The translations under genes were made by a program, and so were the position numbers. A stretch of DNA of 38,830 nt from Desulfobacteraceae bacterium (lineage in GTDB: Bacteria; Desulfobacterota; Desulfobacteria; Desulfobacterales; RPRI01): NCBI GenBank assembly GCA_011391695.1, contig JAABQB010000026.1, positions 1 to 38,830 on the forward strand, given 5' to 3'. The first letter of the stretch is position 1. Each line of letters starts with the position of its first letter. Under the pieces are notes generated by a model, which was given only the letters and a program-made list of their open reading frames with translations, did not search any database and had not been told where the DNA came from. This document shows, piece by piece, positions 1 to 38,830 of the stretch.

Positions 1-218
1 TGCCGGCCGACCTCGACCAGTTTCGGGGAAATAATTCACATGGAACAGTCGTTGGTTGGAAACGTCTTGTCAAGCTGGGCCATGGCGCCGCCGATGGCCG
101 GGCTTTCTTCAACAAGGTAAACATAGTATCCGGCCTCAGCCAGATCCAGAGCCGACTGCATACCCGTGATACCACCGCCCACAACCAAAACAGATCCTAC
201 CGTATTCTTGTTGTTCAT
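1..218 (-). CDS. hdrA: HdrA-like selenoprotein, 5' part only (runs off left edge)
   Basis: This is the start of a heterodisulfide reductase subunit A-like flavoprotein, which moves electrons between FAD and Fe-S clusters in soluble Hdr complexes. The first 60 codons give a Rossmann FAD-binding motif ([14 protein letters not shown], about residues 10-23) and end in TFPTNDCSM. The next codon is UGA (36-38), and the same frame continues [11 protein letters not shown] to the window edge, exactly as HdrA proteins continue after their NDCxxC motif. UGA is therefore read as selenocysteine 61, replacing the second Cys. A hairpin just downstream (3-20) fits a bacterial SECIS. The start ATG (216-218) follows AGGAAGAGGAAT, a good ribosome binding site. 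Seventy-two residues are visible. Whether the rest is a full HdrA or only a short module like the gene at 33210-33605 cannot be told from this window. Confidence 0.88.
3..20 (-). promoter_or_regulatory. bacterial SECIS hairpin of the left-edge hdrA
   Basis: On the transcribed strand, CUGGUC and GGCCGG can form a 6-bp stem closing a GAGGUC loop, with the loop starting 21 nt after the UGA at 36-38. The GGUC in the loop resembles the apical loop of the E. coli fdhF SECIS. The 18-nt hairpin is identical to the one in the second hdrA gene (33387-33404). Confidence 0.7.
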
Positions 219-792
219 ATTCCTCTTCCTGTTTTTCTCGATAATTTAAGGGTTTTCAACAACGCAAAGAATCCATAATATGATGGATCTCTTCACGGCA
301 AATTCACCCTTCAACGATGTCATGATGTTGCCGGAAAAAAATTCCGAAGCAACATTATTGTCTGAATTTTGACCTTTGCCAAATAATACAATATGTGTCA
401 AGGAAATTATCATCATAAGACAGAATAATCAGGCTTGCGCCCGCCGGATATTTTGTCCGAAGCTGTTTATCTTTAATGCATTCGTAAAAAGTCCATCAAC
501 AGGCCGAGGGCGGGCTGACCCGGTTTTGTTCCTTTCTGGGCTACCTATACTCACTCAATTAATAACAAAAAAGCGTCCTTCGCATAAAACAAAACTTCGA
601 CCCGCCAAACATAATATTCAAATGCTTTCAAGTGATATTTTGTCTTTTATCAGTTGGTTATTGACTTTGCCTTTAATATTCTATAAAATTTTTGAAAATT
701 GGGTATTATCCGACGCTGGCATCAGGGAATGCGCTTGCCGTTTCCTTTCAACAGCCGCAGCAAAATTCATAATATTTTCAAGGAATAGAAGA
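219..792. other. 574-bp gene-free gap with possible promoters and a palindrome
   Basis: An open frame on the plus strand extends upstream of 793, but the translated stretch has no recognisable domain and the next gene has a better start at 793. An 18-bp near-perfect palindrome (271-288, ATCCAT/ATGGAT arms) lies 53-70 bp before the left hdrA start and may be an operator. On the plus strand TTGACT (661-666) and TATAAA (682-687), with a short 15-bp spacer, are a weak promoter candidate for the HD-GYP gene. Nothing else is clear. Confidence 0.4.
271..288. promoter_or_regulatory. palindromic operator candidate upstream of hdrA
   Basis: Eight of nine base pairs match across the 18-bp dyad. It shares the word CCAT followed by ATGATGG with the palindrome at 33746-33760, which also lies upstream of a Sec-hdrA gene. 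The binding factor is unknown; function is inferred from position and symmetry only. Confidence 0.3.
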
Positions 793-2679
793 ATGTTTAA
801 AATGAGTAGGCTCTTTACTTCTTATCTCTTCATTCTCCTCATGGTTTTTATCTTCTGTTTTCCGGCAGCAGCCGGCATCTCTACCGGCTCTGCTTCTCCG
901 AAAGAAATTACGGTCGTTTCAGACGACAATTACCCTCCTTATATTTTTCGTGATGAGAATAGTCGCCTTCAGGGAATTCTTGTTGACGAATGGCGACTCT
1001 GGGAAGAAAAAACTGGGATCAAAGTTGACCTGCGCGGAATGGACTGGGATAAGGCCCAAAAGATGATGGCCGAAGGAGGCGCCCAGGTGATAGATACCAT
1101 CTTCTTTACGGAAGAAAGGGCTAAAAAACTCGCCTTCACCGCCCCGTATGCTTCAATTGAAGTTCCTATATTTTTCCACAAGGATATCAGCGGAATAAAG
1201 GATGTAAAATCTCTGCGCGGCTTCACGATAGCTGTAAAGGCGGGCGACGCCTGCATTGATTTTCTGAAGAAAAACGGCATCAGTACATTACAGGAATTCC
1301 CAAGTTACGAAAGCATCATCCGGTCGGCTATGGAACAGAAGGTCAAGGTATTCTGCATTGATGCCCCCCCTGCTCTGTACTATCTTAATAAAATGAACAT
1401 TGCAAAGGACTACCGGCGTACCGATCCACTGTACACCGGTCAGTTTCACAGGGCTGTTCAAATAGAGAAAAAGGATCTTTTATCCACAGTCGAGAGTGGG
1501 TTTGCCGGAATTTCTCAAAAAGAATACGAAGAGATCAATAAAAGATGGCTCGGCGCCCCAATTCCAGTGACTCATTATCTGGCATATGTCTTTTATCTGA
1601 TGGGGGGTTTTGTTCTTTTGGGTGGTATCCTGCTGCTCTGGAACTATACTCTCCGCCGGAAAGTGACCCGGAAAACGTTACAACTGAAAGAATCAATAGA
1701 CGCTCTGCAAAAGAGCGAGGAAAAATATCGCCTTGTGGTTGAAAATGCTGATGAAGCAATCCTGATTGCCCAGGACGGTTTTTTAAAATATGTCAATCCC
1801 ACGACCCTGAAAATCCTCGGATACTCTGAAGATCTCCTTACTTCAAGACCTTTCATTGAGATCGTTCATCCTGAAGACAGAGAAAAGCTTTATGAGGCCC
1901 ACATCAGGAGGATGAAAGGTGAAGAGACACGTCCGGTTCTGCAATTCAGAGTTATCTCACAGAATGGGACATTCAGATTGGCGGCTTCGCATGCAATAAT
2001 GATCTCATGGGAGGGAAAGCCCGCTACTTTAAATTATTTAACAGATATCACCGACCGAAAGAAGGCCGACGAGGAACGACAAAAGGGCTTTGAGAGTCTG
2101 AGGAAGGCCCTTGGAGCAACCATCCAGGCTATCGCGGTTACTGTCGAAACAAGGGATCCCTACACGGCGGGTCACCAGAGGAGAGTGGCTGATCTTTCCC
2201 GCGCCATTGCAAATGAAATGGGGCTTGAAAGTGATCAGACAGAAGGAATCCGCATGGCAGGCGTGATTCATGATCTTGGAAAGATAGCAATTCCTGCCGA
2301 GATTTTAAGCAAGCCTTCGAAGTTGAGCGAAATTGAATACAGGCTGATACAAAACCATTCGAGAGCCGGTTATGATATTCTGAAAGATATTGAATTCCCC
2401 TGGCCTGTTGCCCGGATTGTTCTACAGCATCATGAAAGAATTGATGGCTCAGGATACCCGGGAGGGCTTAAGGGAGATGAGATCCTCATAGAGGCCCGGA
2501 TAATATCTGTTGCCGATGTTGTTGAAGCCATAGCTTCTTACCGGCCATACCGGCCTGGTCTCGGCATGGAAAAAGCTCTCGGGGAAATAACTCGAAACAA
2601 AGGTGTTTTATATGATCCTGGCGTCGTTGACGCCTGCCTGAAACTTTTTTATGAACAGAAGTATAAGATGATAGACTGA
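793..2679 (+). CDS. Periplasmic solute-binding domain / PAS / HD-GYP sensor, predicted c-di-GMP phosphodiesterase
   Basis: A 628-residue membrane sensor. The N-terminus is a hydrophobic signal or anchor (about 1-27), then a bacterial extracellular solute-binding domain of family 3 (about 36-256), a transmembrane helix (about 259-284), a PAS domain (about 309-420) and a C-terminal HD-GYP domain (about 432-625). The HD-GYP signature is complete: GHQRRV, HDLGK near residue 493, and HHERIDGSGYP near residue 546. The family hydrolyses cyclic di-GMP in the cytoplasm; here activity is presumably controlled by a periplasmic ligand such as an amino acid. The frame is open far upstream (to 376), but I chose ATG 793 because it follows AAGGAA and begins the signal sequence; the upstream extension looks like random translation. 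It stands alone, divergent from the left hdrA. Confidence 0.9.
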   Translation: MFKMSRLFTSYLFILLMVFIFCFPAAAGISTGSASPKEITVVSDDNYPPYIFRDENSRLQGILVDEWRLWEEKTGIKVDLRGMDWDKAQKMMAEGGAQVIDTIFFTEERAKKLAFTAPYASIEVPIFFHKDISGIKDVKSLRGFTIAVKAGDACIDFLKKNGISTLQEFPSYESIIRSAMEQKVKVFCIDAPPALYYLNKMNIAKDYRRTDPLYTGQFHRAVQIEKKDLLSTVESGFAGISQKEYEEINKRWLGAPIPVTHYLAYVFYLMGGFVLLGGILLLWNYTLRRKVTRKTLQLKESIDALQKSEEKYRLVVENADEAILIAQDGFLKYVNPTTLKILGYSEDLLTSRPFIEIVHPEDREKLYEAHIRRMKGEETRPVLQFRVISQNGTFRLAASHAIMISWEGKPATLNYLTDITDRKKADEERQKGFESLRKALGATIQAIAVTVETRDPYTAGHQRRVADLSRAIANEMGLESDQTEGIRMAGVIHDLGKIAIPAEILSKPSKLSEIEYRLIQNHSRAGYDILKDIEFPWPVARIVLQHHERIDGSGYPGGLKGDEILIEARIISVADVVEAIASYRPYRPGLGMEKALGEITRNKGVLYDPGVVDACLKLFYEQKYKMID

Positions 2680-2828
2680 TTATATGCGCTTTCAATAGAT
2701 TCGATAAAACGCGGCTCCAGTTGATTCTCTTTCCTGTAAAATTTGGAGTGGCCCGCTTATGTCATTATACATTCAGGCTATAAACACAGCGGGTTAAAAT
2801 TAACTTTCATTGTTCCGGGAGATACAAT

Positions 2829-4130
2829 ATGATTTCTGAAAGACTCCGCGTAGCTTCAGGAGTAAGCCAGCTTGACAGGCTCCTTGACGGGCTCTATATC
2901 GGTGACAATGTAGTATGGCATGACGATGCGGGAAGTCTCGCTTCCCCTTTCTGTCTGAATTTCATCCGGGCATCTCAATCGCAAAAAAAGCCGCTTATTT
3001 ATGTGAGCTTCGACAGGTCCCCGCGGAACCTGCTTGAAAAACTGGGCTGTCTTGCAGATAACCCGCTGCTTATCATTCTCGATTGCTTTACATACGGCAA
3101 GGGCTCCGGATCCAGAATATTCCTCGATTTTTACAGCGGCGGAAACAGCGACTCCAAATGCAGGATTTTACCGGTAAAAGATCCCCGCAGCATACAAAAC
3201 GTCTCGGACTCCATTTATGGAATCCATGAAAAGCTCGAAGGGGATGTCCGGTTTGTTTTTGAAAGTATCACAGGCATGCAGGAATTATGGAACGGGGAAG
3301 AGCATATTATAAATTTTTATTCGCATTCCTGCCCCCGCCTCTATGAGCTTAACACGATTGCTTACTGGATAATCGAGAAGAAAGCCCATACACAGAGGCT
3401 CAGAGCCCAGATAAACCAGATAGCGCAGGTTGCAATCGATTTATCGGTAAAGAGGGGGAAGACCGCCCTAACCGTTATAAAAGCTGAAAAACGAACCCTT
3501 GACACTCTGAACAAGCCCTATATCTACTGGGCGAAAGATCTCAGCATAGCATTTGAATTCGACAAGCAGGCAAAAAGCGGAATCGATATCGGAACACGCA
3601 TCAAAGAGCTCAGGACCAGATATGGCCTTTCCCAGACGAAACTGGCAAAGCTTGTAGGAGTGACTCCCAGCAATATATCGCAGGTGGAAAGCAACCTTAT
3701 ATATCCTTCCCTTCCTGCTCTTATGAAAATAGCCGAGGTTCTTTCGATAGATGTAAGTTCATTCTTCAGTGAATCGGCTGGCACTTCGAACAAGGTCGTT
3801 TTCCCATTTTCCGGAGCTATTAACATCCAGTTCCCCTTCCTGCCGAAAGGTAGCATAACAGGGAAAATGCTCACTCCAGTCGATTTCGAACCCAAGGTCG
3901 AATCATTTATCATAGAGATACCGCCGGGGAAAAAAATCCCGGCTCATTTTTTTGTCCATAAGGGCGAGGAATTCGGTTATCTGATAAGAGGAAAACTTCA
4001 GATGAAGATGGATAAAACCGTTTATACTCTTAATCCCGGCGATGTGGTCTATCTTGTATCCGGACTTCCGTCGGAGTGGAAAAATACCGGGACTGATACC
4101 GCAAGACTTCTATGGGCCAAGATACATTAA
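2829..4130 (+). CDS. KaiC/RAD55-like domain fused to XRE HTH and cupin sensor
   Basis: A 433-residue predicted transcription regulator. Residues about 5-240 resemble a RecA-fold KaiC/RAD55 domain: the opening GVSQLDRLLDGLYIGDNVVW matches the usual lead-in to the P-loop. The P-loop itself reads HDDAGSLASPF and lacks the GK[T/S] of a Walker A, so ATP binding is doubtful. Residues about 254-310 are an XRE-type helix-turn-helix (LRTRYGLSQTKLAKLVGV). Residues about 355-430 are a cupin (HFFVHKGEEFGYLIRGKLQM), typical of small-ligand sensing in HTH-cupin regulators. ATG follows GGGAGATACAAT. Transcription ends at a hairpin starting at 4137. Target genes are unknown; no obvious operon partner. Confidence 0.8.
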   Translation: MISERLRVASGVSQLDRLLDGLYIGDNVVWHDDAGSLASPFCLNFIRASQSQKKPLIYVSFDRSPRNLLEKLGCLADNPLLIILDCFTYGKGSGSRIFLDFYSGGNSDSKCRILPVKDPRSIQNVSDSIYGIHEKLEGDVRFVFESITGMQELWNGEEHIINFYSHSCPRLYELNTIAYWIIEKKAHTQRLRAQINQIAQVAIDLSVKRGKTALTVIKAEKRTLDTLNKPYIYWAKDLSIAFEFDKQAKSGIDIGTRIKELRTRYGLSQTKLAKLVGVTPSNISQVESNLIYPSLPALMKIAEVLSIDVSSFFSESAGTSNKVVFPFSGAINIQFPFLPKGSITGKMLTPVDFEPKVESFIIEIPPGKKIPAHFFVHKGEEFGYLIRGKLQMKMDKTVYTLNPGDVVYLVSGLPSEWKNTGTDTARLLWAKIH

Positions 4131-4136
4131 ATACAG

Positions 4137-4172
4137 GGCTCCGGATTCTTAACAGGAGCCTGAGCATTTTTT
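4137..4172 (+). terminator. Rho-independent terminator after the KaiC/XRE/cupin gene
   Basis: GGCTCC (4137-4142) pairs with GGAGCC (4155-4160), followed shortly by a run of six T (4167-4172). It lies between two convergent genes. Confidence 0.65.
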
Positions 4173-4173
4173 C

Positions 4174-4620
4174 TCAATCATATCTTGCTCTGGTCTCTTC
4201 ATCAGCCATCGTCGGCGCGACAAGTGGGTTCCATCTTGAGTCTTCCCAGGTCCCGAGGGAAGTATGCATATCGAGATACTTTTTCGGTATAGGGTGTGTG
4301 CCTACAACGACTTTGACACCATAGCGTTTTTCAAGAAAGGCTTTGAATGTATCGATATGGGGACAGGGGGGATATCCAACCACCAAACCGGTAGCCAAAT
4401 GAATAACCTGTGCGCCATTCTTTACCATCTCTTCTCCCGCATATTCTATGTTGCCACCCGGACAACCATCGCATGTTGTAAAACCGACCAACTCAACTTC
4501 GGTGTCCGAATATATGCTGAAAGCTCCTTCCCTGTTTCTCATTGCTCTGAGACACTTCCCGCCCGCACATCGGCGGTAGCGATCGCAGATAATTATACCC
4601 ACTTTCGTTATTGAATTCAT
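4174..4620 (-). CDS. CGGC domain protein
   Basis: A 148-residue cytoplasmic protein with the cysteine pattern of the CGGC family: CDRYRRCAGGKC near the N-terminus and TTCDGCPGG in the middle, plus a PPCPH motif. The family is common in anaerobes and is thought to bind metal or act in redox chemistry; no reaction is established. I start it at ATG 4620, which follows AAAGGAGTTGAA; an in-frame TTG sits five codons upstream but overlaps the ribosome binding site. It is convergent with the preceding regulator gene. Confidence 0.8.
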   Translation of the reverse strand: MNSITKVGIIICDRYRRCAGGKCLRAMRNREGAFSIYSDTEVELVGFTTCDGCPGGNIEYAGEEMVKNGAQVIHLATGLVVGYPPCPHIDTFKAFLEKRYGVKVVVGTHPIPKKYLDMHTSLGTWEDSRWNPLVAPTMADEETRARYD

Positions 4621-4670
4621 TTCAACTCCTTTCAATTCGTATCAGGATGATGGCATATTCAAGTTTTACT

Positions 4671-4692
4671 ATGCCGAGAAGGCTCCCGGCAT
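4671..4692 (-). terminator. Hairpin downstream of the DUF6765 gene, weak terminator candidate
   Basis: ATGCCG and CGGCAT form a 6-bp stem about 60 bp after the DUF6765 stop. There is no strong T-run after it, so termination is uncertain. Confidence 0.3.
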
Positions 4693-4754
4693 GATATTCA
4701 TACATAACCACTATTCGCCCGGAATTCTGAGGCATTGTTCAAGTGCAATCGGAG

Positions 4755-5771
4755 TCATACCGCGTGAAGGTTAACCCCCATCTTGGCGAACAGCAGGTCA
4801 AGATCCTCCATGGCCTTTCCCTGGTGCTCTTTTACCGCCTCCTGGAACCTGTACCAGTGCGTTTCTTCTATATCTATTCCTTCTTTCCAGTAAAGCTTGT
4901 CGCACAACCTTATTAACATGGGAGGCAAACTGTTTTCGGAAGCCTTTAAGCCCATCACTTTTGTATCGATTGCCTCTTTAAACCATTCGGATTCGTCAAA
5001 ATCGCCCAGCCACGGCGCCAGTTTCCTGTATCGGACAAGGCGGTCTTCACGATGATAGTTCCAGTATCCGGAAAATGATTCGCCCATGGCCAGGATCAAT
5101 TGACCGGATACTCTCTTCCAGGACGCATTCACTTTTACGCCTCTTTGCTTATTATAATATTTATACTTGCCATACATTTTTTTTGCAGCCGCAAGAAATC
5201 GGTCGGTATTGTCAATTTGATCATTAACCAGTCGTGTGTCTTCCCACCGGTATGCCGGCCAGTCGGGATAATGCTCGGCGTTGGCATGCCCGATATCTGG
5301 CTGCACATTCAGCGAGATTTCGTTAAAGTTATCATGCCATCCCACGAAATTCTGATGAGCCCATGTGTCGGCATACGCATGTGTTGCTATCCCTATGCGG
5401 TAGAGCCGCGTATCTTCAGAAGACTTGAAGGCCAGGTTAAACAACTTGTCTGCGATTTCATTGCCGGGTGTTGTATTTAATAAATGCATCTTGCCATCAC
5501 GTCGGCAGGCGCTTTTGCTCATCGGTTCACCGGGTACAAAGTGAAATACAGGATATATCCGCATCAATGTTTGTTTCGGTTTCAGAATGTTCATCGTCTG
5601 GGAAATATAGTTTTTATACTCGTTGCCGCTTGAACGGTCCTCGATTCTCAGGCACACGTCGTTCTCATCCACGTATTCCGACGCCGTTGCAATGGTCCTG
5701 GCTTCGTCATCACTGAAGCCGGCCGCCTTTGCGATGATTCCCGTCATGTAATAATGAAACTCTGTATCCAT
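4755..5771 (-). CDS. DUF6765 family protein, possible metal-dependent hydrolase
   Basis: A 338-residue soluble protein opening with MDTEFHYYMTG. It contains THAYADTWAHQNF, an HxxxDxxxH arrangement reminiscent of zinc phospholipase C / P1 nuclease-type folds, and further scattered His and Asp residues. I recognise it as DUF6765-like; the substrate is unknown. No signal peptide is visible. ATG follows AAGGAGAAAACGGAT, a strong ribosome binding site. It lies 242 bp downstream of recQ on the same strand; that spacer shows no convincing gene. Confidence 0.7.
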   Translation of the reverse strand: MDTEFHYYMTGIIAKAAGFSDDEARTIATASEYVDENDVCLRIEDRSSGNEYKNYISQTMNILKPKQTLMRIYPVFHFVPGEPMSKSACRRDGKMHLLNTTPGNEIADKLFNLAFKSSEDTRLYRIGIATHAYADTWAHQNFVGWHDNFNEISLNVQPDIGHANAEHYPDWPAYRWEDTRLVNDQIDNTDRFLAAAKKMYGKYKYYNKQRGVKVNASWKRVSGQLILAMGESFSGYWNYHREDRLVRYRKLAPWLGDFDESEWFKEAIDTKVMGLKASENSLPPMLIRLCDKLYWKEGIDIEETHWYRFQEAVKEHQGKAMEDLDLLFAKMGVNLHAV

Positions 5772-6013
5772 ATCCGTTTTCTCCTTGATGATTCTTTTTT
5801 AATTTTGCGGCTACGCACGCCGGGAATCGATTCGAGTTGGCTGTCTCACCTGTATTGGAGATGTCTTCATTATTAGCTCTTCTCCCAATGCTTTTAACCG
5901 TTTTTGATCCCATATTTTCTCCCGATATCTCTCCCTTAATTTTAACCCTGTAAGTCAGCTCTATAGATCCGCAAGAGAATATGTCCTTCAAAAACAGTCA
6001 ATATCTCAATCCG

Positions 6014-7828
6014 TTATTCATTTAATTTGATGGCATCGAGAAAGCGATCACCATATCTCTGGAGCTTTTGTTCCCCTACCCCGGTCACTTGAAGCATCGC
6101 CGTCCGACTAGTCGGCTTGAGAATTGCCATCTCCTTTAGAGTCTTATCATGGAATACTACATACGGCGGCAGTTCAAGCTGTCTGGCAATCTCAAGTCGC
6201 AGAAGCCGCAGCTTTTCAAAGAGCTTCTTCACCTCCTCATCTTCTAACTCCAATACCTTACTGGAAGAAGGCTTGACGGATCTTTTCAACTTGACCGGAT
6301 GAGGGTCTTTTCGGAGCTGCACCTGCTGCGTTCCTTTGAGCACCGGCCGGCTCTTTTCAGTAAGGCGGAAACCGGATATTTTCCCTATGTCCACTGTCAG
6401 GAAACCGCCGGCCAAAAGCTGGCGAAACACGGAGAGCCATTCTGCCTGGGACAAATCATCTCCGACCCCGAATGTTTTGAGCTGATCGTGTTTCAACTGC
6501 AAAACACGTTCCGTTCGGTTTCCGATCAGTACATCCGTCAGGTGCGCTGCTCCAAAACGCTGGCCGGTCCGGTAAACGCAGGAGAGGGCCTTCTGGGCCG
6601 CTATCGAGCCATCCCAGGTTTCTATCTCCTGACGGCAGGCATCACAATTACCGCAGACATCCGGATATGCCTCTCCAAAATATCCGAGCAGGGCCTGGCG
6701 TCGACATGCCGATGATTCACAATAACCGAGCAGCACCTCCAGTTTCTGCTGCTGAATCCGCTTGAAAGCTGCACCCCCGTCTGAAGTTTCAAGAAGCCGC
6801 CGCATAGCCACCACATCTGCCAGGGAATAGACCATCCAGGCATCCGCAGGATGTCCGTCCCTGCCCGCTCTTCCGGTTTCCTGATAGTATGCCTCCATGC
6901 TTGAAGGCAGATCCAGGTGCGCAACGAAGCGAACATCGGGCTTGTCAATACCCATGCCGAACGCTATGGTTGCGACCACGACAATATCATCTTCCCTGAG
7001 AAACCTGCGCTGATGGGACTGCCGGGTCTGTGCATCCATCCCTGCATGGTATGGCAGTGCCTTCACCCCATTCTCCTGAAGCCACCAGGCCGTTTCATCC
7101 GCACGCTTCCGGGTACGGGTGTAAACGATGCCGGCTTCTGAAAAGTGATCGTTCCGGATAAATTCGAGCAGCTGTTTCTTCCCGTTGACTTTCAGTTTGA
7201 CCTGGTAGTTAATGTTGGGCCGGTCAAAACTTGAGACAAACTGTGACGCATCGGTCAAACCCAGTTTTTCAACGATCTCCCTGCGTGTAATTGAATCGGC
7301 AGTTGCCGTGAGAGCAATTCGCGGCACGCCTGGAAATCTATCAGTCACCTCCACCAGCCTGAGATATTCCGGCCTGAAATCATGGCCCCACTGGGACACA
7401 CAGTGGGCCTCGTCGATGGCAAACAGGGCGATTGGGATTTTCATCAGAAAATTATGGAACCGTTCCATTAAAAGCCGTTCAGGAGCGACGTAAAGGATGT
7501 CACACTGCCCGTTCAGCACCTGGAGTTCGATCCGTTTTGACTCATCAGGTGATTGACTGGAGTTTAAGAATGCCGCCCTGACGCCGTTTTGCCTAAGCGC
7601 TTCAACCTGGTTCTGCATCAGGGCGATAAGAGGTGACACTACCAGGCCGACGCCGTTTAAGATAATCGATGGGATCTGGTAGCAGATCGATTTTCCGCTT
7701 CCGGTGGGCATCAAGACGAAAGCATCCCTGCCGTCGAGAACGGTTTGAATGATCTCCTGCTGATTTTCCCTGAAGCCGTCGAACCCGAAAACCTTTTTCA
7801 ATACCTCAAGCGGTGTCTTGCGCATCAT
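6014..7828 (-). CDS. recQ: ATP-dependent DNA helicase RecQ
   Basis: A 604-residue RecQ helicase, which unwinds DNA 3' to 5' in recombination and replication repair. Visible in order: Walker A MPTGSGKS, the DEAH box IDEAHCVSQWGHDFRPEY, helicase C-terminal motifs including QETGRAGRDG, the zinc-binding cysteines around CRRQALLGYF and CGNCDAC, a winged-helix RQC region and a C-terminal HRDC domain ending near DAIKLNE. The length is typical. The start is the ATG at 7826-7828, one base after the stop of the upstream FrnE-like gene; longer in-frame starts would overlap that gene. The tight spacing suggests co-transcription with it. Confidence 0.93.
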   Translation of the reverse strand: MMRKTPLEVLKKVFGFDGFRENQQEIIQTVLDGRDAFVLMPTGSGKSICYQIPSIILNGVGLVVSPLIALMQNQVEALRQNGVRAAFLNSSQSPDESKRIELQVLNGQCDILYVAPERLLMERFHNFLMKIPIALFAIDEAHCVSQWGHDFRPEYLRLVEVTDRFPGVPRIALTATADSITRREIVEKLGLTDASQFVSSFDRPNINYQVKLKVNGKKQLLEFIRNDHFSEAGIVYTRTRKRADETAWWLQENGVKALPYHAGMDAQTRQSHQRRFLREDDIVVVATIAFGMGIDKPDVRFVAHLDLPSSMEAYYQETGRAGRDGHPADAWMVYSLADVVAMRRLLETSDGGAAFKRIQQQKLEVLLGYCESSACRRQALLGYFGEAYPDVCGNCDACRQEIETWDGSIAAQKALSCVYRTGQRFGAAHLTDVLIGNRTERVLQLKHDQLKTFGVGDDLSQAEWLSVFRQLLAGGFLTVDIGKISGFRLTEKSRPVLKGTQQVQLRKDPHPVKLKRSVKPSSSKVLELEDEEVKKLFEKLRLLRLEIARQLELPPYVVFHDKTLKEMAILKPTSRTAMLQVTGVGEQKLQRYGDRFLDAIKLNE

Positions 7829-7829
7829 C

Positions 7830-8450
7830 TCAACTTCTTTTTTTAATCCCGTTTGCAGCCATAAGCCTTTCCAGCATATCGTAGGGTTGCGCGCCGACCA
7901 GCTTCTCATTTTTTATAACAAAAGTCGGAACGGCTGTAATATCCTTTTCACGGGAAAGAGCCCAGTCCGCATCTACCGCAGCCTTAAAAGCTCTTGTTGA
8001 AAGAACTGACGCGGCTTCTTCACGGGGAAGGCCGGCGGATTCCGTCAAATCCAAGAGTACAGGTATTTTTGCGATGTTCTTCCCGTCTGCAAAGTAGGCT
8101 CTGAATGCTGCGTTATGGAATGCATCCCCCTTATTTTTTGATTCAGCCCATAGTCCCAGCTCCTGCGACAATCGGCTATTATAGGTTCTTTCCCGTTCTC
8201 CGAATGGCAGTCCCAGGTCATCGGCTGTTTTATGCAGCTTCCTCATCATTTTCTTGACATCTATCGGATAATTGGCAAACAACTGCTCAAGCAGAAGGCC
8301 TTCTTCCGGTGTATCGGGGTGAAGAGGAAAGGCCCGCCAACGGATGGTTATTTCATATTCTTTTTTAAGTTGTTCAATACGCCCGGTAATGAAATAACAC
8401 CAGGGTCAGATATAATCTGAAAATATTTCGAGCGTTGAAAGCAAGGTCAT
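7830..8450 (-). CDS. FrnE/DsbA-family oxidoreductase with a UxxC selenocysteine active site
   Basis: A 206-residue thioredoxin-fold protein of the FrnE-type DsbA family, a thiol-disulfide oxidoreductase. Without UGA readthrough it would start at an internal site and lose its active site. From ATG 8450 the frame reads MTLLSTLEIFSDYI, then UGA (8406-8408), then PWCYFITGRIEQL, so the CPWC motif becomes Sec-Pro-Trp-Cys with Sec at residue 15. The rest matches the family: FPLHPDTPEEG, the helical insertion, and the cis-proline loop AVPTFVI. A SECIS-type hairpin lies at 8373-8393. There is no signal peptide, so it acts in the cytoplasm. GGA 11 nt before the ATG is a modest ribosome binding site. 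recQ follows one base later. Confidence 0.87.
8373..8393 (-). promoter_or_regulatory. bacterial SECIS hairpin of the FrnE-like gene
   Basis: UUCA and UGAA form the lower stem and UAC and GUA the upper stem, separated by one U-U mismatch, closing a CGGGC loop that starts 21 nt after the UGA at 8406-8408. G residues in a small loop at this distance fit the bacterial SECIS pattern. Confidence 0.6.
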
Positions 8451-8530
8451 CTTTTCTAATCCTTTTCGTCCATATTGCCGGCTGTTTGCTGTTTTAATTG
8501 TAACCGTGGGTGTGTCACCAGCCATCCAGA

Positions 8531-8899
8531 TCATCTTTTGGGGACAATTTCGACCCAGTAATCGTCCGGATCATTGATAAAGTAGATTCCCATGGCTTTG
8601 TTTTCATAACAGATACAACCCATTTTTTCATGCAGGGCATGGGCGCCCGCAAAATCGTCAACCATAAAGGCCAGATGGAATTCATTATCACCCAGATTGT
8701 AAGGTTCCTGCCGGTCTCTGAGCCAGGTCAATTCGAGCTGGTGCGGCATCTGGCCATCGCTCAAGAAAACAAGGATGAAACTCCCGTCAGCTGATTCACG
8801 CCTTCTGACTTCAGTAAGTTGCAGCGCCTTTTTGTAGAAATCGAGGCTTTTTTCCAGATTCAATACGTTAAAGTTGTTGTGTGCAAAATTAAATTTCAT
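8531..8899 (-). CDS. VOC family protein, glyoxalase I-like
   Basis: A 122-residue protein with the paired beta-alpha-beta-beta-beta units of the vicinal oxygen chelate fold: NNFNVLNLEKSLDFYKKAL at the N-terminus and FINDPDDYWVEIVPKR at the C-terminus. It resembles lactoylglutathione lyase (GloA), with candidate metal ligands His7 or nearby, Glu in QLELTWL, His in FHLAF and the final Glu. Without glutathione evidence the true substrate is unknown. ATG follows GGAAGGAAAT. It lies 80 bp upstream of the FrnE-like gene on the same strand. Confidence 0.82.
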   Translation of the reverse strand: MKFNFAHNNFNVLNLEKSLDFYKKALQLTEVRRRESADGSFILVFLSDGQMPHQLELTWLRDRQEPYNLGDNEFHLAFMVDDFAGAHALHEKMGCICYENKAMGIYFINDPDDYWVEIVPKR

Positions 8900-9103
8900 A
8901 AACGGATTTCCTTCCCGGGATTACCGGCGGCTATGGGGATTTTTTGATGATCTCTTCATGTCCTGATTTATCGCATTAATCGGCCTGCATGTCAATTTCA
9001 GGCAGGCAGAGGCATCCTCCATCCGGTTGATTCTCTTAATTGCTGGAGAAATCCCTGCCGGGCATGTTCCGCACGAACATACGGTATTCGCCCCATTTTA
9101 ATA

Positions 9104-10006
9104 CTACAGTGGAGAAAACCAGCCCTTGTAACGGCCGTCGGAAAAATTGAAAATGCCATTCATCAATTCCATGAGCTGCCGGGTGACAGGTCCCGGAACT
9201 TCAAGTGTCCGGGCCTCAAAGCGAGCCACCGGAAGGATTTTGACGCCCGTATTGCATACAAATATTTCATCGGCTGTGAAGAGTTCTTCAGGCAGAACCG
9301 GATCTTCGGAAGTGCGGATGCCGATTGCGGGCGCGGCCTGCAGGATGGAAAGCCTTGTAATACCGGAGAGTATCCTGCCCAGAGGCGGTGTCTTGAGGAC
9401 ACCGTCTTTCACCAGGAAGACCGACTCGACCGACCCTTCGGCGAGAAAACCGTCCGTCCCCACCAGAAATCCCACATTAAAGCCCCGGAGATTGGCATCC
9501 TTACGCGCCAGATATCCATTCAGGTAGTTGGCGCAGGCCTTGGCCTCAATTGGCACCGTATCGGGATGTAGCTTCCGCCATTTGGAGATGCAGGCTGCAA
9601 CAGGCGTTTCATTATCGAGATCCAGTTCCTCACTGGCGGGAACAGCAAAAACAGCTACATCCAGTTTGGAGTTCAGAACAAGTTGGATAATCGCCTCTTC
9701 CCCCCAATAGGCCAATATTTTTACCAGGCCGCGCCCTATCTTGTTGACCCTTACCGTTTCTGCTACGGCATCCGCGATCTGCCGGGTTGAGTAACCTGTT
9801 TGCATTCCCAGCAGTTCGGCGCTTTTCATCAGCCGGTTTAGGTGCTGGTCCATTCTGAAAGCAACTGTGCCGGTGGGGCCTTCATGGGTGCCGAAGATCT
9901 CAAATATGGCAGAACCCCTGCTGAATCCGTGTGAAAGAATAGGCACCTTCGCTTCATTCCAGGGAATCATCCTGCCGTTCAGCCAGACACTTAAATGATC
10001 GTACAT
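9104..10006 (-). CDS. Aminotransferase class IV (branched-chain or D-amino acid type)
   Basis: A 300-residue PLP enzyme of fold type IV. The opening VWLNGRMIPWNEAKVPILSH, the catalytic lysine region PIEAKACANYLN (Lys156), and the cofactor phosphate-binding region GRILSGITRLSIL are all present. Members include branched-chain amino acid transaminase (IlvE), D-amino acid transaminase and aminodeoxychorismate lyase; I cannot separate these by eye, although the length and motifs favour a BCAT-like enzyme. ATG follows AGGAAGGGGTCCAA, a strong ribosome binding site. It appears to be a single-gene unit. Confidence 0.85.
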   Translation of the reverse strand: MYDHLSVWLNGRMIPWNEAKVPILSHGFSRGSAIFEIFGTHEGPTGTVAFRMDQHLNRLMKSAELLGMQTGYSTRQIADAVAETVRVNKIGRGLVKILAYWGEEAIIQLVLNSKLDVAVFAVPASEELDLDNETPVAACISKWRKLHPDTVPIEAKACANYLNGYLARKDANLRGFNVGFLVGTDGFLAEGSVESVFLVKDGVLKTPPLGRILSGITRLSILQAAPAIGIRTSEDPVLPEELFTADEIFVCNTGVKILPVARFEARTLEVPGPVTRQLMELMNGIFNFSDGRYKGWFSPL

Positions 10007-10058
10007 TTGGACCCCTTCCTATTCCCAAGAAGCTTCTTGATGCGAAATAACACCATAT

Positions 10059-10085
10059 TAGGGACGTTCATCAATATATAAGTTG
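10059..10085. repeat. Left inverted repeat of the transposase element
   Basis: It begins TAGGGACGTTCATC and ends ATATAAGTTG. The reverse complement of 11124-11151 matches it except for one extra G in the G run. Confidence 0.8.
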
Positions 10086-10086
10086 T

Positions 10087-11091
10087 TTATATTTCAAGAT
10101 TCAACTCCAACTCTTCTGCCTGTATACGGCCTCGTCCGGCGGCCATGCTCACAGCCGATTGAGTTATATTCAATAACCCGGCCAGCTCCCGCTGCTTTAC
10201 ATTCAGGTGTTCTGTGGCCCAGTAACAGAGCAGATCCCGTGCACTGGATATACTGCGCTTTCTCCCGGAACGGATAATCTCATCGGATGTTATACCTGTA
10301 ACCCCGGCCACCCTTTCAATCAAATCCTTTAAATCATATCCCTTGGCTTTAAGATTATATTTGCGGGCCATTGACTCATTCGCCTGCGATAAAACAGACA
10401 TCACAAAGTCACCGTCTCCCAATATTCTTTCATCACCTTTCTGATAATCTCCGCTTCTTCTGAGAGCCTTAACGCCTGTCCATCCTCCCTGACTTCGTAA
10501 AAGACCTCCTCCTGCTAACTCGGGTCGCCTGCCCTGATCAGCAGCTTTCCGGACAAATTCAGAATAACCTCTCCTGCCTGATCTTGTATCCTTGCCAAAC
10601 AGGTTCAATACGTATTCCGTATCCTGCCAGTTATTTTTAAAATATCCCAGTATGACCCCGTGGCCGCAATAATAATAGCGGCCCAATGACCTGTAATCCG
10701 GAACCATACCCGCACGCAGCGGATTCAGATGAATATAGCGCACCAGTTCTTTTAAATAGAGATCTTCCTGACACAGAATCGATTTATACCTGTTCTGAAA
10801 CAGATGTCCGAAGCGTTTGTGCTTTCGGTTGAAGTTGACCGCGTAGCCGGTAAGTAGCCTGCGCATGACGACAGAAACGGGTGTATTCCCGGTACGAAGC
10901 AGCAGATGAAAATGATTCGACATCAGTGCCCATGCATAACAGGCTGTTTTTGTTCTTGTTAATACGGCATCTAACCTGTTTAAAAAGCTTTTGTAATCCG
11001 CATCGTCAAAAAATATATCGGCTTTGTTTATTCCCCGCGCGATCACATGGTGAACAGCGCCTGCGGCATCTATCCTGGATTTTCTCGGCAT
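10087..11091 (-). CDS. REP-associated-type Y1 (HUH) transposase with C-terminal HTH domain
   Basis: A 334-residue protein. Residues about 1-150 are a Y1 transposase domain: the opening MPRKSRIDAAGAVHHVIARG, the HUH motif in MSNHFHLLLR, and the catalytic tyrosine region around LVRYIHLNPLRAGMV. This domain nicks and joins single-stranded DNA. The C-terminal part (about 235-325) is a DnaA-like helical/HTH domain (ITSDEIIRSGRKRS and KQRELAGLLNITQSAVSMA), typical of the longer family members. ATG follows AGGAGGAGAAT, a very good ribosome binding site. The stop lies right against the left inverted repeat. The gene is intact, so recent activity is possible. Confidence 0.9.
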   Translation of the reverse strand: MPRKSRIDAAGAVHHVIARGINKADIFFDDADYKSFLNRLDAVLTRTKTACYAWALMSNHFHLLLRTGNTPVSVVMRRLLTGYAVNFNRKHKRFGHLFQNRYKSILCQEDLYLKELVRYIHLNPLRAGMVPDYRSLGRYYYCGHGVILGYFKNNWQDTEYVLNLFGKDTRSGRRGYSEFVRKAADQGRRPELAGGGLLRSQGGWTGVKALRRSGDYQKGDERILGDGDFVMSVLSQANESMARKYNLKAKGYDLKDLIERVAGVTGITSDEIIRSGRKRSISSARDLLCYWATEHLNVKQRELAGLLNITQSAVSMAAGRGRIQAEELELNLEI

Positions 11092-11123
11092 ATTCTCCTC
11101 CTATCAACCTTCAATCCCGCTGT

Positions 11124-11151
11124 CAACTTATATATTGATGAACGTCCCCTA
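11124..11151. repeat. Right inverted repeat of the transposase element
   Basis: This is the reverse complement of 10059-10085 apart from one extra C. It overlaps the first copy of the 17-bp direct repeat at 11143-11176. Confidence 0.8.
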
Positions 11152-11176
11152 TTTGTTTGCGTCCCCTATTTGTTTG
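11143..11176. repeat. Tandem 17-bp direct repeat at the right end of the transposase element
   Basis: CGTCCCCTATTTGTTTG occurs twice head to tail, at 11143-11159 and 11160-11176. It may be a scar of repeated end processing or a duplicated end. Confidence 0.85.
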
Positions 11177-11251
11177 GATGTTCATGAGAATAGTATCGGC
11201 TATTTTGAATGCTCCCTGTGGGACCTTTGTATAACACCCTCTTTTGTCCGA

Positions 11252-11416
11252 TTACTGCGTCAGGCTCAAATTTAAATCCTCGAAATACTCCCATAATGTA
11301 TTCCTGTGGTTAAAATTTTCGCCTTCTTTATACTTGGTCAAAATAGAATATTCTTCAAAGGTACTGTCAATAATTATGTGTGAAATTATCTTCTGCCATA
11401 TTTCAAAGGTCTCAGC
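11252..11416 (-). pseudogene. Possible gene remnant of about 54 codons
   Basis: Between an in-frame TAG (11417-11419) and a TAA (11252-11254), the minus strand reads like protein: it contains AETFEIWQKIIS, then STFEEYSILTKYKEG and ends EDLNLSLTQ. No good start codon or ribosome binding site is present, and I do not recognise the family. It could be the tail of a gene destroyed by the neighbouring insertion. The rest of the 11177-11656 gap shows only the heptamer repeat at 11555-11631. Confidence 0.3.
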
Positions 11417-11554
11417 CTAACAATTACATCCATGCAAATCGTCGTAAATCGTCAAACAGGACGCTTGAAACATCTTGATGGGACTCTCAAACTGCGTGCT
11501 TAATATCAATATTATAAAAAGTTTGTCAATGAATTTACATGGAGTTATTAAATA

Positions 11555-11631
11555 GCAGGAGTCGAGGGGTTGTGGGTTCGAGTAGTGGTAAGGGAAAAGG
11601 CGGAAGTCGTGAGGCGTAAGAATGAAAACAA
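11555..11631. repeat. Drifting 7-bp tandem repeat array
   Basis: Successive heptamers resemble their neighbours while slowly changing (units such as GTTGTGG, GTTCGAG, AAGGCGG, GAGGCGT). The phase holds for about 11 units, up to the 3' side of the DUF362 gene. Confidence 0.5.
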
Positions 11632-11656
11632 AAATCAGACGGCTTTGAAAATCAAA

Positions 11657-12760
11657 CTACAGCAGAAGCCTTCTTATTATCTTCCCCGGGAGGGTCTCAA
11701 CCGCCGAAAGCGCTCCTTCGGGGCAGACCTCGATACAGCAGTAGCATCTGATACATATGTCGTAATCAAAAGATACTTTCTCCTTATCGTGCGAAATTGC
11801 TTTTGCAGGGCAGTATTTCCAGCATTCTTCGCACAATTTGCATAAATTTTTATCTGCTGCCGGCCTTTGAACAAGATGCTTGCGAAGAATCCTGTGTACC
11901 GGTTTCGGCCCGAAAGTCAGCGGATCCTGGATTGGAAAAACAAAATTGTTTATTTTTTCATAATCGCCGGTGAGATCAACATCATAACCGGTTAATCCGA
12001 GCGCTTTTGCCGCCTTGTTCGTGGGAAGCCTGTCCGGGTCAACCCCCAGCATCCTGCATATCGCAACATCAACGGCAAAAGCGCTGCTTCCCCCGGCGAG
12101 CACGCCGATCTTTCGCGGAGTGCCACCCTTGCCTGGCCCCTGCCCTTCCATTCCGAGGATGCCGTCAACAATCGTTACCTGAGGGCTGACCGCCCTGTGG
12201 ATACTTACAAGAAGCCTTGCGAACATCTCCCTGTCTATCCCGCTTCTTAAATGCCATTCCGGTTTTTTAAAACCGACTATGCATCCGAAAAGGTTTTTTA
12301 CCCCGAGGGTGAGAAACATCTGGGCATGGGTTTTGAGTTTCGCAATATTTATGACCGCATCAGCCTCAAGGACATCTTTTGCTATCTCGATAAATCCGAA
12401 CGGCTCCCCGATATCGATTCTTACAGACGTCTTGAATTCCTTAAATACAACATCGAGCCCGTGAAAGGCCTTCCTGTACCCACCGTCTTTTAATATTTTC
12501 GCAAAAAGGCCTATGGCAGGGCTGTCCGATATCGTAACTGTTCCGCCTTTTTCAAGCACATATTCCGCTGCCGCTTTAACCACCAGGGGATGAGTGATAA
12601 CGGCAGCTTCTGGTTTTGCCGGGAGAAGCAGGTTCGGTTTTATAATAACCCTGGTTCCTTTTCCGATTGAAGCCGTGCCGGCTGAATCTATCATATCAAA
12701 GACAAGAGGCTTTAAAATGGTGTAATCATATTCAGCTTTTCTGATATAAACCTTATCCAT
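11657..12760 (-). CDS. DUF362 protein with C-terminal 2x[4Fe-4S] ferredoxin domain
   Basis: A 367-residue iron-sulfur protein. Residues about 1-275 are a DUF362 domain (VIIKPNLLLPAKPEAAVITHP; AKLKTHAQMFLTLGVKNLFG). The C-terminus has two ferredoxin-type cysteine sets, CKLCEECWKYCP and CIRCYCCIEVCP, suited to two [4Fe-4S] clusters. The function of DUF362 is not established; such proteins are common in anaerobes and are presumed to transfer electrons. I use ATG 12760 after TTTGGGGATTGAT; an in-frame TTG four codons earlier is a possible alternative. The cysteine spacing CxxCxxCxxxC is intact in both sets. Confidence 0.88.
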   Translation of the reverse strand: MDKVYIRKAEYDYTILKPLVFDMIDSAGTASIGKGTRVIIKPNLLLPAKPEAAVITHPLVVKAAAEYVLEKGGTVTISDSPAIGLFAKILKDGGYRKAFHGLDVVFKEFKTSVRIDIGEPFGFIEIAKDVLEADAVINIAKLKTHAQMFLTLGVKNLFGCIVGFKKPEWHLRSGIDREMFARLLVSIHRAVSPQVTIVDGILGMEGQGPGKGGTPRKIGVLAGGSSAFAVDVAICRMLGVDPDRLPTNKAAKALGLTGYDVDLTGDYEKINNFVFPIQDPLTFGPKPVHRILRKHLVQRPAADKNLCKLCEECWKYCPAKAISHDKEKVSFDYDICIRCYCCIEVCPEGALSAVETLPGKIIRRLLL

Positions 12761-12867
12761 ATCAATCCCCAAAAAATTCCTTTCTTGCGAAAATAGACAT
12801 TCTTGAATATATGAAACGAATCATAGACCAGATAAAAAGCCAAAAAGCAAGGATGAGGGTTTTTCAG

Positions 12868-12989
12868 ACAGAATTAACAGGATGTACGGGATGTTGCCTG
12901 CCCGCCCGAGGCGGGACAGTCAAATAAGCCATCGCCTGCGGCGAGAGAGGGCAATCCGGTTGATCCGTCAAATCCTGTAAATCCTGTCA
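12868..12989. repeat. Intergenic inverted array of 9-bp repeats with two GC hairpins
   Basis: The right arm has four consecutive 9-mers (12954-12989) including ATCCGTCAA and ATCCTGTAA. The left arm (about 12870-12894) carries similar 9-mers in the opposite orientation. Between them are two small hairpins: CCCGCC/GGCGGG (12901-12915) and TCGCC/GGCGA (12932-12944). The whole block forms an imperfect palindrome. It looks like a dispersed intergenic repeat, not a gene. Confidence 0.6.
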
Positions 12990-13026
12990 AATAAATTTTT
13001 GATTAAAGAGGAACCTGTTAAATCGT

Positions 13027-13980
13027 ATGAAACAAGCAGAAAAGATCAAAACTCCCAGGCTGGGATATATATATGTAATAATAGCAGCTTTATTTTGGGC
13101 CATATCCGGCTCATCTTCAAAGTTTCTGTTCAATTCGGGAGTAACGCCTTTTCAGCTTGTGCAGCTCCGACTGACAATCTCGGCCGGATTGCTTTTCCCG
13201 GTGCTTTTGATCTGGCGCCGCGACCTCATGCGGATAAAGAAGGGTGATTTTTTTTACTTCGTATTCCTGGGTGCGGTTGTTATGGCCGCGGTTCAGTTCA
13301 CATATCTTTTCACAATAAGCAAAATAAACGTTGCTGCAGCCATTCTTCTCCAGTACCTCGCACCTGCCTTTATCGCCATATATTCATTTGTCTTCGCAAA
13401 GGAGAAGCCGGGGCTCATAACTATCTTATCGGTTGCAGGCGCCATTACAGGCTGCTACCTCGTAGTCGGAGCCTATAATCTCAATCTCTTCGCATTGAAC
13501 AGGACAGGAATAATCTCAGGCCTTTTTGCCGCTATCGCCTTTGCATGGTATTCCGTCCAGGGCGAATATGGAATGCGTAAATACGATCCTTTAACCGTGC
13601 TTTTTTTCGCTCTGCTCTTTGCCGCGATCACATGGAACATACTTCATCCGCCCCTGGAAGCATTTTTCTATACCCACTCATTGCTTGAATGGAGTTTGAT
13701 TCTTTATGTCGGAATCTTTGGAACGGTAGTTCCTTTCGGTTTTTATTTCCAGGGAATAAACCTCATCCGTTCCACGAGAGCCAGCATAACCGGGACCCTT
13801 GAACCGATAACAGCAGCCGCCATTTCGTACTTTTTTTTAAATGAAATTCTCGAACCATTGCAAATGGCGGGTGGCATTATGGTTATTGCATCAATAATTC
13901 TGCTGCAATTCAAAGTTGGATATGATGATAAAACCCCTGACCTTGTACGCGCCCAAAACCGTGAAAAACAGGACTCCTGA
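13027..13980 (+). CDS. DMT superfamily (EamA) transporter
   Basis: A 317-residue inner-membrane protein with about ten hydrophobic helices in two EamA repeats. The first starts YIYVIIAALFWAISGSSSKF and the second IISGLFAAIAFAWYSVQGEY. The C-terminal repeat ends with the EPITAAAISYFFLNEIL motif typical of the drug/metabolite transporter superfamily. The substrate is unknown; relatives export amino acids or metabolites. AGAGGAAC lies about 14 bp before the ATG, a rather distant ribosome binding site. The gene overlaps the next one by about 60 bp. Confidence 0.88.
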   Translation: MKQAEKIKTPRLGYIYVIIAALFWAISGSSSKFLFNSGVTPFQLVQLRLTISAGLLFPVLLIWRRDLMRIKKGDFFYFVFLGAVVMAAVQFTYLFTISKINVAAAILLQYLAPAFIAIYSFVFAKEKPGLITILSVAGAITGCYLVVGAYNLNLFALNRTGIISGLFAAIAFAWYSVQGEYGMRKYDPLTVLFFALLFAAITWNILHPPLEAFFYTHSLLEWSLILYVGIFGTVVPFGFYFQGINLIRSTRASITGTLEPITAAAISYFFLNEILEPLQMAGGIMVIASIILLQFKVGYDDKTPDLVRAQNREKQDS

Positions 13981-15154
13981 AAGATCTCTTTCAAAACGGA
14001 TCAAACGGCATGTAAACGGACGTGAAAGAGCTTTTTTTGCCGCCACATCTCCGGGATTCGAACCTCTTTGCCTTGATGAGTTAAAAGCCATCGCACATAC
14101 CGGCAAATCTTTCATGGAAGAAGAAGGCGGGGTATTATTTACAGGTCGCATAACGGACTGTTATGCCGCGAACCTATGTCTTCGCACGGCAAACAGAGTC
14201 CTGATGCGAATCGGAGAATTCAAAGCTACAAACTTTATGCAGCTTGAAAAAAGGCTTTCTGATTTTCCCTGGGAGCTTTATCTTGCGGCAGATTCCCGGC
14301 CTGAAATCAACTCCGCAACAAAACATTCGAGGCTCTATCATAAAGAAGCAATTGCGGAAATATTCGCCTCAAGCATCGGGGAAAGCCTGGCATCAAAAGG
14401 CTTTGCACAAGCCGCGCTGGATTCTTCAATACCTCAACAGGTCTTCGTCCGGGCAGTCAACGACAGGTTTACAATCTCTCTTGACAGCAGTGGAGAGCTC
14501 CTCTACAGACGTGGAATAAAAAAACACAGGGCAAAGGCTCCGCTAAGAGAAACAACCGCCGCCGCCATACTCAGGATCTCCGGATACGACGGCACCGAAC
14601 CGTTGATAGATCCCATGTGCGGGTCAGGCACTTTTTCCCTCGAAGCCGCCATGATTTCTCAAAACATCCCGTCAGGCCTGTTCCGTAACTTTGCCTTCAT
14701 GAACTGGCCGTGCTTTGAACCCCGAAGATGGGCATATATAAAACGAAAAGCTGAATCAGGCATAAAACCGGCCTCTTCACCCCGTATTTTTGCATCCGAC
14801 ATCGACTCCATGGCATGCAATTCACTTATATCCTGCATCAACAAATATGATTTTTTCAAAACGGTGGGGGTGGAGAAAAAAGATTTTTTCAATCTCTCGC
14901 CTTACTCTTTGACAAAAGATAAAGGACTCGTGGTTATCAATCCGCCATATGGTCACAGGATGGGAAGCAGGTCTGAAAGCGTTAAACTGTTTCTCGCCGT
15001 ATGCGAAAAGCTTAAAAAGGATTATTCGGGCTGGAAAGTCGCCCTGATAGCCCCGGATATTTCACTTCTGAACTCACTTCCTTTTTCCCTGAAAGCTCAA
15101 ACACTTTACCACGGCGGCATGAAAATATTCCTGCTTTATGGAAAAATAAATTGA
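13922..15154 (+). CDS. THUMP-domain class I RNA N-methyltransferase (RlmL/Trm-G10-like)
   Basis: A 410-residue S-adenosylmethionine-dependent RNA methyltransferase. Residues about 40-165 form the N-terminal THUMP-containing RNA-binding region (FFAATSPGFEPLCLDELKAI). The Rossmann methyltransferase follows, with the SAM-binding motif DPMCGSGTFSLEAA and the catalytic motif INPPYGHRMG typical of exocyclic guanine N2 methylation. The best relatives act on 23S rRNA (RlmL type); the exact target base is not shown. Its start overlaps the end of the DMT transporter gene: ATG codons at 13922 and 13925 and a TTG at 13916 are all possible, none with a strong ribosome binding site, so translational coupling is likely. 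Confidence 0.85.
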   Translation: MMIKPLTLYAPKTVKNRTPERSLSKRIKRHVNGRERAFFAATSPGFEPLCLDELKAIAHTGKSFMEEEGGVLFTGRITDCYAANLCLRTANRVLMRIGEFKATNFMQLEKRLSDFPWELYLAADSRPEINSATKHSRLYHKEAIAEIFASSIGESLASKGFAQAALDSSIPQQVFVRAVNDRFTISLDSSGELLYRRGIKKHRAKAPLRETTAAAILRISGYDGTEPLIDPMCGSGTFSLEAAMISQNIPSGLFRNFAFMNWPCFEPRRWAYIKRKAESGIKPASSPRIFASDIDSMACNSLISCINKYDFFKTVGVEKKDFFNLSPYSLTKDKGLVVINPPYGHRMGSRSESVKLFLAVCEKLKKDYSGWKVALIAPDISLLNSLPFSLKAQTLYHGGMKIFLLYGKIN

Positions 15155-15297
15155 GAAGGATTCGAGGGAAAGTTCGTGAATCGTGGATGGTGAATCGTTA
15201 ATCGAAGAACGAACACCGAATCACTAACGACGATCAACGAGCCAGAAACTCCTTCTTGCTTTCACCTCACGCCTCATGCCTATTGCCTATTATATTC
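15155..15297. repeat. Drifting 7-bp tandem repeat array
   Basis: About 20 consecutive heptamers keep phase while drifting: units such as GTGAATC, GTTAATC and GAAGAAC early on, and TCACGCC, TCATGCC and TATTGCC later. The array fills the gap between convergent genes and runs into the last codons of the solute-binding protein gene at 15280. Confidence 0.7.
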
Positions 15298-16284
15298 CAT
15301 CTTCAGCCTTTTTTCTATATCAACCGGCGCGGGAATAAGTTTCTGCTCAAGCATTATGCTTTCCGTCTGTTTCCAGGCTGCGACATCTATTGCGCCAAAG
15401 ACGGTCTTTTCCGACGGTTTCATGAACTGCCTTGTTATATCAAGCTGTCTGCGAATAACATCGGGAGAGGTGTCCTTATCGAATTTTTGAATAGTCTCAA
15501 CCGTTTTGTCTGAATTATCAGGTTTCAAAGCTTCATTCCATGCTTTCAGAAGGGCTGAAATAAATTTTTTAACAGTTTCGGGATGCTCTTTGATCATGAT
15601 TTCGGTTGTTATAACCGAATTTGCAACGAATCGTATGCCGGAAGTGTCAGGATCAAAAAAAGCCGCGGACTCGCCGGCCTTTTTAAGCTTATCCCCTATT
15701 ATGATACCCTGGGCATTTCTGTAAACAGGCCAGAGAGCGACCTTGCGCTCATAAAAAGGAGTATAATCGTATCTTACACTGAAAAAATTTACTTCATTTT
15801 CCTTTATACCGTATTTCGCAAGAAGCGCCCTCATGATCGTTTCATCATTTCCGCCGAATGTTATTCCAACAACCTTTCCCTTCATATCCTCCGGCCTCTC
15901 GATCTTGTTTTCATCCGGCCTGTATATCCACTGAAGGGGATTAGCCTGGAAAAGCTGCGCCAGCACCACAACTGGGGATCCTTTTGAAACGGCTCTTATA
16001 ACCTGGTCCGCGGAAGCGACACCGAACTGGGCATGCCCCATCTCAAGCTCTTTTATGGCATCACGCTCCGGCCCACCCTCTTTTACTTCCACTTCGAGCC
16101 CCTCTTTCTTAAAATATCCGTTCGCATCGGCATATATATCTCCTGCAACACTGGCATTAAAGAGCCACTTGAGACGGTATGAAACCTTTGTCACTTCCTC
16201 GTGCTTTTTCCCGCAACCTGAAAAAGCCGGGAAAAGCATAATCAGCATGAATAAAGCTACTGTCACATTATTTTTTATGTTCAC
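15280..16284 (-). CDS. NMT1/SsuA-type ABC transporter substrate-binding lipoprotein
   Basis: A 334-residue extracytoplasmic binding protein. It has a lipoprotein signal peptide with lipobox FSGC (Cys about residue 24). The mature part matches the NMT1/THI5-like and SsuA family (YRLKWLFNASVAGDIYADANGYFKKEG, GHAQFGVASADQVI). The family binds thiamine pyrimidine precursors, sulfonates, nitrate or related small ligands; the ligand here is not determinable by eye, though the opening favours a pyrimidine or taurine-like compound. It is the third gene of an ABC operon with the permease and ATPase upstream. The last codons and stop lie inside a heptamer repeat array. Confidence 0.87.
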   Translation of the reverse strand: MNIKNNVTVALFMLIMLFPAFSGCGKKHEEVTKVSYRLKWLFNASVAGDIYADANGYFKKEGLEVEVKEGGPERDAIKELEMGHAQFGVASADQVIRAVSKGSPVVVLAQLFQANPLQWIYRPDENKIERPEDMKGKVVGITFGGNDETIMRALLAKYGIKENEVNFFSVRYDYTPFYERKVALWPVYRNAQGIIIGDKLKKAGESAAFFDPDTSGIRFVANSVITTEIMIKEHPETVKKFISALLKAWNEALKPDNSDKTVETIQKFDKDTSPDVIRRQLDITRQFMKPSEKTVFGAIDVAAWKQTESIMLEQKLIPAPVDIEKRLKMEYNRQ

Positions 16285-16332
16285 CTTCTACTCCTGATCC
16301 GAACTTCGAATTTCGCCTTACGCCTCCTTCTC
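16285..16332. repeat. Drifting 7-bp repeat between permease and binding-protein genes
   Basis: Heptamers at 16291-16332 (for example TTCGAAT, TTCGCCT, TACGCCT) span the short intergenic gap. They enter the last codons of the permease gene and contribute to the ribosome binding region of the binding-protein gene. Confidence 0.5.
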
Positions 16333-17073
16333 CCCCCAGCTCCTGCTCACAATATTGCCGAGCAATTCCAGAACTGCCAGGTAAAGCGATGTGAAAATTC
16401 CTATCAGAAAAAGAGCGACCAGAATCTTTGAAAGGTCGCTCTGATATAGCGCGATTCTTATGCTGTAGCCTATTCCTGCGCTGGCGCCAATAAACTCCGA
16501 CACTATTGTTCCAACCATCGCAAGGGTCGCGCTTCCGGCAACAACCGTTATCAGTTTGTTCATGTTTTCGAAGGCCCTTATCTTTACCTCGAGCTGCCAC
16601 CTCATCCTTCCCGAATGGACATAAAAATGCTCTATGTCCGTAACAGGTTCGGAAAGGATTCCAATAAACGACAGGAGAAGTGGAAAATAGCATATCATTG
16701 CCGCAATAAGAAGCCTCGAGGAAAGCCCGTCACCAAGGAGGATGAATATCATTGGAGCCACGGCAACAATCGGATATGCCTGTACGTTAAAAGCCGCTGT
16801 CCTGATAAGCGATCCCATCCAGTTCGACAGGCGCCCTATTATTCCGACAACTGTTGCCAATGCAATTGAAAGTATATGGCCTACAATGGCCACTGAAAGT
16901 GTATTCAATACATCGAGAAGATACCTCGTAAAAACCCTGCGAACGGTTCCGTAAATATCAGGAAGGCCAGGAATAACATAGTCGGAAAGGTTAAAAACTT
17001 CTTTTACCGTAAATAAAAAGGCAAGCCCGATAAAATAGACAAGCACAAACTGGTACAGGCGCTTATGAAGCAT
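16318..17073 (-). CDS. ABC transporter permease (SsuC/NMT1-associated type)
   Basis: A 251-residue inner-membrane permease of the binding-protein-dependent family with about six transmembrane helices. The ATPase-contact (EAA) loop is degenerate but recognisable around EVKIRAFENMNKLITVVAGS, and the EFIGASAGIGYSI motif follows. It imports the ligand delivered by the lipoprotein encoded downstream. It overlaps the upstream ATPase gene by 11 bp, indicating translational coupling. Its C-terminus falls in a heptamer repeat. Confidence 0.87.
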   Translation of the reverse strand: MLHKRLYQFVLVYFIGLAFLFTVKEVFNLSDYVIPGLPDIYGTVRRVFTRYLLDVLNTLSVAIVGHILSIALATVVGIIGRLSNWMGSLIRTAAFNVQAYPIVAVAPMIFILLGDGLSSRLLIAAMICYFPLLLSFIGILSEPVTDIEHFYVHSGRMRWQLEVKIRAFENMNKLITVVAGSATLAMVGTIVSEFIGASAGIGYSIRIALYQSDLSKILVALFLIGIFTSLYLAVLELLGNIVSRSWGEKEA

Positions 17074-17755
17074 TTACAATCTCCAGCATGGTCTCTTCAA
17101 GATCCTTTTTAACAACCTGTTTTTCCCTTACATCATCCTGTCCATGTACCATGAAAGCCTGTGGTATCTTAAGAAAATTTCTTAACACAAGAATATCCCT
17201 GCAGAACCTGGACACTTCCGCAACACTGTGGGAGATATATAGAAAGCTTTTTTCCGGAAACATCTCTTTTATCTTAAAGATGATCTGCTCCCGCGTAGCT
17301 TCATCAACATTGGCAAGGCTTTCATCCATAATCAAAAGATCAAAATCCTGCAAAAGATATCTTGCCAGGTTCACCCTGTTCTGCTGTCCGAGGGATAGCC
17401 TCGAAAAGCCTGAATCCATGCAGGCTGAAAGTCCGAAAGAGTCAACGATCTCATTGATTCTGCTTTTATTCGCTTCGGGCGTAACCTTCTCGATGTGCTC
17501 ACCTACACCCGACCAGCCGGGAAGCCTCTCAAGATTGTATGAGTAAAAAATTTTTTTGGGTTCCCTGATCTCTATTTCGCCGAAAAATCCGTTTAACTGA
17601 CCTGCAATCATGCGTGCAAAGGTTGATTTCCCCACTCCCGACTGGCCGAATAGTGCATGAAATCCGGGCTCCCCGATGCGGCAGCTCAGATTATTGAAAA
17701 CCGGATTCTGCGCCCCGGAATATTTATAATTTATATTTCTGCATTCGATCGGCAT
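17063..17755 (-). CDS. ABC transporter ATP-binding protein (NMT1/sulfonate type)
   Basis: A 230-residue ABC ATPase that energises the adjacent permease. Walker A GQSGVGKS, signature RLSLGQQNR, Walker B LLIMDES and the switch histidine in YISHSVAEV are all intact. The Q-loop region reads FYSYNLERLPGW and lacks the usual clear glutamine, a minor oddity. It is the first gene of the three-gene operon, transcribed from the sigma-70-like promoter at 17793-17821 in the divergent spacer shared with an MFS gene. Confidence 0.9.
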   Translation of the reverse strand: MPIECRNINYKYSGAQNPVFNNLSCRIGEPGFHALFGQSGVGKSTFARMIAGQLNGFFGEIEIREPKKIFYSYNLERLPGWSGVGEHIEKVTPEANKSRINEIVDSFGLSACMDSGFSRLSLGQQNRVNLARYLLQDFDLLIMDESLANVDEATREQIIFKIKEMFPEKSFLYISHSVAEVSRFCRDILVLRNFLKIPQAFMVHGQDDVREKQVVKKDLEETMLEIVNAS

Positions 17756-17792
17756 AATTATTTTATTTCGGATTTGTTCAAACTTATGTTAC

Positions 17793-17821
17793 GTTATATC
17801 CAAAAGAATATGTTCAGTCAA
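17793..17821 (-). promoter_or_regulatory. Sigma-70-type promoter of the ABC operon
   Basis: Reading on the minus strand, TTGACT (17816-17821) is followed 17 bp later by TATAAC (17793-17798). Each hexamer matches the consensus at five of six positions with optimal spacing, 38 bp ahead of the ATPase start. Confidence 0.65.
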
Positions 17822-17851
17822 CTTAAGCAAAAATAAAGCAAAAATAAAATT

Positions 17852-19024
17852 ATGATTCAGTTCAAAAAAAACACCGATTTAAAAATTATATGGGCTCTGA
17901 CGCTTGTCCATTTCACGGGCGATTTTTACCACTCATTCATAAGCCCCCTGCTTCCGGTTCTTATTCAGAAATACTCCCTTACACTCACACAGGCAGGCTT
18001 CATTGCCGGAATAAGCCGTTTCCTCGCTTTTGTTGTGCAGCCTCCGATAGGATATCTTGCCGATCGCTATAAAACTCGCGCTTTTGTACTGGGGGGGCCT
18101 TTGATTGTTATTGTTGCAACATCATTTGTTGGAATTGCACCTTCATATGTGATTCTACTTCTCCTTGTTTCGGCCAGTTCGATTGGTTCATCCATATTCC
18201 ATCCGACCACTGCCGGCATGATTTCATCATACTCGGGACGCAATTTCACCTTTTCCATGTCGATATTCAACATGGGTGGAACCTTTGCATTCGGGGTGGG
18301 ACCGCTTTTCATTACATGGCTGGTGGCAGGATACGGTCTTGAAGCAACACCTTATACTGTTTTTTTCGGCCTGGCTGTCATGTATTACCTATATAAAATC
18401 GTTCCAATGCCGGTTGGAGAAGGACTCAGCGACCTTGGTCTTATCGGTTCGATAAAAGAAATTTTCGGGCCGGTATGGAAATCGATATTTCTCATATGGG
18501 TTGTCATGGTTCTCCGGGCTTTTGTCGGCCAGTCTTTTTTGACTTTCTTCCCGGTTTTATACAGCTGGGAAGGGCATTCTCTTATGTCGGTCGGTTCACT
18601 TGTGGCAATCTTTACAGTAGCCGGCTCGGTGAGCGGACTCATTGCAGGACACATGGCCGACAGAATGGGATTTAAGCCTGTTTTTTACATAACACATTTT
18701 TTAACTCCGCCGTGCATGCTTCTTCTTCTCTATCTTCCGGGAAACTGGGTTTATCTCGGAGCAATGCTGGCAGGTTTTTTCATACTGGCAACCCTTCCTC
18801 TCGGGGTTACAATGGCACAGAAACTCGCCCCCGGAGGAAAATCGATGGCGTCTAGTCTCATGATGGGACTTGCATGGGGAACAGGCGGCATACTTACCCC
18901 GGTAACAGGGAAACTCTGCGATATTTTCACAATAAAGCCGGTCTTAAGCGTTATTGCGTTCATACCGTTTATTACTCTGTGGCTTATAAGTCTGATTCCG
19001 AAAGAGGTAAGCCAGGCAGATTAA
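17852..19024 (+). CDS. MFS transporter, fosmidomycin-resistance-like
   Basis: A 390-residue inner-membrane protein with about 12 transmembrane segments. It has the MFS loop motif GYLADRYKTR between helices 2 and 3 and its counterpart GHMADRMGFK in the second half. The opening TLVHFTGDFYHSFISPLLPVL resembles the fosmidomycin-resistance efflux subfamily; the substrate is unknown. There is no clear Shine-Dalgarno sequence before the ATG, only A-rich sequence with a tandem AGCAAAAATAA repeat. It is divergent from the ABC operon and its 3' end overlaps the convergent GNAT gene by 41 bp. Confidence 0.87.
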   Translation: MIQFKKNTDLKIIWALTLVHFTGDFYHSFISPLLPVLIQKYSLTLTQAGFIAGISRFLAFVVQPPIGYLADRYKTRAFVLGGPLIVIVATSFVGIAPSYVILLLLVSASSIGSSIFHPTTAGMISSYSGRNFTFSMSIFNMGGTFAFGVGPLFITWLVAGYGLEATPYTVFFGLAVMYYLYKIVPMPVGEGLSDLGLIGSIKEIFGPVWKSIFLIWVVMVLRAFVGQSFLTFFPVLYSWEGHSLMSVGSLVAIFTVAGSVSGLIAGHMADRMGFKPVFYITHFLTPPCMLLLLYLPGNWVYLGAMLAGFFILATLPLGVTMAQKLAPGGKSMASSLMMGLAWGTGGILTPVTGKLCDIFTIKPVLSVIAFIPFITLWLISLIPKEVSQAD

Positions 19025-19505
19025 GCTCAAATTTTTGCGCCGTAACAGGCTTTCCCCAGTGGGCATCTTCCCATTCTTGGCATAAAACGAACCCGAAAGA
19101 TTCATATAGATGTTTTGCAGGATCAAGCCCGGCAAAAGTTGTTAAATATATTTTACTGTGGTTTGCAATTTTGCAGAATAAAATAGCTTCACGCATCAAC
19201 ATTCTACCGATTCCACACCCGTGCATCTCCGGATCGACTATGAACCAGCGGAGTCGAGCGCCTTTTGTTTTACCCTCGATTCCGTCAATTGATATCGATC
19301 CAGCAATCTTTCCATCATATTCGGCAACCCAGAATCCGTCACGCGCCTTATCAAAGCGGCTTAAAAATTCGGAAAGTTCGACAGCTACCTTGGCCTCAAA
19401 ATAAAGGCCGAATTCCCAGTATCGGCTGTAATAGGTTCCGTGAAGTTCGGCAACCCGGCCTATTGCGCCTGGAATATATCCGTAAAGAATTTTCATATTC
19501 TGCAT
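18984..19505 (-). CDS. GNAT family N-acetyltransferase
   Basis: A 173-residue acetyl-CoA-dependent acetyltransferase. The core motif A is visible as LRWFIVDPEMHGCGIGRMLM (acetyl-CoA pyrophosphate loop), with the C-terminal YESFGFVLCQEW strand-helix typical of the fold. The acceptor substrate is unknown. The gene converges on the MFS gene and overlaps it by 41 bp, so both proteins use that stretch in opposite strands. Confidence 0.85.
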   Translation of the reverse strand: MQNMKILYGYIPGAIGRVAELHGTYYSRYWEFGLYFEAKVAVELSEFLSRFDKARDGFWVAEYDGKIAGSISIDGIEGKTKGARLRWFIVDPEMHGCGIGRMLMREAILFCKIANHSKIYLTTFAGLDPAKHLYESFGFVLCQEWEDAHWGKPVTAQKFELNLPGLPLSESDL

Positions 19506-19550
19506 GGCTGCTACTCCAGGTGACGATATAAGCTTCTTATTCCAAATTCT

Positions 19551-20171
19551 TTATAATTTTTCAGCACTGTCAAGGTGCATGGTCACGGAAAGGGGTCTTC
19601 CAAAAAGAAAATCAAGAAGTTCTGAATCAAGCTGTCCTTTTTTCACAATCAGTTCCCGCATGATTTTATCGTATTCAATAATTTCAGCTACTTTTTCGGA
19701 TAAATTCTCTTTTTTTGTCTTTCCGTGTTCATCGGTAAGTTTTCTTATCTCTTTGTATGAACATCTTTGATCATGCTCAACGATAAGCTCCCAAAGACCT
19801 TCGACTGAACTCATGATTTCTTTTCTTGTAAGCAGATTCTTACCAAAAACCCTCTCTATTCCCCTCGTATCCCAGCATTTAAGAATTCTGCACTCAAGGG
19901 GTCGGTATTCATAAATTCCGCACTTTTTTTCATCTTCATTATAATAATAGCATGTCCAGGTGCTTCCCTGTCCCCTGATTTTTATTATATCAGCAGAGGC
20001 ATAAACAATCTTTTCGCTTATGTTGTCCCGAACCGGCTCTCCTTTTCTGATTGTGTACAGATGTTTGGCCGGTATATGACCGTCTTCTATAATTCCCTTG
20101 TCTTCAAAATGAAATGACGGACCTCCCTTCCTGCAGCATGTCCCGCATCTTTTACATTCTTTTGAGTTCAT
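19551..20171 (-). CDS. YkgJ-type cysteine-cluster protein
   Basis: A 206-residue protein with the N-terminal CKRCGTCCRKGG motif and further cysteines in STWTCYYYNEDEKKCGIYEYRPLECRILKC. This spacing is that of the YkgJ family, whose members probably bind a zinc or iron-sulfur centre; the biochemical role is unestablished. It is a lone gene, 45 bp upstream of the GNAT gene on the same strand. Confidence 0.85.
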   Translation of the reverse strand: MNSKECKRCGTCCRKGGPSFHFEDKGIIEDGHIPAKHLYTIRKGEPVRDNISEKIVYASADIIKIRGQGSTWTCYYYNEDEKKCGIYEYRPLECRILKCWDTRGIERVFGKNLLTRKEIMSSVEGLWELIVEHDQRCSYKEIRKLTDEHGKTKKENLSEKVAEIIEYDKIMRELIVKKGQLDSELLDFLFGRPLSVTMHLDSAEKL

Positions 20172-20191
20172 TGGTCTCTTGTTGCCGCAGA

Positions 20192-20206
20192 TCCGCCGCA
20201 GGCGGA
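20192..20206. repeat. Small GC hairpin in the intergenic region
   Basis: TCCGCC and GGCGGA arms enclose GCA. The same arms appear inside the operon hairpin at 25970-25990, and related hairpins occur at 12901-12944. Confidence 0.5.
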
Positions 20207-20216
20207 GTTGTTTTAT

Positions 20217-20328
20217 AGGCTGAAGGTTTTTAGACTGAAGACTTTTAGTAACTTAAGCCTTCAGCCTTCGGACTTCAGCCTGCTCTTTCCCTTGCGCCTC
20301 ATGCCTCGTTCCTTCGCGCCCTTGCCAC
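20217..20328. repeat. Drifting 7-bp tandem repeat with internal inverted repeat
   Basis: About 16 heptamers keep phase (for example CTTCAGC, CTTCGGA, GCGCCTC, ATGCCTC). AGGCTGAAGG (20217-20226) pairs with CCTTCAGCCT (20258-20267). The array extends through the stop codon of the MFS gene at 20299 into its last codons. Confidence 0.65.
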
Positions 20329-21477
20329 AAGAATCAGCGAGAGAAAGGAAGAGACAATAAAGCATGCCCCCATTGCATAAAAGACTGATTCAAGACCGTA
20401 ATTATCCGCGAGATATCCAGAAACCGCGGCTGCTGTGGACCCGATTCCAAAAGTCACAAAAAAATGAATGCCGTAACCTATTCCATGACGTTTTTTGGGC
20501 AAGTAATTGGAAAGGATAAAATTCTGCATCGGCTGTGTCGAAAAATAAAAAAACGCATAAAAAACAGCCGAAGCAATCAAAATAAAACCCGAGCTCTTTG
20601 CCATGATAAAAACAAAGAAAGTACCGATGATAATGGCGCATGAATATATAATCTCAGGCTTAAAGCGATCAGTAAGGCGTCCGCCTATATATTGACCCAG
20701 GGCGCCTGAAACAAGGGCTATGGTTGCCACCGTTCCTCCAAGAGTTACCTTGCTCAAGGTAATAAAGTCAAAATGTATTTTTTCCCCCATGTAAGCAGGC
20801 AGAAAAGTCATAATCCCCTTGTATGTGAGCCCGAGGGCTGCCGCTGAACAATAAAAAACAACCAGGTTGAGATAAGATATTTCATTCTCCGGTTTATTTT
20901 TACCATCAGAGGTTTCTGTTGCGAATGCAGATTTTGCCGGTACGGAAAATGAAAAAAGAGCGGCGGCAATACCTATTAAACCGAAAATTACATGAGGGGC
21001 TCTCCATCCCATGTTTGAGCCAAACCACGCGGAAAGCACGGGAACAGAAGCAACTCCGAGGCTCCCTGCTATGCCATGAATGCCAAAGGCCTTTCCCTTT
21101 TCACGGACAGACTGGCTGATAAGCGTATTTGAAGCAGGATGGTACATACTGCAGAACAGCCCGATAAACCCCATAATAATTCCATAGGCTAATAGTGACG
21201 GAATAAACAATACAAGAGCCGAAAGAAGGCCTGATCCGAAAAGGAAAAATGTAACGAGGCGGCGCGGACCCAATTTATCAGCTAAAAAACCGGCCGGCAG
21301 CGAACCTATTCCAAAGGCATATGAAAAAACGGATACTATCAGCCCAAGATGGAAGTAATCAGTTCCGAATTCGACTATTAACAAAGGTATCAGAGGCGGC
21401 AGCACTCCTTCAAACAAATGCACAAGAGGATGCGATGCAATTGTGAGACCCATTATTTTTTTTTCTTCACGATTCAT
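20299..21477 (-). CDS. MFS transporter
   Basis: A 392-residue inner-membrane protein with about 12 hydrophobic segments. The helix 2-3 loop motif GFLADKLGPRRLV and the second-half counterpart GGRLTDRFKPE are present. The opening ASHPLVHLFEGVLPPLIPLL and the HPASNTLISQ stretch resemble the same fosmidomycin-resistance-like branch as the MFS protein at 17852. Substrate unknown. It is probably the last gene of the run YjbQ-AhbA/B-nitrilase-MFS, although a 121-bp repeat-filled gap separates it from the nitrilase gene. Confidence 0.85.
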   Translation of the reverse strand: MNREEKKIMGLTIASHPLVHLFEGVLPPLIPLLIVEFGTDYFHLGLIVSVFSYAFGIGSLPAGFLADKLGPRRLVTFFLFGSGLLSALVLFIPSLLAYGIIMGFIGLFCSMYHPASNTLISQSVREKGKAFGIHGIAGSLGVASVPVLSAWFGSNMGWRAPHVIFGLIGIAAALFSFSVPAKSAFATETSDGKNKPENEISYLNLVVFYCSAAALGLTYKGIMTFLPAYMGEKIHFDFITLSKVTLGGTVATIALVSGALGQYIGGRLTDRFKPEIIYSCAIIIGTFFVFIMAKSSGFILIASAVFYAFFYFSTQPMQNFILSNYLPKKRHGIGYGIHFFVTFGIGSTAAAVSGYLADNYGLESVFYAMGACFIVSSFLSLILVARARRNEA

Positions 21478-21484
21478 TATCTTG

Positions 21485-21605
21485 AGTTCCTAAATCCGAA
21501 TACGGTCTCTGGTCTCTGGTTTGTGGTTTGTGGTTCGATGTTCGATATTCGATGTACGATGTACACGATGTACGTTCTTTCGTATCACGCCTAATGCCTC
21601 AATAC
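21485..21605. repeat. Drifting 7-bp tandem repeat array
   Basis: The clearest array in the window: 14 heptamers in perfect phase from 21504 to 21601, including exact pairs of GGTCTCT and of GGTTTGT and then gradual drift through units such as TGTTCGA and TGTACGA. It fills the gap between the MFS and nitrilase genes and supplies the nitrilase stop codon. Confidence 0.8.
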
Positions 21606-22402
21606 ACATCAGGCCTTCTGTTCGGCAGGAAATAACGCATCTTATTATTGCGCACTCTTTCCAGATCTTCCGCCTTGAGATCCGCAACAATCATTCCTTC
21701 CTTCCCGCTTATGTTCTTTTCAATAACTTCGCCTGAAGGGCCGATAACCACGCCGGTACCCGGAAATTGCAGACCGGCGGAATTTTCTCCACATTGGTTG
21801 CATGCAACTACAAAAAGGCCGTTGTCGAAAGCTCTTGCAGGAAGGTGGCGCATCCATGATCTGTGTTTTTCTGCGGGTGTCCCTCTTGGAGAAGCGTGCG
21901 GCAGGAATACAACATCTGCTCCCATAAGCGCCATTTTCGTCGAAAGTTCAGGAAAGTGTGCATCATAGCAAAGCTGAATTCCGAATGTTATCTCCCCGGT
22001 CGTAAAAAGCCGAACCTCGTCTCCCGGGGAAAACAGCTCTTTTTCCATAGGAGCAATATGCAGTTTCCGGTAAACACCGATGTAGCCATCAGGCTTCACA
22101 ACGATATGGCTCGCATAGATCCTGCCCGTCTTATCTTTTTCAGCCATACCGGAAAGAATTACGATACCGTATTTTGAAGACATCTCCGATACTATTCCGG
22201 TCAGTTCACCCGGTATTTCTTCAGCAACCTCAAATATTTTTTCGTCTGTTCCATACCCCGTGATATTTAATTCCGGAAAGCAGATTATTTTAACACCTGT
22301 CTCTCTTGCAGACCTTACCCATTTTCCCATGGATTCTATATTGCGGGAGGGTTCATACAATTCGGAATGGGAAATAACCGCTGCTATCCTGATATCTTTC
22401 AT
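21599..22402 (-). CDS. Carbon-nitrogen hydrolase (nitrilase superfamily)
   Basis: A 267-residue cytoplasmic hydrolase with the full catalytic triad: Glu44 in FPELNITGYG, Lys113 in YRKLHIAP and Cys145 in GIQLCYDAHFPE. The family hydrolyses amides or nitriles; the specific substrate (for example an omega-amide or carbamoyl compound) cannot be assigned. Its ATG overlaps the stop of the upstream AhbA/B-like gene by 4 bp, so the two are translationally coupled. The stop codon lies inside the heptamer array. Confidence 0.88.
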   Translation of the reverse strand: MKDIRIAAVISHSELYEPSRNIESMGKWVRSARETGVKIICFPELNITGYGTDEKIFEVAEEIPGELTGIVSEMSSKYGIVILSGMAEKDKTGRIYASHIVVKPDGYIGVYRKLHIAPMEKELFSPGDEVRLFTTGEITFGIQLCYDAHFPELSTKMALMGADVVFLPHASPRGTPAEKHRSWMRHLPARAFDNGLFVVACNQCGENSAGLQFPGTGVVIGPSGEVIEKNISGKEGMIVADLKAEDLERVRNNKMRYFLPNRRPDVY

Positions 22403-22863
22403 AAGTCAAAATGAGCCTTAATCTTGAAAACTCTTGTCGCTGGAAGATTGATAATCTTCTTTACACCGGTCTCTTTTGATATATGTTTCAGATTGGCATT
22501 AATCTCCTTCATGGAAGGCGCAATAAATGTAAACCAGACATTGAAACTTCCGTCCCTCAAATAATTATGGGTCACACCAGGGTAGCGGTTTATTGTTTTC
22601 GTAAAGGATTCCATCTTTTCTTCAGGCACAACCGCAGCGCAAAGGGTGCTCACAAAACCCAGCTTTTCCGGCACAAAGTTTCCCCCTATCCGGCGGATTA
22701 TACCATTTTTCTTAAGTATTTTAAGCCTTCTGATAACGTCATCTTCATCAAGTCCAAGTCTTTCAGCAATCACAAGATACGGTCTTGATGATATTGGAAA
22801 ATTAGATTGAATGAGGTTCAATATTGCCTTGTTCGTCTCATCAAGCACTCTTGTTTTCTTCAT
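22399..22863 (-). CDS. Lrp/AsnC-like siroheme decarboxylase subunit (AhbA/AhbB type)
   Basis: A 154-residue protein with an N-terminal winged helix (TNKAILNLIQSNFP) and a C-terminal Lrp-like domain. The stretch PGVTHNYLRDGSFNVWFT resembles AhbA/AhbB, which convert siroheme to didecarboxysiroheme in the alternative heme pathway of sulfate reducers. The two subunits normally occur as an adjacent pair; only one is seen here. It could instead be a plain Lrp-type regulator. I start it at ATG 22863; the longer frame to 22950 passes through repetitive sequence and is unlikely to be translated. Confidence 0.7.
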   Translation of the reverse strand: MKKTRVLDETNKAILNLIQSNFPISSRPYLVIAERLGLDEDDVIRRLKILKKNGIIRRIGGNFVPEKLGFVSTLCAAVVPEEKMESFTKTINRYPGVTHNYLRDGSFNVWFTFIAPSMKEINANLKHISKETGVKKIINLPATRVFKIKAHFDL

Positions 22864-22889
22864 TATATTAATTTCATGGTTTATGTTTC

Positions 22890-22969
22890 CGATTTTTAAA
22901 CACTTGAACCCCTGAATCCTGGACCCCTTGAACCCATTTTTTTTGCTCATGCCTCCCGCCTAATCCAGC
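22890..22969. repeat. 7/8-bp drifting repeat between YjbQ and AhbA/B-like genes
   Basis: The region contains related units (for example CCTGAAT, CCTGGAC, CATGCCT, CCCGCCT) with a period of 7 to 8 bp. It runs to the stop codon of the YjbQ gene. Confidence 0.45.
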
Positions 22970-23364
22970 ATCATCTTAACATGCACTTTCCTCGTCCTCG
23001 GACCGTCAAATTCACAGAAAAAAATCCCCTGCCACGTACCGAGCAGAAGTTTTCTATTTTCAAACGCAACCAGCTCTGAAGCCCCGACAAGAGTAGCCTT
23101 GACATGCGCCGGTGAGTTTCCTTCCATGTGTCGATAACCGGCTTTCCATGGAACTATTTCATTTAATATCATGATGATATCGGTCTTTACATCGGGATCA
23201 GCGCTTTCATTTATTGTAACTGCCGCCGTTGTATGAGGAATATAAATCATGCACAGGCCGCTATCAATGCCTTTCCCGTCACATGAAGAAGTAACGGCTT
23301 CCTGAACTTTTGCCGTTATATCAATTAGTTCCGTTTTTTGACTGGTTTTAACCGTAAAAATCAT
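22960..23364 (-). CDS. YjbQ family protein (UPF0047)
   Basis: A 134-residue protein of the YjbQ/UPF0047 family: YIPHTTAAVTINESADPDV, HMEGNSPAHVKATLVG and GTWQGIFFCEFDGPR are the conserved blocks with the family's His, Asn and Glu residues. E. coli YjbQ has weak thiamine-phosphate synthase activity; the true role is unclear. It is the first gene of a likely operon with the AhbA/B-like and nitrilase genes. ATG follows AGGAAGCTCAT. A terminator upstream (23441-23478) separates it from dsrC. Confidence 0.88.
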   Translation of the reverse strand: MIFTVKTSQKTELIDITAKVQEAVTSSCDGKGIDSGLCMIYIPHTTAAVTINESADPDVKTDIIMILNEIVPWKAGYRHMEGNSPAHVKATLVGASELVAFENRKLLLGTWQGIFFCEFDGPRTRKVHVKMMLD

Positions 23365-23440
23365 ATGAGCTTCCTATTGTAAATGTCGTAAATCTGATGG
23401 ATCCGTAAAAACCAATCAGAACATTATTCCGACAATCGCT

Positions 23441-23478
23441 ATAAAACAAAAGGCCCTGCTTTTTCTGCAGAGCCTTTT
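23441..23478 (-). terminator. Rho-independent terminator after dsrC
   Basis: On the minus strand, AAAAGGCTCTGC and GCAGGGCCTTTT form a 12-bp stem with one mismatch around a 7-nt loop, followed by a T-rich stretch (TTTTGTTTTAT). It closes the Hdr/Flx/DsrC unit. Confidence 0.8.
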
Positions 23479-23510
23479 GAATTAATGGATAATCCGTCAC
23501 TTTTTATCTG

Positions 23511-23828
23511 TTAGACGCATCCTGTCGGTTTAGGAAGACCGGCCATTTTACATGCTCCCTTACCAGGACCTGAGGGGAAAAGCTCGTAAATATGCTTCAG
23601 TTTAAAACCGGTAACTTTAGAAAGAACACGAACCATCGGGGCAATTCCGTTTTTCTCATAATATTCGCGGAGTACCGTGATAACCTGCTGATGTTCCGGG
23701 GTCAATTCATCGATGCCCTCTTCCTTTTTAACATACTGAACCCAATCCTGGCTCCAGTTGGTATAGGAATCAATAAAACCATCTTCGTCCACAACAAACG
23801 TTTTTCCACCAAATTGTACATCCGGCAT
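23511..23828 (-). CDS. dsrC: DsrC-type sulfur carrier protein
   Basis: A 105-residue protein of the DsrC/TusE family. It carries both conserved C-terminal cysteines, Cys93 and Cys104, separated by ten residues (GACKMAGLPKPTGCV), the hallmark of true DsrC. In sulfate reducers DsrC accepts sulfur from sulfite reductase DsrAB as a trisulfide that is then reduced by a membrane or soluble partner. AAAAGGAGGAAATTCA precedes the ATG, a near-ideal ribosome binding site. It follows flxA by 146 bp with a possible promoter of its own (23905-23931) and ends at a strong terminator. Its place after the Hdr/Flx genes suggests the complex may interact with it. Confidence 0.93.
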   Translation of the reverse strand: MPDVQFGGKTFVVDEDGFIDSYTNWSQDWVQYVKKEEGIDELTPEHQQVITVLREYYEKNGIAPMVRVLSKVTGFKLKHIYELFPSGPGKGACKMAGLPKPTGCV

Positions 23829-23904
23829 TGAATTTCCTCCTTTTCGTTTAATTATTTTCTCGGCTTACAGCCTGTTTTGCCTTTGGTAAATGTCAGGGGT
23901 TTCA

Positions 23905-23931
23905 TTAATATCATTAGGTCTTCAATGTCAA
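23905..23931 (-). promoter_or_regulatory. Possible dsrC promoter
   Basis: TTGACA (23926-23931, minus strand) is followed after 15 bp by TATTAA (23905-23910). The -35 is perfect but the spacing is short, so confidence is moderate. It would let dsrC be expressed independently of the long operon. Confidence 0.35.
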
Positions 23932-23974
23932 CATAAAATATGATTTAAACTGTCCGGGCTTTTTTACGAAGCCG

Positions 23975-24820
23975 TTAGTATTCCCTTGGTGTTGCATTAA
24001 GCTGTGCAAGAGTGAAAACAGGGCCGTCCTTGCAGACGAATTCCTTACCAATATTGCACCTTCCACACATACCTATTCCGCATTTCATCCTGTTTTCAAG
24101 AGACATTATTATCTGGTCATGCCCGTATCCAAGCTTATCAAGAACAGGCTGGGTAAACTTGATCATTACAGGAGGCCCGCAAATAATTGCATATGTATCA
24201 GCATCAGCGCTGGGAGCTTTCTTTTCTGTTATTGCAGGCACAAAACCGACATTATATTTCCAGTCAGGATCATTTGCCGCATCAACCGTGATATGCATAT
24301 TTATGTCATCGCGCTTTTCCCATGCGGCAAGCTCATCCCTGTATAGAAGCATGCCGGGTGTTCGTGCGCCATATATCACATTGATATCTTTGAATTTCTT
24401 GCGGTTAGCCGGATCCAGCATGAAAATTATTGAAGAACGTAAAGTCGTAAAGGCAAAACCGCCCCCTATTATAACCACGTTTTTCCCCTCCAGAGTATTC
24501 CATGGATAGGAATTACCAAGGGGTCCCCTGATGCCCATGATATCTCCGACCTTCATTGAATGAAGATATGAAGATACAAGCCCGACCTTGTTTACCGTAA
24601 ACTTTACAAACCCCTTTTCAGTGGGAGAGGAGGCAATCCCTATCGGAATTTCCCCTTTGCCCGTCACCGAAAGCTCCGCGAACTGCCCGGCCCTGTACGA
24701 AAATTTATCTTCATCCCCGGGGTTTAAAAAAACAAACTTGAATGTTTTAAGATTCCTGTCTTCCGTTTCCGTTATTATTTCATCTATACTTACAGGATAA
24801 GGCATATATGGATTTAGCAC
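23975..24820 (-). CDS. flxA: FlxA-like FAD/NAD(P)H-binding [2Fe-2S] oxidoreductase
   Basis: A 281-residue flavoprotein of the ferredoxin-NADP reductase fold. It has an FAD-binding beta barrel (YRAGQFAELSVTG; IPIGIASSP), an NAD(P)H-binding Rossmann half (VVIIGGGFAFTTLRSS; AIICGPPVMIKF) and a C-terminal [2Fe-2S] set, CGIGMCGRCNIGKEFVC. It resembles FlxA and the gamma subunits of sulfhydrogenases and sulfite reductase AsrB, and would pass electrons between NAD(P)H and the FlxBCD-Hdr chain. The start is GTG 24820 after AAAAGGGGGG. It lies 18 bp after flxB. Confidence 0.87.
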   Translation of the reverse strand: MLNPYMPYPVSIDEIITETEDRNLKTFKFVFLNPGDEDKFSYRAGQFAELSVTGKGEIPIGIASSPTEKGFVKFTVNKVGLVSSYLHSMKVGDIMGIRGPLGNSYPWNTLEGKNVVIIGGGFAFTTLRSSIIFMLDPANRKKFKDINVIYGARTPGMLLYRDELAAWEKRDDINMHITVDAANDPDWKYNVGFVPAITEKKAPSADADTYAIICGPPVMIKFTQPVLDKLGYGHDQIIMSLENRMKCGIGMCGRCNIGKEFVCKDGPVFTLAQLNATPREY

Positions 24821-24838
24821 TTTAATACCCCCCTTTTA

Positions 24839-25906
24839 TCACTTTACTGGGCAAGCGCAGGCTTTTGGATCATAACTGTTCATCATGTCACAGACCCTGC
24901 GTATATCAATGTTAACCGGACAGGAGCGAATGCAGCGGCCGCAGCCAACGCACTGAATTCCATTATCATACTTGTCGACGTAATATTTCAGTTTATGCAT
25001 GAATCTCTGGCGGACCCTGTGGAGCTTTGTTCCCCTCGGATTGTGTCCCGTGCCGTGATTTGTAAAAAGAGGAAACATGCAACTGTCCCAGTTTTTCATG
25101 CGCACACCCGAACATCCGGAATTTTCATCCTGGATATCGAAACACCAGCATGTGGGGCAAAGATACGTGCATGTTCCGCAGTTGATACAGGCAAAAGAAA
25201 CATCTTCCCAAAAAGGAGCTTCATAAAGCTCTGTTGTCTTTTTATTTTTAAGCTGGTCTGTTAAAATGGAAGAGCTGATTCTGGCCTCGGCCTCTTTTTT
25301 AAGAGATTCTATTTTTTTAAGAGAGCCGCCGGCCGCAGCTTTACTCCATCCGGCTGCATTTAACAGCTTTTCTCCTTTTTCCGTAATTGCTTTCGCATAC
25401 CAGCAGTCTCCGGCATCGGAAAGGAGTATGTCAAGGCCCTCTTCATTGAAAGGACCCGATCCGGCTGTTGTGCAAAAGCAGGTGCTGCAAGGGTTATTGC
25501 AGGCAGCGCCGATAAATGTCGTTGCTTCATATGCCCTTATCCAGTAAGGATCCCTATATTCCGGCGTATCGAAATTGCGTTTTACAAGAAGAAATGCCGA
25601 TGCATCGCAAGGCCTGATTCCCAGAACTGCTCTCGGAGAATAGTTTTTTGCGGCATCCTTCATTATATGATGATCGGAATCTTTCTCATCAAGAGAATAT
25701 TCAAACATAATCTCGGATTGCGGATAGACAATTGATTTAGGAGAAAGGCGTGTGTTTGAAAAATTCAGGTCTGGCAATTCCCCTTTTCCAAGCTCCTTGA
25801 AATCATGAAATTTTTCACCCTTGACCGGACCGAATAGCCTGTAACTATCCTGGATCTTTTTAATTCCGCCCGTCCAGTCCTTTTTATCGATTTTAATAAC
25901 CTTCAT
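24839..25906 (-). CDS. flxB: FlxB-like 2x[4Fe-4S] electron transfer subunit
   Basis: A 355-residue iron-sulfur protein resembling FlxB, sulfhydrogenase beta and anaerobic sulfite reductase subunit A. The C-terminus carries two ferredoxin-type sets, CINCGTCTYLCPTCWC and CVGCGRCIRSCP. A further cysteine cluster lies in the middle, CNNPCSTCFC. It would relay electrons between FlxA and FlxC/FlxD. ATG follows AAGGCTATTTCT. A 157-bp spacer holding a large hairpin and repeats separates it from flxC, unlike the tight spacing elsewhere in the operon. The B and C names follow the usual gene order and could be exchanged. Confidence 0.8.
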   Translation of the reverse strand: MKVIKIDKKDWTGGIKKIQDSYRLFGPVKGEKFHDFKELGKGELPDLNFSNTRLSPKSIVYPQSEIMFEYSLDEKDSDHHIMKDAAKNYSPRAVLGIRPCDASAFLLVKRNFDTPEYRDPYWIRAYEATTFIGAACNNPCSTCFCTTAGSGPFNEEGLDILLSDAGDCWYAKAITEKGEKLLNAAGWSKAAAGGSLKKIESLKKEAEARISSSILTDQLKNKKTTELYEAPFWEDVSFACINCGTCTYLCPTCWCFDIQDENSGCSGVRMKNWDSCMFPLFTNHGTGHNPRGTKLHRVRQRFMHKLKYYVDKYDNGIQCVGCGRCIRSCPVNIDIRRVCDMMNSYDPKACACPVK

Positions 25907-25926
25907 AGAAATAGCCTTATTTATGT

Positions 25927-26050
25927 TACGGGTTATAGATAGGCTTTTAGGCTGTAGGCTGTTAGCTAATCCGCCAAACAGTGTGGCGGACAGCCTAACA
26001 GTCTTCAGTCTAACAGCCTTCAGTCTAAACTTCTGCGTTCATCTGCGTAA
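25927..26050. repeat. Repeat-filled spacer with large hairpin between flxC and flxB
   Basis: CTGTTAG (25959-25965) pairs with CTAACAG (25995-26001), with an inner TCCGCC/GGCGGA stem (25970-25975 with 25985-25990). The flanks are 7- to 8-bp drifting units such as GTAGGCT and CAGTCTT. It is transcribed within the operon and could affect expression of the genes below it. Confidence 0.6.
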
Positions 26051-26063
26051 GTCTGTGGCTTAA

Positions 26064-27011
26064 TTATTTAATAAAATCCCCCGGATCACCCGGTTTGAAT
26101 GTATCAAGCGGCGGTCGCTGATCCAATGATAATCCAGCTTCCCAGCCGAACATATCCAGGCAGTCCCTGTTTAGCTTACTCGTGAACTGCCTGATTTTTA
26201 TCCCCACCGGACACGCCCGCTCGCACGCACCGCAGTCTGTGCAACGGCCTGCGCAATGATAAGCTCTTAAAAAATGGAAAGTCCTTATGTCGATCGGATC
26301 CTGGCTTTTCCCTACCCACTGAGGACGGGCTTCATCCACAAAGCATGTCGGGCAGTAGCAGAGAGGACATGCATTCCGGCAGGCGTAGCATCGAATACAG
26401 GGAGAAAGGAGATCTTCAAAATACTGCCATTTTTCCTGCGGCGACATTGCCTCGATAAGCCTGACATCGGCATACCGGTCAATATCTTTCTGCTCTTCCA
26501 CAAGAGGCGCCGCCAGTTCATCGTATAAAACGGGATTTCTATGAATGCATTTGGAGCAGTTATCCTGAAGGATTTCCGCTTTTTTTAATTTTTTCTCGAA
26601 TCCTGTGCCTTTAACGGTAATTACATCTCCTTCTTCTGTGACCTCCCGAACTTCGTCATCAAACATCGCTGTTATCCTGCGACGGTCAATCATACCCTTG
26701 CAGGGAACACCGATAATCACCAGTTTATCCCGCTTTGTTTTGTTTTCAAGCAGATGGGTCACTATATTTCTGGAATCACATCCCTTGGCAATTACGCCTA
26801 TTTTTTCCTTCCTGTCGGTCAGATAATTGGCAAGGTTTATTCCGCAGTTGCTGTCCCACACCAGAGTTGATACTTCACCGGGTGTTTTTACGAAAGCAGG
26901 CTCGTTCATCATGGGCATGGTCCCTTTACGGAAACCTATAACCATATCCACCCTGCCTTCATCCAACAGCCTTTTTGATATTTCTCTTATCTTATCAATA
27001 TATCCTAACAT
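26064..27011 (-). CDS. flxC: FlxC-like [4Fe-4S] subunit (FrhB/FdhB-like)
   Basis: A 315-residue iron-sulfur protein. The N-terminal two thirds resemble the F420-dehydrogenase/FdhB-like beta family (KIGVIAKGCDSRNIVTHLLE; DKLVIIGVPCKGMIDRR; DNCSKCIHRNP). The C-terminal third has ferredoxin sets CIRCYACRNACP with CYCPTC, and CTDCGACERACPVG. It is the usual partner between FlxD/MvhD and FlxB in Hdr-Flx complexes. ATG 27011 lies one base after the flxD stop, with AAGGTAG inside flxD as the ribosome binding site, so the two are coupled. The last codons read DPGDFIK. Confidence 0.82.
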   Translation of the reverse strand: MLGYIDKIREISKRLLDEGRVDMVIGFRKGTMPMMNEPAFVKTPGEVSTLVWDSNCGINLANYLTDRKEKIGVIAKGCDSRNIVTHLLENKTKRDKLVIIGVPCKGMIDRRRITAMFDDEVREVTEEGDVITVKGTGFEKKLKKAEILQDNCSKCIHRNPVLYDELAAPLVEEQKDIDRYADVRLIEAMSPQEKWQYFEDLLSPCIRCYACRNACPLCYCPTCFVDEARPQWVGKSQDPIDIRTFHFLRAYHCAGRCTDCGACERACPVGIKIRQFTSKLNRDCLDMFGWEAGLSLDQRPPLDTFKPGDPGDFIK

Positions 27012-27012
27012 G

Positions 27013-27444
27013 TTAAGCTACCTTATCAGCTGCTTTTTTAAAATTAATATTAGGTCCCAGGGCCTTTACGGTCGCCGTTACATCCTTGACCACGTCGACA
27101 AACTTGGTCGATTCGGCAGAGGAGATCCAGGAAAAACTGAGCCGGCCCGGTTCAACGCCCATGTGTTCCATAAGGTTTTTAAAAAGTCCGAATTTTCTCC
27201 GCGCGTAATAATTACCTTCCAGGTAATGGCATTCGCCGGGATGTCACCCGGATACCCAGACTCCGTCCGCTCCCTGTGCCAAGGCCGCAAGAAAAAACTT
27301 TGGGCTCATGCGCCCGGTACACGGAATCCTGATGACCCTGATATTCGGGGGATATTCCATCCTCCCCACCCCTGCAAGGTCCGCGGCTCCGTAACTGCAC
27401 CAGTTGCAGAGAAAACTTACGATTTTCGGTTCCCTCTCAGACAT
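27013..27444 (-). CDS. mvhD: FlxD/MvhD-type [2Fe-2S] selenoprotein
   Basis: A 143-residue MvhD/FlxD-type protein that links HdrA to its electron donor in Hdr complexes. It opens [20 protein letters not shown] and contains [12 protein letters not shown]. After [10 protein letters not shown] comes UGA (27244-27246), and the frame continues [16 protein letters not shown] as in MvhD, where the family has SGCHPGDCHY. UGA therefore encodes Sec at residue 67, a position that is also Sec in some archaeal VhuD proteins. A SECIS hairpin lies at 27211-27227. ATG follows AGAGGAGAAAATT. The stop TAA precedes flxC by one base. Confidence 0.92.
27211..27227 (-). promoter_or_regulatory. bacterial SECIS hairpin of flxD/mvhD
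   Basis: On the transcribed strand AUUACC and GGUAAU form a perfect 6-bp stem around a UGGAA loop, with the loop 23 nt after the UGA at 27244-27246. G residues at the loop's second and third positions fit the SECIS pattern. Confidence 0.75.
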
Positions 27445-27495
27445 AATTTTCTCCTCTGTTGAATCTCAAATTTGAAATATGAAATCTCAAATTAC

Positions 27496-30400
27496 CTACA
27501 TTGCTTCGTTCAGCGCGGTGATCTGCGCAAATATCTGATCGTTGTCAAAGCCTTTCAGCCGGATTGCCCCGGATCTGCAGGACGCCACGCAAAGCCCGCA
27601 GCCCTTGCACAGCACCGGATTGATCTGGGCCTTTCCCGGGTTGAACCGGGCAGTTTCTTCGACAAACGACGGCGCGGAATATGGGCATATTGATACGCAT
27701 ACGCCGCACGAACTGCAGGTGGCCGGAACAACTTCGGCCACGTTTCCGCTGGTATGAATGGTTTTCCTGGCCAGAAGGGTGACAGCCCGGGATGCGGCGG
27801 CCTTGCCCTGAACTATTGACTCATCAATAGGTTTTGGATAATGGGCCATACCGCAGAGAAATACGCCGTCTGTCGCAAATTCAGACGGACCCAGTTTGGC
27901 ATGTCGCTCAACGAAAAATCCGTCGGAGTTCATCGGAACCTTGAAGAAATTGGCAAGCTTTTCATCCCGGTTCGGAACGATTGCGGTAGCCAGGGTGATC
28001 AGATCGGTTTCTATTTCAAGCGGAGTTCCGAGGATGTGATCCATAATCTTAACCGAAAGTTTACCGTTGCTCAGGCTGACTTCCGGTTTTTTATCCATTG
28101 AATACCGGATGAAGATAATGCCTTTTTCCCGCGCCTCTTTGAACAGATACTCCCTTTCTCCGTAGGTTCGGATATCCCGGTAGAGCAAATATATATTCAT
28201 GCCCGGATTCATCTCTTTCAGGGCCAGCGCATTGTCGATGGAATGGGTGCAGCAGACCCGGCTGCAATAAGGACGATCCGGTTCCCTTGATCCAACGCAC
28301 TGAATGAACACCGCGGACTGAAGAGATGAGAGCGAAGAATCTTTTTCCATGAATTTTTTATCCAGCTCAAGGCTGGTAACAATCCGGGAATCCTCGCCAT
28401 AATGGTATTCCGTCGGCTGATAGGCAGATGCCCCGGTTGCCAGGACAGCCACGCCATGTTCCACAACGATTTCCTGCCCGGCAGAATTCAGGGTGGATTT
28501 AAAACTCCCCACAAAGCCGTCCATCTGAACCAGTTCGGCATTCAGATGAACATGAATTTTGTCGTCCTGATTTACATCCTGAATAAGAATGTCAAGCTGC
28601 TGCTGAATATCTTCGCCTTTGGCCGTCCGATAAAGATTTCTGGCCTGGCCGCCCAGGTTTGAACTCTTTTCAACGATATGGGTTTCATACCCCTGAAGCG
28701 AGAGACTCCTGGCCGCGGTCATTCCTGCAATGCCGCCGCCAACCACTAAAGCCGAAGACTTGATCTGAAGTTCCGCTTCAGCCAGAGGCATCGTCAGAGC
28801 CACCTTGTAAACCGCGGATCTAATCAAATCTTTGGCCTTTTGCGTGGCCAGATCCGGATTGTTTTTATGGACCCATGAGTCATGGTTTCGAATATTGGCC
28901 ATCTCAAAAAGATACTTGTTCAGACCGGCGTTTGTAAGGGTCTCCTGGAACAGGGGCTCATGTGTCTTGGGAGTGCAGGCCGCAACAACAACCCTGTTTA
29001 ACCCCTCCCTCTTGATTATCTGTGCCATGTTTTCTTGCGTGTCCTGAGAGCAGGAATAGAGATTGTCGGTAGCATATTCCACGTAAGGAAGGGTCGCCGC
29101 ATATTCCGCTACGGATGGAACATTGACGACACCGGCTATGTTGATGCCGCAGCGGCAGACAAAGACGCCGATCCGGGGCCGTTCACCAATAACATTGGTT
29201 TCCGGAATTATTTCCTTGGCGCGGGTCAATGTATTTCTCGCTTCGGCCAGAATCTCCCCGGCAGCAGACGCAGCGGCGCTGGAATCAATTACAGACTGGG
29301 GGATGTCCTTGGGACCCTGGAAAGCCCCGCACACATAGATTCCGGGCCGGGAGGTAGCCACTGGTTCAAATGTGGTGGTTTTACAGAAATTGCCCGGAGT
29401 CAGTTCGATTCCAAGATTTTTTGCCATGCCGACCACTTCCGGGGATATTTCCATGCCGACAGACAACACGATCTGATCAAATTTCTCTACGACACTTTCG
29501 CCGCTTTCAGTGATATAACGTATGCTCAGATCATCGGTTCCCGGAACCGGCTCGATGGTATGTACCCGGCTGCGGATGAACCGCACCCCGTGTTTGTCTT
29601 TGGCCGTGTTGTAAAAACGCTCGAAGTCTTTTCCATGGGTCCGCATGTCCATGTAAAATATGGCGCAGTCGAGATCGCTTCCGGAATGTTCCTTGGCTAT
29701 TACTGCTTCCTTGATGGCATACATGCAGCAGACCGAAGAGCAGTAGGCATGATCGCATTTGTTCATATCACGGGAGCCGACACACTGGAACCAGGCTATT
29801 TTCTTTGGTTCCTTGTGATCCGAAGGGCGAACCAGATGTCCTGCAGTTGGGCCCGAGGCGGACAGAATCCGCTCCATTTCCATGGCAGTAATGACATTTG
29901 GATGTTTGGAGTATCCATATGAATCGAATTTTGACGGATCAAAGGGCTGATATCCCGGTGACAGAATGATGGAGCCGACATTCAGTTCGACTACTTCATC
30001 CTGCATTGTGTGGTCAATTGCATTAACTCCGCAGAATTCAGTACAGACCTTGCATCCGCCTGTTTTAAAATGCATGCAAACCGACCGGTCAATAACCGGA
30101 GTATTTGGAACGGCCTGGGCATAGGGAACATAAACGGGCTTGCGGCCCTTCAGCCCCATGTCATACTCGGATGGAATGAGTTTGAAACTATTTTTAGTGA
30201 CACTGCTTCGTATTTTTTCAAGGGTGATGTGGCCGGTGGGGCAGACCGATGCACAGGCCCCGCAGGCCATGCAGACATCCGTCTGGATATGAAACGGGGT
30301 ATCCACTTTCATATCGACACCACGTCCGGTCAGACTGATGGCGCTGTTCCCCATTTTCGTGCAGATCCGCGTACACAGACCGCAGAGAATACAGGTGTCT

Positions 30401-30759
30401 TCCTCTTTTTTGAACCGGGTCTCTGTAATGCCGTATTTTTTACCCAGTTCTTTCAGGATCGGCACATCCGGACATCTCGCCATCAGAAGCTCGACAATCA
30501 GTTTCCGGCCCTGGTGAACAGGCTCGGAATCGGTTTTCACCTCCATGCCTTCCCAGATCGGATAATTGCACGAAGTGACAAACCGGCTTCGACGGCCATC
30601 AAACAGCTCTACCGTACACAACCGGCACATGCCGGCCGGTTCAAGTGCCTTGTGATGACAAAGGGTAGGAATTTCAACCCCGTATTTCTGAGCGACTTGA
30701 AGAATATATTGACCTTCTTCGCCCTGAACGGTTTTACCATTGAGTTTGAATGTTATCAT
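27496..30759 (-). CDS. NuoG-like N-terminus fused to tandem HdrA, 1087 residues
   Basis: A very large flavin/iron-sulfur subunit. Residues 1-78 are a NuoG-type [2Fe-2S] domain (Cys34, 45, 48, 64). Two ferredoxin-like sets follow, CILCGLCTRIC near 140 and CMACGACASVCP near 183. From about 210 the sequence is HdrA from the point after its first ferredoxin (YVPYAQAVPNTPVIDRS; CKVCTEFCG), lacking the preceding Rossmann and Cys/Sec segment. From about 527 a second HdrA repeat begins (RIGVFVCRCGINIAGVVNV) with a Rossmann FAD motif [12 protein letters not shown] but no NDCxxC motif. The C-terminus has CSSCGVCVSICP and CKGCGLCVASC. It would be the central electron-splitting subunit with NuoEF and FlxABCD. 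Confidence 0.87.
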   Translation of the reverse strand: MITFKLNGKTVQGEEGQYILQVAQKYGVEIPTLCHHKALEPAGMCRLCTVELFDGRRSRFVTSCNYPIWEGMEVKTDSEPVHQGRKLIVELLMARCPDVPILKELGKKYGITETRFKKEEDTCILCGLCTRICTKMGNSAISLTGRGVDMKVDTPFHIQTDVCMACGACASVCPTGHITLEKIRSSVTKNSFKLIPSEYDMGLKGRKPVYVPYAQAVPNTPVIDRSVCMHFKTGGCKVCTEFCGVNAIDHTMQDEVVELNVGSIILSPGYQPFDPSKFDSYGYSKHPNVITAMEMERILSASGPTAGHLVRPSDHKEPKKIAWFQCVGSRDMNKCDHAYCSSVCCMYAIKEAVIAKEHSGSDLDCAIFYMDMRTHGKDFERFYNTAKDKHGVRFIRSRVHTIEPVPGTDDLSIRYITESGESVVEKFDQIVLSVGMEISPEVVGMAKNLGIELTPGNFCKTTTFEPVATSRPGIYVCGAFQGPKDIPQSVIDSSAAASAAGEILAEARNTLTRAKEIIPETNVIGERPRIGVFVCRCGINIAGVVNVPSVAEYAATLPYVEYATDNLYSCSQDTQENMAQIIKREGLNRVVVAACTPKTHEPLFQETLTNAGLNKYLFEMANIRNHDSWVHKNNPDLATQKAKDLIRSAVYKVALTMPLAEAELQIKSSALVVGGGIAGMTAARSLSLQGYETHIVEKSSNLGGQARNLYRTAKGEDIQQQLDILIQDVNQDDKIHVHLNAELVQMDGFVGSFKSTLNSAGQEIVVEHGVAVLATGASAYQPTEYHYGEDSRIVTSLELDKKFMEKDSSLSSLQSAVFIQCVGSREPDRPYCSRVCCTHSIDNALALKEMNPGMNIYLLYRDIRTYGEREYLFKEAREKGIIFIRYSMDKKPEVSLSNGKLSVKIMDHILGTPLEIETDLITLATAIVPNRDEKLANFFKVPMNSDGFFVERHAKLGPSEFATDGVFLCGMAHYPKPIDESIVQGKAAASRAVTLLARKTIHTSGNVAEVVPATCSSCGVCVSICPYSAPSFVEETARFNPGKAQINPVLCKGCGLCVASCRSGAIRLKGFDNDQIFAQITALNEAM

Positions 30760-30778
30760 AAAACATGCCCCTTATAAT

Positions 30779-32632
30779 TTATCGAATCACAATTGCGTCA
30801 AATTTGCAGGTATCATAGCAGATACCGCATTTGATGCATTTGGACTGGTCGAGTGAATGCGGCTTCTTTTTATCGCCAGCGATCGCCTCCTGCGGACATT
30901 TTTTGGCGCAACTGCGGCAGCCGGTACAGGTTTCCGGATCGATTTCATAATGAAAAAGCGGTTTACAGACGCCTGCCGGGCATTTTTTATCCCGGATATG
31001 GGCTTCATATTCATCCCGGAAATATAAAATCGTGGTCAGAACCGGGTTTGGCGCGGATGTTCCCAGACCGCAGAGCGAGAACCGCTGAATCATGACGCCG
31101 AGCTCTTCCAGCATCTCGATATCACCTTCCTTGCCGTTTCCCTGACAGATGCTGGTCAGGATCTCGAGCATCTGCTTGATGCCTTCCCGGCAGGGATTGC
31201 ACTGGCCGCAGGACTCTTCCTTAAGAAAATCCAGAAAATACCGGGCCACATCCACCATGCAGGTGTCCTGATCCATGACGATCATGCCGCCTGATCCCAT
31301 GATGGAGCCAACCTTGGATAATTCGTCAAAATCGACTCCCAAGTCGAGAAATCGTTCCGGGATGCAGCCTCCGGAAGGACCTCCGGTCTGGACCGCTTTG
31401 AATTTCTTCTTTTTGGGAATACCGCCGCCGATATCGAAAATGATGGTCCGAAGGCTGGTTCCCATGGGAACTTCCACCAGACCGGTGTTAACCACCTTGC
31501 CGACCAGAGAGAAGATTTTAGTTCCCTTGCTGTGTTTGGTGCCGATCGCCGCATACCAGTCCGCACCGTTGTTGATGATGACCGGTACATTTGCCCAGGT
31601 TTCAACGTTGTTGAGGTTGGACGGGCCATCCTTGAACCCTTTTTCAACCGTGTGAACATATTTTGCGCGGGGCCTGCCCGGGCTGCCTTCCAGAGAGGCC
31701 ATCAATGCCGTGGATTCGCCGCAGACAAACGCGCCGCCGCCGCGGCTGATGTTAATATCGAAATCAAAGCCGGATCCCAGAATATTTTTTCCCAAAAGCC
31801 CGTATTCCCGGCATTTATCCAGCGCAATTGTCAGGTTGGTAACGGCCAGGGGATATTCATGCCTGACGTAAACATACCCGTCATGGGATCCAATTGCGAT
31901 TGCACCGATGATCATACCTTCGATGACGCTGTGCGGATTGCCTTCCAGAAGGCTCCGGTCCATATACGCACCCGGATCACCCTCATCCGCATTGCAGATC
32001 ACATATCGTATGCCGTGATGTTTTCTGCAGGTATCCCACTTGATGCCTGTCGGAAAGCCGCCGCCGCCCCGTCCCCGAAGGCCGGATTTCTTGATCTCGG
32101 CAATGATCTTTTCAGGCGTCATGTCAAAAAGGGTTTTGGCCATGGCGCTGTATCCGTCTACTGTAATATAATCGTCTATGCTGGTCGGATCGATGAGTCC
32201 GTTGTTGCCGAAAATAATGCGCTGCTGCAGTTTGTAAAACGGGATGTCATGCTCAAGGGTTATTTTCGCTTTTGACACCGGATCTTTGAAAATCAGAGAT
32301 TGAACCAGTTCGTTATTCTTTATGGTTTTTTCCACAATTTCAGACATGTGTTCAGGTTTGACCTGGGGATAGAATATGCCCTGCGGATGAATGACCATGA
32401 TCGGCCCTTTTTCGCAAAAACCGTGACAACCGGTCAGCTTGACCTCGACATCTTCCGTCAGATTCTGCCTGGTCAACTCCTCCATCAGGGCATGATGAAC
32501 TTTTGCGGTACCATAGGCGCCACACCCAGAGCCTGCGCAAAGTGAAACCAGTTTCTTTTTGCCATGGGACTGGGCGGATTTGAGTTTGTCCTGAAATTTC
32601 TCCAGGGATTCCCTATTCGATAAAATTGCCAT
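30779..32632 (-). CDS. nuoF: NuoF-like NADH-binding flavoprotein with N- and C-terminal Fe-S domains
   Basis: A 617-residue NADH dehydrogenase subunit of the NuoF/HydB/HoxF type. Residues about 20-115 form a thioredoxin-like [2Fe-2S] domain (CAGSGCGAYG; TGCHGFCEKGP). The NuoF core follows with the NADH/FMN-binding glycines GLRGRGGGGFPTGIKW and the [4Fe-4S] set EESCGQCNPCREG. The C-terminus adds two ferredoxin clusters, CTGCRSCAKKCP and CIKCGICYDTC. This arrangement is like the beta subunit of electron-bifurcating hydrogenases. With NuoE it gives the operon an NADH module. GGAGG lies 12 bp before the ATG. Confidence 0.92.
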   Translation of the reverse strand: MAILSNRESLEKFQDKLKSAQSHGKKKLVSLCAGSGCGAYGTAKVHHALMEELTRQNLTEDVEVKLTGCHGFCEKGPIMVIHPQGIFYPQVKPEHMSEIVEKTIKNNELVQSLIFKDPVSKAKITLEHDIPFYKLQQRIIFGNNGLIDPTSIDDYITVDGYSAMAKTLFDMTPEKIIAEIKKSGLRGRGGGGFPTGIKWDTCRKHHGIRYVICNADEGDPGAYMDRSLLEGNPHSVIEGMIIGAIAIGSHDGYVYVRHEYPLAVTNLTIALDKCREYGLLGKNILGSGFDFDINISRGGGAFVCGESTALMASLEGSPGRPRAKYVHTVEKGFKDGPSNLNNVETWANVPVIINNGADWYAAIGTKHSKGTKIFSLVGKVVNTGLVEVPMGTSLRTIIFDIGGGIPKKKKFKAVQTGGPSGGCIPERFLDLGVDFDELSKVGSIMGSGGMIVMDQDTCMVDVARYFLDFLKEESCGQCNPCREGIKQMLEILTSICQGNGKEGDIEMLEELGVMIQRFSLCGLGTSAPNPVLTTILYFRDEYEAHIRDKKCPAGVCKPLFHYEIDPETCTGCRSCAKKCPQEAIAGDKKKPHSLDQSKCIKCGICYDTCKFDAIVIR

Positions 32633-32650
32633 GATATTTAATAACCTCCG

Positions 32651-33145
32651 TTACGCCGTGCCGTTAAGAGGCATCTGTTTATAATTTTCGATGACCTTCT
32701 CTGCAGCTGTTCGGTCAAGACCGCCATAAGTTTCCTTGTTAACCGTGATGACGGGCCCGGATGCGCAGCAGCCGATGCACCGCACCGCCTTCAGCGTAAA
32801 GAGTCTGTCTGAAGTTGTCTGGCCTTCCTGTATGCCCAGTTTCTGCTGCAGGGCATCGGCTATTTTTTCAGCCCCCCGGACATGACAGGCCGTCCCGGTG
32901 CATACGCTGACGATATATTTGCCCCTGGGTTCAAGGCTGATGGTTTTATAGAAGGTGGCGACGCTGTATACCATACTTATCTTCACGCCCAACCGGTCAA
33001 CCAGAATAGGGATGACTGTTGGCGGGACATGGCTGTAAATATCACTTATATCCTGCATGATCATGAGCAGGGCTTCTTTATTCCCGTGATATCGATCGAT
33101 GATGTTATCGATTTTGCTTAGATCGACTTTAATAGTTTGTTCCAT
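32651..33145 (-). CDS. nuoE: NuoE-like thioredoxin-fold [2Fe-2S] subunit
   Basis: A 164-residue NuoE/HydC-type protein. It begins MEQTIKVDLSKIDNII, has the helical N-terminal region (LLMIMQDISDIYSHVP) and the thioredoxin-like [2Fe-2S] cysteines VCTGTACHVRG and RCIGCCASGP. It partners NuoF in NADH oxidation or reduction. The frame is open further upstream to 33361, but ATG 33145 with AAAGGATTT is the proper start: the extension would be antisense-phase noise overlapping the upstream hdrA gene. It lies 18 bp ahead of nuoF. Confidence 0.92.
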   Translation of the reverse strand: MEQTIKVDLSKIDNIIDRYHGNKEALLMIMQDISDIYSHVPPTVIPILVDRLGVKISMVYSVATFYKTISLEPRGKYIVSVCTGTACHVRGAEKIADALQQKLGIQEGQTTSDRLFTLKAVRCIGCCASGPVITVNKETYGGLDRTAAEKVIENYKQMPLNGTA

Positions 33146-33209
33146 GAGACCGAAATCCTTTGAATCTGAGTGTCTGTAAAATGGAAATCGTTTATATAAG
33201 GATCCAGGG

Positions 33210-33605
33210 TTATGCGGTGCAAACCGTCTGGCACACGACAGGGCAATTTTCCACGCAGGCCCCGCAGCCTGTGCAGAGATCCATTTTGATGCTGCGGGCA
33301 CGTTTGCGGATTTTGACCTTGAAATTTCCGGGTTTTCCCTCAACCGATTCCAAATCTGCATAAGTGATCAATTCAATGTTCAGATGCCGGCCGACCTCGA
33401 CCAGTACAGGGGAGATAATTCACATGGCGCAGTCATTGGTCGGGAATGTCTTGTCCAGCTGGGACATGACCCCGCCAATGGATGGGGATTTTTCAAGCAG
33501 ATATACATAATAACCGGAATTGGCCAGATCCAGGGCGGACTGCATTCCGGCAATTCCACCGCCGACAACCAACACAGACCCGATAACAGGGTTTCCATTC
33601 AACAT
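33210..33605 (-). CDS. hdrA: Short HdrA module selenoprotein (FAD-binding/Sec/[4Fe-4S] segment only)
   Basis: A 131-residue selenoprotein and first gene of the operon. It has a Rossmann motif [18 protein letters not shown], then [12 protein letters not shown] (33420-33422) read as Sec62, then [20 protein letters not shown] and a ferredoxin set [12 protein letters not shown], ending QTVCTA with TAA at 33210-33212. A canonical HdrA would continue for hundreds of residues; here the gene ends just after the first cluster, and the missing remainder is found inside the 1087-residue fusion encoded downstream. ATG 33605 follows AGGAGAAGCTAATC. Its intact ribosome binding site, SECIS hairpin and operon position argue against a decayed gene. 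Confidence 0.9.
33387..33404 (-). promoter_or_regulatory. bacterial SECIS hairpin of the short hdrA gene
   Basis: CUGGUC/GGCCGG stem with GAGGUC loop, beginning 15 nt after the UGA at 33420-33422. Identical to the hairpin at 3-20 although the surrounding sequence differs. Confidence 0.75.
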
Positions 33606-33703
33606 GATTAGCTTCTCCTATGCTTTGCATTACTAAAAACGCCAGCAACGCTTGGTTTCATTAAATTAAATCAAGGTATTTAACTAACCTCTGAACATTC
33701 CCT

Positions 33704-33709
33704 TGTCAA
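33704..33709 (-). promoter_or_regulatory. Possible -35 element of the Hdr/Nuo/Flx operon promoter
   Basis: A perfect TTGACA on the minus strand, about 100 bp ahead of the short hdrA start. No good -10 is found at 16-18 bp (TAGTTA at 17 bp, TTAAAT at 20 bp), so this is only a candidate. The rest of the 33606-33860 gap holds the palindrome at 33746-33760 and the hairpin at 33817-33846. Confidence 0.3.
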
Positions 33710-33745
33710 TAGATTTTTCGCTGGAAAATGTTGAAAAAAGACAGC

Positions 33746-33760
33746 CCATCATAATGATGG
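33746..33760. promoter_or_regulatory. Palindromic operator candidate upstream of the Hdr operon
   Basis: CCATCAT and ATGATGG are perfect 7-bp arms around one base, located 37-51 bp upstream of the candidate -35. It resembles the palindrome ahead of the left hdrA (271-288). Confidence 0.4.
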
Positions 33761-33816
33761 AACAAATTGAAATATATGGGGATTCTCAAGAATAAGCAGC
33801 GGGAATGGCAAAACAC

Positions 33817-33846
33817 GATCGGCTGAAATTAAAGCTTCAGCCGATC
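33817..33846 (-). terminator. Hairpin after the dual-receiver regulator gene
   Basis: GATCGGCTGAA and TTCAGCCGATC form a perfect 11-bp stem around an 8-nt loop, directly downstream of the regulator's stop. The T-run after it is short (GTGTTTTG), but the strong stem makes a terminator likely. It would separate the regulatory genes from the hdr operon. Confidence 0.6.
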
Positions 33847-33860
33847 GCAAAACTACCGAT

Positions 33861-35528
33861 TTATGCCGCAAGCCTTACAGCGTTCTCTGCGGCAAAGCGG
33901 ATTTCATCCGGCGTAAAAGGCTTGGCCAGATAACCGACAGCGCCCATCCTTGCGGTCTCCACTGCCGTTTCAATGCTGGCGTAACCGGTAACGATAACAA
34001 CCATTGCCTCCGGTCTGCGCTCACGAATGCTTTTGAGCAGTTCCAGCCCCTTCACCCCCGGCATTTTCAGATCAAGCATGATAACCGGATAGCTGCTTTC
34101 ATTAATTTTTTCAAGAGCCTCTTCCCGGCTGATCGCCTGGTCCACTGCGTAGCCTCTTTTCTCGAGGATTTTTCGGATATTGTTGTTCACGGCCACTTCA
34201 TCATCGATGACCAGAACACCGCGCCTCGATTCATACGGAGACAGGCGCTTCTCGTCTGCTTCCTGTCGAGCCATCAGGGTTGCCGCATGCTGCCTGATTT
34301 CTTCGTATGAATAGACAACACTTCCTCCGGATTCCAGATGCATCGCATATTCTGCTCCGACTGCAGCTGCCACATCATCGAATACAAACGGCATGTCCAC
34401 ACCGATGAGACGGGATACATCCGGAATGTTCTGTTTTCCGGCTTCGGCCTTTTTCCGGCTTTTTTTCTGGGGACACAGGCTTGTTTTGTTTCCGGCCTTG
34501 CAGGTAGCTCCCAGCTTTTTAAAAATATCGCAGACCATCTCGCCTACCTGGCAGTAGTTCTCAAGTTTTTCAGATATTTTCACCTCAATAATCGGCATAT
34601 CTGAAGGCCCCATCGTCCTGACATAGTCGTCGCCGACGGCCCTGGCCACTTCACTGCGGTCAAACGGCATATCCACATCGATATTTCCGGATGCTTTGCC
34701 CATCATTCGGGCCACGTTTTCCTTCAACTCCTGATAGGAAACGAAAGATACCCCCTCGGAATCCAGATGGGCCAGATATTCCGGTCCGGTTACAGAAACC
34801 ACCTCATCATAATTAAAAGGCATATCGATGCCGATCCATTTGGACCGATCCGGTGCTTCAGCCGTTTTTTTGGAACCGGCTGACTTTTTGGCTGTTTTTT
34901 GAGGGCACAGATGGGACTTGTTTCCGGCCTTGCAGGTTCCGCCCAACTTTTTGAAAATATCACATACCATATCACCGACTGAGCAGTAATTTTCCAGCTT
35001 CTCCGGCATTTTCACCTCGACCACCGGCATATCCGACCGGCCAAGGGTCTTCACATAGTCCTCCCCGGTGTATTTGGCGACTTCATCACTGTCAAACGGC
35101 ATATCGATATCAATGTTAATGGCTTCAATTTCCTTTTCAGAGGTTTTGGCCTCAATCAGGTCGCCGGCCATGGCTTTCCGGACGACGGTTCGCAGCTCAT
35201 CCGGTGTAAATGGCTTGGACACATAATCGAGAGCGCCGAGACGAATGGCCTTCAGTGCGGTATCGGTCGACGCATATGCGGTCATCATCAGCGCCCGGGT
35301 CTTCGGCCACTCTTTTTTAACCTGCTTGAGAAGTTCGAGGCCGTTCATTCCGGGCATTACAATATCTGAAATCATAAGATCAAACGATTCCGTTTTCATC
35401 CGCTCCAGCGCTTCCGCAGCGTTTAGCGCACAGATAACCTCATAATTGTTTTTTGACAGAATTTTTTCGACATTTTGGCAGATTCCCTTTTCGTCATCGA
35501 TGACCATGATTCTTTCCAGCGTACTCAT
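33861..35528 (-). CDS. Dual-receiver regulator with duplicated Cys-containing 'DMPF' modules
   Basis: A 555-residue protein with receiver domains at both ends and no DNA-binding or enzyme domain I recognise. Receiver 1 spans about 5-125 (phosphoacceptor Asp55, Lys105); receiver 2 spans about 434-555 (MLDLKMPG, LAKPFTPDE). Between them is an A-B-A-B repeat. Each A unit begins IDIDMPFD or IDVDMPFD and ends with a conserved C-x6-C-x9-C-x8-C pattern (NYCSVGDMVCDIFKKLGGTC in the first, then LCPQK). Each B unit begins IGIDMPF or IGVDMPF and contains SYQEL or SYEEI. The four cysteines per A unit could bind a metal or sense redox state. ATG 35528 follows AGGAGGAAGCGAT; the longer start at 35579 is rejected. 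It lies between an NtrC-type gene and the Hdr operon. Confidence 0.85.
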   Translation of the reverse strand: MSTLERIMVIDDEKGICQNVEKILSKNNYEVICALNAAEALERMKTESFDLMISDIVMPGMNGLELLKQVKKEWPKTRALMMTAYASTDTALKAIRLGALDYVSKPFTPDELRTVVRKAMAGDLIEAKTSEKEIEAINIDIDMPFDSDEVAKYTGEDYVKTLGRSDMPVVEVKMPEKLENYCSVGDMVCDIFKKLGGTCKAGNKSHLCPQKTAKKSAGSKKTAEAPDRSKWIGIDMPFNYDEVVSVTGPEYLAHLDSEGVSFVSYQELKENVARMMGKASGNIDVDMPFDRSEVARAVGDDYVRTMGPSDMPIIEVKISEKLENYCQVGEMVCDIFKKLGATCKAGNKTSLCPQKKSRKKAEAGKQNIPDVSRLIGVDMPFVFDDVAAAVGAEYAMHLESGGSVVYSYEEIRQHAATLMARQEADEKRLSPYESRRGVLVIDDEVAVNNNIRKILEKRGYAVDQAISREEALEKINESSYPVIMLDLKMPGVKGLELLKSIRERRPEAMVVIVTGYASIETAVETARMGAVGYLAKPFTPDEIRFAAENAVRLAA

Positions 35529-35845
35529 ATCGCTTCCTCCTGTTGAGTGATGGTTAGCAATTAATTGACCTGACCACACTACTAAGCATGTCTTGTGCCA
35601 ATGTTGTTAACATCCTGATATTATATTTGTTTTATTTAATACTACGGCACATCAATGCCCGATTCTGTATAATATTTGTATTAATTTTTCAGTTATCAGT
35701 TATCTGAATTTTAAGTTGTCATCCTGCAGTTATGAAAGAAATATGTGATATTACAAAATGTTATAAACTGGATAGATGTCAATGAGGTAAATGTATAGAA
35801 TAATTATACAGTGTATGAAATAGATGAAGAATCAGGAATCAGGAG
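35529..35845. other. 317-bp AT-rich gap with sigma-54 promoter
   Basis: No gene is apparent. Apart from the sigma-54-type promoter at 35586-35600, the region is AT-rich and could hold upstream activator sites for the NtrC-type protein encoded next door. Confidence 0.5.
35586..35600 (-). promoter_or_regulatory. Sigma-54-type promoter of the dual-receiver gene
   Basis: On the minus strand TGGCACAAGACATGC has a perfect -24 TGGCAC and a -12 ATGC, with GG and GC separated by exactly ten bases. It lies 58 bp ahead of the gene start, and an NtrC-type sigma-54 activator is encoded immediately upstream. Confidence 0.65.
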
Positions 35846-37276
35846 TCAGCCGGGAGGCATCCGAAGACGCTGAGGAAGTGTAATGCCATGTTTTTTCATC
35901 AGATTTTGGAAATTGGTGCGCTGAAAGCCTGTTTGCCGGGCGGCCCGGGTAACATTCCAGTCGTTCTGTTCCAGCGCATTGGTCAGGAATTTTTTTTCCA
36001 GTTCACTGATTGCTGCGATTCGAATATTTTTTTTAGCCTGTTTCAGCTCTCCGTTGGTCTGGGGCATCGATTCCGGCATGGCCGGTTCAGCAAGTGCATT
36101 ATCACGCAGAAACAGCTCCGCTGAGGTAATCAGTTTTTTTTCGCAGAGAATCACAGACCGTTCGATCACATTTCTTAGCTGCCGGACATTTCCCGGCCAG
36201 TCAAATGCAATGAGCCTGTTTACTGCATCTTTATCGAACCCTATGATGGATTTATTCATCCTTCGGCAGAACTGTTTCAGAAAATGATAGGCTATCGGCA
36301 GAATGTCCGGTTTTCTGTCCCGAAGCGGCGGAATCAGAATGGGATATACAAAAATCCGGTAATAAAAATCCTGACGAAAGGTTCCGGCTGCTGCCATATT
36401 CTGAAGGTCCTGATTGGTGGCAAAAATCAGTCGGACATTTACCTTTTGCAGGGTTGTCCCTCCCAGTGGATAAAACTCCTGGCTCTCCAGAAAGCGCAGC
36501 AGCATGCCCTGAACTTCAAGATTTATATTGCTGATTTCATCCAGAAAAACGGTTCCATGGTTGGCAAGCTTGAAAATACCGTTCTTCTCACGGTGAGCTC
36601 CGGTAAATGCGCCCTTTACATGGCCGAAGAGTTCAGAGGCCAGAAGATTACCGGAAAGGGTTCCGCAATCCACCGCAAAAAACACCCCGTCCTTACGCTT
36701 GCTGTTGGCATGAACTGCGCGGGCTACCAGTTCCTTTCCTGTGCCGCTTTCGCCGCAGACCAGCACAGTGGCATCCGTCAGCGCCACTTTTCGGATCATG
36801 GACACGACTTTCTGAATCTGAGGACTGCTTCCAATCAGTTGATGGGCAATAGGCCGGGCTGCATCTTCTGAATCTTTTAACTGTTGATTCTGCCGGCTTG
36901 ACATACTGTCTGTTATTGCCTGAAGGACTACGGCGCGAAGTTCGTGGGGCGTGAATGGTTTTGGCAGATAGTCAAAAGCCCCGATTTTCATGACCTCCAC
37001 TGCGGAAGAAACCGATGCAAAACCCGTCATTATGATCACCCGGATATCCGGCTTGTTTTCTTTGATACGACGGAGCACTTCCATTCCGCCAAGACTGCTC
37101 ATTTTCAAATCGGTCACAACCACATCAAAGTGTTCGGCTTCAATCAGGGTCAACGCGTCATGACCGTTTTGAGCAATCGACACCTCACAGTCCATTTTCG
37201 AGAGGATTTTCTGACAGTTTATGCAGATGTTGATCTCATCATCCACAATAAGAATTCGCGGCGCATCAGAAGCCAT
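35846..37276 (-). CDS. NtrC-family sigma-54-dependent response regulator
   Basis: A 476-residue transcription activator. The receiver domain (about 1-125) has Asp56 as phosphoacceptor and KPFTP. The AAA+ domain (about 148-385) has Walker A GESGTGKE, the sigma-54-contacting loop GAFTGA and Walker B GTVFLDE. A Fis-type helix-turn-helix ends the protein ([20 protein letters not shown]). It activates sigma-54 promoters when phosphorylated, very likely by the kinase whose gene overlaps its start by 11 bp. The candidate target is the promoter at 35586-35600. Confidence 0.93.
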
Positions 37277-38738
37277 TGGAAATATCCTGGTGTAAAGGCA
37301 ACCTAATGGTAAATTTACTTCCCTGCCCCAGCTGGCTGCTGACGTTTATTATTCCGTCGTGCTGAGTAATGATACCGCTGGTAATAGCCAGACCCAGACC
37401 GGTGCCGTTTTTCTTGTTGGAATAAAATGGATCAAAAATCTTATCCAGATCTTCTCTTGGAATACCCTTACCGGTATCCCTGATTTCAATCTCTGCATCT
37501 TTGGAGTCAGGGCCGATCCTAGCACAAACCATAACCTTCCCCCCGGAATCGGTTGAATCAATTCCATTCAGGATAAGATTTATCAACGCCTGCTGAAGCT
37601 GTCCTTTATCCATTTGGATACTCCCAATGTCATCAGCGCATTCGCTTTCCACCGACACATCTTTAAATGCCGCTTGTTTTCGTGTCAGGAGAACGACTTC
37701 ATCAATCAATTCTTTGAGGTTATGCTCTTTTTTAATCGGTTCGTTTTTCCTTGCAAAATCAAGAAGCGCAGTAACGATTTTCCGGCATCGAAGGGTTTCG
37801 CTGGCAATGATCCCGAGTTCTTTATACATAGGATTCTCCGGATCGATATCTTCCTGTATCAAAAGCGCTGTAGTCAAAATAGTGGTCAGAGGATTGTTGA
37901 TTTCGTGTGCTACTCCTGCTGCCAACAAGCCTATTGACGCCAGTTTGCTCTGTTGAAGCAGACTCTTTTGGTTATTGAGTTCATTGGTTATATCTCGTGA
38001 CAGCTCGATGGCGCCCGTTACCTGACCATTTTCAAATGTGGGATAGCAGGAGATGGAGTAGTAGATTTCCCTTTTCCCCTTATCCAGATGGACATGTGTG
38101 GTCTGACATGGTTTTTTTGTACTAAAAGACTGAATCAGGGGACAGGGATGGTCTTCTCCGGAACACGGGATGTTCTGGTGATGGGTGATTTCATAACAGA
38201 ACCGGCCAATGACTGCTTCCCGCGTAACGCCCAGCTTGTTGAGCATGGAAACATTGATATCCATAATGCGGTAATCGGCGCCAATCACCAGGACGTCATC
38301 ATTCACCAGTTCGTTGATCACCATTTCCCGCATGGATTTATTTTCGGCATATTCTTGCAATCGACGTCTGACAAGGATTTTTTGGGCCGCCCGGGCAAGC
38401 GCATGTTCCAGATTACCCCTGCAAAGTGGTTTAGTGACAAAATCCGTGGCATCACACTGAAAACTCTTAATAGCCAGTTCCATATCTGCTTGTCCGGTGA
38501 TGATGATGACTTCGGTATCCGGAATTTCTCTCTTCATCTGTTTTAACAGGTCAAGGCCATTGATATCGGGCAACATAAAGTCCATCAGTACGATCCTTGG
38601 TTTGATATCCCTGAAAACGGTTATGGCGTCCCTGCCGCAAGTCGCGGTATGAACGATATACCCCATGAGTTCCAGACGTTTCCCCAAAATCTTACATAAG
38701 TCTTCATCATCATCAACCACTAATATTGTATATTCCAT
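37266..38738 (-). CDS. Receiver-PAS-histidine kinase
   Basis: A 490-residue soluble sensor kinase. It has an N-terminal receiver domain (about 1-120, Asp53), a PAS domain (about 155-265), a HisKA dimerisation domain with the H-box GVAHEINNPLTTIL, and a HATPase domain with DTGKGIPREDLDKIFDPF and GTGLGLAITSGI. The PAS contains CYEITHHQNIPC and DHPCPL, a cysteine/histidine pattern seen in other PAS kinases of anaerobes, perhaps for cofactor or redox sensing. No transmembrane segment is visible, so it senses a cytoplasmic signal. It is translationally coupled to the NtrC-type regulator. ATG follows AAGGTTTACACC. Confidence 0.92.
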   Translation of the reverse strand: MEYTILVVDDDEDLCKILGKRLELMGYIVHTATCGRDAITVFRDIKPRIVLMDFMLPDINGLDLLKQMKREIPDTEVIIITGQADMELAIKSFQCDATDFVTKPLCRGNLEHALARAAQKILVRRRLQEYAENKSMREMVINELVNDDVLVIGADYRIMDINVSMLNKLGVTREAVIGRFCYEITHHQNIPCSGEDHPCPLIQSFSTKKPCQTTHVHLDKGKREIYYSISCYPTFENGQVTGAIELSRDITNELNNQKSLLQQSKLASIGLLAAGVAHEINNPLTTILTTALLIQEDIDPENPMYKELGIIASETLRCRKIVTALLDFARKNEPIKKEHNLKELIDEVVLLTRKQAAFKDVSVESECADDIGSIQMDKGQLQQALINLILNGIDSTDSGGKVMVCARIGPDSKDAEIEIRDTGKGIPREDLDKIFDPFYSNKKNGTGLGLAITSGIITQHDGIINVSSQLGQGSKFTIRLPLHQDISNGF

Positions 38739-38756
38739 GGTGTAAACCTTACCACC

Positions 38757-38830
38757 TCATTTAAAGAATTTTGCCGCCTTTTCCTTAAGCGCCTTTCCTG
38801 TCAGTTCACCTTTGACTATCTCTTTCACTT
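38757..38830 (-). CDS. C-terminal end of a gene entering from the right edge
   Basis: Only the last ~24 codons are visible, reading VKEIVKGELTGKALKEKAAKFFK before TGA at 38757-38759. The frame is open to the edge. Its lysine-rich helical tail is not diagnostic. It would be the gene just upstream of the kinase, 18 bp away, so probably in the same operon. Confidence 0.45.
   Translation of the reverse strand, partial: VKEIVKGELTGKALKEKAAKFFK

Follow-up and report, generated by a model that had tools for sequence, protein, structure and literature searches.

We propose that HdrA in this member of the Desulfobacteraceae is made in two associating pieces, a 131-residue selenocysteine (Sec) module and a 1087-residue fusion protein, arranged around an NADH module of the NuoEFG′/Bfu type (NuoE, NuoF, and a NuoG-like domain, NuoG′); judged from sequence comparison, we consider this arrangement likely. 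Both genes lie in the window, by which we mean the whole stretch of DNA analyzed (38,830 nt; contig JAABQB010000026.1 of assembly GCA_011391695.1, positions 1 to 38,830). The first-pass annotation of this stretch had suggested that the Sec/FAD module acts in trans and rebuilds a complete HdrA with the fusion. That suggestion gains support from the sequences themselves, from the abutment of the two pieces on a single HdrA, and from their co-occurrence across genomes, all of which bear on it by inference. In many sulfate reducers, the FAD- and Sec-bearing half of HdrA is encoded by a gene of its own and the remainder is joined to another electron-transfer protein, so that a working site would probably form only once the pieces join.

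A free-standing HdrA module encoded by a selenoprotein gene

The module gene runs on the minus strand from 33605 to 33210, stop codon included. It comprises 131 codons with a single in-frame TGA, and its start is preceded by AGGAG. Its features are as follows.

33210 to 33605, minus strand: free-standing HdrA module, 131 aa, with the Rossmann FAD half, NDCAM(Sec), and the first motif of the inserted ferredoxin
33420 to 33422, minus strand: Sec codon TGA, codon 62, at the HdrA Cys197 position (from the translation and the alignment with 5odc_A)
33387 to 33404, minus strand: SECIS-like hairpin of 18 nt within the coding sequence, with a 7-bp stem and a 4-nt loop (from conservation among Sec rows)
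33243 to 33275, minus strand: CxxCxxCxxxC, first half of the inserted ferredoxin (C111, C114, C117, C121), invariant in 33 aligned modules

In the translation, the N-terminal part carries the Rossmann motif GGGIAG, followed by NDCAM(Sec). Module residues 10 to 123 align without gaps to residues 145 to 258 of the HdrA chain 5odc_A (E = 4.5e-41), which confirms the first-pass claim that the selenoprotein spans the HdrA segment from GGGIAG through NDCxx(Sec) to the first ferredoxin motif; U62 falls on 5odc_A residue 197 (145 + 52). The four cysteines of that motif are invariant among the 33 aligned module sequences, which include free, cis (within a longer HdrA chain), and NuoE-fused forms, and conservation stops at the fourth of them. 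In 42 of 42 free modules that precede nuoE, CxxCxxCxxxC[P/L] is followed by a variable tail of 6 to 13 residues and then a stop codon; in the cis HdrA examined, the sequence continues directly from the first motif into the second half.

The beginning of a second Sec HdrA-like gene, truncated by the contig end, lies at window positions 3 to 218 (minus strand). It is 76% identical to the module over residues 2 to 73, and its SECIS element is identical.

The fusion protein resumes HdrA where the module stops

On the minus strand, the genes are ordered response regulator, module, NuoE, NuoF, fusion, FdhB-like, beta-like, gamma-like, and DsrC-like. The part of the cluster that concerns the two HdrA pieces contains the following features.

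32651 to 33145, minus strand: NuoE (BfuC-like), 2Fe-2S thioredoxin fold (PF01257, 1.3e-47; ATG at 33145 taken from the sequence)
30779 to 32632, minus strand: NuoF (BfuB/HydB-like), 617 aa, with FMN/NADH and N- and C-terminal Fe-S domains
27496 to 30759, minus strand: fusion, 1087 aa, with a NuoG-like front, truncated HdrA repeat 1, and HdrA repeat 2
30190 to 30759, minus strand: NuoG/BfuA-like front, fusion residues 1 to 190, with a 2Fe-2S and two 4Fe-4S motifs (9mqx_A, 1.4e-41; Pfam Fer2_4 and Fer4)
29200 to 30177, minus strand: truncated HdrA repeat 1, residues 195 to 520 (residues 195 to 455 correspond to 5odc_A 260 to 514)
30031 to 30078, minus strand: second motif of the inserted ferredoxin (C228, C236, C239, C243), invariant in 18 aligned fusions
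27514 to 29184, minus strand: HdrA repeat 2, residues 526 to 1082 (matches 5odc_A 2 to 234 and 466 to 648)

Placed on one HdrA, the module and repeat 1 abut: the module ends at 5odc_A residue 258 and repeat 1 begins at residue 260. Repeat 1 consists of the second ferredoxin motif and the second half of the thioredoxin-reductase domain; because it matches HdrA only from residue 260, it lacks a Rossmann/FAD start and begins at the module end. As anticipated in the first-pass annotation, this boundary is occupied by a NuoG-like front instead (Fer2_4, Fer4, and 9mqx_A, the best-matching solved NuoG-like chain, over residues 17 to 179), and nuoE and nuoF both lie between the module and the fusion on the same strand. 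A complete FAD site in repeat 1, which that annotation had named as an observation that would count against it, was looked for and is absent; the only FAD start in the fusion is in repeat 2.

Repeat 2 has the N-terminal cluster domain, its own FAD site, and the C-terminal ferredoxin (fusion residues 526 to 757 and 898 to 1082 correspond to 5odc_A 2 to 234 and 466 to 648, respectively), and no cysteine at the Cys197 position in the 5odc_A alignment. In the 18 aligned fusions, C326, C340, C344, and C345 are invariant; they form a QCVGSR...CSSVCC site that we take to be an HdrA cluster site. Module and fusion are thus two open reading frames 2.45 kb apart rather than one HdrA polypeptide, and across the two chains we find GGGIAG, the Cys197 position (here Sec), and the inserted two-cluster ferredoxin, with one ferredoxin motif on each chain. 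Two-cluster ferredoxins have a crossed arrangement, each motif lending its fourth cysteine to the cluster of the other motif. If this rule is valid here, both inserted clusters would be bound by two chains.

Structure models were built for both proteins from shallow alignments (module, 33 rows, pLDDT 74.6; fusion, 18 rows, pLDDT 71.4). HdrA came first in a fold search with the module (5odc_A 143 to 239, Z about 10), with ordinary thioredoxin reductases within about 1 Z. In the fusion model, repeat 2 has its Rossmann strands and helix at 662 to 696, and the first strand of repeat 1 is at 264 to 266. The pLDDT drops below 50 at 190 to 223, 241 to 248, and 253 to 259, around the orphan half-ferredoxin, and also at 134 to 165 and in other stretches; because these other stretches are low as well, the drop near the ferredoxin half is weak evidence. 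The fusion fold search hardly probed repeat 1, since repeat 2 fills the match list.

Genes of the surrounding cluster

NuoF residues 11 to 614 match 9mqx_B (2.4e-236), and its matches to 7t2r_B and HydB are also near full length. Together with NuoE (PF01257), it supplies the BfuBC core, and the fusion front, through its match to 9mqx_A, supplies BfuA. Because NuoF matches Bfu-type B subunits and the fusion front matches 9mqx_A, NuoE-NuoF-NuoG′ is, as far as these matches tell, a Bfu-like module in the sense of PMC9304861.

Four further genes follow the fusion.

26064 to 27011, minus strand: FdhB-like Fe-S protein, probable further subunit (7bkb_E, 4.2e-21)
24839 to 25906, minus strand: sulfhydrogenase beta/AsrA-like Fe-S protein (NF040833, 5.6e-44, below the curated cut-off)
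23975 to 24820, minus strand: sulfhydrogenase gamma/AsrB-like FAD/NAD(P) protein (NF006220, 4.5e-65, below the curated cut-off)
23511 to 23828, minus strand: DsrC/TusE family protein (TIGR03342, 112.6 bits versus a cut-off of 53.5)

The FdhB-like protein resembles F420-type FdhB. A DsrC gene is present in 23 of the 30 loci with a gamma-like gene. Five of the seven loci without it end within 500 nt of the gamma-like gene; the remaining two (L059 and L080) have room for DsrC after the gamma-like gene, yet contain none. The FdhB-like, sulfhydrogenase beta- and gamma-like, and DsrC genes (window 23511 to 27011) accompany split and cis Sec HdrA alike.

Upstream of the module, the response regulator (33861 to 35579, minus strand) has two receiver domains with repeated DMPF...EV stretches between them. 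Of the 32 free-module loci that have more than 2.5 kb of upstream sequence, 11 show a relative on the same strand that ends within 1.5 kb upstream.

Co-occurrence of module and fusion

A protein-pattern scan recovered 559 relatives, the best 80 of which were taken and classified by script. Among these best 80 of 559, we found 42 loci with a free module followed by NuoE, 11 cis HdrA, 11 HdrL-like forms with a long insert, 6 single open reading frames joining module and NuoE, 6 modules alone, and 4 cut loci. The order module-NuoE-NuoF-NuoG′-H1 is present in 34 of the 42 free-module loci; five of the other eight leave the contig, and three (L065, L071, and L077) have only the module and NuoE at that place. 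Three of the six modules classified as alone are Sec modules at contig ends and three are Cys modules, one of them also at a contig end.

In a second survey covering 96 genomes of the order, with the fusion called at E up to 1e-60, the fusion was present in 22 genomes. Among the matches listed for these 22, the module lies just upstream of the fusion in 14, module and NuoE lie elsewhere in 2 (G066 and G067), and the fusion is cut by the contig in 6, two of which have module and NuoE at the end of another contig. A fusion kept after loss of the module, which would have told against a joint function, was found in none of the 16 assessable fusion genomes; all 16 carry the module among the matches listed. 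Short module frames accompanied by no fusion match were seen in G032 (Cys), G051 (Sec, at a contig end), and G046 (with an inner TAA).

The exceptions to strict linkage bear on an alternative, namely, that the module works on its own as a small flavo/Fe-S selenoprotein that shuttles electrons, for example, as a partner of NuoE, and does not complete the fusion. In G066 and G067, module and NuoE stay paired although the fusion has moved away (NuoF and the fusion are 22 kb from the pair in G067, and the fusion is distant on the chromosome in G066), but both genomes retain the fusion. Free Cys modules point in the same direction: they stand beside MvhD and HesB-like genes in L080 and L174 (in L174 also beside MetVF) and beside HdrBC, HGD-D, and BcrA-like genes in L175, with no evident truncated HdrA in the stretch examined at any of these three loci. 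These free Cys modules and the genomes with a module and no fusion indicate that a module can have another job. As an account of the module in the window, however, we regard an independent shuttle as unlikely, given that the module ends exactly where fusion repeat 1 starts, that the half-ferredoxin cysteines are invariant on both proteins, and that related bodies have the module in cis at that very point. Free Cys modules were located at L080 9941 to 10384, L174 8517 to 8903, L175 7973 to 8338, and L173 5179 to 5595.

We find it markedly less plausible still that the module docks on another full-length HdrA, or on repeat 2, in a regulatory or Sec-donating role. The genome has 14 module matches, the module itself counted, and thus other HdrA-like places exist; however, repeat 2 already has a Rossmann half, and gene order and co-occurrence link the module to this fusion.

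Other architectures and their history

Two pieces of a split HdrA around NuoEFG′ are one of several arrangements among the relatives. In the best 80 of 559, the six loci in which module and NuoE form one open reading frame all have Cys and come from Thermoplasmatota, Cloacimonadota, Armatimonadota, and Eiseniibacteriota. L113 has an uninterrupted series of module-NuoE, NuoF, and NuoG′-H1-H2; in L101, L104, and L112 the fusion is farther downstream, and L107 and L114 end before any fusion is seen. The L101 and L104 modules are identical. In the two HdrL-like inserts that were scanned (L076 and L087), we found Fer4_20 and Pyr_redox_2.

Seven full-length Sec HdrA that have the module in cis fall within starred groups of split bodies in a tree of the HdrA bodies (64 rows, quick search, SH-aLRT), from which it follows that split-type bodies also occur with the module in cis. 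Four architecture labels require 13 changes on this tree. At 70 to 75% body identity, module identity was 88.1% for split-split pairs (n = 104), 73.8% for split-cis pairs (n = 49), and 86.2% for cis-cis pairs (n = 10), so that module sequence tracks architecture more than body. This pattern fits replacement of the whole front end, and the cis HdrA are therefore not simple re-fusions. The module tree (88 rows, 123 columns, 10 of 81 inner branches starred) is a hint only. Taken as sequence architecture, these arrangements are consistent with a nuoEFG′ block having entered an hdrA gene at the inserted ferredoxin, the place where HdrL has a Fer4_20/Pyr_redox_2 (GltD-like) block instead.

Selenocysteine and the SECIS element

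Without readthrough, the module frame terminates at the TGA, so that a standard reading of stop codons cuts the gene at codon 62. Among the best 80 of 559 relatives, 42 have a free module before nuoE; 41 of these carry TGA at the Sec site and 1 carries TGT. An 18-nt element 3′ of the TGA, CTGGTCGAGGTCGGCCGG, is shared without change by 56 of 57 Sec rows, the window included; the odd Sec row (L038) holds Ns, and none of the 24 Cys rows has the element. The peptide patterns used to pick the loci leave the SECIS codons out, and the element is unchanged even at synonymous sites. Its predicted fold is a hairpin with a 7-bp stem and a 4-nt loop, and the own genome contains it exactly at 3 places, against 0 for the control. 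Letter for letter, the same SECIS is common to the split, cis, and HdrL forms and to a Chloroflexi record (L099). Against Rfam, the window has no match above threshold, and the surroundings of the module gene have none even with E values of up to 5 allowed.

On conservation, Sec-site codon use, and the SECIS element, we reject the TGA as a genuine stop and the module as a chance open reading frame or pseudogene. Although the gene order is compatible with insertion of nuoEFG′ into hdrA, it is very improbable that the module is a remnant 5′ end of an hdrA broken in this way, nonfunctional or read to the TGA only, since the 42 free modules are 75 to 96% identical to the window module, have only TGA or Cys at the Sec site, keep the 18-nt element identical at synonymous sites, and all stop 6 to 13 residues past the last motif cysteine.

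SelA and SelB are present in the own genome, above cut-off. A tRNA-Sec was not found in the own genome: its Rfam matches were below cut-off, the best two being tRNA-Ser by ARAGORN. In 5 of 10 searched genomes of the genus, the own genome among the 10, tRNA-Sec was above cut-off. When the locus of tRNA-Sec in a sister genome was compared with the own genome, only three matches of 107 to 126 nt appeared, so the gene is probably missing from the assembly.

Comparison with known HdrA systems

The closest structural reference is HdrA of HdrABC-MvhAGD from methanogens (5odc). Module and repeat 1 together cover its residues 145 to 514, and the Cys197 position, the inserted ferredoxin, and the cluster cysteines are kept. 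In contrast to 5odc HdrA, there are two polypeptides here, Sec replaces Cys197, and a NuoG-like front stands in the gap.

In the Bam-Bfu system, HdrA is a whole separate chain (BamE). Like the present cluster, this class II benzoyl-CoA reductase combines HdrA with a NuoEFG-like Bfu module (BamI, BamH, and BamG) in one complex, as PMC9304861 reports. Unlike the Bam complex, the scanned cluster genes (FdhB-, HydB-, HydG-, and DsrC-like) include no tungsten BamB or BamC. The accessible text of PMC9304861 describes no HdrA-BfuA fusion, and the word "fused" is absent from it. Contig C94 of the own genome has a Sec HdrA frame of 1047 aa and, apart from it, a NuoG-like frame of 206 aa.

According to PMC9012536, Cys197 of one HdrA ligates the N-terminal cluster of its partner, and in fused HdrA the losses of the N-terminal domain and of Cys197 complement each other. 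Type II, or fused double, HdrA (ANME HdrA3/4 and Moorella HdrA; PMC9012536, PMC12054007) accordingly share with our system two complementary repeats, one with the N-terminal domain and one with Cys197, but here the Cys197-bearing part of the repeat sits on a separate gene. HdrL, or type III HdrA, with a GltD or NfnB insert (PMC2702500, PMC12054007, PMC9012536), likewise has an NAD(P)H-type module at the inserted ferredoxin; it is a single chain in cis with a GltD-like insert, whereas NuoE, NuoF, and NuoG′ take that place here.

Related gene arrangements are also on record. In the nuoEFG-hdrA-mvhD clusters of Desulfotignum phosphitoxidans, NuoEFG genes share transcription units with hdrA, but the accessible text of PMC4046663 mentions no split or Sec HdrA. 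As early as 2006, hdrA genes whose two ends are separated by an insertion were described (PMC1794560); HdrL and hdrA domains scattered over neighboring genes followed in 2009 (PMC2702500). Both resemble our case in having hdrA interrupted or its domains dispersed in Sec-using Deltaproteobacteria; they differ in that a free Sec module with NuoE is mentioned in the available portions of neither. The 2006 description reads like an insert within one gene, HdrL-like, and the dispersed domains of 2009 are largely explained by separate MvhD, but HdrA3/A3′ of Desulfobacterium autotrophicum could be a true split. In the accessible text of the open PMC literature, we came across no account of a free Sec HdrA module accompanied by NuoE. 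With inserted and dispersed hdrA already on record, the two-piece form is a variant of HdrA, not a separate class.

Proposed assembly and significance

In the assembly that we propose, the module would contribute the Rossmann FAD half, the first half of the inserted ferredoxin, and the Sec at the Cys197 position, and the fusion would contribute the second ferredoxin half, the remainder of the thioredoxin-reductase domain, and the second HdrA repeat. On association of the two, the FAD and both inserted-ferredoxin clusters would be spread over two chains. Because Cys197 serves the N-terminal cluster of a partner HdrA (PMC9012536) and repeat 2 has no Cys197, the module Sec would be the ligand missing from repeat 2 and probably completes its N-terminal cluster. 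NuoE, NuoF, and the NuoG-like front would form a Bfu-type NADH module at the position of the inserted ferredoxin, a placement suggested by gene order and by the module-NuoE fusions. Electrons from NADH, perhaps also from reduced ferredoxin, would reach the bifurcating FAD there and would exit via the C-terminal ferredoxin and the FdhB-like, sulfhydrogenase-like, and DsrC proteins, with direction and substrates guessed. That DsrC and ferredoxin are the partners is possible but somewhat doubtful, and a link between NADH, ferredoxin, and the DsrC pool is a guess. Counting against the two-piece reading are the free Cys modules, the short module frames in genomes with no fusion match, the distant module-NuoE pairs of G066 and G067, the way module sequence tracks architecture, the negative tRNA-Sec search in the own genome, and the middling module model with its close thioredoxin reductase matches. 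The fullest version of the proposal, in which the FAD and two [4Fe-4S] clusters lie across two chains, Sec acts in trans on a cluster of a third domain, selenium supply could act as a switch, and the whole arose from a nuoEFG operon inside hdrA, has in our estimate slightly less than an even chance of being right.

Anaerobes depend centrally on HdrA modules for saving energy, and a naturally two-piece HdrA offers a handle for dissecting the enzyme, as its small part could be omitted, swapped to a Cys form, or labeled. The HdrL, Bam, and split forms may follow one possible rule, by which NADH modules plug in at the inserted ferredoxin. If the fullest version of the proposal is true, one electron-bifurcating machine is threaded through another, and the selenoprotein could switch the complex with selenium supply.
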